A stretch of 64,000 nucleotides of DNA, taken from Pseudanabaenaceae cyanobacterium SKYG29 (GTDB lineage: Bacteria; Cyanobacteriota; Cyanobacteriia; Pseudanabaenales; Pseudanabaenaceae). The stretch lies in contig JANWWT010000003.1 in the NCBI GenBank assembly GCA_025055675.1, positions 1-64,000 of the forward strand, read 5' to 3'. Under the pieces are notes generated by a model, which was given only the letters and a program-made list of their open reading frames with translations, did not search any database and was not told the DNA's origin. Positions 1 to 64,000 of the stretch are shown piece after piece. The translations under genes were made by a program, and so were the position numbers. Each line of letters begins with the position of its first letter. Position 1 is the first letter of the stretch.

Positions 1-246
<246 letters not shown>

Positions 247-270
247 TACGTTGGGTTAAGTAAGGGATGA

Positions 271-303
271 ACTCCTGATCTGTAACGATCGGGAGTTTTT
301 TTT
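271..303 (+). terminator. Rho-independent terminator of psbA
   Basis: Two 10-base arms (271-280 and 287-296) form a stem with one G-U pair around a 6-base loop, followed directly by seven T residues (297-303). It lies 25 bases after the psbA stop codon and ends just before the psbZ stop on the opposite strand. Confidence 0.9.
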
Positions 304-307
304 GTGG

Positions 308-496
308 CTAGACGACGAAGGAATTGAGGATGCCAATGACGATGACAAATAGCACCCACAGAATGGAACCCAGGAGAATGAGAGGACGAGTTTGGTTCCA
401 GTTACTGGGTAGGGCATAGGCGACAGGTACGGCAATTACCATGGCGAAGGAGTAAAGGATAAACAAACCCACCAGTATTTGAAAGAATAAAGTCAT
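308..496 (-). CDS. psbZ: Photosystem II protein PsbZ (Ycf9)
   Basis: A 62-residue protein of the exact PsbZ length, with two membrane helices (about 1-28 and 38-60) joined by a loop containing PVAYALPSNWNQTRP. The ending NSFVV and the conserved PVAYA match the family. PsbZ is a small PSII subunit near CP43 that influences PSII-antenna association. It lies convergent to psbA with their stops about 60 bases apart, and downstream of cpcA on the same strand but behind a terminator, so it probably has its own promoter in the 497-584 gap. Confidence 0.9.
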   Translation of the reverse strand: MTLFFQILVGLFILYSFAMVIAVPVAYALPSNWNQTRPLILLGSILWVLFVIVIGILNSFVV

Positions 497-584
497 AACT
501 AAAGCTCCGTTTACTAAATGTTTGTACTTCTAAAGTAGCAGAAATCAGTAGTAATTAGTTAAGGTCAAGCGTCCACCGTTAAGC

Positions 585-615
585 AACAAAAAACAGGAGT
601 CAGACTGACCCCTGT
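585..615 (-). terminator. Rho-independent terminator of cpcBA
   Basis: Arms 593-602 and 606-615 pair over ten bases (one wobble) around a 3-base loop. On the minus strand the stem is followed by a U-rich run (plus-strand A residues 587-592). It is placed 24 bases after the cpcA stop, so the cpc transcript probably ends here without linker genes. Confidence 0.85.
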
Positions 616-638
616 CCAAAGTGTAAACTACTTGATAA

Positions 639-1127
639 CTAGCTCAATACGTTGATAGCGTAATCGATGTAGGAGTTAGCTTCTACAGCAGCATCCCCAG
701 TCAAACCATGGTTAGCACGGATGTACTTGAGAGCCTCAATGTACCAGCTAGGGGACAGTTCAAAGGTGCGGTTGATTTCTGCCAAACCGGCTACCAAGTA
801 ATCATCCATGGGACCAGTACCACCAACAATCAGGCAGTAAGTGATCATGCGGATATAGTAGCCGATGTCCCGTACACACTTGTCTCTGCCTAACTGGGTA
901 GAAGCGTAGTTAGGACCTTGCATGGTGGTAGTGTAGGGGAACTTTTGGTAGACAGCATTAGCAGCAGCATTAGCCAGGTTGACAGCGTTGGCAGAGAGAG
1001 CACGAGCCGCTTCCAGACTAGCCGCAGCTTGACGATAGCGACCAAAAGCAATTTGAATTTCAGTGGAGCTAGGAAAGCGCCCTTGGGAATCAGCAACAGC
1101 AATAGCTTCAGTTAAAGGGGTTTTCAT
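639..1127 (-). CDS. cpcA: C-phycocyanin alpha subunit
   Basis: Encodes a 162-residue phycobiliprotein alpha chain of standard length. Cys84, in [14 protein letters not shown], is the single phycocyanobilin attachment site. The protein forms alpha-beta trimers and hexamers in phycobilisome rods. It follows cpcB by 45 bases, and a GGAGAAAG ribosome-binding site lies about 8 bases before the ATG. No linker (cpcC/D), lyase (cpcE/F) or further phycobilisome gene follows: a terminator and then psbZ come next. A single alpha-chain cysteine and the sequence fit phycocyanin rather than phycoerythrin or allophycocyanin. Confidence 0.96.
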
Positions 1128-1172
1128 TGTAATTCTTTCTCCGTTGATTTAGATGGTTGACCAGTGGAAAAA

Positions 1173-1691
1173 CTACACTACAGCAGCAGCAGCCCGATCG
1201 AAGTAGGTAGCCAATTCAGCGATCAGGTTGGAGCAATCGCCACGGGTGATGTTGTTGGGGTCATTAGCAATGGCAATGGCAGCATCCTTCATCTTTTGAA
1301 TGCCTACTGCTACAGAAGCCCCAGGGGTACCGAGAGCCAAGTAGGTTTCCCGCAGACCGTTCAAGCAACGATCGTCCAGTACACTAGCATCTCCAGTGAA
1401 CATGGCATAGGTGATATAGCGAAGGATGATTTCCATGTCCCGCAGGCAGGCAGCCATACGGCGGCTAGTGTAGGCATTGCCACCGGGAGCGATCAACTGG
1501 GGCTGTTCCGCAAACAAAGCACGCGCAGCATCTGCCACAATCTTGGAAGCATTGCTGGAAATGCGGTTGACGATGTCCATGCGCTTGTTACCTTCGGCAA
1601 CCATAGCACTGAGGGCATCGAATTGAGCAGGAGTGAGATACTCCCCACGGGCATCAGCCTGAGCTACAACTTTCGCAAAAGCGTCGAACAT
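1173..1691 (-). CDS. cpcB: C-phycocyanin beta subunit
   Basis: A 172-residue beta chain with both expected bilin cysteines: Cys82 ([10 protein letters not shown]) and Cys153 (TRGDCSNL). Asn72 in APGGNAY is the residue methylated by CpcM in this family. It is first in the cpcBA pair. An AGGAG ribosome-binding site lies 10 bases upstream of the ATG. The roughly 300-base upstream region is shared with the divergent pntA gene and should contain the strong light-regulated promoter usual for cpc genes, although I could not fix a -35/-10 pair with confidence. Confidence 0.97.
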
Positions 1692-1988
1692 AGACTTAGG
1701 TCTCCTAAGAGTTTATGTAATAGAGTTGGTCTAAAGGGCTGTTTCTAAAACTTGCCTTATACACCTTAGCATTTTTTATACTATGTCGTTGAATCGGTGT
1801 TTGTTACAAATTTTTAAGCTGGGCAAACCTCTGTCGACAGAAATTTGAATTTATGTGTGGGGATCAGGGGTAAGAGCTAAAGACATACTTAAGAATGCCC
1901 CGATCACTTTGGTTTGGGATTTTAGGATACATAAAACTCTAATAAATGGGGTTTCACTGAGGAAGGACGCACAAGAGAGTAGATATCC
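1692..1988. other. Divergent intergenic region between cpcB and pntA
   Basis: This 297-base AT-rich region separates cpcB (minus) from the transhydrogenase operon (plus). It holds the cpcB Shine-Dalgarno sequence at 1702-1706 and a GAGGAAGG motif near 1959, about 25 bases before pntA. An AT-rich stretch at 1770-1785 could be a minus-strand -10 region. There is no further ORF with coding character and no RNA gene that I recognise. Confidence 0.5.
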
Positions 1989-3128
1989 ATGAAAATTGCT
2001 GTAGTCAATGAGACAAGGGGTTTTGAGCGCCGCGTAGCGCTGGTGCCCAGTGTGATAGCGACTCTAGTTAAACGGGGTTGGACGGTCACGATCGAAACAG
2101 GGGCTGGTTTAGGGGCTAATATTACTGATAGCGAGTTCCAGGCGGTGGGAGCTGCCATAGGAAACAACAAAGCGCAAATTCTGGCTGAGGCGGATGTCAT
2201 TGCCAAGGTCAGTCCCCCTACCCCCGAAGAATGGGAGCATTTGCATGCTGGGCAGATTGTGGTGGGCTTTCTCAATCCCCTGGGAGTACCCCAAACGATT
2301 GCTGCTTTGAATGAGCGGGGAGTGACGGGAATCAGCATGGAGATGATCCCCCGCACCAGTAGGGCACAGTCCATGGATGCCCTGTCTTCTCAAGCGTCGA
2401 TCGCTGGTTACAAAGCGGTAATTTTAGCAGCGGAAGCTCTCCCCCGTTATTTCCCCATGTTGACAACGGCGGCAGGCACAATTCCCCCCGCTAGGGTGTT
2501 GGTGATGGGAGCAGGTGTAGCGGGGTTACAGGCGATTGCTACTGCCAGACGGCTAGGAGCTGTAGTAGAAGCCTATGATATTCGCCCAGCGGTGAAAGAA
2601 GAGGTGCAGAGTCTGGGGGCCAAGTTTATTGAAATTACCCTCAACGAAGAGACAACTGCCCAGGGGGGCTACGCTAGGGAAATTTCCCAGAATGCCCAGG
2701 AGTACGCTCGCCAGATTTTGACTAAGCATGTGCAGGAAGCTGATGTAGTGATTACTACTGCCCAGGTACCAGGCAAAAAAGCGCCCATCCTGGTCACGGA
2801 AGAGATGATTGCAGGCATGAAACCCGGTGCTGTGATTGTTGACCTGGCTGCTGAGCAGGGGGGAAACTGTGTGGGGTCGCAGCCGGGACAGACGATCGAG
2901 AAGAACGGGGTAAAGATTTTAGGACCTGTCAACTTACCTTCGACAGTAGCTGTCCATGCTTCCCAGCTCTACAGCAAAAATATCTGCAATTTCCTCCAAC
3001 TATTAGTAAAAGACAAAGCCATCTATCTGGATTTCAGTGATGACATTGTCAGCAGTGCCTGTGTTTGCCATGGTGGGGAAATTCGTCATCCCAGGGTAAA
3101 AGAGATGTTAACGCCAGTACAAGTCTAG
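1989..3128 (+). CDS. pntA: NAD(P) transhydrogenase alpha subunit, part 1 (domain I)
   Basis: A 379-residue soluble NAD(H)-binding domain of proton-translocating transhydrogenase, which couples hydride transfer between NADH and NADP+ to the proton gradient. It begins with the family-typical MKIAVVNETRGFERRVALVP and has a Rossmann fold GAGVAGLQAIATARRLGA near residue 175. The RQD-loop-type region and the PGKKAP segment are present. As in other cyanobacteria, PntA is split, with the membrane domain in the next gene 9 bases downstream. Together with pntB it forms a tight three-gene operon that probably supplies NADPH in the dark or under mixotrophy. Confidence 0.95.
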   Translation: MKIAVVNETRGFERRVALVPSVIATLVKRGWTVTIETGAGLGANITDSEFQAVGAAIGNNKAQILAEADVIAKVSPPTPEEWEHLHAGQIVVGFLNPLGVPQTIAALNERGVTGISMEMIPRTSRAQSMDALSSQASIAGYKAVILAAEALPRYFPMLTTAAGTIPPARVLVMGAGVAGLQAIATARRLGAVVEAYDIRPAVKEEVQSLGAKFIEITLNEETTAQGGYAREISQNAQEYARQILTKHVQEADVVITTAQVPGKKAPILVTEEMIAGMKPGAVIVDLAAEQGGNCVGSQPGQTIEKNGVKILGPVNLPSTVAVHASQLYSKNICNFLQLLVKDKAIYLDFSDDIVSSACVCHGGEIRHPRVKEMLTPVQV

Positions 3129-3137
3129 GAGGGGCTT

Positions 3138-3425
3138 ATGGAAGGCTTAATCAGCGCTTTGTTTGTGTTTGCATTAGCTAGTTTTGCCGGCTTTGAAATT
3201 ATTAACAAAGTCCCCCCTACCCTCCATACACCTCTGATGTCGGGGTCTAACGCTATCTCTGGTATTTCTCTGATTGGTGCGCTTTTAGTAGCCAGTAGTA
3301 GCCAAAATCCCACCTTAGCCACTGTTTTGGGCTTAATTGCTGTAATTGCCGCTACGGTGAATGTGGTGGGAGGTTTTCTAGTAACCGATCGCATGTTGGA
3401 AATGTTCAAGAAAAAGGAGGGCTAA
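3138..3425 (+). CDS. NAD(P) transhydrogenase alpha subunit, part 2 (membrane segment)
   Basis: A 95-residue hydrophobic protein with three or four membrane helices, containing the KVPPTLHTPLMSGSNAISGI segment that is highly conserved in PntA domain II. It corresponds to the C-terminal membrane part of the E. coli alpha subunit. An AGGAGGGG ribosome-binding site is present (3127-3134). It ends one base before pntB, which indicates translational coupling and equal stoichiometry. Confidence 0.93.
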   Translation: MEGLISALFVFALASFAGFEIINKVPPTLHTPLMSGSNAISGISLIGALLVASSSQNPTLATVLGLIAVIAATVNVVGGFLVTDRMLEMFKKKEG

Positions 3426-3426
3426 A

Positions 3427-4827
3427 ATGGCAGACTTTCTACCGAGCGCGATTCAGTTGGCCTACTTGGCTGCGGTGGGCTTGTTTATCCTGGGCTTGAA
3501 ACGAATGAGTTCTCCCGCCACTGCGCGTCAGGGCAATATTTTGGGGGCAGTGGGGATGTTTTTGGCAGTAGGGGCTACTCTTCTGGATCAGCACATTTTG
3601 AACTACACCTATTTGGCGGTGGGACTAGCGATCGGGTCCGCCCTAGGGGTGTGGATTGCTTACGGGGTAGCGATGACGGATATGCCCCAGATGGTGGGCT
3701 TCCTCAATGGTTTGGGGGGCTTAGCTTCTTCCCTGGTAGCAGTAGGAGAATACTGGCGCTTGACCCACAGTGGCACAGGAATACCGATCGTGGTTGCCAT
3801 CTCCATTCTCTTGAGCGTGCTCATCGGTAACGTTACCTTCACAGGCAGTATGGTAGCCTTTGCTAAGCTGCAGGGGATTATGCCTGGTACACCCATTAAA
3901 TTTGTGGGGCAGCAGTGGGTCAATGGTGCTCTGTTGGTGGGGTTCCTGATTGGCAGCGGCTGGATTCTCTTCCAACCTGACCTGTGGATTTTCCTCACCA
4001 TCAATCTGATTGCCCTCGTAGTGGGGGTTTTGCTGGTAGTACCGATCGGGGGTGGCGATATGCCGGTGGTGATTTCCCTGTTAAACTCCTTTTCCGGCTT
4101 GGCAGGGAGTGCTGCTGGTTTTGTAGTGATGAACAACATTTTGATTGTGGCAGGTGCCTTGGTTGGAGCATCTGGGCTTATCCTCACCCAGATCATGTGT
4201 AAAGCCATGAACCGCAGTTTGCTCAATGTTCTCTTCAGTGGTTTTGGCAGTGTGACAGCGGCTGGGGCAGCAGCAGGTCAAACCCAAGGCACAATAAGGC
4301 AAGTAGATGCCGAAGAGGCAGCAATGATTATGGGCTATGCTCGATCGGTAGTGATTGTCCCTGGTTATGGCATGGCAGTTGCCCAAGCCCAGCACGCTGT
4401 ACGGGAGTTAGCGGAAGTACTGGAAAAATTAGGTGTAGATGTGAAGTATGCTATTCACCCTGTGGCGGGGCGGATGCCTGGTCACATGAATGTGCTCTTG
4501 GCAGAGGCTAACGTACCCTACTCCCAACTCTACGACATGGATGACATCAATCCCCAGTTTCCCTACGTGGATGTTGCCCTAGTAATTGGTGCCAATGACG
4601 TAGTTAACCCCAGTGCCCGCACTGCCAAGGACAGTCCCATCTATGGGATGCCCATTTTAGAGGTGGACAGGGCAAAGCACACGATCGTGATTAAGCGGGG
4701 CATGAACAAGGGCTTTGCAGGGGTAGAAAACGAATTGTTCTTCAAAGAGAGGACAATGATGCTCTTTGGCAATGCCAAGGAAACTGTCATGGCTCTCACC
4801 AACGCCCTCAAGGAATTAGAGGGGTAG
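3427..4827 (+). CDS. pntB: NAD(P) transhydrogenase beta subunit
   Basis: A 466-residue protein. The N-terminal half (about 1-260) is a polytopic membrane domain with the conserved MPQMVGFLNGLGGLAS stretch. The C-terminal domain III (about 290-466) binds NADP(H) through VPGYGMAVAQAQHAV and a later GANDVVNPSAR segment, both family signatures. It completes the membrane enzyme with the two preceding genes. The length is normal. No terminator is visible before the next gene 34 bases on. Confidence 0.95.
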   Translation: MADFLPSAIQLAYLAAVGLFILGLKRMSSPATARQGNILGAVGMFLAVGATLLDQHILNYTYLAVGLAIGSALGVWIAYGVAMTDMPQMVGFLNGLGGLASSLVAVGEYWRLTHSGTGIPIVVAISILLSVLIGNVTFTGSMVAFAKLQGIMPGTPIKFVGQQWVNGALLVGFLIGSGWILFQPDLWIFLTINLIALVVGVLLVVPIGGGDMPVVISLLNSFSGLAGSAAGFVVMNNILIVAGALVGASGLILTQIMCKAMNRSLLNVLFSGFGSVTAAGAAAGQTQGTIRQVDAEEAAMIMGYARSVVIVPGYGMAVAQAQHAVRELAEVLEKLGVDVKYAIHPVAGRMPGHMNVLLAEANVPYSQLYDMDDINPQFPYVDVALVIGANDVVNPSARTAKDSPIYGMPILEVDRAKHTIVIKRGMNKGFAGVENELFFKERTMMLFGNAKETVMALTNALKELEG

Positions 4828-4861
4828 TACAATAGGGCAGAAGTTATAGGTGATCTAGATT

Positions 4862-5137
4862 ATGGCGCTGAAAGTTCTGATTCCCACACCCTTGCAAAAT
4901 CTGACGAATAACCAAGCCACGATCGAGTGTGAAGCCGCTAACATCCGTGAAATGCTCAACACCCTGGAGGCAACCTTCCCTGGGTTCAAGGAACGCCTCT
5001 GCGACGAGAATGGGAATATCCGCCGTTTCGTCAACTTCTATGTCAACAGCGAAGATATTCGCTTCCTTGACGGTGCCGATACTGCCCTCAAAGATGGGGA
5101 TGAAGTGAGCATTGTACCTGCCATTGCTGGCGGATAA
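4862..5137 (+). CDS. MoaD/ThiS-type ubiquitin-like sulfur carrier protein
   Basis: A 91-residue beta-grasp protein ending in Gly-Gly ([10 protein letters not shown]), the tail that is adenylated and thiocarboxylated in MoaD/ThiS carriers. The body contains [24 protein letters not shown] and [15 protein letters not shown], typical of the small cyanobacterial MoaD-like proteins often annotated near threonine or cysteine synthesis. No partner E1-like enzyme, thiamine or molybdopterin gene lies nearby, so the recipient pathway cannot be told. It may be a cysteine-biosynthesis carrier of the CysO type, but that is inference. Confidence 0.85.
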
Positions 5138-5138
5138 A

Positions 5139-5441
5139 TTAACCTAAATCCCCCAGTTGTTCTAGGGCGATCGGTATTAGCCAGAGCAAACTCTCTTGGG
5201 GTGTTTTCTTAAAGGGGGAGTATCTATTCCCCCAATTTCTTAACCATTGGGCTAAGGCTGCTGCCCCCGCCTGCACCTGTTTCCACACATCTAATGGTCC
5301 CACCTTAAACCCCACCTGCAGAGCAAATACCACTACACCAATCATCAGGGCAGTTTGGAGGGTTGTCTTAATAACATTGACCAGCCACAGCACTACTAAT
5401 ACTGCTACAACTAGGGCACCGACAATGAGGGGGGTATTCAT
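5139..5441 (-). CDS. Small conserved-looking membrane protein, function unknown
   Basis: About 100 residues from ATG at 5441. A GTG six codons earlier is possible, but a GGAG motif spaced 9 bases before the ATG favours the shorter form. Two hydrophobic helices (about 3-25 and 30-45) are followed by a basic, tryptophan-rich tail containing QWLRNWGNRYSPF. It lies 30 bases downstream of the DUF3326 gene on the same strand and is probably co-transcribed with crtR and DUF3326. Its stop lies two bases from the stop of the convergent MoaD-like gene. I do not recognise a named family. Confidence 0.6.
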   Translation of the reverse strand: MNTPLIVGALVVAVLVVLWLVNVIKTTLQTALMIGVVVFALQVGFKVGPLDVWKQVQAGAAALAQWLRNWGNRYSPFKKTPQESLLWLIPIALEQLGDLG

Positions 5442-5471
5442 CCTACCTGACTCCACCAACTATTATCCATC

Positions 5472-6494
5472 CTAGCGTAGCAGCGCCTGGGGAGAAACTC
5501 CTGCCCGCATAGATACCAACACCCCGATCGCTTCCAAATAATTTTCCACTACAATACCCCTGATCCCCACGTCCTGGGGCAAGACATCTAGTACCGTGGT
5601 ATTCCCTCTGACCAGAACAATTGTCGAACCCTGTTCCCACCAAGCCAACAGAGCAGGACTACCACAGCAGGTGTAGGGAGCAATTACGGCGCTGATCTGA
5701 GCCGATCGCAAATCCCCAGGTAAGAGATGACCAAGCTGGCTAACAATTTGGGGCGCATGACTCAACCCCACCAACACACAGGGCAAAAAGGTGTGGCCTA
5801 TTTCCTCCGCACAAGCTCTGGGGTCAACCTCTGGGGATAGAGGCAAGGGTCGCAAGGCGGGGGCATGGGCACAGGGTAACTCCAACTCCCGCGTGATTAG
5901 GTGACTGATTACCGCTTCCGCTCCCGCTAGGGCATCTACCCCCTGTCCCAATCGATACTTCTGCAGTATTTCACTCTCTGGCTCATCTGGAAAGCGCGCC
6001 ACCACCGCTATAGCCTTGATCCTACCATTCCTTTCTAGCAACTCCACCGCTGCCCTCAGCAAACTGTCGGGACGGGCGATCGTGCCCCATGTTGCTCCCG
6101 AACTGCCCTGCCGTAGCTCCACGCCGAGGGGGGTATCCGTAATCACCGCTTGGGGAATGTCCAGTCCCAAAGTTGCCCGTGCCGCTGCCATAACCTGCTC
6201 ATGCCTAAGCAACAAGTCCGATTCAATTGCCCGATCGAAAATAACCCCGATCGGGTTTCCCTGTCCCGGTCGAAGTGCCCACCTACCCATGGCAAATTGA
6301 TTGAGGGCATAGCCTTCCGTGTAGAGGACATTGGGGAGAGGGTAATACAGACTGGCGCCGTTGACTACGTTGGGATGGGTTACCACCCAATCGCAAACTG
6401 CAGCTAGGGCACGGACTAGAGGTAGAGCATCCCCCGCAAAGCCCCCGATCGCTGCCCCCACCCCCGTGGGAATAATGACCGCAACGTTAAACAC
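5472..6494 (-). CDS. DUF3326 family protein
   Basis: A 340-residue protein with the DUF3326 start MFNVAVIIPTGVGAAIGGFAGDALP, a family I know from cyanobacteria and plastid-bearing eukaryotes. Glycine-rich loops near both ends (GVGAAIGG, YTCCGSPALLAWW) suggest a nucleotide- or cofactor-binding alpha/beta fold, but no catalytic motif is recognised. The start codon abuts or overlaps the crtR stop, so the two are probably co-translated. The link to a carotenoid hydroxylase is context only. Confidence 0.75.
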   Translation of the reverse strand: MFNVAVIIPTGVGAAIGGFAGDALPLVRALAAVCDWVVTHPNVVNGASLYYPLPNVLYTEGYALNQFAMGRWALRPGQGNPIGVIFDRAIESDLLLRHEQVMAAARATLGLDIPQAVITDTPLGVELRQGSSGATWGTIARPDSLLRAAVELLERNGRIKAIAVVARFPDEPESEILQKYRLGQGVDALAGAEAVISHLITRELELPCAHAPALRPLPLSPEVDPRACAEEIGHTFLPCVLVGLSHAPQIVSQLGHLLPGDLRSAQISAVIAPYTCCGSPALLAWWEQGSTIVLVRGNTTVLDVLPQDVGIRGIVVENYLEAIGVLVSMRAGVSPQALLR

Positions 6495-7372
6495 TATTTA
6501 TGATGATGAAACCTGATTCCCAAGAAGATGTCATAGATAAACCCCCCCAGGTCAGGTAACTGCCACAGACCCAAACTTTGGGGTGAGCCGTGGGCATCTA
6601 AGAGGGGCTTCATCTTGTAGTAAGCAGGCTGATAGTTATACCAGGGAATATTAGGCCACAGATGGTGAATTAAATGGTAGTTCTGCCCCAGCAACAGAAT
6701 ATTCAACAGCCAACCAGGATAGACACGGGCATTTTTCCAGCGCGATCGTTCTTGGAAAGGGCGATGGGGCAAATAGTCAAAGAACAGCCCTAGGAGCAAT
6801 CCCATAATTCCCGCTGGACCAAACCAGTAGGTGAGAATGTAAGACAAAAATCCGTAGTAATAGCCCAAAGTTAAGACAATTACCAACAACAGACGGCTAA
6901 AGAACCACTCCCACAGTTCCCACTTGCGCCACAACCGCCGTTGGAAAAAAAACACCTCGTGATAGAAGAACCGCACCGCAATTAACCAGAGGGGACCACC
7001 CGTTGAGACAAAGTGATCGGGGTCATTCTCGGGGTCGTTAACGTGGGCGTGGTGTTGCATATGCACCCTAGTAAAGACAGGATACACAAATCCCTGCAGC
7101 AGCGCCGAAATATGCCCCATCACCGCATTGACAATCCGATTCCTATGGGCTACCCCGTGGGAAGCATCATGGATCACCGTACCCAAGACATACAGAGAGA
7201 CAAAGTTAAGGAAGAAGACTAAAGGCGGATACCAATGCCAGAGCCAGTAACCCGTTGTAGACAAAGCAAACAAAATGACTGCAAAAATCAATAGAGCTAA
7301 AGTAGGATTGAACCCCTCTGGTGCACCCATAAATTCAATAGGGGTTAAAGTAGTCTGTCCCGCCTCCTGCAT
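6494..7372 (-). CDS. crtR: Beta-carotene hydroxylase CrtR
   Basis: A 292-residue membrane di-iron enzyme of the fatty-acid-desaturase superfamily. The three histidine boxes are HDASH (68-72), HMQHH (104-108) and HLIHH (233-237), with hydrophobic segments at about 24-65 and 155-200. The NDPENDPDHFVSTGG segment after box two is characteristic of cyanobacterial CrtR, which hydroxylates beta-carotene to zeaxanthin (and deoxymyxol glycosides). It heads the crtR-DUF3326-small membrane protein unit. The upstream gap to the NIL-ferredoxin gene is 90 bases and could hold a promoter. Confidence 0.92.
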   Translation of the reverse strand: MQEAGQTTLTPIEFMGAPEGFNPTLALLIFAVILFALSTTGYWLWHWYPPLVFFLNFVSLYVLGTVIHDASHGVAHRNRIVNAVMGHISALLQGFVYPVFTRVHMQHHAHVNDPENDPDHFVSTGGPLWLIAVRFFYHEVFFFQRRLWRKWELWEWFFSRLLLVIVLTLGYYYGFLSYILTYWFGPAGIMGLLLGLFFDYLPHRPFQERSRWKNARVYPGWLLNILLLGQNYHLIHHLWPNIPWYNYQPAYYKMKPLLDAHGSPQSLGLWQLPDLGGFIYDIFLGIRFHHHK

Positions 7373-7462
7373 CTATAAATTCCGTAGCTTTAACCTCTAG
7401 TAGTATACGCGACCTCCGAGCAAATGTTTAGATTTATGACAGGGAGGGGAGCAAATTCATCC

Positions 7463-8859
<1,397 letters not shown>

Positions 8860-8900
8860 CTAGCACCCTGGAGTTGGGATTGCGCTGACTGCAAAACTAA

Positions 8901-9749
8901 TTAACTATTCTGCCACGGCGCGGGGAGATAGACCTTTTTCGCCAACCCTACGATCTCCAACAGACGAATTACACCCCAGGTCAAATCAATCTCCCACCAG
9001 TGCAACCCCGATCGAGCGGATTTGGGATAGGCATGGTGATTGTTATGCCAACCTTCACCGTAGGTCAGAAGAGCTGCCCACCACAGGTTAGTAGAATGGT
9101 CTTCCACATCAGGGAAATTGCGATAGCCCCACTTGTGGCAGGCAGAGTTAATCAGCCAAGTCGTATGCCAGAGGAAAACCGCCCGCACAAACACCCCATA
9201 GACCAAAAAGGACAGCCCCAAACCTTGGCTCGCACCGATGCCATAGATTAGCAGTGCCAGGGGGATTTGCAAGAAGACAAAGTACTTTTCTAGAAAGAGG
9301 TAATAGGGGTCAGCAGCGATTTCAGGAGCATAGTTGCAGTAGTTCTCCAGCAGAAAATGTTCAGGTCTGGCGCGCAGCACCCAATCCATGTGACTCCACC
9401 AGAACCCCCGCTTGGCTGAATAGGGGTCTTTATCGACATCTTCGGTAAAACCGTGATGTTGGCGGTGATTACCAGCCCAGAACACAGGACCACCCTGGAG
9501 TGCCAATGCCCCTAAAGTAACAAAAACATACTCTAGCCAACGGGGTACTTGGAAACTACGATGACTGATAAGACGGTGATAGCCCAGACAAATGCCCAGA
9601 CTACCCAACAGCCAGTGTAAAAATAGCATCATGCCCAATCCCTGCCAGGAAAAATAGAAGGGAGCGGCACAGGCGGCGAGATGAAAAACGCCAAAAAAGA
9701 TTACGTTCACCCAACTAAATCGAGGGGATACAGTCGCAGTCAATGTCAT
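8901..9749 (-). CDS. desC: Acyl-lipid delta-9 fatty acid desaturase
   Basis: A 282-residue membrane desaturase with the histidine boxes HRLISH (58-63), HRQHH (95-99) and HNNHH (235-239), and paired hydrophobic segments before box one and at about 155-190. This is the cyanobacterial DesC type, which introduces the first double bond into C16/C18 acyl chains on glycerolipids using ferredoxin. It lies 74 bases upstream of por on the same strand. DesC genes are often cold-responsive; no specific regulatory motif is visible here. Confidence 0.93.
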   Translation of the reverse strand: MTLTATVSPRFSWVNVIFFGVFHLAACAAPFYFSWQGLGMMLFLHWLLGSLGICLGYHRLISHRSFQVPRWLEYVFVTLGALALQGGPVFWAGNHRQHHGFTEDVDKDPYSAKRGFWWSHMDWVLRARPEHFLLENYCNYAPEIAADPYYLFLEKYFVFLQIPLALLIYGIGASQGLGLSFLVYGVFVRAVFLWHTTWLINSACHKWGYRNFPDVEDHSTNLWWAALLTYGEGWHNNHHAYPKSARSGLHWWEIDLTWGVIRLLEIVGLAKKVYLPAPWQNS

Positions 9750-9827
9750 GGAATTGTAAATAAATGTACAGAGTTTGCACCCCCCTAGACTACCACAAGG
9801 CGATTCCCTCTAGGCATTATTTCTACC

Positions 9828-10739
9828 CTAGGGTAAGTTGTAGACCCGTTCCCGATCGGTCAATTTATCGTAAATAACTAACTTAGCATTAATAAGGTTA
9901 GTACTAGTAGCATAGGTAGTAAGCAGTTGTTTAATCCAGCTCAGCAAAGTGTGTAACTCAACTGAATGACTACCCGTTTTTTTCAAGTAAAACCAATTTT
10001 CCTGTAGGCTAGGGACTATCTGTACCGATCGGTTTAAGTAGTAACTACACCAAAAAGTAAGATAATCCTCCTTCTTTAGTAAGTTTAGCTCTGCTAGGAG
10101 GTGGTAGGGATCATGATCACTTTTGTGGAACTTTAACTGTTGGTTTTGGGGTAACTTTGTCTCAATATCACGGAAAAATTGATAAATTTGTTGCAAGCCG
10201 TGACTGATATACTTCCTAGCTAAGTTAGAATTTTGCACCAGTTCCTCCCTGATCTGCTGACGCAGTGCTCGCTTCTCCTCTAGTATATCTCGGTATTCTG
10301 CTAATATCCGTTCTGGCGGATTTAACCAATTGCGGATTAAGTCATCAATACTTATGCCTGGCTTAACACTACGGTTTTGCAGTTTTTGTATTTCCAAACT
10401 CAAAGCCTCTAACTTGGTTTCGTAGTAAAAAAACTTCCAGCGAAATTCCTCGATCGTTTCCGCATCTAATAGAGGATTACTGAGAAGTTCTGCCACACCA
10501 TCACTTTTACTAAAAAACTGCAGACGATCGAAGTCTAACGCAGTAGTATCAGGGGACGGACTAGAGGATACAAAGATAGTATCTAGGTCAAGCAATGTGT
10601 GCTTAAGGGGTTCAAGGGAAACACATATGTTATCGAATTGCTTGCGAAAATTTTGCGAGTTTGCATGGATTTGAGCGGTTAGGTGCTCCATCTCCATGTA
10701 GACTTTACCCAGAAGTACGTCAATTGGTCGCTTGGTCAT
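9828..10739 (-). CDS. Uncharacterised alpha-helical protein
   Basis: A 303-residue protein that I do not recognise. It is hydrophilic and rich in Leu, Lys, Glu and Gln, with long amphipathic stretches (about 95-150 and 170-215) suggestive of coiled coil. There is no signal peptide, membrane helix or catalytic motif. The start MTKRPIDVLLGK follows no clear Shine-Dalgarno sequence. Codon use is more AT-rich than in neighbouring desC and por, as in the next gene upstream, which may mark both as accessory genes. Confidence 0.6.
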   Translation of the reverse strand: MTKRPIDVLLGKVYMEMEHLTAQIHANSQNFRKQFDNICVSLEPLKHTLLDLDTIFVSSSPSPDTTALDFDRLQFFSKSDGVAELLSNPLLDAETIEEFRWKFFYYETKLEALSLEIQKLQNRSVKPGISIDDLIRNWLNPPERILAEYRDILEEKRALRQQIREELVQNSNLARKYISHGLQQIYQFFRDIETKLPQNQQLKFHKSDHDPYHLLAELNLLKKEDYLTFWCSYYLNRSVQIVPSLQENWFYLKKTGSHSVELHTLLSWIKQLLTTYATSTNLINAKLVIYDKLTDRERVYNLP

Positions 10740-11092
10740 TTAGGGGTGTGCTCTAGGGTTACCCGTATTTTACTTTGAGTCTTCAGTGGGCACCACTCCC
10801 TTTAGCAAACGAACAGTAGAAGCTTAAGCCAATTGATAAAAATCTGCATGGCATCACAATCCGAATTTATCTTGCTCTAAAAGTTTACCTAATTTTGCAA
10901 TTATTCCAGGGAGGGAGTAAATAGGGGAATAGACTTTGCTAGGGCAGAGATAAAACAGTTTTGTACTTTTACCGATCGGGTCATAGCTAGGATTTTCTCT
11001 GTTAAGCTTTGTATTAATATTTAACACTACGGGGTGAAAATCAATACAGTTACGCAAAAGTATGCACCGAGAAAGCGGATAGCCTAATCAAT
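10740..11092. other. AT-rich intergenic stretch without a convincing gene
   Basis: This 353-base gap lies between two uncharacterised minus-strand genes. A 67-codon minus-strand frame (10854-11057) is open but begins with TTG, has no ribosome-binding site and no recognisable similarity. The region is AT-rich and could contain the promoter of the 9828-10739 gene. I see no hairpin terminator, RNA gene or repeat in it. Confidence 0.4.
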
Positions 11093-11917
11093 TTAATCTT
11101 TTTCTTCTTTCTCTGGTTCTATCTGAGGGCAGCCGATCATGCTACCTACTTCTCTGAGTAACCCTATTGCTTCGTCACGATCGGTAGTGGAATCTACTTC
11201 GATCGGTTTCCCTTTGCAAGGTAGGATTTGCACCTTGTAGATAGTGGAGTCTTCATCACGCACAGTGTCAATCCTGACAGATTGAATCTCATTAAAGCTA
11301 TAAATCCTTCTGAAAAGGGGGATACCTATGCGTAGGTAGCTAACCTGACCAAAATTAGAGTTGATACTCAGCTTCTCTACCCACAAAAAGGCAGCAACAG
11401 CAGACACACCAATCACAATAAACAGACCTGGGAATAGAATGCTAAGCAAAAATAAGGGATCAAAGTTTCTTTCCTCAGTCAAAGTAAAAGTTTCCTCCTG
11501 AGACTTAAGGAATGTATCTAAGCGAGGTGGTATCTGTGCAGCTAACTCGTATGACATTCTCAGCTTCTCCACACCCCCCACTTTTTGCAACTCTACAAAA
11601 TAAACCTTGTACTCATCTCCCTCACTATCTCTTCTTGTTTCCTCTACATACTTTGCTCCTTTGACTCCTTTGTATTCCTGCACACTAACTGGAAAAATAG
11701 ACAGTCTTGGGGTCATAGAGAGTTGACAGTCAGCTAGCCGTGGTTCTATTTTTTGGCAGGTAAACTTTGTAATCCCCAGCCTGGATAGAGACATACCAAT
11801 CATAAACAAAGGCATGCCAATAAAACCAATACCCCAAACCAGCATAAACAAAATTAGGAATAAGGGTGGAGCCGTGGTAAAACTTATCTCCCCTGTCTTG
11901 CGTGTAACTTTGACCAT
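11093..11917 (-). CDS. Uncharacterised membrane protein with two pairs of hydrophobic segments
   Basis: About 274 residues from the ATG at 11917, which is preceded by GAGGG at a 6-base spacing; a TTG two codons upstream is less likely. A hydrophobic block near residues 18-45 and a second at about 150-175 flank a beta-rich soluble region with MTPRLSIFPVSVQEYKG. A second beta-rich region (about 180-260, with RRIYSFNEIQSVRIDTV) resembles PH-like domains of bacterial membrane proteins. The tail is acidic (EPEKEEKD). I do not know a function; related proteins are generally annotated hypothetical in cyanobacteria. Confidence 0.65.
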   Translation of the reverse strand: MVKVTRKTGEISFTTAPPLFLILFMLVWGIGFIGMPLFMIGMSLSRLGITKFTCQKIEPRLADCQLSMTPRLSIFPVSVQEYKGVKGAKYVEETRRDSEGDEYKVYFVELQKVGGVEKLRMSYELAAQIPPRLDTFLKSQEETFTLTEERNFDPLFLLSILFPGLFIVIGVSAVAAFLWVEKLSINSNFGQVSYLRIGIPLFRRIYSFNEIQSVRIDTVRDEDSTIYKVQILPCKGKPIEVDSTTDRDEAIGLLREVGSMIGCPQIEPEKEEKD

Positions 11918-12014
11918 AGTCAACCCTCTAAATCGCCGCTTCTAGCAGCTTAGGGTATGGCTGGCAGTCTGACCAATTAAATTTTCCTAAAGCCCGAGGA
12001 GTATCCCCTTTGTC

Positions 12015-12884
12015 CTAGATATTGGATAGAGTAGGTAGTAATAAAACCACAAAATAATAAACCAAGGGAGCAGTAAATACATAACTATCAGCCCGATCGA
12101 GTATGCCGCCATGTCCAGGAATAATCTGTCCTGAATCTTTTACTCCCGCATCTCTTTTCATCATGGATTCTGTTAAATCTCCCAATAAACTAGCAATGCC
12201 AATCAAGATTCCCAAGCCTAACCCTGTCAAAGTAAAGTAAGGTAATTGGCGATACCAAGCCCACCCGATCGCTACAGCAATACAACTGGACAGACCACAA
12301 ATTGCCCCTTCCACTGTCTTTTTGGGACTAATAGTTGAAAGTTGGGTTTTGCCAAATAATTTACCCCCCACATAGGAAAAAATATCAGATGCCCAAATAC
12401 AAGTAAACGCCATCAATACATCTATTCCCCCTTGATTCAGACCCAATAACAAATAACTATCATCCCCTACCCCCCGCAATCGCACCCAGTAACTAGGTAA
12501 ATAACCGCCATAAAATAACCCCAAAATCGAAGTAGCAATATCAGCGATCGTGGCTAATTTGGGTTGAAACAATAGGTAAAAACAGATAAAAGTTCCTGCC
12601 ACAGGTACAACGGCATCGGCTAAATCTACCTGCAAATTTAGGTCATTTTGTAACTGGCAAAACACTAGAAGTACTTGACTAACTACCATTGTGGTTTTAG
12701 CCGCCGGTTCTAACCCCTTCGCCCGTGCCATCTGGAAATATTCCCACTGTCCCAAAAACACCAGTATGCCCAAACAGACAGTGAAAACCCACCCACCCCA
12801 CCAAATCACCATCAAAGCAAGAGGAATGGCAACGAGAGTACTGATGATTCTGTCCCAGGGCAGAGTGGCGGGGTTTGACAACAT
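12015..12884 (-). CDS. cdsA: Phosphatidate cytidylyltransferase (CDP-diglyceride synthase)
   Basis: A polytopic enzyme of about 289 residues that makes CDP-diacylglycerol from phosphatidate and CTP, the branch point for phosphatidylglycerol synthesis. The family signature near the C-terminus is intact: MMKRDAGVKDSGQIIPGHGGILDR, with the Lys-Asp and the closing Asp-Arg-Asp. At least seven hydrophobic segments precede and surround it. I place the start at the ATG at 12884; a TTG three codons earlier also fits. It diverges from the J-domain gene with a 32-base gap. Confidence 0.93.
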   Translation of the reverse strand: MLSNPATLPWDRIISTLVAIPLALMVIWWGGWVFTVCLGILVFLGQWEYFQMARAKGLEPAAKTTMVVSQVLLVFCQLQNDLNLQVDLADAVVPVAGTFICFYLLFQPKLATIADIATSILGLFYGGYLPSYWVRLRGVGDDSYLLLGLNQGGIDVLMAFTCIWASDIFSYVGGKLFGKTQLSTISPKKTVEGAICGLSSCIAVAIGWAWYRQLPYFTLTGLGLGILIGIASLLGDLTESMMKRDAGVKDSGQIIPGHGGILDRADSYVFTAPLVYYFVVLLLPTLSNI

Positions 12885-12916
12885 TTTGCTCAATGTTAAA
12901 TTAGATAAAGAATTAT

Positions 12917-13333
12917 ATGTTCATTGTAGTGCCCTTGCCCCAGAGTGTGGAAAGACGATCGTTTTACACGGTGTTAGGGGTGAGTCCCCGCGCCACAGCG
13001 GCAGAGATCAGGCGTGCCTATTGGCAGTTGAGTAAACGCTACCATCCAGACACTACTACTATTCCGCCCGAAATTGCGCGAGAAAAGTTGCGGGAAATCC
13101 AGGAGGCCTATCGTGTCCTGCAAGACCCTGTACACCGTGCTGCCTACGATTTATCCCTCCTACCCCAATACCAAACCCCTCCCCTACCCGTTTCCACCAG
13201 AGAGGACGATGGACTGCCCACGGAACGTGCTCTCTCGGGCGGCGAAATCTTTGCCCTGGTCATTTTGTTGCTGACTTTGCTAATCTGTCTAGGGTTGGCT
13301 TTTACTGTAGCGCTCTTACGGGAACTGGGATGA
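12917..13333 (+). CDS. Membrane-anchored J-domain protein
   Basis: A 138-residue protein. Residues 15-75 form a DnaJ domain with the HPD tripeptide (KRYHPDTTTI) needed to stimulate Hsp70 ATPase, followed by REIQEAYRVLQDPVHRAAYD. A Pro-rich linker leads to a single C-terminal membrane helix (about 110-132). It lacks the Gly/Phe and zinc-finger regions of true DnaJ, so it is a type III J protein that probably recruits DnaK to the membrane. It overlaps the DUF3143 gene by 4 bases. Confidence 0.9.
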   Translation: MFIVVPLPQSVERRSFYTVLGVSPRATAAEIRRAYWQLSKRYHPDTTTIPPEIAREKLREIQEAYRVLQDPVHRAAYDLSLLPQYQTPPLPVSTREDDGLPTERALSGGEIFALVILLLTLLICLGLAFTVALLRELG

Positions 13334-13587
13334 AACTACCACCGCCTGATACACCTCTGTATAACCACCCTCTACCCACGATCGAAGCCTGGCTGCGGTC
13401 AAAGGGCTGTGTGCAAGATGAGGAAGACCCCACGCGCTGGTCGGTGGTTTATGAGGGTTGGTCAGCGGAAATCATGATGGACATTGAGGAAATCCGCGTC
13501 CGTTATAACCGATCGGGGGCTATGCGTGCCTTCCCCTACTCCCTCAGTCGCCGTGATGTGGAAGATGCCATCTTTACAGGACCCTGA
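13330..13587 (+). CDS. DUF3143 family protein
   Basis: An 85-residue cytosolic protein with the characteristic start PPPDTPLYNHPLPTIEAWLRSKGC, which I recognise as DUF3143, a small cyanobacterial family. A WSAEIMMDIEEIRVRY core follows. Function is unknown. Its ATG overlaps the J-protein stop codon, an arrangement implying co-translation. Confidence 0.85.
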   Translation: MKLPPPDTPLYNHPLPTIEAWLRSKGCVQDEEDPTRWSVVYEGWSAEIMMDIEEIRVRYNRSGAMRAFPYSLSRRDVEDAIFTGP

Positions 13588-13643
13588 TCTGTGCTATAGT
13601 GAGCCTCAACAGGTAAGTAAGAATACAAAGGCAAGGAGGATTT

Positions 13644-14660
13644 TTGTCTAAGTCCTATCGGGTTGCTATTTTGGGAGCAACGGGGGCAGTGGGGGCAGAG
13701 TTTGTGTCCCTTCTGGCAGAGCGCCATTTCCCTGTCGCTGACCTGAAATTGCTGGCTTCCCCCCGATCGGCGGGTAAAAAAATTCCGTTTCAGGGGGAGG
13801 AAATGACGGTGGAGGCGGTGACAGAGAGTATTTTTGCGGGTGTTGACCTGGTGCTAGCCTCGGCGGGGTCAGAGCAGGCAAAGGTATGGGCACCGATCGC
13901 CGTAAGCAAAGGCTGTGTGGTAATTGACAACTCCAGTGCCTTCCGCCAGGAACCAGATGTGCCGCTGGTCGTACCGGAAGTCAATCGCTACGCCCTCAAA
14001 GGACACAAAGGCATCATTGCCAACCCCAACTGCACGACAATTCTGATGAGTGTGGTGGTCTATCCCCTGCACCGGGTGATTCCTGTGGAGCGGTTAGTAA
14101 TTGCCACCTACCAATCAGCTAGTGGAGCGGGAGCGCGGGCAATGGCAGAACTCCTGGAGCAAACTAGAGCGATTTTAGCTAATCAATCCCCCCCTACGGA
14201 AGTATTCCAGTATCCCCTTGCCTTTAATCTTTTCTTGCACAACTCCCCCTTTAATGCCGATGGCTACTGCGGGGAAGAAGTAAAGATGATGAAAGAAACC
14301 CGCAAGATTTTCGCTGAGCCGAATTTGCGCTTGACTGCCACCTGTGTACGGGTTCCCGTATTGCGCGCCCACTCGGAAGCGGTTAACATTGAGTTCCGTG
14401 CGCCGTTTCCTGTGAAAACCGCTCTTGAAGTATTGCAGCAAGCCCCAGGGGTGACGGTAGTGCAGGATTTTGAGCGCAACTACTTTCCCATGCCGATCGA
14501 GGCTAGTGGCAAGGATAACGTCTTGGTGGGCAGAGTTAGGGCAGATTTGTCTCATCCCCATGCTTTGGAGTTGTGGCTCTGTGGTGACCAGATACGTAAA
14601 GGAGCGGCTCTTAATGCTATTCAAATCGCTGAAGCTATGATTGCTGACCAACTTCTATGA
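13644..14660 (+). CDS. asd: Aspartate-semialdehyde dehydrogenase
   Basis: A 338-residue enzyme that reduces aspartyl phosphate to aspartate semialdehyde for lysine, threonine and methionine synthesis. The NADP loop GATGAVG lies at residues 11-17 and the catalytic Cys130 in ANPNCTT. The start is an unusual TTG at 13644, supported by AAGGAGGA at 13633-13640 with a 4-5 base spacing; no in-frame ATG or GTG fits better. The stop overlaps the dapA start by 4 bases, so the two successive pathway enzymes are translationally coupled. Confidence 0.94.
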   Translation: MSKSYRVAILGATGAVGAEFVSLLAERHFPVADLKLLASPRSAGKKIPFQGEEMTVEAVTESIFAGVDLVLASAGSEQAKVWAPIAVSKGCVVIDNSSAFRQEPDVPLVVPEVNRYALKGHKGIIANPNCTTILMSVVVYPLHRVIPVERLVIATYQSASGAGARAMAELLEQTRAILANQSPPTEVFQYPLAFNLFLHNSPFNADGYCGEEVKMMKETRKIFAEPNLRLTATCVRVPVLRAHSEAVNIEFRAPFPVKTALEVLQQAPGVTVVQDFERNYFPMPIEASGKDNVLVGRVRADLSHPHALELWLCGDQIRKGAALNAIQIAEAMIADQLL

Positions 14661-15547
14661 CCATACCCTTTGGCAGACTGATCACGGCGATGGTTACTCC
14701 CTTTGACGGGGAGGGAAACGTTAACTACGACATGGCGGTGCGCTTGGCTCTGCACTTGATCGAACAGGGCAGTGATGCGATCGTTTTGTGTGGTACGACG
14801 GGGGAATCACCCACCCTGACTTGGGAGGAGGAGTATCAACTCTTTCAGGCGGTTAAGCAGGCGGTAGGGGACAGAGCAAAAATTCTGGCAGGGACTGGCT
14901 CTAATTCCACCAGGGAAGCGATCGTGGCAACGCAAAAAGCGGCAGCTCTGGGACTAGATGGGTCACTCCAGGTTACACCCTATTACAACAAGCCCCCCCA
15001 GGCTGGTCTATATGCCCATTTTCGCGCCATTGCTGAGTCAGCTCCCCAATTACCTATCTTGCTCTACAACATTCCAGGTAGGACGGCATGTAGAATTGAA
15101 CTAGATACAATCCTGCGCCTTAGTGAAATTCCCAACATAGTGGGCATCAAGGATTCCACAGGGGACTTGGGACTGGCAGCTGAGGTGCGGGGTCGCTTGG
15201 GAGAAAGTTTTGCTATCTACTCTGGGGATGACTACTTGACCTTACCCTTGATGGCAGTGGGGGCAGTGGGGGTAGTGAGTGTGGCATCTCACCTGGTAGG
15301 TAGAGACATAAAGCAAATGATTGACTATACAGTAAATGGTAGGATGAAGGAAGCTGAGGCTATTCATCAACGGCTGTTACCACTTTTCCGTGCTCTATTT
15401 ATCACTACAAATCCTATTCCCATCAAAGCAGCTCTTAACCTCTTGGGTTGGGAGGTAGGGGGATTAAGGCTACCTCTTGTGACTGCCGATGAACAGACAG
15501 TAGGCAAACTAAAACAGGTACTCACGGATTTAGGTCTTTCGACATAG
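14657..15547 (+). CDS. dapA: 4-hydroxy-tetrahydrodipicolinate synthase
   Basis: A 296-residue TIM-barrel aldolase with Schiff-base Lys165 in GIKDSTGD, Tyr137 in LLYNIPGRT and the GTTGES substrate loop near residue 46. It condenses pyruvate with aspartate semialdehyde, the first committed step to lysine and diaminopimelate. It directly follows asd (4-base overlap) and precedes the ribonuclease J gene by 33 bases. Confidence 0.96.
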   Translation: MTIPFGRLITAMVTPFDGEGNVNYDMAVRLALHLIEQGSDAIVLCGTTGESPTLTWEEEYQLFQAVKQAVGDRAKILAGTGSNSTREAIVATQKAAALGLDGSLQVTPYYNKPPQAGLYAHFRAIAESAPQLPILLYNIPGRTACRIELDTILRLSEIPNIVGIKDSTGDLGLAAEVRGRLGESFAIYSGDDYLTLPLMAVGAVGVVSVASHLVGRDIKQMIDYTVNGRMKEAEAIHQRLLPLFRALFITTNPIPIKAALNLLGWEVGGLRLPLVTADEQTVGKLKQVLTDLGLST

Positions 15548-15580
15548 GTTTTTTCTTTGTTCATTTATTTGTGTAACTCT

Positions 15581-17410
15581 ATGACTAAATTAACAACTCA
15601 ACCTGCGCTGAAAATTATTCCCCTTGGGGGTTTGAAGGAGATCGGTAAGAATACCTGGGTGTTTGAAATCAACAATGAAATTATGTTGTTGGACGGGGGG
15701 TTGTCCTTCCCAGAAGACGGAATGCCAGGTGTAAATATTGTGCTGCCGGATATGACTTATCTACGGCAGAATAAGCACAAAATCAAGGGGATGATTGTTA
15801 CCCACGGGCACGAAGACCATATTGGCGGGATTCCTTTCCACCTCAAACAGTTCGATATTCCTGTGATTTATGGTCCGCGTCTGGCAATGGCGCTCTTGGA
15901 AGATAAACTAGCAGAAGCGGGTGTCAGTGGTCGCACGGAGCTACGCCGCGTCGCCCCAAGGGAGGTAGTACGGGTTGGCAATAGTTTCTTTGTGGAGTTT
16001 ATCCGCAATACTCACTCGATCGCTGATAGTTTTAGTGTTGCCATCAATACGCCGGCGGGGTTGGTGATTCACTCTGGTGACTTCAAGTTCGACCATACGC
16101 CCGTGGATGGGGAAATGTGTGATTTCCAACGGCTAGCAGAGCATGGGGAACGGGGTGTGCTCTGTTTAATCAGTGATTCTACCAATGCAGAAGTGCCTGG
16201 TACTTGTCCGTCGGAACGATCGGTGTATCCCCATCTGGAACGTTATATTAGTACTGCGCCGGGGCGGGTGATCCTGACTACGTTTGCTTCTTCTGTCCAC
16301 AGGCTGCAGATGGTTTTGGAAATTGCCCAAAAAACCGGGCGGATCGTGACGGTACTGGGACGATCGATGTTGAATGTGATTGCCCATGCCCGTACTTTGG
16401 GTTATATCAAGTGTCGAGATGACTTGTTTCAGCCTTTACAAAATCTACGCCACTATCGGGATGACCAGATTCTGATCCTGACTACTGGTTCTCAGGGTGA
16501 GCCTAATTCCGCTCTTACTCGCCTTGCCAACGATAGCCACAGCCAGCTGAAGATTGTGCCTGGAGATACGGTTATCTTTTCAGCCAATCCTATTCCTGGT
16601 AACACAATTCCTGTGGTGCGCACGATCGATAAGTTGATTGCTCTGGGTGCGAATGTTATCTATGGCAAGGAGAAGGGAATTCATGTGTCGGGGCATGGTT
16701 ACCAGGAAGACCAGAAGTTGATGTTGGCGCTGGTGCGTCCCAAATTTTTCTTCCCTGCCCACGGCGAATTGCGGATGTTGAAGCTGCACGCCAAGATGGC
16801 AGAAGCTATGGGCATTCCCCCCGAAAATATTGTCATTGCTGAGAATGGGGATGTGGTGGAAGTGTCCCAGTCTGCTATTCGCATTGTGGATAAGGTACCT
16901 GCGGGTATTGAGCTGATCGATGCCTCGAGGGAAGGGGTGGTCAATGGTTCTGTCCTACAAGACCGTCTGCAAATTGCCGAAGATGGGGTGATCACGGTGG
17001 CAGCCTCGATCGGTATAGATGGCAAGCTTTACACTAATCCTGACCTGCATGTGACTGGGGTTGTGTCAGTTACAACAAGGCAGGAGTTGTTGGAGTTGGT
17101 CACTCAAACCTTGGAGCAAGCTTTGCAATTGGGTTGGGAGAATTTCATCAATGGCGGCATTGTGGATTGGGTCGGTTTGAAACAATACCTAGAGCGAGAG
17201 GTGACTAAGACGGTGCGACAAAAGCTCCAGGGTAAACCCATGGTGGTGCTCTTACTACAGACGCCTCCTCCTCTCCCTGTTACCAACGGCACGAAAGTTG
17301 CTAGGGGGGTACAGGAGATGTCTGACACCCGATCGGCAAATGGTCACAAGGAAGATAGCTCTACGGTGCGGCAAACTGGCAGAAGACGGCGCTCTACTGC
17401 TACGGTATGA
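15581..17410 (+). CDS. rnj: Ribonuclease J
   Basis: A 609-residue metallo-beta-lactamase/beta-CASP nuclease. The zinc motif THGHEDHIGG is at residues 74-83, with later HSGDFKFDHTP and GHG motifs, and GSQGEPNSAL marks the beta-CASP segment. RNase J has 5'-3' exonuclease and endonuclease activity in mRNA decay. I take the ATG at 15581; an upstream TTG would add eight residues that do not resemble the family. The C-terminal tail (about 560-609) is low-complexity and basic, ending in a GRRRRS-type stretch. A DUF3493 gene overlaps its stop by 4 bases. Confidence 0.94.
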   Translation: MTKLTTQPALKIIPLGGLKEIGKNTWVFEINNEIMLLDGGLSFPEDGMPGVNIVLPDMTYLRQNKHKIKGMIVTHGHEDHIGGIPFHLKQFDIPVIYGPRLAMALLEDKLAEAGVSGRTELRRVAPREVVRVGNSFFVEFIRNTHSIADSFSVAINTPAGLVIHSGDFKFDHTPVDGEMCDFQRLAEHGERGVLCLISDSTNAEVPGTCPSERSVYPHLERYISTAPGRVILTTFASSVHRLQMVLEIAQKTGRIVTVLGRSMLNVIAHARTLGYIKCRDDLFQPLQNLRHYRDDQILILTTGSQGEPNSALTRLANDSHSQLKIVPGDTVIFSANPIPGNTIPVVRTIDKLIALGANVIYGKEKGIHVSGHGYQEDQKLMLALVRPKFFFPAHGELRMLKLHAKMAEAMGIPPENIVIAENGDVVEVSQSAIRIVDKVPAGIELIDASREGVVNGSVLQDRLQIAEDGVITVAASIGIDGKLYTNPDLHVTGVVSVTTRQELLELVTQTLEQALQLGWENFINGGIVDWVGLKQYLEREVTKTVRQKLQGKPMVVLLLQTPPPLPVTNGTKVARGVQEMSDTRSANGHKEDSSTVRQTGRRRRSTATV

Positions 17411-17658
17411 CTGACCGAGACTTCCAACAACGTTTACGGGCAGAAGCTCGTGCTCCCTACCGCCCCTTGCGAAAATTTATCTATGCCACGCTGATGGGGT
17501 CTGGTGTGATCGGAGCGGTGGTGTTTCTGTCCCAGCTGTTAGCAGGCAAGGGGGATTGGGGGGAGCTGGGGGTAAATTTAGCTATCCAGGTGGGGGCAAT
17601 CGTCTTGTTTGGCTGGTTATTTGCCATCGATCGGGAGCGCTTCCCTAGGAAGGAATAA
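17407..17658 (+). CDS. DUF3493-type small membrane protein
   Basis: An 83-residue protein with a basic N-terminus (QQRLRAEARAPYRPLRKFIY) and two hydrophobic helices (about 25-46 and 55-73), ending with a charged RERFPRK tail. The pattern fits DUF3493, a family shared by cyanobacteria and chloroplasts and thought to relate to photosynthetic membranes; this last point is general knowledge, not shown here. It starts within the rnj stop codon and ends 11 bases before the convergent nrdJ stop. Confidence 0.75.
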   Translation: MTDRDFQQRLRAEARAPYRPLRKFIYATLMGSGVIGAVVFLSQLLAGKGDWGELGVNLAIQVGAIVLFGWLFAIDRERFPRKE

Positions 17659-17668
17659 GGCGGCTACC

Positions 17669-20600
17669 TCATCTCAGGCATTTATCGGAATCGCAGGGGG
17701 CTGGGCCTGCCTCCTCCTGTACGCCCCGATCGTATTTGGCTAGGGCTGCATGGAAGTCGTCAGTCTTACGGCGGGCAAGGACTTCTGCTACTAAACGATC
17801 GTAGGTGGCTTTATCGATCGGTTCAAAAGGTAGGCGGGGGAAAGTTTGATGGTCATCAAAGCGGGCAAGCAGAGCAGCGGAGATGTACCCTTCATCATTT
17901 TGGATGGCTTCATATATCCGTCTAGCGAGGGGCTCAATTTCAGACTCCCTTAGCTCAATTGTGGCGGAGGTGTTGTGGGTTGTGTAAAACTTTTGTACCT
18001 GCATATAGAAGTCGAACTGGGCCAGGGCAGAAAACTTGGCAATATCAATTTCATCTGCACCTGGTAGGTTTGCCCAGGGTACTTCCACGGGAATTTCTAC
18101 CAGCCATTCTGTGCACCTGGGGTCAAAGGGGTCATTGAGCAAGTTGCCCTGCTCATCTTTGTCTGATTGGGAAGGGACAATGTTGTAGCCGTAGTCCAAA
18201 CAAGCCAGTGCCACAGGGTCATCTTTACGAAACGTTATCCGCCGAATGTAGCGGGCTGCTTTGGGAGGGTGCCATCCAGGAGATGCATTTGTCAGCAGAC
18301 TCTTTGTGCCTGCTGGTTGCACAGTTGTACAGCGGTTGGGGCGTTTCAATCCATGCCGATCGCAATAGTCCCACACCACTTCATGGACTACCTGTCGCCA
18401 AAAGGTGAGATATTCTCTCTCTGTCTGCCTGTATTGTTCCCCTTCCTTGCTACTGGGTCTGCCTTCCGCCCACCACCTTAACCAATCCACGCCAAATAAA
18501 TGGACAAAGAAATCAAACAAACCTGTGAAGGATACGCCCACGATCGGGTCGAGTTCTCTACTTCTTTGATAGCGCTCTACGACAAACTTGTGGTTGAGGA
18601 GAGAAGCAACCGCTAGTGCTCCTGCGGTGAATGCCTCTCTTTGCGTCAACCGATCGTTGGGGTTGATTTGATTGAGATGGACTTCTGCCAAGTTGCAATG
18701 AAAATCACTACCTAAAATTTCACCGCAATTGTGAGTAATGCAGCCATTAGCAATGAAAGAGTTTGTAAAGGGAACTTGTAAATCAAACACATTCTCTTGA
18801 GTCCATTCCGTAACACTCACAACAGCTGAAGAAAACCAACTATCTACCACTTCGTCCGAGTAACAACGGCTAGATTGCCAATTGACAAATTCCTGCAGCT
18901 TATATTGCTTTTGCTCAGAGAGAGGAAATCCAATTTTTTCTGCAAACTTCTTAGCCTCAGCACGATAGATAAGCAATCGCCACGAACCCCTATTAGAGCT
19001 AATCTTTTGTGTGCCATCTTTTAGATAGTAAGTAATTCCAGGAGAATTTGGCTTTTGTTTTTCCCTAATACTACTTCTAATCCCCAGGTTAAGTAGTAAC
19101 AACTGAATCTGCCTTAGTAGAGTAAGTGACTGACTGACTAAATCAATATGTCTAGCTGCGACGTTGACTGCACCATCAGCAGAGAAAATTCCTTGTAGGA
19201 AACCAACAATAACTTCCCTAGACTGACAAAGGAAATCGAGTGGTAAACTCTGCTTTGTGGTAAATTTTATCTTTTCCAGAAATTCATTAATTGCTCGCGC
19301 TCCCGTGTGGAATGTATAGACTCCTTTCACTAGGCTAGGCTCATAACCTGTAATCGATCTTACTGCCCGACTCAAAACAGGAAATGCATTTGCAAACTCA
19401 ACCTGGTTAATGTAAAAGACAGCATCCAATCTACCCCTATGTTGGTATATTGAACCATCACCATATAACCACCCAAGCATTTGTGCTTGTTCCACGGATA
19501 TTGTGCCTACACCAAATTCACCCTCTCCTTTTTGAATTAATATCCTATGTTCAGGTGTCAATTCCCTAGTAGCAACCCATCCTCTGTTTGTCAAATGCTG
19601 ATGGTTATCAGTACAGCGCATCTGCATGCCGTTAGCGAGAGTGATTTGATAGGTGGTTTTAACCCCACTAGGAAAAGCAATAGCGTCGGTCAGTGCCGTT
19701 CCCTGCAAACCAATTGCCCTCAGGTCAACTAGTACTTGAAATTTTTTCCCCACAAGTTCAGCTATTGGTACAAGCCCAAGGTTAGTAGCTACTAAGGTAT
19801 CCCCTGAGTGGCAGGGATTCAAACCATATCTCTGTAGACGATGGTTAAGTTCCACTTCAGGCATAGTGGGATGCTTTACTTGTAACCACTCTCTGGCTCT
19901 ATTCTCTGTATACGCTTTCAAGAATTCTTGCTTGATTGTCAAGTCGAACAGAATGTCTGCATTTGATCTAGCTACAGCTTCACCTGCCCATTGAATTGCT
20001 CCTTCCCCTGAATAATACTGCTTTCTTACTGCCTCGATCGTCTCTTCCAATGTTGGTTTACGATGGAACACCCTTGTGTGGTTACTCATCCTCAAGGCAT
20101 CCCGATCGGGGTCAATGCGCCAGTTGCCCTGTTCATCCTGCTGCCAGAGATTGGCTTTGGCATTGGCAAATTCTTCATCTTCACTGGCTCCCTGCCTCAT
20201 GCCTGCGCTGTTGTGAGTTAAATAGCCATCACAATAAAAGCAATGAGCTTCTTCTACTTCCAAATCATAGGTTGGTACATAATCTTGCACTCCTAAACCC
20301 TTAAATGTGACAGGAATATCCATATCTACATCAGATTGTTCGATGTAACGTTCATAGTTGGCATCAATGTCATGGGCACCATTAAAACCCATTTTTCTCA
20401 TTTCTGAGTAAGTGTAACAAGAACGCATCATTTCACCAGGGATGGTGAAGCCATACATTTTCAAACCTTCCTTTACAGCACCTTTAATAGAGTATGGAGC
20501 AATTAAAGAGTTGTACTGCTTTTTGCAAGCAGGGATCGTTAAATTATATTTAACTTGCCATTTTTCTTGGGTAGGGGTCAGAATCTTTAGTCTGCTGGGT

Positions 20601-22261
20601 ATTCCCAAACTAGACAGAAGAACTCCTACTTGTCTGCTAAACTTGCGATAGATAGATGTCAACAAATGGGGAGGTCGGTTATTTACTGCTCCATCACTAT
20701 CCATCAAACCAGCAAGATAGGCAGCTCGAATTTCTACTGTAGCTTGTAAAATCCACTGAGGGACTTCTAAAGGACAGTTAGGTTGCTTGATGTGTTGATG
20801 AAAGTATTCTGCCAATCGAATTGATGAACAAATGACCTTTGCCGTATTTTCGGTCCGAGAGTTCTTACGAGTTGCTGTCACTCCAAACAAAGCCAGAACA
20901 CGATCGATTTTTTGTTGTATCTTTTGACTCAATTCAATTTGAGCAGAGTTCATTGCCCATTCAACTCGACCATAGGGTTTTCCATATTTGTTTCTCCCCA
21001 GAGCTACGTAACCGTTTCCATGAGTAAATCCTATCAGCCAAGCAACATCAGGGGTTAAGTCAGGTATGGTAATTGATTTCGCAGTCCGACTTTGTTTCGG
21101 TCTTTGGGCTGTAGTATCTGGGGGCAAACTTGTCACTATACCCGGAATCACTTGGGTGTTATGTATCAACCGATCGTTTGGCTCTAGTGCTACCACGTAT
21201 TTCCATTTGATCCCCCCCTCAGCATCTGCAAGAACTGCGACACGATGATTCAACGTCGCTCTAGGGAAAGTGGCATTGGTCTCAATCTCGGTAATTTCTT
21301 GGACACCTTGGTCAAATTTTTGCACCACTCTTCTAAACCCGATCGGTGTTTGCACTAAATCACCGACCTGTACATCTTTGATGGGTACAAGCCCCCGAAT
21401 TGTGTGCACTAAAGCATCTTCTGGAAGACATCTCCTAATATTACCTGCTACAACACAAACAGCCGCTTCATCAATCAACAAGCAACACTCAACGGATGTT
21501 AACTTTCTCCCGATCGCGCGGTTGAGAATCTTGGCACACCTTTCGTACAAACCAGGCAGTTTTACTGGGTTAGCCACCCCCCCAAACCCCTTGAGCGGCT
21601 CTCCCGCAGGACGGACATCACTCACATCAACTACAACATCTACTTCACCAGCAAACCGTCGGTCTGCTGCCAACTCCAGCACTGTCTGGTAGGATTTCAC
21701 CCACCCCCTGCGGCTGTCCCCCACGAAAATAAAAGCCTTTTGCGCTCCGATGTCTAGTAAGACCTCTGTCTCCTCCCGCCGCTTCTCTTTGGGTGTAGCC
21801 CCGATCGTGCCTACTACCTGTACATTTAACTTGTTGCGGATAACAGGCAGTTGGTTAATGTATTTGGGTTCTAGGACTGCCCCTGTGCCAGAGCCCTGCA
21901 TTGCCAAATCCATGAGCAGCCCGAAACTCTCCCAATCAGTGATGTTTGTGGAAGTGCAGTTGTAGGCGCCGGAGTAATTAGCGGGGTTCTCTAGCCAGGG
22001 TGTGCCCCCTACCCACAACCACCGTCCAGAGGTAAGGCATTGCAACGATCGTTGGTAGCGGTCAATTAGTGCCGCCTCTGCCTCCGTCAGTTTCCCTAAT
22101 TTCCTTAGTCCCTCCAGAGTGCGTTGACATACATCTAGCCAACTCTCCCTTGCACGCACAGGCGGTTCGCGAGTCTCACCGAGCGGCTGAACTTGTCGCA
22201 GCCGACTATAGGTGCGGTAGAAGACAGGATTGGCAACTGGAGCTGATTCAGGAAAACTCAT
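17669..22261 (-). CDS. nrdJ: Class II (adenosylcobalamin-dependent) ribonucleotide reductase containing two inteins
   Basis: A 1530-codon frame, of which only about 761 residues are extein, the normal size of a monomeric B12-dependent ribonucleoside-triphosphate reductase. Extein parts are residues 1-277, 685-816 and 1179-1530. Visible landmarks are Cys102 in AYNCTS, the NP|CGEI motif carrying the radical Cys1179 and Glu1181, the redox partner Cys1189 in FHCNL, the PAGTKSLLTNASPG loop and a C-terminal Cys pair (PCDSDKC). The reductase makes deoxynucleotides without an R2 subunit. Residues 26-34 (PLGETREPP) derive from a dispersed DNA repeat and look like a tolerated insertion near the N-terminus. 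The gene diverges from argG. Confidence 0.95.
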   Translation of the reverse strand: MSFPESAPVANPVFYRTYSRLRQVQPLGETREPPVRARESWLDVCQRTLEGLRKLGKLTEAEAALIDRYQRSLQCLTSGRWLWVGGTPWLENPANYSGAYNCTSTNITDWESFGLLMDLAMQGSGTGAVLEPKYINQLPVIRNKLNVQVVGTIGATPKEKRREETEVLLDIGAQKAFIFVGDSRRGWVKSYQTVLELAADRRFAGEVDVVVDVSDVRPAGEPLKGFGGVANPVKLPGLYERCAKILNRAIGRKLTSVECCLLIDEAAVCVVAGNIRRCLPEDALVHTIRGLVPIKDVQVGDLVQTPIGFRRVVQKFDQGVQEITEIETNATFPRATLNHRVAVLADAEGGIKWKYVVALEPNDRLIHNTQVIPGIVTSLPPDTTAQRPKQSRTAKSITIPDLTPDVAWLIGFTHGNGYVALGRNKYGKPYGRVEWAMNSAQIELSQKIQQKIDRVLALFGVTATRKNSRTENTAKVICSSIRLAEYFHQHIKQPNCPLEVPQWILQATVEIRAAYLAGLMDSDGAVNNRPPHLLTSIYRKFSRQVGVLLSSLGIPSRLKILTPTQEKWQVKYNLTIPACKKQYNSLIAPYSIKGAVKEGLKMYGFTIPGEMMRSCYTYSEMRKMGFNGAHDIDANYERYIEQSDVDMDIPVTFKGLGVQDYVPTYDLEVEEAHCFYCDGYLTHNSAGMRQGASEDEEFANAKANLWQQDEQGNWRIDPDRDALRMSNHTRVFHRKPTLEETIEAVRKQYYSGEGAIQWAGEAVARSNADILFDLTIKQEFLKAYTENRAREWLQVKHPTMPEVELNHRLQRYGLNPCHSGDTLVATNLGLVPIAELVGKKFQVLVDLRAIGLQGTALTDAIAFPSGVKTTYQITLANGMQMRCTDNHQHLTNRGWVATRELTPEHRILIQKGEGEFGVGTISVEQAQMLGWLYGDGSIYQHRGRLDAVFYINQVEFANAFPVLSRAVRSITGYEPSLVKGVYTFHTGARAINEFLEKIKFTTKQSLPLDFLCQSREVIVGFLQGIFSADGAVNVAARHIDLVSQSLTLLRQIQLLLLNLGIRSSIREKQKPNSPGITYYLKDGTQKISSNRGSWRLLIYRAEAKKFAEKIGFPLSEQKQYKLQEFVNWQSSRCYSDEVVDSWFSSAVVSVTEWTQENVFDLQVPFTNSFIANGCITHNCGEILGSDFHCNLAEVHLNQINPNDRLTQREAFTAGALAVASLLNHKFVVERYQRSRELDPIVGVSFTGLFDFFVHLFGVDWLRWWAEGRPSSKEGEQYRQTEREYLTFWRQVVHEVVWDYCDRHGLKRPNRCTTVQPAGTKSLLTNASPGWHPPKAARYIRRITFRKDDPVALACLDYGYNIVPSQSDKDEQGNLLNDPFDPRCTEWLVEIPVEVPWANLPGADEIDIAKFSALAQFDFYMQVQKFYTTHNTSATIELRESEIEPLARRIYEAIQNDEGYISAALLARFDDHQTFPRLPFEPIDKATYDRLVAEVLARRKTDDFHAALAKYDRGVQEEAGPAPCDSDKCLR
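18728..19813 (-). other. Intein 2 of NrdJ (362 residues, LAGLIDADG endonuclease)
   Basis: Occupies residues 817-1178. It begins with Cys (CHSGDTLV, block A) and ends ITHN followed by extein Cys (blocks F/G), the canonical splice junctions. Block B has CTDNH. The endonuclease motifs are LGWLYGDG and LQGIFSADG, both keeping the acidic residue, so homing activity may be retained. The insertion point splits Asn-Pro from the catalytic Cys of the NPCGEI motif, so the enzyme cannot be active until the intein is removed. Intein DNA is more AT-rich than the extein DNA. Confidence 0.95.
20210..21430 (-). other. Intein 1 of NrdJ (407 residues, degenerate first LAGLIDADG motif)
   Basis: Occupies residues 278-684. 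It starts CLPEDALVHT (block A), has TLNH (block B) and ends YLTHN followed by extein Ser (SAGMRQG), so splicing residues are intact with a +1 serine. The two endonuclease motifs read LIGFTHGNG and LAGLMDSDG. The first has Asn where the catalytic Asp/Glu is expected, which should impair DNA cleavage while leaving splicing. The insertion lies between GNIRR and SAGMRQG. Confidence 0.93.
22162..22189 (-). repeat. Dispersed 24-bp repeat, copy in the nrdJ N-terminal coding region
   Basis: A copy with core TCGGTGAGACTCGCGA on the minus strand, in the frame that reads PLGETREP (NrdJ residues 26-33). The same core occurs at 44678, 44724, 45575 (twice) and 46819 in other genes. Confidence 0.85.
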
Positions 22262-22382
22262 AACTACCTCGGTAGACGGGGCATATCAATATAGCATTGG
22301 GGTAGCCATTACTACAACCTAAAATCATCGCCATAATGTTTGCTATTTCCTGTAAACTGTACGGACGAGCGAGCAAAGTAAC

Positions 22383-23588
22383 ATGGCAAGGGCAAAAAAA
22401 GTTGTTTTGGCGTATTCGGGGGGCGTAGATACCTCTGTGTGTATTCCCTACCTGAAACATGAATGGGGAGTGGAAGAAGTCATCACTCTAGCAGCAGATT
22501 TGGGGCAGGGAGAAGAGTTAGAACCAATTCAGAAAAAGGCGCTGGCTGCAGGCGCAAACATTTCCCTAGTGGAAAATGTACAGACAGAATTTGTGAGGGA
22601 CTATGCTTTTCCTGCTATTCAAGCCAATGCTCTCTACGAGAATCGCTATCCCCTGTCTACGGCTTTGGCGCGTCCCCTAATTGCCAAGATACTGGTGGAA
22701 ACGGCTCACAAGTACGGCGCCGATGCTGTTGCCCACGGTTGTACAGGCAAAGGCAATGACCAAGTGCGGTTTGATGTCTCCATTGCTGCCCTTGACCCCA
22801 AGCTGAAAGTCCTCGCCCCAGCGCGGGAGTGGGGAATGAGTCGAGAAGAAACGATCGCTTACGGGGAAAAATATGGCATTCCTGCCCCTGTTAAGAAGTC
22901 TTCCCCCTACAGCATCGATCGGAATTTATTGGGACGCAGTATCGAGGCGGGAATTTTAGAAGATGCTTGGCAAGAACCCCCCGAAGAAATTTTTGCCATG
23001 ACCAAAGCGATCGGTGATACGCCTGATGCACCTCAGTATGTGGAAATTGGCTTTGATGGGGGTGTGCCTGTATCAATAGATGGAGAGAATCTATCACCTG
23101 TGGAGTTGATCCAAAAATTGAATACGATCGCTGGCAATCACGGGGTGGGGCGGATTGACATGATTGAGAATCGCCTAGTGGGAATTAAATCCAGGGAAAT
23201 CTACGAAGCCCCTGCCCTAATGGTGCTGATTCAAGCCCATCGGGACTTAGAGAGTCTCACCTTGCCCAAGGAAGTAACCCACTACAAACAGGGAATTGAA
23301 ACTACCTATGCCCAACTGGTCTATAACGGGCTGTGGTATAGTCCCCTGCGGCAAGCTTTGGATGGCTTTATCAGAGTGACCCAGGAAAAAGTAACAGGAA
23401 CAGTACGGGTAAAATTGCACAAAGGGACGGCGCAAATCGTGGGGCGTAAATCTCCCTACAGCCTCTACAGTGAAGACCTAGCAACCTATACCAGTGCTGA
23501 CCAATTTGACCACAAGGCGGCTGAAGGTTTCATCTACATCTGGGGCTTGCCTACTAGGGTCTGGGCGCAAATGCATGCATCGACATAG
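22383..23588 (+). CDS. argG: Argininosuccinate synthase
   Basis: A 401-residue enzyme joining citrulline and aspartate with ATP in arginine synthesis. The PP-loop [10 protein letters not shown] near residue 10 binds [16 protein letters not shown] and [15 protein letters not shown] are family signatures. The ATG is unambiguous because the family begins a few residues before the PP-loop. It diverges from nrdJ across 121 bases. Its stop codon lies inside the first unit of a 20-bp tandem duplication (23578-23617). Confidence 0.97.
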
Positions 23589-23617
23589 CTCAGCTAGCAT
23601 CGACATAGCTCAGTTAG
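23578..23617 (+). repeat. Two 20-bp tandem units spanning the argG stop codon
   Basis: The units at 23578-23597 and 23598-23617 (core ATCGACATAGCTCAG) differ at one base. The first contains the argG TAG at 23586-23588. This looks like a recent local duplication in the argG to PH-protein spacer. Confidence 0.85.
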
Positions 23618-23620
23618 CAG

Positions 23621-24043
23621 ATGAGTAGTGATTACCTGGAACCAGAGCGCAAGTTTTTTGAGGGACATCCCCACCCGATCGGGAGTCTCTCGCGGCTTTT
23701 TATCTGCTTTGTGACGTTAGGGCTGGGCTATATCTTTTTTTGGTTACAATCGCGGACTAAGACCTACTTGATCACCGACCAGCGAGTTCTCATCGAAGAA
23801 GGCTTGTTTTCCCAGACCGTCCACACGATCGAGTTGTACAAAATAGAAGATATTGCCATTCAAAAGCCCTTTGGTCAGCGTTTGTTGGGCACAGGTAACT
23901 TAATAATTTACACTAAGGATGTCACCCACCCCCAAGTCCTGTTGGAGAGATTGCCGATCGATGTCCGCCAACTTTATGAACTAATGCGTCCTGCCATTCA
24001 AGCAGCTAAGCGCCTTTATTTGCGAGAAGATTTGCGAGACTAG
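23621..24043 (+). CDS. Bacterial PH-domain membrane protein
   Basis: A 140-residue protein with a hydrophobic segment (about 24-42) followed by a PH-like domain carrying the usual TKTYLITDQRVLIEEGLFSQTVHTIELYKIEDIAIQK pattern of YdbS/bPH2 proteins, and a basic C-terminal helix. It is probably membrane-associated. The specific role is unknown. It follows argG by 32 bases. Confidence 0.8.
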   Translation: MSSDYLEPERKFFEGHPHPIGSLSRLFICFVTLGLGYIFFWLQSRTKTYLITDQRVLIEEGLFSQTVHTIELYKIEDIAIQKPFGQRLLGTGNLIIYTKDVTHPQVLLERLPIDVRQLYELMRPAIQAAKRLYLREDLRD

Positions 24044-24044
24044 T

Positions 24045-25037
24045 CTAAACTTTTTGCCCTAGCCATAGTCCAAACCAACCCCGATCGTCTTGCCAGGTCT
24101 GCAGCCCGCGGAATCCCTTTGTTCTCAGTTCATTGGTCAGTTCTGGCAGATTGAATTTGCGGGAAATTTCTGTGCGAATTCTCTCCCCTGCCTGTAAGGA
24201 CAAACGCAAATCTAAACCCTGCAGATAAACATCCTGGTTAACCAGACTTTCTAAATACATCTCGATCTGATGCTCCGCATCGTTATAGATAGCCACATGG
24301 CGGAAGTTAGACAGATTAAAATTAGCACCAAACCTACGGTTCAAGTGGGCAAGAATATTCAGATTAAAGGCAGCAGTTACCCCTTGGGCATCGTTATATG
24401 CAGCTTCTAAAATAGCTTTGTCTTTGTGCAAATCTACCCCTAATAGAAAATAGTCCCCTCCTTGCAACCCCTGATAAACTTGCTGGAAAAAGGTAGCACA
24501 TTGCTGCCGATCGAGATTCCCTAAACTGCTCCCTAAAAAATAGAGCAATCGGCAGGGCAACTGGGTAGGGGGGAGATGGGCAAGGGCTTCTTCATAGGTA
24601 GCGACAATTCCATGTACTTCTAAGCCTGGGTAGGACTGCAAAAGATTATAAGCACTGATTTCTAGGATGCTGCTGCTAATATCAATAGGCGTATATCTCA
24701 GAGGTAAACCCCGTTGCTGATATGCCTGTAAAATGATGTGGGTTTTACGGGAACTGCCACTACCTAATTCCACTAACTCACAAGCTCCTGTATAACTTGG
24801 CAACTGGGGTGCTACCTTTGCTAAGAGCTCTGTTTCTGTTCTTGTCAAATAATATTCGGGCAGTAAACAAATTGCTTCAAACAGTTGGGAACCCCGATCG
24901 TCATAGAAATATTTAGGGGGAATTTGTTTAGGAATTTGCGTCAAGGAGTGAGTCAATTCTGCTGCTTCCTGGGGGGAAAAGCGGGGGCTAACTAGTTTTT
25001 GCAGAGTCAGACGGGAAGAAGTAGTAACCATAAACAT
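24045..25037 (-). CDS. EgtD-like L-histidine N-alpha-methyltransferase family protein
   Basis: A 330-residue S-adenosylmethionine methyltransferase. Family features are KYFYDDRGSQLFEAIC near residue 42, the SAM site ELGSGSSRKT near residue 89, YTPIDISSSIL, and FLGSSLGNLDR. This is the EgtD/DUF2260 type that makes hercynine for ergothioneine. No egtB sulfoxide synthase lies adjacent, so the pathway is not proved by context. Its stop lies one base beyond the end of the convergent PH gene. Whether it is a true histidine methyltransferase depends on active-site residues I cannot align here. Confidence 0.82.
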   Translation of the reverse strand: MFMVTTSSRLTLQKLVSPRFSPQEAAELTHSLTQIPKQIPPKYFYDDRGSQLFEAICLLPEYYLTRTETELLAKVAPQLPSYTGACELVELGSGSSRKTHIILQAYQQRGLPLRYTPIDISSSILEISAYNLLQSYPGLEVHGIVATYEEALAHLPPTQLPCRLLYFLGSSLGNLDRQQCATFFQQVYQGLQGGDYFLLGVDLHKDKAILEAAYNDAQGVTAAFNLNILAHLNRRFGANFNLSNFRHVAIYNDAEHQIEMYLESLVNQDVYLQGLDLRLSLQAGERIRTEISRKFNLPELTNELRTKGFRGLQTWQDDRGWFGLWLGQKV

Positions 25038-25064
25038 AGTGCACGCTTTTTGGGATTGTAAAGT

Positions 25065-25991
25065 TCAACGGACACGCTGGCAACGGAGATGATTAAGAAA
25101 TTCTAAAAAACTATCTGGAGGCGTAGCTTCTACAGCAATGGTTGTACCTAGGGTGGGGTGGGTAAAGGTGAGTTTCCAGGCGTGGAGGGCTTGATGGGGC
25201 ATTTTTCTGGCGATTTGGGGGGAAACGTGGGAGTAGAGGGGGTCACCGACAATGGGATGGCGGATATGGGCACAGTGCACACGGATTTGGTGAGTCCGTC
25301 CTGTTTCTAATTGAAAATGCAAGAGGGCGTACATCCCCAGTTTTTCCTGTAATTGCCAGTGGGTAACGGCGGGTCTACCAGTGGGAACAACTGCCATCTT
25401 CTGTCTATCTTTGGGATGTCTACCAATGGGAGCAGCAATTGTGCCAGTAGTCTGACTGGGTACGCCATGCACAATGCCTAAGTACTCTCTCTTAGCCGTC
25501 TTCTGTTGAATTTGTAGCTGCAAACTGTGATGTGCCCGATCGGTTTTTGCTATTACAATCGCACCGCTAGTATCTTTATCTAAACGATGGACAATACCTG
25601 GTCTTTCCACACCATTAATACCTGACAGATGGTCGCAATGGGCGAGAATGCCATGGACAAGAGTAAGATTGTTATGACCAGGGGCAGGATGGACAACTAG
25701 ACCCACAGGCTTGTTAATTACTAACAGTTCCTCATCCTCATAGAGAATTGCTAAAGGAATAGCTTGGGGAGTTAATTCTAGGGACTGACTGGGGGGTATA
25801 GTGATAGTAACCCGATCGTTTGCTTTCACCAAAAAGTTTTTGTCTACAATTAGTTGTTCATTTATCCGCACATGACCCTCAGTGATTAACTTCTGCAGAC
25901 GGGAGCGGGATAAATCAGACCATACCGTGGATAAATAACGATCGAGGCGGGTTGGTGCTTCTGTTATTACTATTGTTTGCCTTACTTCCAT
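25065..25991 (-). CDS. RluA-family pseudouridine synthase (RluD-like)
   Basis: A 308-residue protein with an N-terminal S4 RNA-binding domain (about 13-75) and a catalytic domain holding HRLDKDTSG, whose Asp is the nucleophile that isomerises uridine. Later RTHQIRVH and VGDPLYS motifs are typical. It probably modifies 23S rRNA, as RluD does, but RluA-family members cannot be assigned to a site by sequence reading alone. It lies just downstream of trpF on the same strand (6-base gap). Confidence 0.9.
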   Translation of the reverse strand: MEVRQTIVITEAPTRLDRYLSTVWSDLSRSRLQKLITEGHVRINEQLIVDKNFLVKANDRVTITIPPSQSLELTPQAIPLAILYEDEELLVINKPVGLVVHPAPGHNNLTLVHGILAHCDHLSGINGVERPGIVHRLDKDTSGAIVIAKTDRAHHSLQLQIQQKTAKREYLGIVHGVPSQTTGTIAAPIGRHPKDRQKMAVVPTGRPAVTHWQLQEKLGMYALLHFQLETGRTHQIRVHCAHIRHPIVGDPLYSHVSPQIARKMPHQALHAWKLTFTHPTLGTTIAVEATPPDSFLEFLNHLRCQRVR

Positions 25992-25997
25992 CTGCTG

Positions 25998-26612
25998 CTA
26001 ACGAATGACAGATAATAACTCCGCAATTTTAGCGATATTTTTTATACCAGGAGCATCTTCCACACCACTGGAAAGATCAATACCATTAGGTTTCGTTTGT
26101 GTGATAGCGTCTTTGACATTACTAGGGGAGAGACCACCAGCCAACCACCAAGGACAAGGAGAGTGAAAATTAGTTAGTAATGACCAATCGATCGGTTTGC
26201 CTGTCCCCCCACTGCCGTTATCCAATAGCAAGACATCAATAACTTTAGCATAAGTCTGGGCAAGCTGTAGGTCAGACACTCCCCTAACTGCAATAGCTTT
26301 GATGAGAAGTTTATGGGGAAACAATTCCCTAATCTGCTGACAGAAACCTAGGGATTCTTGACCGTGCAATTGGATAGCATCAAGGCGACATGTGTTTATA
26401 ACAGAGGTGACTTCCCCTACGGATTGGTTGCGAAAGACACAGACAGTTTTAACAGACTTGGGTAGATTTTCTACTAGGGGGGGGAGACAATCAGGAGGAA
26501 CATAACGGGGGGTATTGGGTACGACAATAAAACCTAGGAAATCCACGCCCAAATCGGCAATCATTTCTGCCTGTGCTCTTTGGGTAATGCCACAGATTTT
26601 GACAGTAATCAT
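25998..26612 (-). CDS. trpF: Phosphoribosylanthranilate isomerase
   Basis: About 204 residues from ATG at 26612 (MITVKICGIT); a TTG two codons earlier is possible. A TIM barrel with the catalytic Cys in VKICGI, IQLHGQE, LLLDNGSGGTGKPIDW with the catalytic Asp, and LAGGLSPSNV phosphate loops. It catalyses the Amadori rearrangement in tryptophan synthesis. It stands alone here, as scattered trp genes do in cyanobacteria, and is followed closely by the pseudouridine synthase. Confidence 0.95.
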   Translation of the reverse strand: MITVKICGITQRAQAEMIADLGVDFLGFIVVPNTPRYVPPDCLPPLVENLPKSVKTVCVFRNQSVGEVTSVINTCRLDAIQLHGQESLGFCQQIRELFPHKLLIKAIAVRGVSDLQLAQTYAKVIDVLLLDNGSGGTGKPIDWSLLTNFHSPCPWWLAGGLSPSNVKDAITQTKPNGIDLSSGVEDAPGIKNIAKIAELLSVIR

Positions 26613-26656
26613 TAGCAATCAACATCAGTAACCTCTGTCTATGTTAAACTAAGCCT

Positions 26657-27784
26657 ATGCAGTACAAACGGTTTGGCAAGACAGAAATGCGGTTTTCCGT
26701 CTTCTCCCTGGGGGGGATGCGTTTCCTGGAGTCGGAAGCTAATGCGATTGCCACAATTGAAAAGGCTTTAGAACTAGGTATCAATCACATTGAAACTGCT
26801 AAAGGCTACGGCAAAAGTGAGGAATATATTGGGGCAGCTTTTCAGCGGGGGTTGCATCGTTATCGACAACAAATCTATGTCACAACCAAAATTCCCCCTA
26901 CCCCCGACCGACAATCTATGGAGGAACTGATTAAGCGTTCTTTGGATCGTCTTAACCTAGATTATATAGACAATTTCGATATTCACGGCATCAACACCTG
27001 GGAACATTATGAGTTAGTAAAACAGCCCGATGGCTGCATGGCGGCGGTACAAGAAGCAGTTAATCAAGGTTTAATTCGGCATGTGGGATTTTCTACCCAT
27101 GCCCCCCTAGAAATTATCCTCGCTACTATCAATTTGGACATCTTTGCTTCGGTAAATTTGCATTACTATTATTTTAATCAAAGGAATTTGCCCGCCGTGG
27201 AGTTAGCCCACCAAAAAGATATGGGTGTGTTTATTATTTCTCCCTCTGACAAAGGCGGTATGCTCTATCAACCCCCTGAGAAGTTAAAACAACTCTGCGC
27301 CCCCTTTACCCCTCTCTATCTCAACGATCGGTTTCTCCTCTCTGACCCCCGTGTCCACACCCTTAGTTTAGGGGCAGCTAATCCCCAGGAATTTCTGGAT
27401 CACGCTCCTGCTTGGGACAATATTGCCCCCCTTTCTCAGGCAGAAAAAGCTGCTTTAGCCCGCCTCGATCGTCAATATTTTACTTTGGGCACCGATCGGT
27501 GTAGTCAATGTTTTCAATGTTTGCCCTGCCCAGAGGAAATCAATATCCCTGAAGTGTTACGCCTACGCAATCTGGCCGTTGCCTTTGACATGGTAGAGTT
27601 TGGTAAATATCGCTATCGTATGTTTGAAAATGCGGGTCATTGGTTTCCAGGTAAAAAAGCAAATAAATGTACAGATTGTGGGGAATGTTTACCCCGCTGC
27701 CCTGAAAATTTAGATATTCCTAAGCTACTCCGTGATACCCATAATCGCCTCTACACGCAGGAAGGTAAACGCCTGTGGGAATAA
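26657..27784 (+). CDS. Aldo/keto reductase with C-terminal 4Fe-4S ferredoxin domain
   Basis: A 375-residue protein. Residues 1-265 are an AKR barrel (MQYKRFGKTEMRFSVFSLGGMR; catalytic-type Asp/Tyr region near AKGYGKSEEYIG, Lys in TTKIPP, His in DIHGIN). The tail has two Cys clusters, CSQCFQCLPC and CTDCGECLPRC, typical of 4Fe-4S binding. Such fusions are widespread, with unknown substrates. The next gene starts 10 bases before its stop. Confidence 0.9.
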   Translation: MQYKRFGKTEMRFSVFSLGGMRFLESEANAIATIEKALELGINHIETAKGYGKSEEYIGAAFQRGLHRYRQQIYVTTKIPPTPDRQSMEELIKRSLDRLNLDYIDNFDIHGINTWEHYELVKQPDGCMAAVQEAVNQGLIRHVGFSTHAPLEIILATINLDIFASVNLHYYYFNQRNLPAVELAHQKDMGVFIISPSDKGGMLYQPPEKLKQLCAPFTPLYLNDRFLLSDPRVHTLSLGAANPQEFLDHAPAWDNIAPLSQAEKAALARLDRQYFTLGTDRCSQCFQCLPCPEEINIPEVLRLRNLAVAFDMVEFGKYRYRMFENAGHWFPGKKANKCTDCGECLPRCPENLDIPKLLRDTHNRLYTQEGKRLWE

Positions 27785-28164
27785 CAAGGTCCTTGGTTTT
27801 ACTGTCAGTAATTCTGGTTGCCTCTAATGCTGGGGCTGAAACAGTTGTTCCCCAAGACCCTATGCAACCTAGCCCCTGGTGGGTAATCGATCGGTTTGGA
27901 CAAAACTTAGTTATTGACACTACCATTGACCCTGCCCAGAAGCGAATAATTCTTACGGTGGATACGGGTGTCTGGTCAAACTTAGATTACCTAGGGCGTT
28001 ACAGCGTGCTCCACCATCTCAGTAGCAGTGTCATTCCCTACAATTACAGTCTGGTTGTACAAACTAAACGCCAAGTTACTCTTGCTACCTATGCTAAACA
28101 AGGAGACAATTGGGATATTCTACCCCCTGGTATTGGTGCCCTGCCTCTCCGTCCCCGCCGTTAA
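27775..28164 (+). CDS. Small secreted protein, function unknown
   Basis: A 129-residue protein starting at GTG, with a clear signal peptide (SLVLLSVILVASNAGA, cleavage before ETVV). The mature part has PWWVIDRFGQNLVIDTTIDPAQKRIILTVDTG and no cysteines. It overlaps the upstream aldo/keto reductase by 10 bases and the convergent holA gene by 45 bases at its 3' end. I do not recognise a family; the consistent reading frame and signal peptide argue that it is real. Confidence 0.65.
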   Translation: MGITRSLVLLSVILVASNAGAETVVPQDPMQPSPWWVIDRFGQNLVIDTTIDPAQKRIILTVDTGVWSNLDYLGRYSVLHHLSSSVIPYNYSLVVQTKRQVTLATYAKQGDNWDILPPGIGALPLRPRR

Positions 28165-29136
28165 GGTTTGACAGAGGCGCATTATAGTTGTCTGCAGTGT
28201 GAGTATTTCTGTTGCTCCTGTTTTTAGGGCTACCTCTGCTTCTAACAAAATTTGCAAACTAGTGAATAACTGGTGGGAGGACAAAGACTGTACTTCTTTT
28301 TTCAAGAAGTAAACCCGCTTGGGATTCCCTAACTCTGCTAGTTCAGCTATCTTTTTCTCATCTTTTTCTCCTGCTTCTACCATTGCCCTAACCTGCAACC
28401 AGGTACGAAATTGCCCTACCAAGGTGGCGATGATTCTTAAAGGGGGTTCATTATTAGCTAAAAGTTCTTGTAATAACAGGAAAGACCGATCGGTATTGCC
28501 CTGGCGAATTGCCTGCCCTAGCTGTAAGGTATTGTGTCCACTAGCTGTGACTAATTGCTGTAGTTCTTCTATAGAAGGGGGTTTAGGGCTGTCTCCCATC
28601 CATAACTTTATTTTCTGCATCTCTTGATGTAAACGCCTTGTATCATTGCCGATGGCTTCTGCTAAAAACTCGATCGTTTCTGCTGGTAAACCTATCTCAT
28701 AGCCCTTAGCTACATCTGCCACTAGTTTAATAATTGCTTCTTCCTGCCAGGGGGCTAGGAGGGAAAACTCCTTGATGTCGCCGTATTGTTGCAGCAATTT
28801 TACTGCTCGGCAACGACTGTCAGGTTTGTCGGCATGACTAAATACTAGATGAGATTCTGGGGGCAAATTAGCTAGACAACGCTCCAGGTAAGTCAACACT
28901 TCTTCCGCACACTTTTTCCCGATCGGGCAGTCAGACAGCCAAGTTAAGCGTCCACCATTGCCGAAAGGTGTAGTGATTGCCAAGGTCAGCCCCTCTATAA
29001 TCTGACTATCAGCCGAAGCGGAAATTTTTGTGAAGTTGAAGTCCTGCCATGCCCTATCTACAACCTGCTGCCGCAGACGATCGACTGCCCAGGCAATTGC
29101 ATATTCGTCATTTCCCCAGTAAAAATGCGTAGGCAT
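28120..29136 (-). CDS. holA: DNA polymerase III delta subunit
   Basis: A 338-residue clamp-loader delta subunit. It begins MPTHFYWGNDEYAIAWAVDRLRQQVV, and later regions such as LVFSHADKPDSR, FLAEAIGNDTRRLHQEMQKI and the C-terminal collar domain (LLANNEPPLRIIATLVGQFR) match the HolA pattern. It opens the beta clamp during DNA replication. The last 14 codons are convergent with the end of the small secreted protein gene. Confidence 0.9.
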   Translation of the reverse strand: MPTHFYWGNDEYAIAWAVDRLRQQVVDRAWQDFNFTKISASADSQIIEGLTLAITTPFGNGGRLTWLSDCPIGKKCAEEVLTYLERCLANLPPESHLVFSHADKPDSRCRAVKLLQQYGDIKEFSLLAPWQEEAIIKLVADVAKGYEIGLPAETIEFLAEAIGNDTRRLHQEMQKIKLWMGDSPKPPSIEELQQLVTASGHNTLQLGQAIRQGNTDRSFLLLQELLANNEPPLRIIATLVGQFRTWLQVRAMVEAGEKDEKKIAELAELGNPKRVYFLKKEVQSLSSHQLFTSLQILLEAEVALKTGATEILTLQTTIMRLCQTLTAGTERQGTNTRG

Positions 29137-29171
29137 TGTATGATTTTAACCAGTGTGGTGGGAGGTAAGTT

Positions 29172-29864
29172 GTGACGAGTAGAACCCGACTTCGGCGATC
29201 GAGCCGCTACGGACAACTGCAACTAGGGGTCGACCAAGTAGATATTTACAAAGATTATGGTAAACGCATTTTTGATATTTTATTTTCGTTGTCAGTTTTG
29301 CTATTACTTTTTCCAGTTTATATCCTGATTGGGCTGTTAATTTATCTGAATTCGCCAGGTCCGATCGTCTATAGGCAGAAGCGGGTGGGCAAAAACGGCA
29401 AACTGTTTACCTGTATGAAGTTTCGCACGATGGTGGTGGGAGCAGATAAGATGCTAGAACAGTTACTCGATGCCTGTCCCCATTGCCGCGCCGAGTTTGA
29501 GGAAAACTTTAAGCTCAAGGATGACCCTAGAATTACTCCTATTGGGCGGTGGTTGCGCTGGACGAGTCTGGATGAATTTCCCCAGTTTTGGAACGTCCTT
29601 ATGGGCGATATGAGCGTCGTGGGTCCCCGTCCCTTGGTACCAGAGGAATTGGTTAAATATGGAGATGCCATCGATGTGGTGCTGTCAATTCGTCCAGGGA
29701 TTACGGGACTGTGGCAAGTCTCAGGGCGAAATAATATTCCCTACCCCAAACGGGTGCAAATAGATTTACAATACGTCCGCCGTCATAACTTTTGGTTGGA
29801 CATTTGGATTATTTTGAAGACCATAGGTATTGTGATCTTCCCCAAGGGCAACGGTGCATACTAA
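29172..29864 (+). CDS. Sugar-phosphate transferase (WbaP/WcaJ-type polyprenyl glycosyl-1-phosphate transferase)
   Basis: A 230-residue monotopic bacterial sugar transferase starting at GTG. A membrane hairpin (about 34-60) precedes the catalytic domain with PIVYRQKRVGKNGKLFTCMKFRTM, LRWTSLDEFPQFWNVL and MSVVGPRPLVPEE, all signature motifs. It transfers a sugar phosphate from a UDP-sugar to undecaprenyl phosphate to begin polysaccharide synthesis. No other polysaccharide cluster genes are nearby, so the glycan made is unknown. Confidence 0.9.
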   Translation: MTSRTRLRRSSRYGQLQLGVDQVDIYKDYGKRIFDILFSLSVLLLLFPVYILIGLLIYLNSPGPIVYRQKRVGKNGKLFTCMKFRTMVVGADKMLEQLLDACPHCRAEFEENFKLKDDPRITPIGRWLRWTSLDEFPQFWNVLMGDMSVVGPRPLVPEELVKYGDAIDVVLSIRPGITGLWQVSGRNNIPYPKRVQIDLQYVRRHNFWLDIWIILKTIGIVIFPKGNGAY

Positions 29865-29890
29865 GAAACTGTAGGGTCGGTGGTGAATGA

Positions 29891-31837
<1,947 letters not shown>

Positions 31838-31953
31838 AGAGTGTGGAGGATGGACTGATCCAAATTCTAACCCACGAAGCAAAAATCCGCCCTGGATGAT
31901 GTCATCACCACCATAGGAACGGCTATGATCAATACGTTTTCTGGGGGCTCTGC

Positions 31954-33714
31954 ATGGCAAGGTTGTCGCTGAAAAAAGTGGGGGAATATCTCCGACCCCA
32001 TACTAAGCCGCTGGTGCTGGGCATAGTGGCACTGCTGATTGTCAATGGTCTGTCGGTAGCAATTCGGGAAGTGATTCGATCGGTAGTGGCGCTCCTGGAA
32101 AAAATGGTGGGGGGGGTTGAGATTGCCGATCCCATACCTTCCCTGTTGTGGTCAGCGGCGGGGGTGGTTACCCTTGCCTGTGTGATGTGGGTGATTCGCA
32201 TGGCTTCCAGGATGTGGATTTTTGGTGTGGGGCGGAGCATTGAGTATGAGTTGCGCCAAAAGATTTTTAACCATCTCCTCACGTTGCCCCCCAGTTATTT
32301 CAGTCAGCAATCAGTGGGAGAAATTATCAGTATTGTCACCAGTGATGTGGAAAATATCCGCCGTTTGTTGGGGTTTGCTCTCCTCAGTTTGACAAACACA
32401 GTTTTTGCCTATGGACTGACATTGCCGGCCATGATAGCGATCGATTTACGGCTGACTTTGTTGGCATTGGCTCCCTATCCCTTTATGATGCTTTTGGTAC
32501 AGGCTTTCGGGGATAAAATGCGCGCTGAACAACAGACAGTGCAGGAAAAGTTGTCAGATGTGAGCAGTTTGTTGCAGGAAGACCTCAACAGTATGGCACT
32601 GATTAAAACCTATGCCCAGGAAGAGAATGAACGACGGGCTTTTCGCCAAAAAAATTTAGACCTCCTAGAAGCTAATCTGCAAATGGCGCGCACCCGTAAT
32701 ATCCTATTTCCGGCCCTGGGGGGAATTGTGGGAGTGAGTTTATTGCTGATTGTGTGGCAGGGCGGTCTCATGATCATCGATGGCAAATTCAATCTCAGTG
32801 GTCTGATTACGCTGATTTTGTATGTGGAATATCTCACATTTCCTACGGCTCTGCTGGGCTTTACTTTGACAGTTATCCAACGCGGTCAGGTGAGTATCGA
32901 TCGGGTGGAAGGTCTATTGAGTGTTCCCCCTGCTATTGTGGACCCCGCCGATGCCATAACTGTCAATTTAGCGGCAGTAGCGGGTAAGATCGAGGTGCGG
33001 CATTTATCTTTTACTTATCTAGGCGCAAAAACGCCTACTCTAGTTGATGTCAGTTTTACGGTAGCGCCTGGGGAGAGGTTGGCAATTATTGGCGCGATCG
33101 GGTCAGGGAAATCCACTTTGGCTAACCTAATTCCCCGCCTTTTACCTGTGCCACCTGGCACTATTTTTATCGATGATATTGATATTACAAAAATGCGGGT
33201 GCGGGACTTGAGGACGATCGTGACCTATGTGCCCCAGGAAAGTTTTTTGTTCAGTTTGCCCATCTTGGAAAATATTCGCTACGGTAAGCCCGATGCCTCT
33301 TTCGCCCAGGTAGAATACTACGCCGAACAGGCACATATCCAGGGGGAAATCCTCTCCTTTCCGCAAAAATATGAGACTTTGGTGGGGGAACGGGGTATTA
33401 CTCTATCGGGGGGACAACGACAACGGACGGCTCTAGCCCGCGCCCTCTTGATGGATGCCCCCATCTTGCTACTGGATGATGCCCTTGCCAGCGTGGATAA
33501 CCAGACCGCTGCTAAGATTCTGGCAAACCTGCCCCGCCACAAGACAATAATTTTTATCACCCATAAACTGTCGGCAGCGATGAACTGCGATCGGATTCTT
33601 ATCCTCGATCGGGGGTGTGTCCATGCTATTGGTACCCATCAAGAGTTAATGGCTGCTTCTCCCCTTTACCGAAAACTCTGGCAACAATATCAACTGGAAC
33701 AGGCGGTGAGTTAA
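31954..33714 (+). CDS. ABC exporter (fused permease-ATPase, MdlB/LmrA-like)
   Basis: A 586-residue half-transporter: six membrane helices in residues 1-320 and an ATPase domain with Walker A GAIGSGKST, signature LSGGQRQR and Walker B ILLLDDALASVD. The position of the catalytic Glu is Asp (LDDA), as in the non-canonical subunit of heterodimeric Mdl/LmrCD-type exporters, which suggests a partner encoded elsewhere. Substrate unknown. The rsmD ATG overlaps its stop codon by one base. Confidence 0.9.
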   Translation: MARLSLKKVGEYLRPHTKPLVLGIVALLIVNGLSVAIREVIRSVVALLEKMVGGVEIADPIPSLLWSAAGVVTLACVMWVIRMASRMWIFGVGRSIEYELRQKIFNHLLTLPPSYFSQQSVGEIISIVTSDVENIRRLLGFALLSLTNTVFAYGLTLPAMIAIDLRLTLLALAPYPFMMLLVQAFGDKMRAEQQTVQEKLSDVSSLLQEDLNSMALIKTYAQEENERRAFRQKNLDLLEANLQMARTRNILFPALGGIVGVSLLLIVWQGGLMIIDGKFNLSGLITLILYVEYLTFPTALLGFTLTVIQRGQVSIDRVEGLLSVPPAIVDPADAITVNLAAVAGKIEVRHLSFTYLGAKTPTLVDVSFTVAPGERLAIIGAIGSGKSTLANLIPRLLPVPPGTIFIDDIDITKMRVRDLRTIVTYVPQESFLFSLPILENIRYGKPDASFAQVEYYAEQAHIQGEILSFPQKYETLVGERGITLSGGQRQRTALARALLMDAPILLLDDALASVDNQTAAKILANLPRHKTIIFITHKLSAAMNCDRILILDRGCVHAIGTHQELMAASPLYRKLWQQYQLEQAVS

Positions 33715-34325
33715 TGAACCTGCGTATTGGCGGAGATAGAAAACTAAAAACGCCCAAAACTATCCGCCCCACCTCTAGTAAAGTCCGATCGGCACTGTTC
33801 AACATCTGGCAACATCACCTTGGGGGTGCCACTTGGTTGGAGCTGTGTGCTGGCTCAGGGGCAATGAGTGCGGAAGCCCTGCGTAGGGGGGCAAAACAGG
33901 TAGTAGCGATCGAGATGGATGCCGCTGCTTGCAAAATCATACAGGCAAATTTGGCAAAAATTAGTCAACCCCAGCAATTTCACATTCTGAAAATGGACGT
34001 AGTTAAAGCTATTGCCAAGTTGCAGGGGAGTTTTGATTTGATCTACTTTGACCCCCCCTACGACAGTAACCTATATCTGCCTGTGTTGACCCACCTCCAC
34101 CGCCTCTGCCATGCTGCCACCCAAATTGCCGTAGAACATAGTAGCTATCACCCCCTGCCAGAGACAGTAGGGGAGCTAGTACAAACCGATCGCCGCAGCT
34201 ACGGGCAGACCTGTCTTAGCTTTTTTGCACTGGCAACTGGGGTTCCTGCGCCTCACCCATCACCTCCCCCACTTGGGCTAGCGCCGTTTCCCCAAATACC
34301 GCCGACTCAAAGCGATAGTATTTGA
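33714..34325 (+). CDS. rsmD: 16S rRNA (guanine966-N2)-methyltransferase RsmD
   Basis: 203 residues from ATG 33714; a frame extending to 33615 lies inside the ABC gene and is rejected. It starts MNLRIGGDRKLKTPKTIRPTSSKVRSALFN, has a SAM motif LELCAGSGAMSAEALRRGA and the catalytic DPPY motif in LIYFDPPYDS. It methylates G966 of 16S rRNA. The family fold should end near LSFFALA; the last 29 residues are a Pro-rich tail encoded antisense to the convergent VOC gene (overlap 34216-34325). Confidence 0.9.
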   Translation: MNLRIGGDRKLKTPKTIRPTSSKVRSALFNIWQHHLGGATWLELCAGSGAMSAEALRRGAKQVVAIEMDAAACKIIQANLAKISQPQQFHILKMDVVKAIAKLQGSFDLIYFDPPYDSNLYLPVLTHLHRLCHAATQIAVEHSSYHPLPETVGELVQTDRRSYGQTCLSFFALATGVPAPHPSPPPLGLAPFPQIPPTQSDSI

Positions 34326-34686
34326 ATTCCAAGAGATTGTGGGAGGGGTCAGCCAGAAAGAAAGTGCGATGCTCTAGGGGCGTGTCAGGGAAGCGTACCT
34401 TGGGACGGACATAGAAGGGCAAGCGTTTTTCATGCACCCGCTCTAGGAGTGCCAGCCAGTTCCGTTCCGCCTGAAACACTACGCCAAAATGCCTGGGATA
34501 GATACCCTGCTGGGGTGGGGGCAATTCGTCTACCACATGGGCAACTAGCTGGTGACCGTAGAGGCTGAGAATAATACAACGATCGTTCTCCCTGCCCGCG
34601 AGACAGCCCAACCCGTCCACATAGAACTTTTTCGTAGAGGGAATATCTTTAACAGGGAAGGCAAGGTGAAACAGCACTTGGGTCAT
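34216..34686 (-). CDS. VOC (glyoxalase/bleomycin-resistance superfamily) protein
   Basis: A 156-residue vicinal-oxygen-chelate protein with paired beta-alpha-beta-beta-beta units: VLFHLAFPVKDIPSTKKFYVDGLG and FGVVFQAERNWLALLERV. The ending FFLADPSHNLLEFKYYRFES carries the conserved metal-type Glu. Its start overlaps the end of purF by 38 bases on the same strand, so it is probably co-translated. The final 30 residues beyond the fold lie over the rsmD tail. Substrate unknown. Confidence 0.82.
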   Translation of the reverse strand: MTQVLFHLAFPVKDIPSTKKFYVDGLGCLAGRENDRCIILSLYGHQLVAHVVDELPPPQQGIYPRHFGVVFQAERNWLALLERVHEKRLPFYVRPKVRFPDTPLEHRTFFLADPSHNLLEFKYYRFESAVFGETALAQVGEVMGEAQEPQLPVQKS

Positions 34687-36127
34687 GGCACTCTAACATC
34701 AGTTTGGTTCGTTTCAGTTTATCGGAAATAGGGATGGGGTATTTACCATTAAAGCATGCTGTGCAGAAACGATCGGGATCAGTTTGGGTGGCTTGTAACA
34801 TGCCTGCTTCACTAAGATAGGCAAGGGAATCTACGCCTAGGGTAGTGGCGATTTCTGCTAGACTCTGGCGGGCGGCAATTAGTTGGTCTTGGGAGTCCGT
34901 ATCAATGCCGTAGAAACAGGGGTGGGTCACGGGGGGGGAAGAGATGCGCATATGGACTTCTATGGCTCCCCCTTCCCGCAGGGTCTGCACAATTTTACGG
35001 CTAGTCGTACCCCGCACAATGGAATCATCTACCACCACAACCCGCTTCCCCTGGAGGACATCCTTGAGGGGGTTCAATTTCATCCTAATGCCTGTCTCCC
35101 GCATGGACTGAGTGGGTTGGATAAAAGTGCGCCCCACATAGCGATTCTTAATCAGCCCCTCTCCGTAGGGAATGCCACTAGTTTGGGCAAAGCCAATGGC
35201 AGCAGGAATCCCTGAATCTGGTACCCCAATCACTAAGTCTGCCTCTACAGGGGCTTCCTTTGCCAAAACACTGCCTAAACGCATACGGTAGGTATACAAA
35301 CTCTCCGCCTCTACCAGGCTGTCAGGACGAGCAAAGTAAATTAACTCAAAAATACAGAGCTTAGGGTTGGCTTCTGACCATCGGTAAATCTGCATCCCCT
35401 CCCCATCCAGCCAAATTAACTCCCCTGGCTCCACCGATCGGACAAATTCTGCGCCAATAATATCCAGCCCGCAGGTCTCCGAGGCAATTACCCACTTCTG
35501 CTCTCCCAAGGTGCCAATTACCAAAGGGCGTACCCCATAACTGTCCCGCACTGCCATAATCCCCTGGGGTGTACCGATCGCTAAACTGAATGCTCCTTGA
35601 CAGCGCTGCACGCCCGCAATTGTCCCCTTGATCCAGTCTCTCGTTTCGCTCACCCCCGCCGCAATTGCCCACCCGATCGCTTCTGAATCAGAGGAAGAAC
35701 TTAGGGTAAAACCTTGGGCAGCTAACTCGGAACGTAGTTCCAGAGCATTGACCAAATTGCCGTTATGGGCTAGAGCCACATCACCGAGGGGGGTAGGAAT
35801 AACTACAGGCTGGGCATTACAAATTTGGCTAGAACCTGTCGTGGAATAGCGGTTGTGACCAATGGCAATGTGACCTGGTAAGTCCGCTAGGATAGCTTCA
35901 TTGAAAATTTGAGACACTAGTCCCATGGCTTTATAGGTATGACTCCCTCCTTGTGAGTCAAAGGTAGTGATTCCCGCTGATTCTTGACCGCGATGCTGGA
36001 GGGCATATAGTCCAAAATAAGTCAATTTAGCTACTGGTTCATTGACGGCATAAATACCAAATACGCCGCAGGCTTCCTTGAGTTCGACTGGGTCACTGGA
36101 GTATCGATCTTCGTTTTCTAGGGACAT
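34649..36127 (-). CDS. purF: Amidophosphoribosyltransferase
   Basis: 492 residues from ATG 36127 (MSLENEDRYSS); the longer frame adds 16 residues of unlikely sequence. The nucleophilic Cys20 follows a short propeptide (LKEACGVFGIYA), with the glutaminase motif GHNRYSTTG and the PRPP loop VVVVDDSIVRGTTS. It catalyses the first step of purine synthesis. It may lack the 4Fe-4S cluster or have it: four C-terminal-half cysteines (CFYG, CTACF) are present but I cannot assign ligands by eye. The VOC gene overlaps its 3' end. Confidence 0.95.
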   Translation of the reverse strand: MSLENEDRYSSDPVELKEACGVFGIYAVNEPVAKLTYFGLYALQHRGQESAGITTFDSQGGSHTYKAMGLVSQIFNEAILADLPGHIAIGHNRYSTTGSSQICNAQPVVIPTPLGDVALAHNGNLVNALELRSELAAQGFTLSSSSDSEAIGWAIAAGVSETRDWIKGTIAGVQRCQGAFSLAIGTPQGIMAVRDSYGVRPLVIGTLGEQKWVIASETCGLDIIGAEFVRSVEPGELIWLDGEGMQIYRWSEANPKLCIFELIYFARPDSLVEAESLYTYRMRLGSVLAKEAPVEADLVIGVPDSGIPAAIGFAQTSGIPYGEGLIKNRYVGRTFIQPTQSMRETGIRMKLNPLKDVLQGKRVVVVDDSIVRGTTSRKIVQTLREGGAIEVHMRISSPPVTHPCFYGIDTDSQDQLIAARQSLAEIATTLGVDSLAYLSEAGMLQATQTDPDRFCTACFNGKYPIPISDKLKRTKLMLECHDPSAVSPCLPC

Positions 36128-36193
36128 AACGGGGGAGTAGCTCTCACTTTCATTTATCCTAGCTTGCTGACCCACTAAATAGGGGCAAAACTT

Positions 36194-36979
36194 CTAGGAG
36201 CCTAGCAACCCCCGCGATAGGGTACTGCCAATTCCCCCAAATAACACCCAGGAGAGAAAAAAGTTGCTACTGAAAATCGCCAGCAGAGAAGTCACTACTG
36301 CCGCTGTGGTTGATTCCCCTACCCCTTTTGCTCCCCCCGTTGTTGTTAGACCCCAGGTTGTGCCAATGGCAGCAATCAATGCCCCAAATACCGCTGCTTT
36401 GATCATGGCACTGATTACATCCCAGGTAACTAAAAACCGCTGCACAGAATCCAAAAATATATCCCTAGAAATGTTGTACAGTCCTTGGGCGATCACCAAC
36501 CCTCCACCTAGCCCTGTGAAAATCGCCACGATCGTCAATAGGGGCATCATCAACACACAGGCGACTAGACGGGGTGTCACGAGGTAATCTAGGGGGTCAG
36601 TGCGCAAGATGTAGAGAGCATCAATCTGTTCCGTCACTTCCATCGTGCCGATTTCCGCAGCAAAGGCAGAACCAATCCTGCCAGCAATAATCACTGCCGT
36701 CAAAACTGGGGCTAGCTCCCTGGTAATGGCAATGGCTAGTACACCCCCGATCGCTCGCTGGGCACCAAAATTAATAAATTCTTTAGCAACTTGAATGGTA
36801 AAGACTGCCCCCACAAATAGGGCTGTAATCAAAGTAATCCCTAGGGAACCAGTGCCCACAATTGCCATCTGCTCGATCGTGTTGCGCCGATGCAACCGCC
36901 CCCGCAACAGTAACGTAACTACCTTCCCCAACACCAGGAAAGCTTGTAGTAATTTCAGCAGCCAGCGCAGAATCGGCAT
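36194..36979 (-). CDS. MlaE-family ABC lipid transporter permease
   Basis: A 261-residue membrane protein with five or six helices and the MlaE features VGAVFTIQVAKEF, RELAPVLTAVIIAGRIGSAFAAEIGTM and EQIDALYILRTDPLDYLVTPR. These permeases work with an MCE substrate-binding protein and an ATPase to move lipids between membranes (TGD1 in chloroplasts). The partner genes are not adjacent, as is usual in cyanobacteria. It lies upstream of purF on the same strand. Confidence 0.9.
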   Translation of the reverse strand: MPILRWLLKLLQAFLVLGKVVTLLLRGRLHRRNTIEQMAIVGTGSLGITLITALFVGAVFTIQVAKEFINFGAQRAIGGVLAIAITRELAPVLTAVIIAGRIGSAFAAEIGTMEVTEQIDALYILRTDPLDYLVTPRLVACVLMMPLLTIVAIFTGLGGGLVIAQGLYNISRDIFLDSVQRFLVTWDVISAMIKAAVFGALIAAIGTTWGLTTTGGAKGVGESTTAAVVTSLLAIFSSNFFLSWVLFGGIGSTLSRGLLGS

Positions 36980-37035
36980 GGTTTGTTTCTATTACTAGAG
37001 CCTTAACATAACTTAACAGTAATCTGCCGTTTTTT

Positions 37036-37063
37036 TTGACAAATTTGCCCCATCCGCTAAAAT
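37036..37063 (+). promoter_or_regulatory. Sigma-70-type promoter of petJ
   Basis: A perfect -35 TTGACA (37036-37041) and a -10 TAAAAT (37058-37063) are separated by 16 bases, placing the transcript start near 37070, about 27 bases before the petJ ATG. Confidence 0.65.
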
Positions 37064-37096
37064 TGAGAAGCGTTCTTCCAAACTTTATCAACAGTC

Positions 37097-37429
37097 ATGC
37101 TCAAGTTATTAGCTAGTTTATTTGTTCTAGTCAGTTTAGTGTGGCAAACTCTGCCGGCCTTTGCTAGTTCCCCCGAGGCGGCAAAGTTGTTCACCGCTAA
37201 CTGTGCTGCTTGCCATGCCGGCGGTGGTAACCGCGTTGTGGCTGCCAAAACTTTACAAAAGGATGCCCTTGCCAAGTATGGTATGAATACGGAAGAAGCA
37301 ATTGCCTACCAAATCAAGAAGGGTAAGAACGCTATGCCTGCCTTTGGCAAAAAGCTCTCCGATGACCAAATTAAGGATGTGGCGCAATACGTCCTAGAGC
37401 AAGCGGAAAAGGGCTGGGGTAAAGCCTAA
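37097..37429 (+). CDS. petJ: Cytochrome c6 (cytochrome c553)
   Basis: A 110-residue precursor with a signal peptide (about 1-23, ending LPAFA) and a mature small c-type cytochrome. The haem motif is C36-A-A-C39-H40 and the axial Met80 lies in NAMPAFG. It carries electrons from cytochrome b6f to photosystem I in the thylakoid lumen. It is preceded by a good promoter. The TPR gene begins at its stop codon (TAATG overlap), so the two are coupled. No plastocyanin gene is seen here, so copper regulation cannot be judged. Confidence 0.95.
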
Positions 37430-38271
37430 TGCGACTATTCCTAGTAGTGGGTCTGTGGCTGTTGTGTTTCCCGTGGTGGGGGGAGGCAACTACTCTAGTG
37501 GAAGCAGGTATCCAGGCACTGCAATCCCAGCAGTATGCCCGTGCTGTGGAAATCTTCTCCCAAACGATCGACCAGGCTCCTGCCCTTTCCTACGGTAACC
37601 GCTGTCTTGCCTACCTACTACTAGGTATCTACGATAAAGCCGAGCGGGATTGCGACCGCGCTCTGGAATATTTACCCGATAACGCGGAAGTGTGGCTCGA
37701 TCGGGGTTTAGCACGCTTCCATCGGGGGAATTACCCAGGTGCCTTGGCAGACTTTGACCGAGGTATTGCTTTAGACCCCCACAATTACCGCCTGTTTTAC
37801 GACCGTGCCCTTGTCTACAGTGCTATGGGACAGTCCCACCGTAGTTTGACGGACTATGAGCAAGCTTTGCGATTGTCCCCCCCTGTGGCGGATCGGGTGG
37901 AAATCTTGACCGATCGGGGTATTGAACTAATGCTGGGAGGTCAACTGGAGGGGGCATTGTTAGATTTCCAACAAGCCACACACCTTATGCCCAGCCATGC
38001 TAGGGCTTGGTTTCATCAGGGTTGCGCCCACCAGCGCCAGGGGGAATTAGATTTGGCTCTAGCTGATTTCGATCGGGTGTTGCATTTAGAACCAGAGAAC
38101 CCAGAAGCCTACAGAGCACGGGCTATAGTACAGAAACAACGAGGTAAGTTGCGCCAAGCAGTGACGGACTTGGAGTGGGCTTCTTTTTACTTCCAGCAAC
38201 GGGGGCAACAGGAGGAATACACTTCTGTAGAAAATCTAAAATTTCACTGGCTCGTCAGACTGTATGTGTAG
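37429..38271 (+). CDS. Secreted TPR-repeat protein
   Basis: A 280-residue protein with a signal peptide (about 1-20, ending GEA) and at least five tetratricopeptide repeats, for example NAEVWLDRGLARFHRGNYPGALADFDRGIALDP. TPR domains mediate protein-protein contacts, and the protein is probably in the lumen or periplasm. It begins at the petJ stop codon, so a link to cytochrome c6 maturation or electron transport is possible but is inference only. A partial TPR gene of similar design lies at the window end (63527). Confidence 0.85.
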   Translation: MRLFLVVGLWLLCFPWWGEATTLVEAGIQALQSQQYARAVEIFSQTIDQAPALSYGNRCLAYLLLGIYDKAERDCDRALEYLPDNAEVWLDRGLARFHRGNYPGALADFDRGIALDPHNYRLFYDRALVYSAMGQSHRSLTDYEQALRLSPPVADRVEILTDRGIELMLGGQLEGALLDFQQATHLMPSHARAWFHQGCAHQRQGELDLALADFDRVLHLEPENPEAYRARAIVQKQRGKLRQAVTDLEWASFYFQQRGQQEEYTSVENLKFHWLVRLYV

Positions 38272-38302
38272 TAGGCTAAAGGGCTAAGTTTTTGTTGGCG
38301 CA

Positions 38303-40057
38303 ATGGGATTAGTAGTACAAAAATTCGGCGGTACTTCTGTAGCTGATGGAGAACGGATTTTACAGGTATGTCGCCGCATAAACCAAGCCGTTAGCCAGGG
38401 TGAGCAGGTGGTAGTGGTAGTGTCGGCCATGGGGAAGACCACCGACAGTTTGATTGATTTAGCCCGATCGGTAGCGGGGGAATGTCCCGACCCCAGGGAA
38501 ATGGACTTACTGCTGGCGACAGGGGAGCAGGTGACGACTGCTTTGGTGAGTATGGCATTGCAGGCTCAGGGACAGCCAGCGATCGGCTTGACGGGCAGGG
38601 AAGCGGGCATTATCACGGAACCCCACCACCAGCGGGCACGGATCATCTCTATTGATGTTACCCGCATCAAAGCCGAGTTACACCAGGGTAAAGTTGTTGT
38701 GGTGACGGGATTTCAGGGGATCAGTACCACAGGGGAAGTGACTACTTTGGGGCGGGGTGGCTCCGATACCTCTGCCGTGGCCTTGGCGGCTGCTCTTCTC
38801 GCTGATCGGTGTGAAATTTATACCGATGTACCAGGGATTTTGACCACTGACCCCCGGTTGGTGCCCCAAGCCAGTCTATTGGCAGAAATTACTGCTGCTG
38901 AGATGTTGGAACTAGCTAGTTTAGGGGCAAAGGTACTCCACCCCAGAGCCGTGGAAATTGCCCGTAATTTTGCTGTCCCCCTAGTTGTGCGTTCCACTTG
39001 GTCAGAGGCTCCAGGCACCAAGATTCTCAGTCCTGCTGCCCCCAGTGGTGACCTCAACAGCCTGGAGGTTAATCGCTTAGTCGATGGCATTCACATCGAT
39101 CGCTGCCAAGCCAAAGTTGCCCTCCTGGGAGTACCCGATCGTCCTGGCATTGCGGCGCGGCTTTTTTCCGCCCTAGCCGAGGCAGGAATTTTAGTTGACC
39201 TAATTGTGCAAGCGATTCAACACCCCCTCAACTATAACGATATTGCCTTCACTGTGCCCCGACCAGATTTAGACCGTGCCCTGGCTGTTTGTCGTGCCCT
39301 GCATCCCTCGGTGACCATCCTGGGGGATGAGCAAATTAGCATTGTCAGTATCAGTGGAGTAGGCATTGTGGGGCGACCAGCGATTCCCGCTCGTATGTTC
39401 AGCGCCCTGGGGCAGAAGGACATCAATATTGAGATGATCTCCACCTCGGAAACCAAGGTTAGTTGTGTAATTGCTGAGGGGGATAGCGATCGTGCCCTAG
39501 CTGCCTTGGGGGAAATTTTTCACCTGGAACCTACCCCTGCCCTCCTACCCGCTGCCGATGCTCCCACAGTTAGAGGAGTTGCCCTAGACCAAAATCAAAC
39601 TCGCCTGGCGGTGCTCAATGTCCCCGATCGCCCTGGGGTAGCGGCTCGCCTATTGCAATCCCTGGCAGATAAAGGCATTCCCCTCGATATGATTATCCAA
39701 TCGGAACCTGCCCAGGGGCTGAACAACATCGCCTTTACGATCAACTCTACCGATCGCTACGCTGCGGAACGCACTTTACAACAGACTGCCCAGCAATTAA
39801 ATTGTGGCGAAGTCCTAGTAGATACAGAAGTGGCTAAGTTGAGCATCGTGGGTATGGGCATGGCGCAAGCCAAGGGGATAGCAGCGCGGATGTTTCAAGC
39901 CCTAGCTGAGCAGGAAATTAATATAGAAATGATTGCCACCTCAGAAATCAAAGTCAGTTGTATCATCAGACAGAGGCAAGCAGTGATAGGTCTGCGAGCG
40001 GTACACCAAGCCTTTGGTCTCGACGGCAGTCAAGTGATTCCCATCGAACGGAGCTAA
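38303..40057 (+). CDS. lysC: Aspartate kinase with four ACT domains
   Basis: A 584-residue enzyme. The kinase domain (1-250) starts VVQKFGGTSVAD and has LATGEQVTTAL and GRGGSDTSAVALAAAL. Two tandem pairs of ACT domains follow, with VALLGVPDRPGIAARLFSALAE and LAVLNVPDRPGVAARLLQSLAD showing the internal duplication. The four-ACT form is the cyanobacterial type and is feedback-regulated by lysine and threonine. It makes aspartyl phosphate, the substrate of the asd product at 13.6 kb. lepB starts 2 bases after its stop. Confidence 0.96.
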   Translation: MGLVVQKFGGTSVADGERILQVCRRINQAVSQGEQVVVVVSAMGKTTDSLIDLARSVAGECPDPREMDLLLATGEQVTTALVSMALQAQGQPAIGLTGREAGIITEPHHQRARIISIDVTRIKAELHQGKVVVVTGFQGISTTGEVTTLGRGGSDTSAVALAAALLADRCEIYTDVPGILTTDPRLVPQASLLAEITAAEMLELASLGAKVLHPRAVEIARNFAVPLVVRSTWSEAPGTKILSPAAPSGDLNSLEVNRLVDGIHIDRCQAKVALLGVPDRPGIAARLFSALAEAGILVDLIVQAIQHPLNYNDIAFTVPRPDLDRALAVCRALHPSVTILGDEQISIVSISGVGIVGRPAIPARMFSALGQKDINIEMISTSETKVSCVIAEGDSDRALAALGEIFHLEPTPALLPAADAPTVRGVALDQNQTRLAVLNVPDRPGVAARLLQSLADKGIPLDMIIQSEPAQGLNNIAFTINSTDRYAAERTLQQTAQQLNCGEVLVDTEVAKLSIVGMGMAQAKGIAARMFQALAEQEINIEMIATSEIKVSCIIRQRQAVIGLRAVHQAFGLDGSQVIPIERS

Positions 40058-40059
40058 CC

Positions 40060-40710
40060 ATGACCGATACCCTCTCCCAGAAAAAACGTTCCGTAAAAGC
40101 GATCGCCGAAGAAACCATGCACACGATCGGGATGGCACTGTTACTTTTTTTTGGGGTGCACACCTTCATTGCCGAAAACCGTTACATACCCTCCAGCTCC
40201 ATGGAGCCAACGCTACAGATCAAAGACCGATTGATTATTGAAAAAATTTCCTACTACTTCCGCAACCCCCAGCGGGGAGAGATCATTGTCTTTCATCCGC
40301 CCAACCATCCCGCTATTCCAAACAAAGGGAGTGTATACATTAAAAGGGTAATAGGACTACCTGGCGACAGGATCAGCATTCAGAATGGCACAGTCTATGT
40401 CAACGGCACACCTATTCCTGAACCCTATATCACTGCCCCTGCTGTCTATACGCTACCTACTACTGACCCTGCCCTGTGCCCTGACAACTGTTTCCAACCC
40501 AGCCAAATTGTGGAAATGAAGGGAGTACCCAGTTTCGTTGTTCCCCCCGACAGTTACTGGGTGATGGGGGATAATCGCAATAACAGTTTGGATTCCCATG
40601 TTTGGGGATTTTTACCGAGGGAAAATGTCGTGGGTCGGGCGGCTTTTCGTTATTGGCCCCCCAATCGTCGTGCTGGTGTGATTAGGACTCCTGAATACAC
40701 CTTGAACTGA
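40060..40710 (+). CDS. lepB: Type I signal peptidase (first of two in tandem)
   Basis: 216 residues from ATG 40060 with a GGAG site; the frame from 39958 lies within lysC and is rejected. One N-terminal membrane helix (about 21-38) precedes the catalytic Ser47 (PSSSMEPT) and Lys95 (VYIKRVIGLPGD). The closing MGDNRNNSLDSHVWGFLP box is intact. Compared with its neighbour it has an extra segment of about 25 residues (near 130-160) containing CPDNC, a close cysteine pair that could form a disulfide. It cleaves signal peptides of exported proteins. Confidence 0.94.
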   Translation: MTDTLSQKKRSVKAIAEETMHTIGMALLLFFGVHTFIAENRYIPSSSMEPTLQIKDRLIIEKISYYFRNPQRGEIIVFHPPNHPAIPNKGSVYIKRVIGLPGDRISIQNGTVYVNGTPIPEPYITAPAVYTLPTTDPALCPDNCFQPSQIVEMKGVPSFVVPPDSYWVMGDNRNNSLDSHVWGFLPRENVVGRAAFRYWPPNRRAGVIRTPEYTLN

Positions 40711-40712
40711 GT

Positions 40713-41306
40713 ATGGCTGAGTTTTCCTGGAAAGACTGGTGGCAGAAGCAGGGGGAATCCCTACGTATAATTCTCCTGTCTTTGGTGATAGCTGTTCTCC
40801 TGCGCTCCTTTGTCATAGAACCCCGCTATATCCCCTCGGGTTCCATGGAGCCGACATTGCAGGTCAACGATCGCATCATGGTCGAAAAACTGACTTACCA
40901 TTGGCGAGCACCCAAACGGGGAGAGATCATTGTCTTTGAGCCCCCTTTTATGGCAGGGAAAGCCTACATCAAGCGTGTGATCGGACTGCCGGGAGAACAG
41001 GTAGCCATCAAAGACGGCAAAGTATTTATCAACGGTATCCCCCTGGAGGAGCCATACATTCTGGAACCCCCCCGCTACGAAATTTCCCCTTTTGTGGTGC
41101 CCCCTGGTTACTACTGGGTGATGGGGGACAATCGCAACAACAGCAATGATTCCCATATTTGGGGGTTTCTCCCTCAAGAAAACATCCAAGGGCGAGCTAT
41201 TTTGCGCTTCTGGCCCCCCAACCTTCGTCTGGGTTTGATTACCTTGCCCCAGTATCCCCATCCCAACCTCAACATGGAGAAACAACTGATTGGCATTGAT
41301 TATTAA
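40713..41306 (+). CDS. lepB: Type I signal peptidase (second of two in tandem)
   Basis: A 197-residue paralogue of the preceding gene, starting 2 bases after its stop. Membrane helix at about 17-36, catalytic Ser44 (PSGSMEPT), Lys87 (AYIKRVIGLPGE) and the MGDNRNNSNDSHIWGFLP box. It lacks the cysteine-bearing insert of the first copy. Two signal peptidases with different jobs are known in other cyanobacteria; the side-by-side arrangement suggests tandem duplication followed by divergence. Its stop overlaps the convergent nagA stop by 4 bases. Confidence 0.94.
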   Translation: MAEFSWKDWWQKQGESLRIILLSLVIAVLLRSFVIEPRYIPSGSMEPTLQVNDRIMVEKLTYHWRAPKRGEIIVFEPPFMAGKAYIKRVIGLPGEQVAIKDGKVFINGIPLEEPYILEPPRYEISPFVVPPGYYWVMGDNRNNSNDSHIWGFLPQENIQGRAILRFWPPNLRLGLITLPQYPHPNLNMEKQLIGIDY

Positions 41307-42283
41307 CTGTAGCGCTTAAACTCGATTCCTCCCCCCTCTGCCTGGTACCAAACCAAAGAGGGCTGCTGTGGCAGGGGCAGACCCAAAGCCAGACGGGGAT
41401 GGATAGTTGCTAGAGCGAGGGCCTGTGGTAATGCACACACTCCCCAGTTCACTAAGTTAATCACTCCCGCCAGCAGACCCAGGGTAGTCCCTGCTAAAGT
41501 GCCGTCAGCTAGATAGCAACTGTTGTCTCTGACTGTTATCGATCGTTCGTCCCAGGGATATTCTCCTGTCGGCAAACCGAAGGGGGGAAGGGCATCACTG
41601 ACCAAAAATAGATGGTGCTGTTTTAAGCGGTAGACCAACTCAACTACTTGGGGGTGGAGATGTTTTCCATCGGCAATCAAACCACACCACATGGGGGCAG
41701 TAAGGGCAAAACCGACTACTCCTGGCTGCCGATGGTGGAGACTGGGCATGGCATTAAACAAATGGGTGACCAAATCTACACCCCTTGCGTAAGCTAGCTG
41801 TGCCTGCATCAGGGTACAAGTAGTGTGACCCATACTGAGCTTTATGCCTAGGTTTTGTAAAAAACTGATAACTTCACCTGTTTCATCTAATTCCGGCGCA
41901 ATAGTCATCAGACGGATAAGAGGTGCAAAATCTCCCACCACCCGCTTGGCATTTTCTAATGTCAGAGGTAGCAGATGAGTAGCAGGATGTGCCCCCCGCT
42001 TCTCAGGATGTAAGAACGGGCCCTCCAAATGTACGCCTAAAATCTCAGCTCCCCCTGTCCCCTGCGCCATAACTGCTTGAATGACAGATAACGATCGGTG
42101 TAAAGATTCCCTATCTGTAGTAACTAAAGTAGGGAGAAAAGCGTCAATCCCCTGGTCATACAAAAACTGACAGACCTGGATCAGTTTCTCTGTCTGCGAC
42201 CAGTCCAAACGGTTGAAAGACAGACCCAAGGCACCGTTAATTTGTAAATCTACTCCCCCCGCTGAATAGGTGAGAATCTCCAT
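41303..42283 (-). CDS. nagA: N-acetylglucosamine-6-phosphate deacetylase
   Basis: A 326-residue amidohydrolase, slightly shorter than the usual 380. Family landmarks are VDLQINGALG near the start, GVHLEGPFLHPEKRGAHP with the metal-binding Glu, SMGHTTC, THLFNAMPSLHHRQPG and LVSDALPPFG with the catalytic Asp. It deacetylates GlcNAc-6-phosphate in amino-sugar recycling. No nagB or peptidoglycan-recycling gene is adjacent. One base separates it from the upstream HerA-like gene. Confidence 0.88.
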   Translation of the reverse strand: MEILTYSAGGVDLQINGALGLSFNRLDWSQTEKLIQVCQFLYDQGIDAFLPTLVTTDRESLHRSLSVIQAVMAQGTGGAEILGVHLEGPFLHPEKRGAHPATHLLPLTLENAKRVVGDFAPLIRLMTIAPELDETGEVISFLQNLGIKLSMGHTTCTLMQAQLAYARGVDLVTHLFNAMPSLHHRQPGVVGFALTAPMWCGLIADGKHLHPQVVELVYRLKQHHLFLVSDALPPFGLPTGEYPWDERSITVRDNSCYLADGTLAGTTLGLLAGVINLVNWGVCALPQALALATIHPRLALGLPLPQQPSLVWYQAEGGGIEFKRYS

Positions 42284-42284
42284 C

Positions 42285-43982
42285 CTAAAACCCTAAATCC
42301 GCCCGTGCCACTTCCGCTGCCTCTAGTACCTGCTCTGTGGAAGCTTTTTCCCAGTTGGTTTCACCAATTTCTTGGTAGAACTGTTCATCATAGCGCCTGG
42401 TTTGAATGACAACTGGCATCGGTACCGCATGACCTAAAACTAGTGCCTGTTGTTTCGAGTCCAGTTTCGCTAGCACCGACCGCAAATTCCCGCTCCCCGC
42501 TACTCCTGTAAAAATCGCCTCAATATCTTTTTCATCATTCAAGAGAGCTGTGATTCTGGTGCCAATCTGAGACATGACTTCATTGTCAATCCCTGACGGT
42601 CGTTGGTCAACCACTAAAAGAGTGACAAAGTATTTGCGCATCTCCCTGGCAATGGTGCCAAAAATAGTCTGCTTAGCAGTCAGGGGATTCAAAAAGCGGT
42701 GGGCTTCTTCAATGGTGATCATCAACTGAATGGGACGATCGCTGGGATTTTTGGTCTGCAGGAATTTCTCCGCCTGGCGGACATAGGCTTGGTGGATACG
42801 GCGGGTGATAATATTTGTCGCTAACATGTAGGAGAGTAAATTGGACTGGGAACCAAATTCAATGACAATATGTTTGTGGGCACTGAGGGCATCCAATATC
42901 TGTTTGATATGATTGTCAGGACAGGTGCGCTTTAAGTATTTCAATTCCTCTAACCGCATTAGCTTGCGCTGCAATGCCATGATGGAAGACTTACTGCCCA
43001 TGCGGGTTTCACAGAACTCTTGAATCTCAGCATTGCTCATGCCCAGTAACCGATCGATCCACTGCTTGCCAAACTCATTGCGCAAAATGATGGCATTTTC
43101 AATGCTCGCCTCCGATAGATTCAGTTCCTCTTTGACCAGCAATAAATCTTCTACTTCAATCTGATCAAGACCGATGTAGAGTTCCTGGGCATCTCTCACC
43201 CCCCGCCGCTTAGTTGAATCGGGGTCAAGGGTGTAAATCTGTACCTGGCTAGGAAACAGTTGCCGCAGTCCTTTGACAGTATGGGTTTTCTTACCTTCCG
43301 CTGCTGCTTCCCAGCCGTATTCTGAGTGCATATCAAAAATGAGATTGACCGCTGCCCGTTTGCGAATAATCCCCGACAATAATAGCCGCGTCAGAAAGGA
43401 TTTACCTGTACCTGATTTGCCAAAAATACCATTACTCCGCTCCACAAACCGATCGAGGTCAATGCAGACCGGCACATCCATGTCCACAGGGTGACCAATG
43501 GCGAAGTTGCGCTTATGGGGGTCATCTTCCCAGCCAAAGACAATGCGAAAATCTCGCTCCACTGCTTCAAATACCTGGGAAAAGTGGGTTGGTACTGTCT
43601 TTACTGGTAAGAGATTGACTTCCGTCTCTGCCTCGATCGGTTGCCGTTGGCGTTTTCCCTTCTTTGGCAGTGGTAACAAGTCGATCGGGCTGTCAAACAT
43701 CAACATCGGTGCCAAGTTGATGGTGCCAAAAGTACCAGTACCTGCCAGCACTTCCGTCAAGAACAGATTTTGCGGATCAGGGGGATTGATTAAGATGCGG
43801 GGGCTTGCCGTTCCCAGGGCTACATCCGTCAAAATACAAAAGAAACGAGCGCGCCTACCCTGGACAACCAAAAACTTCCCCACTCGCATTTCTTCCACTG
43901 ACACATCGCCGTACAAACGCACTGCCAAACCCTGACTCAGAGAACCTTGTACAACTACCCCCAATGGTCTGTTACCATCCAT
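42285..43982 (-). CDS. HerA-like (DUF87) P-loop ATPase
   Basis: A 565-residue ATPase of the HerA/FtsK superfamily. An N-terminal beta-rich HAS-barrel-like part (about 1-110) is followed by Walker A GIFGKSGTGKSF near residue 190, FDMHSEYGWEA, a helical insertion, and Walker B LMITIEEAHRFLNP. Such proteins translocate DNA and often pair with the NurA nuclease; none is adjacent. In cyanobacteria this conserved protein is of unknown role. It probably forms an operon with nagA, although a functional link is not obvious. Confidence 0.82.
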   Translation of the reverse strand: MDGNRPLGVVVQGSLSQGLAVRLYGDVSVEEMRVGKFLVVQGRRARFFCILTDVALGTASPRILINPPDPQNLFLTEVLAGTGTFGTINLAPMLMFDSPIDLLPLPKKGKRQRQPIEAETEVNLLPVKTVPTHFSQVFEAVERDFRIVFGWEDDPHKRNFAIGHPVDMDVPVCIDLDRFVERSNGIFGKSGTGKSFLTRLLLSGIIRKRAAVNLIFDMHSEYGWEAAAEGKKTHTVKGLRQLFPSQVQIYTLDPDSTKRRGVRDAQELYIGLDQIEVEDLLLVKEELNLSEASIENAIILRNEFGKQWIDRLLGMSNAEIQEFCETRMGSKSSIMALQRKLMRLEELKYLKRTCPDNHIKQILDALSAHKHIVIEFGSQSNLLSYMLATNIITRRIHQAYVRQAEKFLQTKNPSDRPIQLMITIEEAHRFLNPLTAKQTIFGTIAREMRKYFVTLLVVDQRPSGIDNEVMSQIGTRITALLNDEKDIEAIFTGVAGSGNLRSVLAKLDSKQQALVLGHAVPMPVVIQTRRYDEQFYQEIGETNWEKASTEQVLEAAEVARADLGF

Positions 43983-44052
43983 CTGTTGCCATCTTTCCGT
44001 TTTGGTGATCGTAACAGAAAATGATTGACTTTGTCAGCTCTGTTGTTTTGTG

Positions 44053-44081
44053 TTGATCATTGCCCTTGCCAGTTGTAGAAT
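44053..44081 (+). promoter_or_regulatory. Putative promoter for the 44110-46447 operon
   Basis: TTGATC (44053-44058) and TAGAAT (44076-44081) are separated by 17 bases, a reasonable sigma-70 pair about 28 bases before the ATG at 44110. Confidence 0.45.
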
Positions 44082-44109
44082 GATGTTAGCAAATCTGGGA
44101 GAAACTTCC

Positions 44110-44511
44110 ATGCGTCTTCTCATGCTGGCACCGATCGTGATAGTCTTGCCTTTGCAAGCGCAGCTACTGACTCCCCTAGCACCAGCTCCTGTCATTCCTT
44201 CCACTACACCTGGGCTGAGTTTTCCCCGTGGTCGTGACAAGACCTGTCCTGACGGTACTGCCCTTAACCCCAGACTGGGGCGCTGTTTGCCGACGCGAGA
44301 AGGTAGGAGTCTCCTGCGGGAAGAAGCCTTAGATGTGCCAACTAATGCAGATGGTGCAGTTAGTAGTAGCGATGTCCCTGTTTCTCCCGCGGTTGCTAAA
44401 TTACCGAATGCCAAACAACTGGTACAAGAAGCAACTGAATCCTGCCAAGCCTATCCTGGTACTGTACCAACACCAATGCTAGGAGGCTACGCCTGTCTAC
44501 CGCGCAAATGA
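44110..44511 (+). CDS. Small secreted cysteine-containing protein, function unknown
   Basis: 133 residues from ATG 44110, preceded by GGAGAAA; the frame can be extended 20 codons upstream but without support. A signal peptide (MRLLMLAPIVIVLPLQA) is followed by a Pro-rich stretch and four cysteines spaced as two pairs (DKTCPDGTALNPRLGRC and ESCQAYPGTVPTPMLGGYAC). Both pairs contain a PxPxxGxxxC-like pattern, suggesting two small disulfide-bonded units. The next gene starts one base after its stop codon, so it may act with that cell-wall enzyme. Confidence 0.65.
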   Translation: MRLLMLAPIVIVLPLQAQLLTPLAPAPVIPSTTPGLSFPRGRDKTCPDGTALNPRLGRCLPTREGRSLLREEALDVPTNADGAVSSSDVPVSPAVAKLPNAKQLVQEATESCQAYPGTVPTPMLGGYACLPRK

Positions 44512-44512
44512 C

Positions 44513-46447
44513 ATGGGAAAAACTAAACACCCTGCCCGCAGGCACAAGCCTCCTTCTGTGGTCGCTACTTTCCTGTTCTTCCTGCTGATTGGTGGAGCAA
44601 TTGGCGTAGGGGCAATCGTGACTTATTCCGTACTCCAGGCCTTCCGTCCCTTGCAAGCTAATTTTTCCTACAATTCGGCGGTTCGCGAGTCGCACCGAGC
44701 AGCTGCCTACCAGAGAATCCCTAGCGGTTCGCGAGTCTCACCGAGCGGCTGTGAAGCCCCTGCTCTAGCCAGCTTGACGGACAATCTCCAGCAATTGCGC
44801 ACTGCTGCCCTCAATCCCCTGGAAGCATTCTATCCCCTTATTAAGGCAGAGATTATCACTGCCCTGCTCCCCCCTAGCTATCCCTACATCCATGAAGGGG
44901 CGAGGGGAACCTACGTGCCTATCCTGATGTACCACGACATTACCCCTGTCAAAGAGGTAGACTACGACGTGACTCCCCAAGAGCTGGCAGAACACTTTGC
45001 TACTTTGAAAGCAGCGGGGATGAACCCCATCACCATGGACCAGTTGCTGCGGCACTTAGAAACCGGTGCTAGTTTGCCCCCCAAGCCCATACTTTTAACT
45101 TTTGATGATAATTATCGCGGGCAGTACCTCTACGCCTTTCCTCTCCTCAAACAATACAATTTCCCGGCGGTGTGGTCTGTACATACAGGTTTTGTGGGCA
45201 GTACCCAGGGTAAACCTAAAGCCACTTGGGCAGAATTGCAGGAAATGGCCCAGAGCGGGTTAATCACCATTGCTTCCCACACTGTCAGTCACCGCAACTT
45301 GACAGAACTGTCTCCTGCAGAAATCGATCGGGAACTGGTGGAATCGAAAAAAATCCTGGAGTCCAAGTTAGGGCGACCGATTAAGTATTTCACTTATCCA
45401 GAGGGCAGCTACACCCCTGCCATTAAGGAGCAGGTAGCCCAGGCAGGTTACCGCGCCGCTTTGTCTATGAGTCTAGACCCCAACTACGAAACCTCGGCGA
45501 CGGAATCGGAGGATGTGTTTAGTCTACGCCGCTATGGTCAGTCCCGCTTTAGTGATGTAGTTAAGGAAGCGCAGCAGCCGCTCGGTGAGACTCGCGAACC
45601 GCCGCTCGGTGAGACTCGCGAACCGCGGTGGGCGGAAACCAATTTCGCTGCCGTAGTACCCGTCAAGCAGGGCTTTGCCCCAGTGAATTTCCATAGCTCG
45701 ATCGAGAAACATCAAGTGAGGGTGGACGGGATACGCCTAACCCTAGTGTTTGGGGGACAGCCCGTAACAGCCCATGCTGATAGTCGCTATCAAGTGGAGG
45801 AAATTCAAAAAACAATCCCCAACGCTGTGGCGGCTGTAGATGGGGGCTTTTTCTCCCTAGAATTGTTAGACAGTAATCAAATGATAGGTCCTGTCCTTAG
45901 TCGCTATTCCCAGACGGCGGGGGTATTCAATCCAGGCAAGAAAGGAGAAAATCCCCTTCTGCGGGGCCGACCATTGGTGCTAATTTCCGATCGCACAGTC
46001 AAATTTGTGCCCTATGACCCCGATCGGCACATTTCCCTGGCAGCAGTGGAGCAAGAACTACCAGGAGTGAAGGATGCCTTTGTAGCAGCGGGTTGGCTGG
46101 TCAAAAATGGCAAACCTAGGGATGCCGCTAGTTTCGGCAAACTCTATGGCTTTGATGCGGAACGGGATAGAGCTTTTTGGGGTATCGATCGGGCGGGTCG
46201 TCCCATGATTGGGGTGACGATGGACATGGTGGACTCCGTGCGATTGGGGCAGATTTTAGCAAAAGTGGGCATCTACGAGGCGGTGATGTTAGACTCTGGT
46301 GCTAGCGCTGCCCTGTCCTACGAGGGTAAATCAGTGATGGAATATCAGCCCCGCCCCGTCCCCCATGTCGTAGCCTTGCTCCCCCCCCAACCAGTACCAG
46401 CATCAGAGAAGAAAGACAATACCGATTGGTGTCAGGTCAGCTACTGA
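44513..46447 (+). CDS. Polysaccharide deacetylase fused to a phosphodiester-glycosidase (NAGPA-like) domain
   Basis: A 644-residue membrane-anchored protein. A basic start and one membrane helix (16-42) lead to a NodB domain (about 133-345) with the metal Asp pair in TFDDNY (198-199) and H256-x3-H260 in ASHTVSHRNL. A C-terminal domain (about 375-635) has VAAVDGGFFSLE, GVTMDMVDSVRLGQIL and MLDSGASAALSYEG, typical of phosphodiester glycosidase/NAGPA proteins. It probably deacetylates and trims cell-wall or surface glycans outside the membrane. Four copies of a dispersed DNA repeat sit in the linkers (residues 56-64, 70-79 and 356-371), read in three different frames. Confidence 0.9.
   Translation: MGKTKHPARRHKPPSVVATFLFFLLIGGAIGVGAIVTYSVLQAFRPLQANFSYNSAVRESHRAAAYQRIPSGSRVSPSGCEAPALASLTDNLQQLRTAALNPLEAFYPLIKAEIITALLPPSYPYIHEGARGTYVPILMYHDITPVKEVDYDVTPQELAEHFATLKAAGMNPITMDQLLRHLETGASLPPKPILLTFDDNYRGQYLYAFPLLKQYNFPAVWSVHTGFVGSTQGKPKATWAELQEMAQSGLITIASHTVSHRNLTELSPAEIDRELVESKKILESKLGRPIKYFTYPEGSYTPAIKEQVAQAGYRAALSMSLDPNYETSATESEDVFSLRRYGQSRFSDVVKEAQQPLGETREPPLGETREPRWAETNFAAVVPVKQGFAPVNFHSSIEKHQVRVDGIRLTLVFGGQPVTAHADSRYQVEEIQKTIPNAVAAVDGGFFSLELLDSNQMIGPVLSRYSQTAGVFNPGKKGENPLLRGRPLVLISDRTVKFVPYDPDRHISLAAVEQELPGVKDAFVAAGWLVKNGKPRDAASFGKLYGFDAERDRAFWGIDRAGRPMIGVTMDMVDSVRLGQILAKVGIYEAVMLDSGASAALSYEGKSVMEYQPRPVPHVVALLPPQPVPASEKKDNTDWCQVSY
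44678..44705 (-). repeat. Dispersed 24-bp repeat, copy in the deacetylase N-terminal linker (first)
   Basis: A copy with one change in the core (TCGGTGCGACTCGCGA on the minus strand). It is read here as AVRESHRAA, immediately after the membrane helix. Confidence 0.8.
44724..44751 (-). repeat. Dispersed 24-bp repeat, copy in the deacetylase N-terminal linker (second)
   Basis: All 28 bases match the nrdJ copy exactly. It is read here as SGSRVSPSGC, a different frame from its neighbour 46 bases away. Confidence 0.85.
45575..45626 (+). repeat. Two tandem 24-bp repeat units between the deacetylase and glycosidase domains
   Basis: Two units with identical 24-base cores beginning at 45581 and 45605 encode PLGETREP twice. 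Orientation is opposite to the two copies at the start of the same gene. Confidence 0.9.
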
Positions 46448-46890
46448 TTCATTTCACTGAAACTGAGGCGGAATTTAGTTTTAGTCCTCTGTTTAGTGCC
46501 GATCCAAATTTGATAAGTGCCGGCTGTCCACATTCCAGAGAGTTCGGGGTTTTCCTGGCGACAAAACACCCCATCAGGTCCCTGTACCAACAAAATTAAC
46601 CCCTCCCCCTGCACCTTGACATTGAGGTAGGGGAAATTCTGGGGCAAGGGCAAAAGATAGGTGGGATGGCTGCTACTGTAACCCTCGCATTTTCCCTTTA
46701 CTTCCTTCCCCTTAACAATTTCCCCAATGGGAATGTTCCCTTCCACCTTGCCTTCGATCACAATGGGGTCAGGCTTAAACTTAGGGGCAATGGGTTTGAG
46801 CATCTCCTGGCAACTCCCCCGCTCGGTGAGACTCGCGAACCCCCAGGGGGCTAAGCATAGGGCAGCCCAAAAAAGAACTACACTTCTCAT
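46441..46890 (-). CDS. Secreted protein of a tandem paralogous pair (downstream copy)
   Basis: A 149-residue protein with an N-terminal hydrophobic signal region whose end (GFASLTERG) is encoded by a dispersed repeat copy. The mature part resembles the next gene upstream: KPDPIVIEGKVEGNIP, SSSHPTYLLPLPQNFPYL, GLILLVQGPDGVFCRQ and AGTYQIWIGTKQ align with matching segments there. The glycine-rich GTYQIWIGT motif is like that of bacterial PPC-type beta-sandwich domains. It overlaps the convergent deacetylase stop by 7 bases. Function unknown. Confidence 0.75.
   Translation of the reverse strand: MRSVVLFWAALCLAPWGFASLTERGSCQEMLKPIAPKFKPDPIVIEGKVEGNIPIGEIVKGKEVKGKCEGYSSSHPTYLLPLPQNFPYLNVKVQGEGLILLVQGPDGVFCRQENPELSGMWTAGTYQIWIGTKQRTKTKFRLSFSEMNQ
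46819..46842 (+). repeat. Dispersed 24-bp repeat, copy in the 46441-46890 gene
   Basis: Carries the exact TCGGTGAGACTCGCGA core. On the coding (minus) strand it is read as GFASLTERG at the end of the signal region. Confidence 0.85.
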
Positions 46891-47342
46891 TTGTGGGGCG
46901 TTTCACTGATAGACAAAGTGTAATCTACCGATCGACCCTGCTCCCCTGTCCCTACCCACACCTGGTAAATGCCCTTGGCCAAACGGGCGGAAACCCTAGG
47001 GCTACGTCCTCGGTACTCGTCATCGCCGCACCAAACCATCCCCCCCGGTCCCTTCACCAGCATTGTCAAATCTTGATTGACATCCCGTGTCAGTGCCACC
47101 ATGTCCAGGAGGGGAAAAGACTCCGTCACCGTCAACAGATGATTCGGTTCACTCTGGGCAAACCCCCGACAGCCAGAGGCACTCCCCGCCAGCACTGCTA
47201 AACTCACATCCCCCCCAGCTCTCCCACTCATCTGTAGCGGGTCAGGACGAAAATTACGACTCAACAGCAGCGTTTGCCCCATCCCTGGCAGAGCATACAA
47301 AAGGACTAACCCCCACCGCCAAATAACTCCCTTGACTGCCAT
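46887..47342 (-). CDS. Secreted protein of a tandem paralogous pair (upstream copy)
   Basis: A 151-residue protein with a signal peptide (about 1-22, ending GMGQ). It shares with its downstream neighbour the order RPDPLQMSGRAGGDVS, PNHLLTVTESFPLLDM, LTMLVKGPGGMVWCGDD and KGIYQVWVGTGEQ. It lacks the repeat insertion seen in the partner. The downstream copy begins 4 bases before its stop, so both are translated together. A PPC-like beta-sandwich is my best structural guess; the role is unknown. Confidence 0.75.
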   Translation of the reverse strand: MAVKGVIWRWGLVLLYALPGMGQTLLLSRNFRPDPLQMSGRAGGDVSLAVLAGSASGCRGFAQSEPNHLLTVTESFPLLDMVALTRDVNQDLTMLVKGPGGMVWCGDDEYRGRSPRVSARLAKGIYQVWVGTGEQGRSVDYTLSISETPHK

Positions 47343-47441
47343 ATCTTGCCTCCCACTCCTTAAATCTTCAGACTATGCCCATCCCCCTCTGTTCCAATGT
47401 AAATAAATATTACAATTTATCTGGTTTGCTGGCACGACAGC

Positions 47442-47470
47442 TTGACAGAAAAAAGGGAGCAAATTAGAGT
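47442..47470 (+). promoter_or_regulatory. Putative promoter of the RHH-ycf46 operon
   Basis: A perfect -35 TTGACA (47442-47447) lies 17 bases before TAGAGT (47465-47470), a weak -10. The ATG of the RHH gene follows at 47503. Confidence 0.45.
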
Positions 47471-47502
47471 ATTATGAACTCGGGTACTTCGAGAAACCAT
47501 AT

Positions 47503-47805
47503 ATGCAACAAGATAGGCACAAGGTAACGTTACATTTGTCAAAGGAGCTCCACCACCAATTAAAGGTGCGATCGGTGTTGGCAGAGACCACAATGTCGGA
47601 GATGGCAGAGCAGGCAATTGCCTTTTACCTGCAGCACCCTGAGGTAGTGGAAGCAATGGGTGCGGGGCATATCCATCGGGTATACCATTGTCCTGCCTGC
47701 ACTCAGCCTGTAGTGCTACGGCAAGGGAAGCTAGTCAAAATTAGCGAAACGCCGTCTCCACTGACTGTGTTAGAAGATAACGACACACAATTAGTGCACT
47801 GTTAA
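47503..47805 (+). CDS. Ribbon-helix-helix protein with a CxxC knuckle
   Basis: A 100-residue protein. Residues 6-45 (HKVTLHLSKELHHQLKVRSVLAETTMSEMAEQAIAFYL) are a ribbon-helix-helix DNA-binding fold of the CopG/MetJ type. A YHCPACTQPVV segment follows, with a Cys pair that could be half of a zinc site (the second pair is missing unless His residues or the terminal Cys serve). It ends 35 bases before ycf46 and is probably co-transcribed, so it may regulate this unit. That is inference. Confidence 0.75.
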   Translation: MQQDRHKVTLHLSKELHHQLKVRSVLAETTMSEMAEQAIAFYLQHPEVVEAMGAGHIHRVYHCPACTQPVVLRQGKLVKISETPSPLTVLEDNDTQLVHC

Positions 47806-47840
47806 AGCAAAGGTTATGGCGATTACCCAAGGGTGAAACT

Positions 47841-49358
47841 ATGAAAGATGAACTGCTAATCCTGCTAAAGGCGCAATATCCCTTGATCCACCTGGTCACT
47901 CCCGAAGAGGAGCGGGCGGAGAAAGTAATCGCTGACCTGGCACAAAAAGAATTAAATCGCAGCGTCTATGTCTGGACAATTACCAGGGGTTTAGTGGATT
48001 TACAACAGAAGGAAAATCAAAACCCAGTGCATTCTAGTACTAAGGCGATCGACCCTGCCCTGCACTGGATTATGGCACAAAAGAACCCTGCTATTTACGT
48101 CCTCAAAGATTTTCATCCCTACATTGCCAATCCTGAGGTGACAAGACTGCTGCGGGATACAATTCGGGAATTCAAAAACAGTGAAAAGGCAATAATTCTA
48201 CTGTCTCCCTTCCAAATGGCTATTCCCCCCGAGATTGAGAAGGACATAGTGGTGCTAGATTTGCCCCTACCTTCGGTGGAGGAATTGGAGGCGGTACTCG
48301 ATCGGCAGTTGCTGGCTAACAAATGTCGGCGGTTGAGCGGGGAGGCAAGGGAAAAGTTGGTAAGAGCCGTTTTGGGTTTGACCCACGATGAAGCGGAGAA
48401 AGTCTATCGTAAGGCTTACGTCTCTAATGGGAAACTAACGGAACAAGAAGTAGAGATTGTTTTATCAGAAAAGCAGCAAATTATTCGCCGCAACGGCATT
48501 TTAGAGTATCTGCCCCCTGAAGAGGGTATGGAGGCGGTAGGGGGGTTAGAGGAGCTAAAGGACTGGCTCCAGAAGCGAGCAAATGCCTTTTCCCAGAAAG
48601 CCCGTGCCTATGGTTTACCCCAGCCCAAGGGCATTCTCTTACTGGGGGTACCTGGTTGTGGCAAGTCCCTGATTGCCCGCACGACGGCACAATTGTGGTC
48701 GTTGCCTCTGATTCGCTTAGACATAGGGAGGGTATACGATGGCTCAATGGTAGGGCGATCGGAGGCGAATCTAAGGGGGGCATTGAAGGTAGCAGAATCC
48801 CTAGCGCCAGTTATTCTCTTCATCGATGAAATTGATAAAGCTTTTGCGGGGGGTGGCAGTTCTGTGGATTCTGATGGTGGTACCTCCTCTCGTATCTTTG
48901 GCACGTTTCTGACCTGGATGCAGGACAAGAAGTCCCCTGTATTTGTGATGGCGACTGCTAACCGTATTGACAAGTTGCCGGCAGAATTTCTACGCAAGGG
49001 GCGCTTTGATGAATTGTTCTTTGTGGATTTACCCAGCTTTAGGGAACGGGAGGAAATCTTTAGAATTCACCTGAAGAAGCGGCGGCAGGATATATCCCGT
49101 TTCGATGTGGCGGAGTTAGCGGCAAACACGGAGGGCTATTCTGGTGCTGAGATTGAACAGGCAGTTATTGCCGCCATGTATGAAGCTTTTGCTCAAGACC
49201 GGGAGTTTGGGCAGTTGGATGTTCTAGCAGCGATTAAATCGACTACGCCCCTCTCCCGTACTATGACTGAGCAGATGTCTGCCCTACGGGACTGGGCAAG
49301 GACGCGTGCCCGACCAGCGGCAGCACCGATCGCGGAATATCAGCGATTGGAGTTCTAA
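47841..49358 (+). CDS. ycf46: AAA-family ATPase Ycf46
   Basis: A 505-residue protein with the Ycf46 N-terminal domain (KAQYPLIHLVTPEEERAEKVI) and a single AAA module: Walker A GVPGCGKSLIA near residue 268, Walker B VILFIDEIDKAF, and sensor/arginine-finger region MATANRIDKLPAEFLRKGRFDELF. Ycf46 is conserved in cyanobacteria and some algal plastids and has been linked to inorganic-carbon utilisation in Synechocystis; its substrate is not known. It precedes ycf35 by 100 bases. Confidence 0.9.
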   Translation: MKDELLILLKAQYPLIHLVTPEEERAEKVIADLAQKELNRSVYVWTITRGLVDLQQKENQNPVHSSTKAIDPALHWIMAQKNPAIYVLKDFHPYIANPEVTRLLRDTIREFKNSEKAIILLSPFQMAIPPEIEKDIVVLDLPLPSVEELEAVLDRQLLANKCRRLSGEAREKLVRAVLGLTHDEAEKVYRKAYVSNGKLTEQEVEIVLSEKQQIIRRNGILEYLPPEEGMEAVGGLEELKDWLQKRANAFSQKARAYGLPQPKGILLLGVPGCGKSLIARTTAQLWSLPLIRLDIGRVYDGSMVGRSEANLRGALKVAESLAPVILFIDEIDKAFAGGGSSVDSDGGTSSRIFGTFLTWMQDKKSPVFVMATANRIDKLPAEFLRKGRFDELFFVDLPSFREREEIFRIHLKKRRQDISRFDVAELAANTEGYSGAEIEQAVIAAMYEAFAQDREFGQLDVLAAIKSTTPLSRTMTEQMSALRDWARTRARPAAAPIAEYQRLEF

Positions 49359-49458
49359 GGCTTTCCTGGTAGCAATACCGGGTAAGGCTAGTCACCACTC
49401 ACCATGATGACTAGCAGTTTGTTCACCGTTACACAACTTTACAAGGAGTAAATCTATT

Positions 49459-49812
49459 ATGTCTCATTTCAGCACTTTGCGCACAAAAGTTTCTAACGCC
49501 GAAATCCTCAAGCAGTCTCTGCGGGATTTGGGTCTGACCGTGAAGACCGATGCTGACGTGCGTGGTTACAACGGTCAACGTCTCCGCGCTGACATTGTGG
49601 CTGTTTTGGAAGGCGACTACGACCTGGGTTGGACTCGCAACAGCGATGGTACCTTTGACCTGATTGCTGACCTCTGGGGTGTGGCTAAGAAGCACAACCA
49701 AACTGAGCTGATCAACGCCATCAACCAGAAGTATGCCATCAACAAGACCTTGGCTGAAGTTAAGCAAGCTGGCTTGAGCGGCGCTAAGGTACAGATGGTA
49801 GTCCAAAAGTAA
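49459..49812 (+). CDS. ycf35: DUF1257 protein Ycf35
   Basis: A 117-residue protein with the standard start MSHFSTLRTKVSNAEILKQSLRDLG and RADIVAVLEGDYDLGWTRNSDGTFDLIADLWG, the DUF1257/Ycf35 pattern. An AAGGAG site precedes the ATG. Codon use is strongly biased, suggesting high expression. Function unknown. In other cyanobacteria it is commonly followed by small DUF2997 and ferredoxin genes; here a terminator follows immediately. Confidence 0.9.
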   Translation: MSHFSTLRTKVSNAEILKQSLRDLGLTVKTDADVRGYNGQRLRADIVAVLEGDYDLGWTRNSDGTFDLIADLWGVAKKHNQTELINAINQKYAINKTLAEVKQAGLSGAKVQMVVQK

Positions 49813-49834
49813 GCTTCCTCCAGTTGCGTGTCTG

Positions 49835-49868
49835 AGGGTGGTCTCCGCGGGAGGCTGCCCTATTTTTT
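49835..49868 (+). terminator. Rho-independent terminator after ycf35
   Basis: A 12-bp stem (49835-49846 with 49850-49861, three wobble pairs) around a GCG loop, followed by A and six T residues. Confidence 0.88.
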
Positions 49869-49876
49869 AGTACAGG

Positions 49877-50203
49877 CTAGGGGCAAGGGGGAGCGACTTG
49901 TGCAAAGCAGTTGTCCTGTAAATTTTTGATAAAATCTCCCAAGGCTAGGAGTTGGGCAGGGTTAAGACGGTAGTACATCCAGCGTCCTTGTTGTCTTGCG
50001 CGGATTAAATTAGCATCCCGCAATACCTTTAGATGGAAGGAGAGTTTAGACTGACTGACGGCTAAACGTTCGCAGAGATCGCATACGCACAATTCCCGTT
50101 TTTGTAATAGGGTGACAATTTGGAGGCGAAGAGGATCAGACAGGGCATGGAAACCCGCTACTATTAATCCCTTGTCAATCTGGCAGTCAGTTAGGGCTGT
50201 CAT
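49877..50203 (-). CDS. ArsR/SmtB-family metalloregulator
   Basis: A 108-residue winged-helix repressor. The metal site ELCVCDLCERL (three Cys) matches the arsenite/antimonite site of ArsR, and the recognition helix VSQSKLSFHLKVLRDANLIRARQQGRWMYYRL follows. Two more cysteines lie near the C-terminus (DNCFAQVAPPC), as in some arsenic sensors. No arsenite pump, arsenate reductase or other metal gene lies next to it; upstream is an IS605-like relic. The target operon may be elsewhere or lost. Confidence 0.88.
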   Translation of the reverse strand: MTALTDCQIDKGLIVAGFHALSDPLRLQIVTLLQKRELCVCDLCERLAVSQSKLSFHLKVLRDANLIRARQQGRWMYYRLNPAQLLALGDFIKNLQDNCFAQVAPPCP

Positions 50204-50290
50204 AGGGTGAATGAGATGATTCTGTTTACTTAAGATTAGCCTTAGATCGGAATTGTTCCTCTGCTCAACAATAGGGTTATCAAGAAATTT

Positions 50291-50407
50291 GGGGCTAAAA
50301 CCCCGCCCTTTAGGGTCGGTCGGACGTGTTCGGTGGTCGGCAAGGCTCCCGAGGCGTTGCGTTGAAGCGTCAAGAATCTTTGTCCTTTAGGACAAGGAGT
50401 ATGTCAA
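50291..50407 (+). mobile_element. IS200/IS605-type miniature element or relic (no transposase)
   Basis: A hairpin-rich 117-base stretch. Left part: GGGGCTAAAACCCC and a CCGCCC/GGG-type hairpin. Right part: AAGAATC, then the hairpin TTGTCC-TTTA-GGACAA (50380-50395) and the end GGAGTATGTCAA (50396-50407). This right end is the form I know from IS200/IS605 elements in cyanobacteria. A subfamily-2 copy of the dispersed repeat lies inside (50335-50356). The TCA at 50404-50406 is the Uma2 stop codon. No tnpA or tnpB sequence remains. Confidence 0.7.
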
Positions 50408-51093
50408 TGAGCGAGGCGCTCCATCCACCATTGACCGAGTTGGCTGTGGTCTAGGGTCTGACTTTTCTGTAAGGCTTCTGTGACAGCCTGCAACGATAAG
50501 CCGGACAAAACAACAGATTCACCGATTCTGCGGCTGCCAAGGTTACTTTCGATGGCAAAGGCAAAAATTTCCAGTCTTTGGGCATCCACGACCCAATACT
50601 CGCGAATGCCTATTTCTTCATATAGCATCCGCTTGATGCCCAGGTCGTCTGCTAAAGAAGTGTCCGCTACTTCAATTACTAAGTCAGGCGGCTGGTATTC
50701 CTCCAGGTTGACAATACAACTGCCTGTAGGCACCTGCAATTCCAGAAAGTAACAGAACACATCTGGTTGAAACTCGCACACTGCTTCCTTGCGATAGCTG
50801 GTATTCACAAAAGCGCGATAAGGGATGGCGCGCAGTGTGCAATAGAAACTCAGCAAAAGCAGGATGACCGCGTTGATGTCACCGTGCTGCGCCCCCACAC
50901 CCATAACAAGTTGATAGGCTCCTTGCCAGTAATAAGCTTTAGCGTACTGGTAAGCTGGCTGCTGCAACAATACTAAGAAGTCTTCCCAGGTACCAGCCCG
51001 CCAGGTCGGCAGAACTGCAGTAGCGGTAGTCATTTTTTCCTTATCTGCCCCAACTGTGGTTTTATTGCTTGCCGTGACCAAGCAGCTGCTCAT
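50404..51093 (-). CDS. Uma2-family putative restriction-endonuclease-fold protein
   Basis: A 229-residue protein of the DUF820/Uma2 family, very abundant in cyanobacteria. The PD-(D/E)XK-like core appears as FQPDVFCYF and PDLVIEVADTSLADDLGIKRMLYEEIGIREYWVVD, with the Asp, Glu and Lys of the fold. The biological role of these proteins is unsettled. A start at 51033 (MTTATAV) is also possible. The stop codon lies within the right end of the IS605-like relic, so the insertion may have altered the C-terminus. Confidence 0.85.
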   Translation of the reverse strand: MSSCLVTASNKTTVGADKEKMTTATAVLPTWRAGTWEDFLVLLQQPAYQYAKAYYWQGAYQLVMGVGAQHGDINAVILLLLSFYCTLRAIPYRAFVNTSYRKEAVCEFQPDVFCYFLELQVPTGSCIVNLEEYQPPDLVIEVADTSLADDLGIKRMLYEEIGIREYWVVDAQRLEIFAFAIESNLGSRRIGESVVLSGLSLQAVTEALQKSQTLDHSQLGQWWMERLAH

Positions 51094-51145
51094 GTGATTC
51101 TACAACGTGGAAAGGGAAAGAGGCAACCTGAACTGGTAAGCGTTG

Positions 51146-51220
51146 TCGCGACTCGGGAGCCCCGTCGACGGATGAACCAAGAACAAGAATCCACGTCCTT
51201 TAGGACTGGGAGTATGTCAA
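51146..51220 (+). mobile_element. Solo right end of an IS200/IS605-type element
   Basis: From AAGAATC (51185) to TATGTCAA (51220) it matches the 50372-50407 end at 31 of 36 bases with no gaps, including the hairpin GTCC-TTTA-GGAC and the GGGAGTATGTCAA terminus. A sequence related to repeat subfamily 2 precedes it (51146-51170, minus strand). The next base begins the stop codon of the GNAT gene. No left end is seen. Confidence 0.65.
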
Positions 51221-51703
51221 CTAGCCTAGAGCTTTTCTTAGCAGTAAACGATCGGGACGAAACCACCGCTTTTCCACTTGACAGCACTCAAATCCCGATC
51301 GGTAGTACAGTTTCTGGGCAATTTTATTGCTAGCCAAAACGTGGAGATAGAGGTAGGGAAAATGCCAATTCAGAATCATCTCTTCCGAGGCTTGTAATAA
51401 TTTTGTAGCAATACCCTGACCACGCCAACGGGGATGCACAGCTAAATTAAATAGATAAGGTACTCTACCAATTGCCATGGTGCGCACAGAGATTTCTACA
51501 GTTCCGATTACCTGCCCATAGCTGAGGGCAACGACACAGAGATAATGACTATTGGGTTCCTGGAAGCGACTTTGTACATCCAATGCTACTAGTAAATCCA
51601 TGAGGGGTGCTAGCCACTGTGCCCAGGGATAAAAGGTTAAACTGAGTAACTGTCCGATACCGTAAGTATCAAGATATTGGGCGCGGCGAATACACAGGGG
51701 CAT
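51221..51703 (-). CDS. GNAT-family N-acetyltransferase
   Basis: A 160-residue acetyltransferase. The acetyl-CoA loop is RWRGQGIATKLLQ (Q/RxxGxG/A) after YLFNLAVHP, and LHVLASNKIAQKLYYRSGFE closes the domain, like RimI-type enzymes. The substrate is unknown. Its stop codon directly abuts the IS605-like right end. It diverges from purQ with a short gap. Confidence 0.85.
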   Translation of the reverse strand: MPLCIRRAQYLDTYGIGQLLSLTFYPWAQWLAPLMDLLVALDVQSRFQEPNSHYLCVVALSYGQVIGTVEISVRTMAIGRVPYLFNLAVHPRWRGQGIATKLLQASEEMILNWHFPYLYLHVLASNKIAQKLYYRSGFECCQVEKRWFRPDRLLLRKALG

Positions 51704-51771
51704 AAAAATTCGGTGCGGGCCTATTGTTTAACTCCAGCATATACTCAATACCAAAGTTGCAGGGACTAAGC

Positions 51772-52440
51772 ATGAAATTCGGTGTGGTGGTGTTTCCCGG
51801 TTCTAATTGCGATCGGGATGTGGCTTGGGTAACGCAGGGTCTGTTGGGACAGAAAACTGTTTATCTATGGCATCGGGAAAGTGCCTTGGCGGGGGTGGAT
51901 GTTGTCATTTTGCCGGGGGGTTTTAGCTATGGCGATTACCTCAGGTGTGGGGCTCTAGCCCGATCGGCTCCTATCCTGCGTGCGGTAGTGGATCATGCTC
52001 ACAGGGGGGGCTATGTCCTGGGTATTTGCAATGGGTTTCAGATTTTAACGGAAGTGGGGCTACTGCCGGGAGCATTGGTGCGTAACCGCAACTTGCACTT
52101 CATCTGCGATCGGGTGCGGCTGCGCGTGGAAAGAACAGATTTATCCTGGACGCGGAACTACGACCTGCACCAGATAATTACTCTACCAATTGCCCACGGG
52201 GAAGGCTGTTACTACGCTGATAGGGAAACTCTGACTAGATTGCAAGACAACCGACAAGTAGTTTGGCGTTATGTTGATAATCCCAATGGTTCCCTGCAGG
52301 ATATTGCCGGTATCTGTAATCCCCAGGGCAATGTTTTGGGTATGATGCCCCATCCGGAACGGGCAGCTGATAGGGACTTGGGAAGCACCGATGGCTTGGG
52401 TTTGTTTACGGGACTGCTGGCTAGCCGTATCGCTGTTTGA
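51772..52440 (+). CDS. purQ: Phosphoribosylformylglycinamidine synthase, glutaminase subunit
   Basis: 222 residues from ATG 51772 ([16 protein letters not shown]); an extension to 51724 has no support. A class I glutamine amidotransferase with Cys in GICNGFQ and the His-Glu in MPHPERA. It supplies ammonia to PurL in purine synthesis. The small purS gene, usually directly upstream in cyanobacteria, is not here. Its 3' end overlaps the convergent SemiSWEET gene by 20 bases. Confidence 0.95.
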
Positions 52441-52675
52441 AAAAGAGCATGGTCAAAGTCAGAGCTAGGGTCACGGCATTAGCCGCAATCACAGGCATGG
52501 CTTTAATCACTAAACCGTAGATCAACCACAGAAAAATGCCTAAGTTGAGACCAATTAAAGTAGTGAGGGATAAATCCTTAGTCGAGCGGGTCTGCCAAAC
52601 TTTGATCACTTGGGGTAAAAAAGAAAGAGTAGTCAAGGTGGCTGCCACATAGCCCAAAATGTCAACCCATGCCAT
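52421..52675 (-). CDS. SemiSWEET sugar transporter
   Basis: An 84-residue protein with three membrane helices and the PQ-loop motif [19 protein letters not shown] in helix one, typical of bacterial SemiSWEETs, which dimerise to form a sugar uniporter. It diverges by 20 bases from a sugar-type ABC binding protein, a suggestive neighbour, although direction and start spacing do not make them one operon. Substrate unknown. Confidence 0.88.
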
Positions 52676-52695
52676 ACCGTACCCAATAAACCCCC

Positions 52696-53958
52696 ATGAT
52701 TGTACAGAAAATTAAATCGATCGGGCTATGGCTTCTCCTCCCTTTCCTCTTACTTTTGTGCAGTGGCTGTGGACAGGTTTCCCCTAAACCCCCTGTGCAT
52801 ATCACCCTGTGGCATGGGGTTAATCCCCCCAGTAATCGAGAAGTTCTCCAACGGTTGGTGGATAAGTTCAATCAGTCGCAAACTGAAGTTTTTGTCGAGG
52901 CAATTTATGTGGGGCAACCAGACCAACAAATTCCCAAAATTTTAGCGGCGGTAGTGGGCAATGCTCCCCCCGACTTGCTGTGGTACAACCCCACCCTCAC
53001 AGGCAGATTGGTAGAACTAGACGCTATCGCACCGATCGATGACTACCTCAACAACTCCCCTGTTGCCGTTGACCTTGACCCCGCCCTCCGATCGACTATG
53101 TCCCTAGAGGGTCACCTGTGGTCAATTCCCTTTGGCACGAATAACGTTGCTCTGTTTTACCGCCCTAGTTTGTTCCGAGAGGCTGGGATCAAAGAATTGC
53201 CCCGCACCTGGCGCGACTTAGAAGCCGTTGCCGCCCAACTCACCCGTGATATTGATGGGGATGGCAAAACCGATCGCTATGCTCTCCTTTTACCCCTGGG
53301 CAAAGGGGAATTTACCGTGTTTATTTGGCTGCCTTTTTTATGGAGTACGGGGGCAGAACTTTTACCGCGATTAGATAGCCCAGGAGCGATCGAGGCGTTG
53401 ACCCTCTGGCAAAATCTTGTCAAAACAGGAAAAGCCTTACTCTCCCAACCAGAGCGGGGTTATGAAGAGGAAAATTTTTTTGCCGGGAGAGTAGCAATGC
53501 AGATTAGTGGTTCCTGGGCACTGCGGTATATCGCCAGCAAGGGAATTGACTATGGGGTGATGCCCCTACCCTACGCTCGTATCCCAACTACGGTAGTTGG
53601 GGGAGAAAACCTGTTTATGCTCAAGACCAACCCGCAACGGCAAAAACTCGCCTGGAAATTCATGGAGTATGTGCTCAGTGAGGAATTCCAGACGGAATGG
53701 GCTATCGGCACGGGCTATCTCCCCGTCAACCTCAGAGCACAGCGTCATCCCCGTTACCAAACCTATCTGCAGGAAAACCCCGCCATGGGCATTTTTCTCA
53801 GGCAAATGTCTGCAGGCAAAAGCCGACCCCTGGTCTACAGCTACCCCCGTCTGTCGGAAAATTTGGGCAGAGCGATCGAGCAAGTTTTACTAGGCAAGCA
53901 AACCCCTGCCCAAGCCCTAGCCCAGGCACAGCAGCGCCTACAAGGGACATTAAAATAA
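52696..53958 (+). CDS. Extracellular sugar-type ABC transporter substrate-binding lipoprotein
   Basis: A 420-residue solute-binding protein of the MalE/UgpB family. The N-terminal hydrophobic segment ends LCSGCGQ, an atypical lipobox with Cys at -3. Body features ITLWHGVNPPS, WSIPFGTNNVALFYRP and RVAMQISGSWALRYI are typical for the GgtB/UgpB group (glucosylglycerol, glycerol-3-phosphate or sugars). No permease or ATPase genes lie nearby, so the partners are encoded elsewhere and the substrate is undetermined. Confidence 0.88.
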   Translation: MIVQKIKSIGLWLLLPFLLLLCSGCGQVSPKPPVHITLWHGVNPPSNREVLQRLVDKFNQSQTEVFVEAIYVGQPDQQIPKILAAVVGNAPPDLLWYNPTLTGRLVELDAIAPIDDYLNNSPVAVDLDPALRSTMSLEGHLWSIPFGTNNVALFYRPSLFREAGIKELPRTWRDLEAVAAQLTRDIDGDGKTDRYALLLPLGKGEFTVFIWLPFLWSTGAELLPRLDSPGAIEALTLWQNLVKTGKALLSQPERGYEEENFFAGRVAMQISGSWALRYIASKGIDYGVMPLPYARIPTTVVGGENLFMLKTNPQRQKLAWKFMEYVLSEEFQTEWAIGTGYLPVNLRAQRHPRYQTYLQENPAMGIFLRQMSAGKSRPLVYSYPRLSENLGRAIEQVLLGKQTPAQALAQAQQRLQGTLK

Positions 53959-54075
53959 ACAAACATCTCTGGTCAGAAGGAGGAAAGTGGGATTAGAATA
54001 GGTTAATGTTAAGAGTAACAGGCAAGCAAAGTCCTGCTCTGAGCATCGGTAAAACTGAGTGAAAAGGCAAAGGCG

Positions 54076-54387
54076 ATGTTGCATCGGAAAATCTACCAAC
54101 TGTGTGAAGCTAAGAGCGACGTGTGGATTTATCTGAAAGACCAGGGACGTTTAGTGGAACGGGCAAAAATCTTAGATATTGAGGGAGATGTAGTAACAAT
54201 TCGCTACGAGACCGAGGAAGAGGACGAAGTCTGCGCCTGGGAAGAGATGGTAAGACTGGACAGCATTGGCAGTATCTCTAAGCGTATCTCCTCTGTACCC
54301 CGCACCCATGTTGACCCCGCCGACATCCCCACGGCTGAGGAGTGCCACCCTTCGGAACAAATTCGCCCTGATTCCGAGAAAAAATAG
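54076..54387 (+). CDS. Small conserved cyanobacterial protein (probably DUF6679)
   Basis: A 103-residue protein whose first 70 residues form a compact beta-rich domain: LHRKIYQLCEAKSDVWIYLKDQGRLVERAKILDIEGDVVTIRYETEEEDEVCAWEEMVRLDSIG. I believe this corresponds to DUF6679, but I cannot check. The remaining third is polar and probably disordered. It ends 24 bases before rqcH and may be co-transcribed with it. Function unknown. Confidence 0.7.
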   Translation: MLHRKIYQLCEAKSDVWIYLKDQGRLVERAKILDIEGDVVTIRYETEEEDEVCAWEEMVRLDSIGSISKRISSVPRTHVDPADIPTAEECHPSEQIRPDSEKK

Positions 54388-54411
54388 GAACCTTACCCCA
54401 GGGGAGCGTTT

Positions 54412-56135
54412 ATGCAACCCGTTGACTACACTACCCTCGCCCTAGTGGTGGGGGAGCTGAACAATGTGGTTGTTCCCGCTCGCTTGGAGCAGGTACGGCA
54501 GACCGATCGGTTTACCCTTTATCTGGCTCTCAAAACAGTAGTGGGGAGAAGATGGCTCACCTGTAGTTGGCATCCCCAGGCAGCGAGACTACACCTCAGT
54601 CAGTCCGTACCCAAACTACCTGATACTTTTACCTTTAGTCAGCAGATTTGGCATCAGGTAGGTGGATTAGCCTTAGTGGGCGTTCGCCTGCCCCAGCCCT
54701 GGGAAAGAGTAGTAGTCCTGGAGTTTGCCCCACGTCCCCAAGCTCCCATCCTCTGGAGCCTATACCTGGAAATCATGGGCAAGCATAGTAACGCTATTTT
54801 GGTCAATCACAACAACACGATCGTTACCGCTGCCCACCAGGTTAGCCCCCAGCAGTCCCGCCCTCGTCCCATCCTCACTGGGGAAAATTACGTATTTCCC
54901 CCCTCCCAATTACTCCCCAGTCCCAATCTGGCAGAATCTTTTACCAGTTGGCAGGAACGATTGGCCGTCCTAGAAGAACCGATCGCTAAAGTTCTCTTCT
55001 TACGTTATCGCGGTCTCGGCAAGCACCTAGCAGAGGAACTGTGTCAGAGAGCAGGTATCACCCCCGGTCTCCTCACCAGTCAATTACATCAATTGCAATG
55101 GCAGGCATTGTGGCAAAGCTGGCAATTTTGGTTGCACTGTTTAAGTGAGCACAAATATAGCTGGCAGGAGTGGGAAAAGAGTTACTCCGTGTTGCCCAAG
55201 GAGGAAAACGATCGACCGAATATCTCCCTCAGTCAGCAGTTGGAACAGTACTATACGCGCTACCTCCAGTTAGAAACTGGTAAGCAACTTGCCCATCGGT
55301 TGCATCAGATTGTGAGTGTTCAGCAACAAAAACTAACAGAGAAAATCAAGGAATTGCAGACCAAGTTACAGCAGTCGGAGCAAGCCGACACAATTAAACA
55401 CCAAGCTGACTTGCTCATGGCCAATCTGCATCTAGTCAGCCATGGCGTGGCAACCGTTAGATTGCGGGACTTTGGCAACGATGGAGAAGTAGAAATCAAA
55501 CTTGATCCTGCCCTTACTCCCAGTCAAAATGCCCAAAAGCTCTACAAAGTTTACCAAAAACAAAAACGTGCCCGCGATGTGATTCGCCCACTACTACAAA
55601 AAAACCAACAGGAACTAGACTACTTAAGCAACATTGATACAGCCCTCACCTACTTGGAAGGACATGAGCTAGAACTATTAAAGGAAATCCAACAGGAGCT
55701 AATAGAAAATGGCTATGGCAAAGTCTCAGAGATGGAATTTTATCGCCCCCCCAAAGCCAAGCCAGACATTAACTGCTACCGCTACCCCACCCCCCAGGGC
55801 AATGAAGTTTGGATCGGTAGAAATAACTTCCAAAATGATAGCCTGACCTTCAAAATTGCTACTGACTATGACCTGTGGTTTCATGCTTTAGAAATTCCAG
55901 GCAGCCATGTTTTACTTCGCTTAAAACCAGGACAAGAACCCGATCGGGAAGAACTGGAATTTGCTGCTAACCTAGCCGCCTTTTACAGCAAAGCCAGATA
56001 CAGTGACCAGGTGGCAGTAATTTACACCAAACCCCGCTGCGTCTTCAAACCCAAAGGGGCAAAACCAGGTATGGTTGTTTACAAAAACGAAACCCTAATC
56101 TGGGCTAGACCCCACCTAGTTTCTCTCCCTGACAA

Positions 56136-56154
<19 letters not shown>
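54412..56154 (+). CDS. rqcH: NFACT-family ribosome quality-control protein (RqcH/Rqc2 homologue)
   Basis: A 580-residue protein: N-terminal NFACT-N (MQPVDYTTLALVVGELN), a helix-hairpin-helix and coiled-coil middle (about 200-440), and an NFACT-R domain with GNEVWIGRNNFQNDSLTFKIATDYDLWFHALEIPGSHVLLRL. RqcH binds stalled 50S subunits with tRNA-Ala and adds C-terminal alanine tails in bacteria. The coding sequence ends inside the oppositely oriented initiator tRNA gene: the last six codons (NGGDRI is the tail) and the TGA at 56152-56154 lie over the tRNA acceptor and T arm. Confidence 0.9.
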
Positions 56155-56209
<55 letters not shown>

Positions 56210-56220
56210 GTGAGGACTCC

Positions 56221-56250
56221 ATTATACCAAATAAGTTGGCAGTGGGACAA
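56221..56250 (-). promoter_or_regulatory. Promoter of the initiator tRNA
   Basis: On the minus strand a perfect -10 TATAAT (56221-56226) follows TTGTCC (56245-56250) by 18 bases, placing the start a few bases before the tRNA. Confidence 0.6.
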
Positions 56251-56263
56251 AAACTTTCCCTCC

Positions 56264-56665
56264 CTAGGAAGCACCGCTATCTTCAATCAATTCGATCGGT
56301 AACCCATCTATATCAGCAATAAATGCCGTCTTATAAATCCGATCGCCAATTTTCTGTTCCCTAGGAGGCAGCAACAGCTTCAGCCTACCCAGTTTATCTG
56401 CCAAAGTTTGCAAAGTTGCCCCTAAATCCGCAACCACAAAAGACAAATGGTAATACCCCGTATAATGCTCATCAAAAAAACAATCAGGGGCAGGTTGTGG
56501 TTCGGGAATCTGCATTAACTCCAAACGGGTGCCATTACTCACCATCCAGCAAGCCAGGGTAATTCCCGCGGTAAACCGCTCCTCCACCACAAACCCCAGG
56601 CATTCATAAAAATTAATAGCCTGCCAAATATCCCCAGTCCGAATAGCAACGTGATGGAACTTCAC
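56264..56665 (-). CDS. VOC (glyoxalase) superfamily protein
   Basis: A 133-residue protein with MKFHHVAIRTGDIWQAINFYECLGFVVEER and a second unit YYHLSFVVADLGATLQTLADKL, closing with IADIDGLPIELIED carrying the metal Glu. It is a different branch of the superfamily from the 34216-34686 gene (shorter, no extended tail). Substrate unknown. It diverges from pstS across about 195 bases. Confidence 0.82.
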   Translation of the reverse strand: MKFHHVAIRTGDIWQAINFYECLGFVVEERFTAGITLACWMVSNGTRLELMQIPEPQPAPDCFFDEHYTGYYHLSFVVADLGATLQTLADKLGRLKLLLPPREQKIGDRIYKTAFIADIDGLPIELIEDSGAS

Positions 56666-56758
56666 AAAAATTTAATCTCCTAATCCACCAAATTTATTTG
56701 ATATAAGTTCATAATAGGGTAAATCAATCAACAATAGGATTAGAATTTGTTCGGCTAT

Positions 56759-56799
56759 CTTAACCTATTCTTAACCAGAGGTTAAACTTACCTTAGTGT
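56759..56799 (+). promoter_or_regulatory. Pho box upstream of pstS
   Basis: Eight-base repeats CTTAACCT (56759), CTTAACCA (56770) and GTTAAACT (56781), with a weaker CTTAGTGT (56792), occur with an exact 11-base period. This is the form of the cyanobacterial Pho box bound by the SphR response regulator under phosphate limitation. It lies 60-100 bases before the pstS ATG. Confidence 0.82.
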
Positions 56800-56860
56800 T
56801 TTCGTATCCGCCACAGTTTATGGTGAATATGTAGTCCAACCTAAAAAGAGACTCGACCCT

Positions 56861-57859
56861 ATGAACTTCTCCAGTCGTGGTTTGTTGGTAGCCTCTGTCC
56901 TGGCAATAGCTTCTGTGATGCCTAGCCAGGTGATGGCGCAGAAAGTAATTAAGATGGATGGCTCCAGCACTGTATTTCCCTTTTCTGAAGCTGTAGCGGC
57001 TGAATTTCAGAAGCAAAACCCTGGTATACGTGTCACGGTGGGTGTATCTGGTACGGGTGCTGGTTTCCGTAAGTTCTGCAACGGTGAAACGGATATTTCT
57101 AATGCTTCCCGTCCTATTTCCAAGCGGGAGATGGAAACCTGTAACCGCAATGGTATTAAATATATCGAACTGCCCGTTGCTTTCGATGGTCTCACGGTGG
57201 TAGTTAATCCCCAAAACACTTGGGCTACCAACCTAACGGTGGAAGAATTGAAGCGGATTTGGGAGCCTGGCTCCAAGATCAACAACTGGAAGGATGTCCG
57301 TCCTGGGTTCCCTGATGTGCCCCTACGGCTCTATGGTGCAGGTACGGCTTCTGGTACATTTGACTACTTTACAGAAGCGATCGTGGGCAAGGCTAAAGCC
57401 AGTCGCACTGACTACACCGCCAGTGAAGATGACAACGTATTGGTACAAGGTGTAGCAAGAGACCGCGGTGGTTTGGGCTACTTTGGTAAGTCCTACTATG
57501 AAGAGAACAAGGACAAGCTGAAGGCAGTAGCAATTGTTAACCCCAAGACTAACCGCCCTGTAATGCCTTCCGACGAAACAGTGCTAGATGGCAGCTATCA
57601 GCCTTTGTCCCGTCCTCTATTTTGGTATGTGAATGCCGAGTCTGCTAACCGGGATGAAGTAACCAAGTTCGTGCTCTTCACTATGCGCAATGCTCCCTCT
57701 TTGGCTAAGAAAGCCGATGTAGTGCCTTTGTCTGCAGCTGACTACAGAGCAGTACTGAACAACGTTTTCACCAAGCGCAAAATCGGAACTGTGTTTGGTG
57801 GTGAGCAACAAATCGGTGCTACAGTAAAAGAGATCATTGCCAAGGAGGCTAAGGAATAA
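56861..57859 (+). CDS. pstS: Periplasmic phosphate-binding protein (PstS/SphX family)
   Basis: A 332-residue precursor with a Sec signal peptide (about 1-26, ending QVMAQ). The phosphate pocket signatures KMDGSSTVFPFSEA, GVSGTGAGFRKFCNGETDISNASR and GAGTASGTFDYF are clear. It delivers phosphate to the Pst permease. It is preceded by a Pho box and followed by a partial terminator, which would make its mRNA more abundant than that of the permease genes. It is the only binding protein in an operon with two permease sets. Whether it is the SphX or the PstS form cannot be decided by eye. Confidence 0.93.
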   Translation: MNFSSRGLLVASVLAIASVMPSQVMAQKVIKMDGSSTVFPFSEAVAAEFQKQNPGIRVTVGVSGTGAGFRKFCNGETDISNASRPISKREMETCNRNGIKYIELPVAFDGLTVVVNPQNTWATNLTVEELKRIWEPGSKINNWKDVRPGFPDVPLRLYGAGTASGTFDYFTEAIVGKAKASRTDYTASEDDNVLVQGVARDRGGLGYFGKSYYEENKDKLKAVAIVNPKTNRPVMPSDETVLDGSYQPLSRPLFWYVNAESANRDEVTKFVLFTMRNAPSLAKKADVVPLSAADYRAVLNNVFTKRKIGTVFGGEQQIGATVKEIIAKEAKE

Positions 57860-57863
57860 ACTG

Positions 57864-57890
57864 AGGGGGGCTTTTCCCCCCTTGTGTTTT
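57864..57890 (+). terminator. Hairpin with T-rich tail between pstS and pstC
   Basis: Stem of A plus six G (57864-57870) with six C plus T (57876-57882) around CTTTT, followed by a T-rich tail (TGTGTTTT). It is probably a leaky terminator that lowers expression downstream of pstS. Confidence 0.7.
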
Positions 57891-57937
57891 GCCAAATTTA
57901 TCGCTATATAGGGATTTAGAGTTAACTAGGTAACATC

Positions 57938-58909
57938 GTGTCGGACACCACTAATCTTCTTTTATCTGTTACTTCGCAGGCGGCTCTCCAGAGACGGAAG
58001 GTCAGAGAGCTACGGGAAGGATTTATTCAGATTTTACTTTTACTAGCGGCGATCTCCTCTGTGCTGGTCACTTTAGGCATCATGGAGATTCTTATTTTCG
58101 AGAGCATCAAGTTTTTCACTAACCCAGAGCTAAAGGAAGTAGGCGTAGATAACATATTTTTAGACTTTTTCAATTTAGTTAATCCGCAATGGACAGTTTT
58201 GTTTGAAGAAAAGCATTTTGGTATTCTGACTCTACTTTCCAGTACTCTTCTGACTTCTTTCATTGCCCTAGTAGTAGCTATACCGATCGGGACTACGGTA
58301 GCGATTTTCCTTAGCGAGTTTGCCATACCTTCAGTTAGGGAAGCCCTAAAACCAATTCTGGAATTATTAGCAGGTGTACCGTCGGTAGTTTTTGGTTACT
58401 TTGCTCTCAACGTTATTTCTCCCTTTATCAGGTCTTTCAATGAAAATATTCCTGGATTCAATCGCCTCAGTGCAGGCATAGTCATAGGTATAGCCATTAT
58501 TCCCATTATCAGTTCGATCGCGGAGGATGCTATGCGGGCTGTGCCCAACCAGATGCGGGAGGGTTCCTATGCTCTGGGAGCAACTCGCTTGAACACGGCA
58601 ATTAATGTGGTTCTGCCGGCAGCTTTTTCCGGTATTGTTGCTGCTTACATTTTAGGGGTGTCTCGGGCAGTAGGGGAAACGATGATTGTAGCAGTGGCAG
58701 GGGGGCTGCAGGCGATTTACAGTTGGAATCCTTTAGAAGGGGCTGCTACCATTTCTGCTTACATTGTGCAAGTGTCTTTAGGTGATATTGAATTTGGTTC
58801 TTTAGAGTACGAAAGTATATTTGCGGCTGGGTTAACTTTAGCAGTGATAACCTTGGTTCTCAACTTAATTGGATTCTTCCTGATCAAGAAGTACAAGGAG
58901 ACCTACTGA
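57938..58909 (+). CDS. pstC: Phosphate ABC transporter permease PstC
   Basis: 323 residues starting at GTG. Six membrane helices with the permease EAA loop [28 protein letters not shown] that contacts the ATPase, and [12 protein letters not shown] before it. It forms the inner-membrane channel together with PstA, whose ATG overlaps its stop codon by one base. Confidence 0.93.
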
Positions 58910-59907
58910 TGACTAACGAGATGCCTGAATTGCTTGACCTAGGGTTAATTCGTCAGGGAATCAGTGCTAGGAAACTAGTGGACAACATATTCATTGCTTT
59001 GGGGCTAAGTGCCCTGGCATTCAGTTTAGGTGTTTTGTTAATCTTGATCGGCAAGTTGTTGTTAGAGGGCGGCAAGCGTTTATTTGGTGAGGGTTTACAA
59101 GGCCTCTGGACTTTTCTAACTTCTGTCCCTGATTCTGATCCTGAAATAGCGGGGATCAAGATTGCTATCATAGGCTCTTTCTGCGTAATTTTACTCACCG
59201 CTGTTATTGCTGTGCCCCTGGGTATAGGCGCTGGTATTTTCTTAGAAGAGTATGCGGGTAGGGGGGGCTTACCCATTCCTTTTCCCAAGTGGGCATCGGA
59301 TGTGATTGAAATCAATATCTCTAACTTGGCAGGTGTTCCTTCAATTATCTACGGTTTGTTAGCTTTGGGGGTATTCAAGCATCAGTTCAAGCTAGGGGAA
59401 ACGGTAATCACGGCGGGTTTAACCCTGGCACTGTTGATTTTGCCAATTATTATCGTCACCACCAGGGAGGCAATTAAGGCTGTGCCCCAGTCGCTGCGAG
59501 AGGGGGTATATGCGATCGGGGCTTCCAGGTGGCAAATGATTTGGGATCATATCCTACCTGCATCGGCGGGAGGGATTTTAACGGGAATTATTGTGGGGTT
59601 ATCGCGGGCGATTGGGGAAGCAGCTCCCCTGGTCACGATCGGGGCACTAACATTTATTACCTTTCCCCCACCATTTCCCTTTTCGCCCAAGCCTGAGGGG
59701 CAAGGGGTTTATGGTCCTTTTGATTGGTTGTTTTCCCAGTTTACGGTAATGCCAATTCAAGTATTCGACTGGGTATCCCGTCCTCGTCCAGAGTTTAGTG
59801 TGGTAAATGCGGGAGCAGCGGCGGTTGTGTTGGTGGTTATGACGCTATCAATGAATGCTTTGGCGATTTATTTGAGGTTCTATTTCCGTAAGCGTGTCAA
59901 ATGGTAA
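58909..59907 (+). CDS. pstA: Phosphate ABC transporter permease PstA
   Basis: A 332-residue protein with six membrane helices and the EAA loop [28 protein letters not shown]; the [11 protein letters not shown] and [14 protein letters not shown] segments are PstA landmarks. It is coupled to pstC upstream and followed by pstB after 24 bases. Confidence 0.93.
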
Positions 59908-59931
59908 GAATTGTGGTAGGGTGAGTTTGCA

Positions 59932-60729
59932 ATGGAGCCAATAAATATCATGGAGCGGACTACAATCGCACGGGATAAGGTAAAGGCTGAGGTTGTCAAC
60001 TTTAATTTTTACTACGGCAACTTCCACGCTCTCAAAAATATCAACATGACTGTGGCGGAGAAGAAGGTGACGGCACTGATTGGTCCCTCAGGCTGTGGCA
60101 AGAGTACCTTGTTGCGGGCATTTAACCGGATGCATGAACTCTATCCTGGTACGCGCTACGAGGGACAGATTCTGCTGGAAGGTCAAGATATTATGGCTAG
60201 GGATGTCGATCCCATTGAAGTGCGGATGCGGATCGGCATGGTGTTCCAAAAGCCCAATCCCTTTCCCAAGAGTATTTACGAAAATATTGCCTATGGTTTG
60301 CGGATTCGGGGGATCAAGAAGAAGAGTACCCTCGATGAATTAGTGGAGAAGGCCCTACGGGGGGCAGCTTTGTGGGACGAGGTAAAGGACCGGCTGGATA
60401 AACCTGGTTTCTCTTTATCGGGGGGGCAACAGCAGCGCCTGTGTATTGCTAGAACTTTGGCGACATCCCCAGAAATTATTCTGTTTGACGAGCCCACCTC
60501 TGCCCTTGACCCGATCGCTACCAATAGTATTGAGGAGCTGATCCAAGAGCTGCGGAACCAAGTGACAATTATTATTGTGACCCACAACATGCAACAGGCA
60601 AGTAGGGTATCGGACTACACTGCCTTTATGTACTTAGGGGAGATTGTGGAATTCGACAAAACTAACTTCATCTTCGGTAGTCCAACGCAACAGCGTACCA
60701 AAGACTACATTTCGGGTCAGTTTGGCTGA
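59932..60729 (+). CDS. pstB: Phosphate ABC transporter ATPase PstB (first copy)
   Basis: A 265-residue ATPase with Walker [25 protein letters not shown], signature [16 protein letters not shown] and Walker [14 protein letters not shown]. It drives uptake through PstCA. Met6 is an alternative start. The fused permease gene begins 2 bases after its stop. Confidence 0.94.
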
Positions 60730-60731
60730 TT

Positions 60732-62738
60732 ATGGCAAGTCCAGAACTGTCGGAATTGGGGCAAGAGATACTACAGAAGGGTCGCTGGGCTGGCGACCAC
60801 AGGGTTGTTAACTTTTGGGAAGGAGTGTTTGCCTTTACTACAGGAGTGCTAGCAACCATTCCAATTCTGGTATTCTTGGCTATTATCGCCTTCATGGTCT
60901 ATGACACGATCGCTTTTTTCCAGACCTATCTAGCAGAGGGACAGACAGTAGGGGCTAGTATTTGGCAGTTTTTCACCGATCGGGATTGGACAGTGATGTT
61001 TGAGCCACCTGAGGGTGAAAGGCGGAAAATAGGGGTTGTCTCTCTCATTATTGCTTCCAGTATTGTGGCGGTAATTGCCTTGGCAGTGGCAGCACCTCTA
61101 GGGGTCCTCCTCTCTATCGCTGTTACCCAGTACCTACCTAAACGTTTGAATTATTTTGTCACCCCCGTTTTGAATTTGATTTCTGGTGTCCCCACGATCG
61201 TGTTGGGGGCATTTGCTTTCTTTACGTTTACGCCTGCTTTGCAAAGGTTCTTCCCCCTGATTCAACCCTATAACTTACTAGTATCGGGTTTGATTGTAGG
61301 GTTATTTGTCACACCGACGGTGTTGGGGATTGGAGCAAGTGCCATCAATGCTGTGCCCCGCTCCTACTTTGAAGCTGCCTATAGCTTGGGGATGCGCAAG
61401 CACGAGTACATCCTAAAGATAGTTTTACCAACGGTGTTTCCTGCCCTAATTGCCGCTTTTACGCTGGCTTTCTCCCGTGCCTTCGGGGAGACAATGATTC
61501 CTGTGTTAGCCTCTGGTTTAACACCGCAGTTTACTTTTAACCCGTTGCAGGCAGGACAGACGGTGGCTTCGTTTATTTTTCAGGCAGCCACGGCGGCAGT
61601 GGGTTTCGACAGTATTGAGTTTAAGTCTATGTTTGCCACGGGGTTGGTGTTATTTTTGCTGACCTTTGTGTTGAACTCGATTGGTAATTTGTCACGGCGA
61701 CGTTTTGCTGCCCAGATTGAGACTTTAGGGGTGTCAAAGGTAGAGGAGAGGTCAGTCAGTTCGGCAGCAGAAGAGGGGATGGTTAGTTTGGCAAGGGAGG
61801 AGAGAATAGTAGGGACGGAGTTCAGGAGTAATAACACCCTGAGGACATTGCTGGGAGGAATTTTTGCTAGCCTAGTATACTGTTCGGTCTTGCCAATCTC
61901 CCTGGTACTAGCTTTTTTAGCTGTGAGTAACTTCCGTCAAGGAGCTAAATACCTGAACTGGCAATTTCTGACCCAGTTTGCTGACCCTGACCCTGAGCAG
62001 GCTGGTATTTTGGCAGCATTGGTGGGCAATTTGTGGCTGGTGTTTCTGGTCGTGGTGATGCTGATCATAGTGGGTTTGGGGGCAGCTATCTTTTTAGAAG
62101 AGTATGCAGATGTATTTCTCTATCGAGTATTTAAGAATAGAAGGCTGGTAAGGTGGGTAGAAACCCTACTGGAAATTAACTTGGACAACCTATCCGCTAT
62201 CCCTACGATTATCTATGGTGTGCTAGGAGCGGAGCTGTTTGTTAGGACAATGGGAGCAGGTAGGACGGTGATTGCGGGGGCCATGACTCTGGCGATCTTG
62301 GCTTTACCATTTGTGATCACAACGTTTAGGACTTCCCTGCGCAATGTACCAGCTACTCTACGCTACGCGGGCTACGCTGTAGGGATGAGTAAGTCCCAGG
62401 TGATTTTGCGTATAGTAATTCCCTATGCTTTTTCTGGTTTGACTTCGGGGGTATTACTAGCAGCAACGGTAACTATGGGGGAAACAGCAGCTTTGGGAGC
62501 AGTGGTAGGGGCATTGGGTCTAATTTCCTTCACACCTTTCCAGAATCCGGAGGGAACAGGTCCTTTCCTCAGTCAGTTTGTGACAATCCCGCTCCAGATT
62601 TATCTCTGGACAACCCAGCCCGCTACAGAACCGCTGAGTGCAGCAGCGATTGTTGTCCTACTGGTTATTTTGCTGATTTTGGGCGCTCTGGCTTTGTTTA
62701 CGGCTAACCTATTTCAATCCAAGACCTATGAATCCTGA
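60732..62738 (+). CDS. Fused PstC-PstA phosphate permease
   Basis: A 668-residue protein joining two complete permease domains in one chain. The first half (1-335) is PstC-like with EAA loop FEAAYSLGMRKHEYILKIVLPTVFPALI and VPTIVLGAFAFF. The second half (about 370-668) is PstA-like with IFLEEYAD, IPTIIYGVLGAELF and EAA loop LRYAGYAVGMSKSQVILRIVIPYAFSGL. A hydrophilic linker of about 40 residues (near 330-372) separates them. There is no frameshift or internal stop, so this is a true fusion. It differs clearly from the separate pstC and pstA just upstream, so it is not a simple recent duplicate. It overlaps pstB2 by 11 bases. Confidence 0.93.
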   Translation: MASPELSELGQEILQKGRWAGDHRVVNFWEGVFAFTTGVLATIPILVFLAIIAFMVYDTIAFFQTYLAEGQTVGASIWQFFTDRDWTVMFEPPEGERRKIGVVSLIIASSIVAVIALAVAAPLGVLLSIAVTQYLPKRLNYFVTPVLNLISGVPTIVLGAFAFFTFTPALQRFFPLIQPYNLLVSGLIVGLFVTPTVLGIGASAINAVPRSYFEAAYSLGMRKHEYILKIVLPTVFPALIAAFTLAFSRAFGETMIPVLASGLTPQFTFNPLQAGQTVASFIFQAATAAVGFDSIEFKSMFATGLVLFLLTFVLNSIGNLSRRRFAAQIETLGVSKVEERSVSSAAEEGMVSLAREERIVGTEFRSNNTLRTLLGGIFASLVYCSVLPISLVLAFLAVSNFRQGAKYLNWQFLTQFADPDPEQAGILAALVGNLWLVFLVVVMLIIVGLGAAIFLEEYADVFLYRVFKNRRLVRWVETLLEINLDNLSAIPTIIYGVLGAELFVRTMGAGRTVIAGAMTLAILALPFVITTFRTSLRNVPATLRYAGYAVGMSKSQVILRIVIPYAFSGLTSGVLLAATVTMGETAALGAVVGALGLISFTPFQNPEGTGPFLSQFVTIPLQIYLWTTQPATEPLSAAAIVVLLVILLILGALALFTANLFQSKTYES

Positions 62739-63534
62739 GTACACATCTGGCACAGTTTTACAGGGGGAAGGGGTATCCATTGCCCTCGATGATGTCACGG
62801 TATTTTACGGCATCAACCCTGCGATTCAGAATGTGACATTGGATATTTACAACCACTCTGTCACAGCCTTTATCGGTCCGTCGGGGTGTGGTAAAACTAC
62901 ACTCCTACGCTGTATTAACCGCATGAACGACATGATCACCAGTACGCAAATTACGGGCGAGATTCGGGTATTTGGGGAAGATATACAGACAATTGACCCG
63001 ATCGAGCTGCGGCGGCGGGTAGGGATGGTGTTTCAGCGCCCCAATCCTTTCCCTACTTCTATCTATGAGAATATTGCTCTGGGGTTGCGAGTGAACGGTT
63101 TTCGGGGCAATATCTCCGACCAAGTGGAGAAATATTTGCGTCTGGTGGGTCTCTACGATGAGGTGAAGGACAGACTGAAAACTAATGCTTTGCAACTATC
63201 GGGGGGGCAACAACAACGGTTGTGCATAGCCCGTGCCCTTGCCCTGGAACCAGAAATTATCCTTATGGATGAACCCTGTTCTTCCCTTGACCCCATCTCT
63301 AGTATCCGCATTGACAATTTGATTACCCAACTGAAGAAATATTTTACGGTGGTGATCATCACCCATAACTTGCAGCAGGCAGCCCGCATTGCTGACTGGA
63401 TCGCTTTCTTCAAGGTGGTGGAAGCAGAGGGAGCAAGGTTTGGTGTCCTGGGGGAATATGCTACGTCTACCGATTTCTTTACAAAGCCAGCCTCGATCGA
63501 TTCCTACAACTACATCAATACCCGCATTGGTTAG
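62728..63534 (+). CDS. pstB: Phosphate ABC transporter ATPase PstB (second copy)
   Basis: A 268-residue paralogue of the first PstB: Walker A GPSGCGKTT, INRMNDMITSTQITGE, signature [16 protein letters not shown] and Walker B IILMDEPCSSLDP, where Cys replaces the usual Thr. It starts within the end of the fused permease gene and is presumably that protein's ATPase. The C-terminus (EYATSTDFFTKPASIDSYNYINTRIG) is PstB-like. Confidence 0.94.
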   Translation: MNPEYTSGTVLQGEGVSIALDDVTVFYGINPAIQNVTLDIYNHSVTAFIGPSGCGKTTLLRCINRMNDMITSTQITGEIRVFGEDIQTIDPIELRRRVGMVFQRPNPFPTSIYENIALGLRVNGFRGNISDQVEKYLRLVGLYDEVKDRLKTNALQLSGGQQQRLCIARALALEPEIILMDEPCSSLDPISSIRIDNLITQLKKYFTVVIITHNLQQAARIADWIAFFKVVEAEGARFGVLGEYATSTDFFTKPASIDSYNYINTRIG

Positions 63535-64000
63535 AATTTTTCGGTCGGCGAGGCTCCCGAGGCGTCGGTCGGCGAGGCTCCCGAGACGGCTGCTCCTGCT
63601 GGTTGGTTTTTGCTGGCTACTACTCCCTGGGGAAGCGGCAGCAAATCTGTTTTTCGATCGGGGAACCTGGCTGCTGGGGCAAAATGACCTGCAGGGGGCA
63701 ATTACGGACTTAAATAGAGCGATTGAAATAGACCCCAGGGCAGTCGATGCTTACCTTAATCGGGGCATTGCCTATGAGCGGTTACGGCAGTGGGACAAAG
63801 CGATCGGGGATTACAGTCGGGTACTGGAGTTGCAGCCCCAAGATGCCTATGCTTACAACAACCTGGGAAATGCCTATGGGGGCAAGGGGGAATGGGAGAG
63901 GAGTTTGGCTTACTACGAGCGGGCAGCGCAACTAGACCCCAAATTGTCGATCAGTCAGGTCAATGCTGCTCTGGTTTTGTATCAAGTTGGCAGAGAGGTA
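63527..64000 (+). CDS. Secreted TPR protein, N-terminal part (continues beyond the window)
   Basis: An open frame reaching the window end (158 codons so far). The best start is TTG at 63527, overlapping the pstB2 stop by 8 bases; no ATG or GTG is available before the signal peptide. Residues 6-20 are an Arg-rich stretch encoded by two tandem repeat units, then comes a hydrophobic signal segment (LLLLVGFCWLLLPGEAAA) and at least three TPR units, such as DAYLNRGIAYERLRQWDKAIGDYSRVLELQP. It resembles the TPR gene after petJ. The start remains uncertain. Confidence 0.75.
   Translation, partial: MVRIFRSARLPRRRSARLPRRLLLLVGFCWLLLPGEAAANLFFDRGTWLLGQNDLQGAITDLNRAIEIDPRAVDAYLNRGIAYERLRQWDKAIGDYSRVLELQPQDAYAYNNLGNAYGGKGEWERSLAYYERAAQLDPKLSISQVNAALVLYQVGREV
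63542..63588 (+). repeat. Two tandem 24-bp units of repeat subfamily 2
   Basis: Units at 63542-63564 and 63566-63588 share GGTCGGCGAGGCTCCCGAG and start exactly 24 bases apart. A diverged relative lies at 50335-50356. They encode RSARLPRR repeated twice in the TPR protein frame. Confidence 0.85.

Follow-up and report, generated by a model that had tools for sequence, protein, structure and literature searches.

A 24-bp repeat in the genome of Pseudanabaenaceae cyanobacterium SKYG29 is very probably a non-autonomous mobile DNA of very small size, a fixed unit that spreads at the DNA level in this Pseudanabaenaceae genus. The initial annotation had proposed that such units insert into coding sequence on either strand and in several frames, and this is borne out by the orthologous genes of two same-genus species, which are without them.

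Two repeat families in the window and their copy number

The window is the whole 64,000-nucleotide stretch analysed here. The core TCGGTGAGACTCGCGA occurs in it exactly at 22167, 44729, 45582, 45606 and 46823 and with one mismatch at 44683, and a search of the 64 kb at up to three mismatches found 9 matches, against 0.17 in shuffled sequence. The repeat period is 24 bp, a multiple of three as had been stated. Family A, with the consensus CGGTTCGCGAGTCTCACCGAGCGG, has six window copies, all six inside ORFs, and these are the copies initially placed in nrdJ, in the deacetylase gene (four) and in the gene at 46441-46890. Its sister family B, also of 24 bp (consensus CGCCTCGGGAGCCTCGCCGACCGA) and overlooked in the initial annotation, has four window copies, at 50333, 51149, 63541 and 63565, none of the four inside a gene. 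A variant of family B, B2, has the sequence CGACTCGGGAGCCTCGTCGACCGA, and a third group, C, has CGGCTCGTGAGYCTCGCCGAACGA. The ends of the unit are constant, CGGTT..CGAGCGR in A and CGMCTC..CGACCGA in B. The host-gene names used below are backed by Pfam, and the readings PLGETREP, VRESHRA, GSRVSPSG and FASLTER, proposed from translation of the repeat, were all recovered in the host genes.

17669-22261, - strand: host gene nrdJ (ribonucleotide reductase), 1530 aa
22163-22186, + strand: family A copy in the nrdJ N-terminal region; the gene reads PLGETREP; absent from nrdJ of the same-genus genome G002 and of more distant relatives
44513-46447, + strand: host gene, polysaccharide deacetylase with a phosphodiester glycosidase domain, 644 aa; four family A copies
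44679-44702, + strand: family A copy with 2 mismatches; the deacetylase gene reads it as (A)VRESHRA
44725-44748, + strand: family A copy in the deacetylase gene; reads (S)GSRVSPSG, a different frame
45578-45601, - strand: family A, tandem copy 1 of 2; the deacetylase gene reads it as PLGETREP
45602-45625, - strand: family A, tandem copy 2 of 2; also in the deacetylase gene
46441-46890, - strand: host gene encoding a small protein (149 aa) of unknown family; one family A copy
46819-46842, - strand: family A copy in the 149-aa gene, at the hydrophobic leader region close to the N-terminus; reads GFASLTER; exact 8-residue gap in L046
50333-50356, - strand: family B copy, 3 mismatches, intergenic, within the remnant of a deleted IS605-type element
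51149-51172, + strand: family B2 copy, 2 mismatches, adjoining a TnpB remnant and an IS605-type end
63541-63564, - strand: family B copy, first of a tandem pair, intergenic, directly downstream of an ABC-transporter ATPase-like ORF
63565-63588, - strand: family B, intergenic, tandem copy 2 of 2

The source genome is a single draft metagenome-assembled genome of 2.56 Mb in 18 contigs, 97% complete. With up to three mismatches allowed, it holds 19 copies of family A and 25 of family B (reversed controls, 0), and a pattern covering both families jointly finds 57 copies genome-wide (reversed control, 0). The same joint pattern gave 0-5 matches per genome in 37 other genomes of the family: the counts are 5 and 1 in the two same-genus genomes, G001 and G002, taken in either order, and 0-2 in the rest. 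A similar pattern matched 0-4 times in each of 389 other cyanobacterial genomes, about as often as its reversed control. The nearest named records with matches, an uncultured Pseudanabaenaceae assembly and Cyanobacteria bacterium M5B4, are evidently G002 and G001, respectively, as the places of the matches coincide. Viral contigs contained no exact match to A or B, and carriage by phage was rejected on that ground.

Several other features were seen in these sequences. Several relatives of the 1530-aa nrdJ product (window 17669-22261) align only to residues 2-278, 685-817 and 1179-1529, a pattern that suggests two inteins, at about 279-684 and 818-1178. At 50295-50412 of the window, the two ends of an IS605-type element are only about 60 bp apart, so that the element is a miniature derivative, and it contains a B copy; at 51050-51225, the remnant of a TnpB C-terminus and an element end adjoin a B2 copy. 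Elsewhere in the genome, at 9395-9450 of locus L076 (C6:59.4 kb), a B2 copy lies at the apex of the hairpin that ends a tnpB element. One of the loci L059-L078 carries a CRISPR-repeat-like 40-bp repeat, TGTTTCAGTCCCGCGATCGGGATTCATCAAAAAGAAACCC, in up to nine copies.

Empty sites, junctions and tandem copies

We aligned the orthologues of the source genome to those of G001 and G002 at the protein level, and aligned the junctions at the DNA level as well. Each copy corresponds to an exact 8-residue gap in cysS, murD, pdxA, prmC, cheA, cca (tRNA nucleotidyltransferase), a TrmA/RlmC-type methyltransferase gene, and the genes for an RTX protein, a 230-aa protein and the 149-aa protein. The tandem pair in the deacetylase gene matches an exact 48-bp (16-residue) gap in both L046 and L047, and the three copies in a radical-SAM gene match a 24-residue gap. 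In dnaA, three family B copies lie between the N-terminal and ATPase domains and are read in two frames; copy 3 corresponds to an exact 8-residue gap, and around copies 1 and 2 the length of the region has also changed. Elsewhere the flanks have changed too, and the net gap does not come to whole multiples of eight: this applies to nrdJ, deacetylase sites 1 and 2, a transglutaminase-like gene and a beta-helix protein. The initial annotation had recognised that conservation of the copies as ancestral protein sequence would speak against insertion; at the clean sites, G001 and G002 are empty. As these alignments indicate, the copies are mobile insertions and not ancestral protein.

The DNA alignments place the insertions as blunt and exact 24-bp additions. 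Clean B sites contain precisely CGCC...CCGA and no duplicated base, examples being ctgc|aaac (230-aa gene) and cagg|acag (prmC); these junctions exclude for family B an architecture of 22 bp plus a 2-bp duplication, and the target-site duplication that marks a target-duplicating MITE is absent there. No fixed tetranucleotide flanks family B. Written in the same phase as B, family A is CGG...CGR, and it prefers G^C(TG): of 13 sites, 12 have G at -1 (p = 4e-7) and 10 have C at +1, often followed by TG. The clear empty A sites, in cca and at the deacetylase pair, already contain GCTG. Family A begins with C and ends with G, so that its copies may instead be a 22-bp element that duplicates 2 bp, GC, which fits many sites equally well. 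The search for insertion boundaries and target duplications that had been suggested yields exact 24-bp ends, with no duplication at clean B sites and possibly 2 bp, GC, for A.

Exact tandem arrays of two or three units occur, and copies have also inserted into one another. In a tnpB gene at C2:204.33-204.41 kb, an A copy (0 mismatches) lies in a B variant (2 mismatches), which lies in a B2 copy (1 mismatch) within tnpB; stepwise removal of these three generations, 24 bp each, ends in tnpB sequence. Two neighbouring copies in or beside the tnpB gene are 34 bp long, a unit followed by its own last 10 bp (24+10). The surrounding stretch, 8700-10260 of L070 (C2:203.7-205.3 kb), contains the tnpB gene and several nested and degenerate repeat copies, the 34-bp units among them. 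Copies of a C-like subfamily are found in G002 itself. Its response regulator carries an 8-residue insertion, SFGKAHEP, at a site that is empty in both the source genome and G001, and other G002 sites are less clean. Such a G002-specific insertion indicates that the superfamily has moved separately in two species.

Coding sites and reading frames

The copies avoid genes rather than prefer them. Coding insertion sites number 23 of the 36 examined, against a coding density of 86.6% (two-sided binomial p = 5e-4) that was measured on about 464 kb of stretches, most of them picked around copies. Three of the 36 (C1:822867, 695193 and 851868) depend on gene calls that are a matter of judgement, and were entered as non-coding. 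Outside the 36 stand C1:406518 and 623317, whose common flanks suggest duplication of one locus rather than two insertions, together with the nested unit at C2:204362 and a weak match at C2:87897. A preference for genes, considered earlier, was therefore rejected, since copies are under-represented there; the remark that all copies lie inside ORFs holds for family A within the window and fails genome-wide.

The count of five open frames out of six, to which the initial annotation had drawn attention, is correct for A, and B is open in all six. It is also ordinary: among shuffled 24-mers of matched composition, 80% (A) and 92% (B) have at least five open frames, and frame tolerance as a design feature was rejected because shuffles do equally well. 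Counted frame by frame, as had been proposed, the coding copies use several frames and both strands, with family A in the PLGETREP frame at 6 of its 11 coding sites. This pattern may come from the target, CAG^C at a codon boundary on the other strand, and not from selection; the G^C(TG) target accounts for the frame choice of family A no less well than frame tolerance does.

Origin of the copies and relation to known repeats

That the eight residues are an ancestral or functional protein motif kept by protein-level selection is extremely improbable. The recurrence of the PLGETREP frame would favour it, but unrelated proteins read the one DNA in different frames and from either strand, the same-genus orthologues are empty at the clean sites, and 13 of the 36 examined sites are non-coding. 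The different strands and frames, two of them inside dnaA itself, exclude a motif at the protein level. We give no more credence to an artefact of assembly, which a single draft in 18 contigs might invite: individual copies have substitutions of their own, some lie within others, reading frames are kept, the two families differ in target, and G002, a separate assembly, has copies of its own at other sites.

Two further explanations concern how an insertion would arise. IS200/IS605 elements insert with no target duplication, and REPINs need a Y1 transposase for their movement. An origin as a REPIN/REP-type element that a RAYT (Y1, IS200-like) transposase mobilises, or as an IS605-derived MITE, would fit the absence of target duplication here and the association with tnpB: three tnpB genes are present in the source genome and none in G002, the sister with few repeat copies, and B copies lie in two of the three tnpB loci and beside two remnants. 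However, no Y1 transposase (PF01797) was detected in the source genome, G001 or G002 at E 1e-3, while positive controls were; family B is without a fixed flanking tetranucleotide; and the tnpB elements may be mere dispensable targets. Single-strand folding of the unit is no better than that of shuffles (z-scores +0.4 to +1.2), so a hairpin-recognising enzyme gains no support, and a hairpin element as such was rejected. We consider this origin decidedly unlikely, and a direct role of tnpB in moving the repeat is speculative. Spread by recombination or repair copying from existing copies (template switching, gene conversion), with no dedicated enzyme, is unlikely as well. It agrees with the outcome of the searches for a candidate enzyme, which found neither the Y1 transposase nor, in the same three genomes, a reverse transcriptase, and the tandem arrays and 24+10 partial units resemble products of slippage. 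The unrelated targets, the constant ends of the unit and the sharp G^C preference of family A suggest instead a defined reaction.

For a mobile 24-bp unit, a possible mechanism is as follows. The unit would be moved by an enzyme acting in trans, perhaps by way of a single-stranded or circular intermediate, which would explain the blunt insertion, the fixed ends and the exact tandems; of the two, a single-stranded form would be favoured because a 24-bp duplex is too short for easy circularisation. With eight codons and few stops per unit, genes stay open, and purifying selection would leave mainly those copies that lie in tolerant loops, linkers and termini. AlphaFold models of the prmC and cysS products were poor (mean pLDDT 45 and 39). 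The most specific form of this reading, in which an undescribed enzyme, or a single-strand or circular intermediate, carries a 24-nt DNA as one unit, with neither reverse transcription nor Y1 transposase, and this DNA remodels core proteins eight residues at a time, is one that we put forward tentatively and with considerable doubt.

The published source on the small dispersed repeats (SDRs) of cyanobacteria is Elhai et al. 2008 (Genome Res 18:1484), cited in PMC4390886, PMC2884548 and PMC3116915. By analogy of size and described behaviour, the present repeat is probably best filed as a gene-tolerated variant of these SDRs. SDRs are about 20 bp long, dispersed, in tandem in places and inferred to be mobile. 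The 24-bp unit falls in the SDR range of about 20-27 bp, has 57 dispersed copies, and inserts precisely, with empty sites in two same-genus species and, for family A, a preferred site. A putative difference from SDRs is that genes, many of them with core functions, hold about two thirds of the examined sites here, and that the effects are exactly eight residues. According to PMC4390886, SDR5 inserts precisely inside HIP1, between nucleotides 3 and 4, whereas the target of family A is G^C(TG) and not HIP1.

Rickettsia palindromic elements (RPEs), as PMC2229807 presents them, measure 105-146 bp, have terminal inverted repeats and stable stem-loops, and lie in frame in conserved genes. The repeat resembles RPEs so described in its in-frame fusion into conserved protein genes and in having copies between genes too, and differs from that description in palindrome size and stem-loop, being a 24-bp unit with no significant fold. 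With REPIN/RAYT systems it shares short non-autonomous repeats in many copies (PMC3116915), but neither the Y1 (RAYT) transposase nor a stable hairpin palindrome was found here. The repeat family thus joins the size of an SDR with an RPE-like life in genes.

Copies persist in genes of core function, such as dnaA, murD, cysS and prmC, and do so without breaking the frame. With its very small size, its clear empty sites and the frame kept in these genes, this mobile DNA amounts to a natural insertion scan of core proteins, and provides a clean system for how 24-bp DNA can move.
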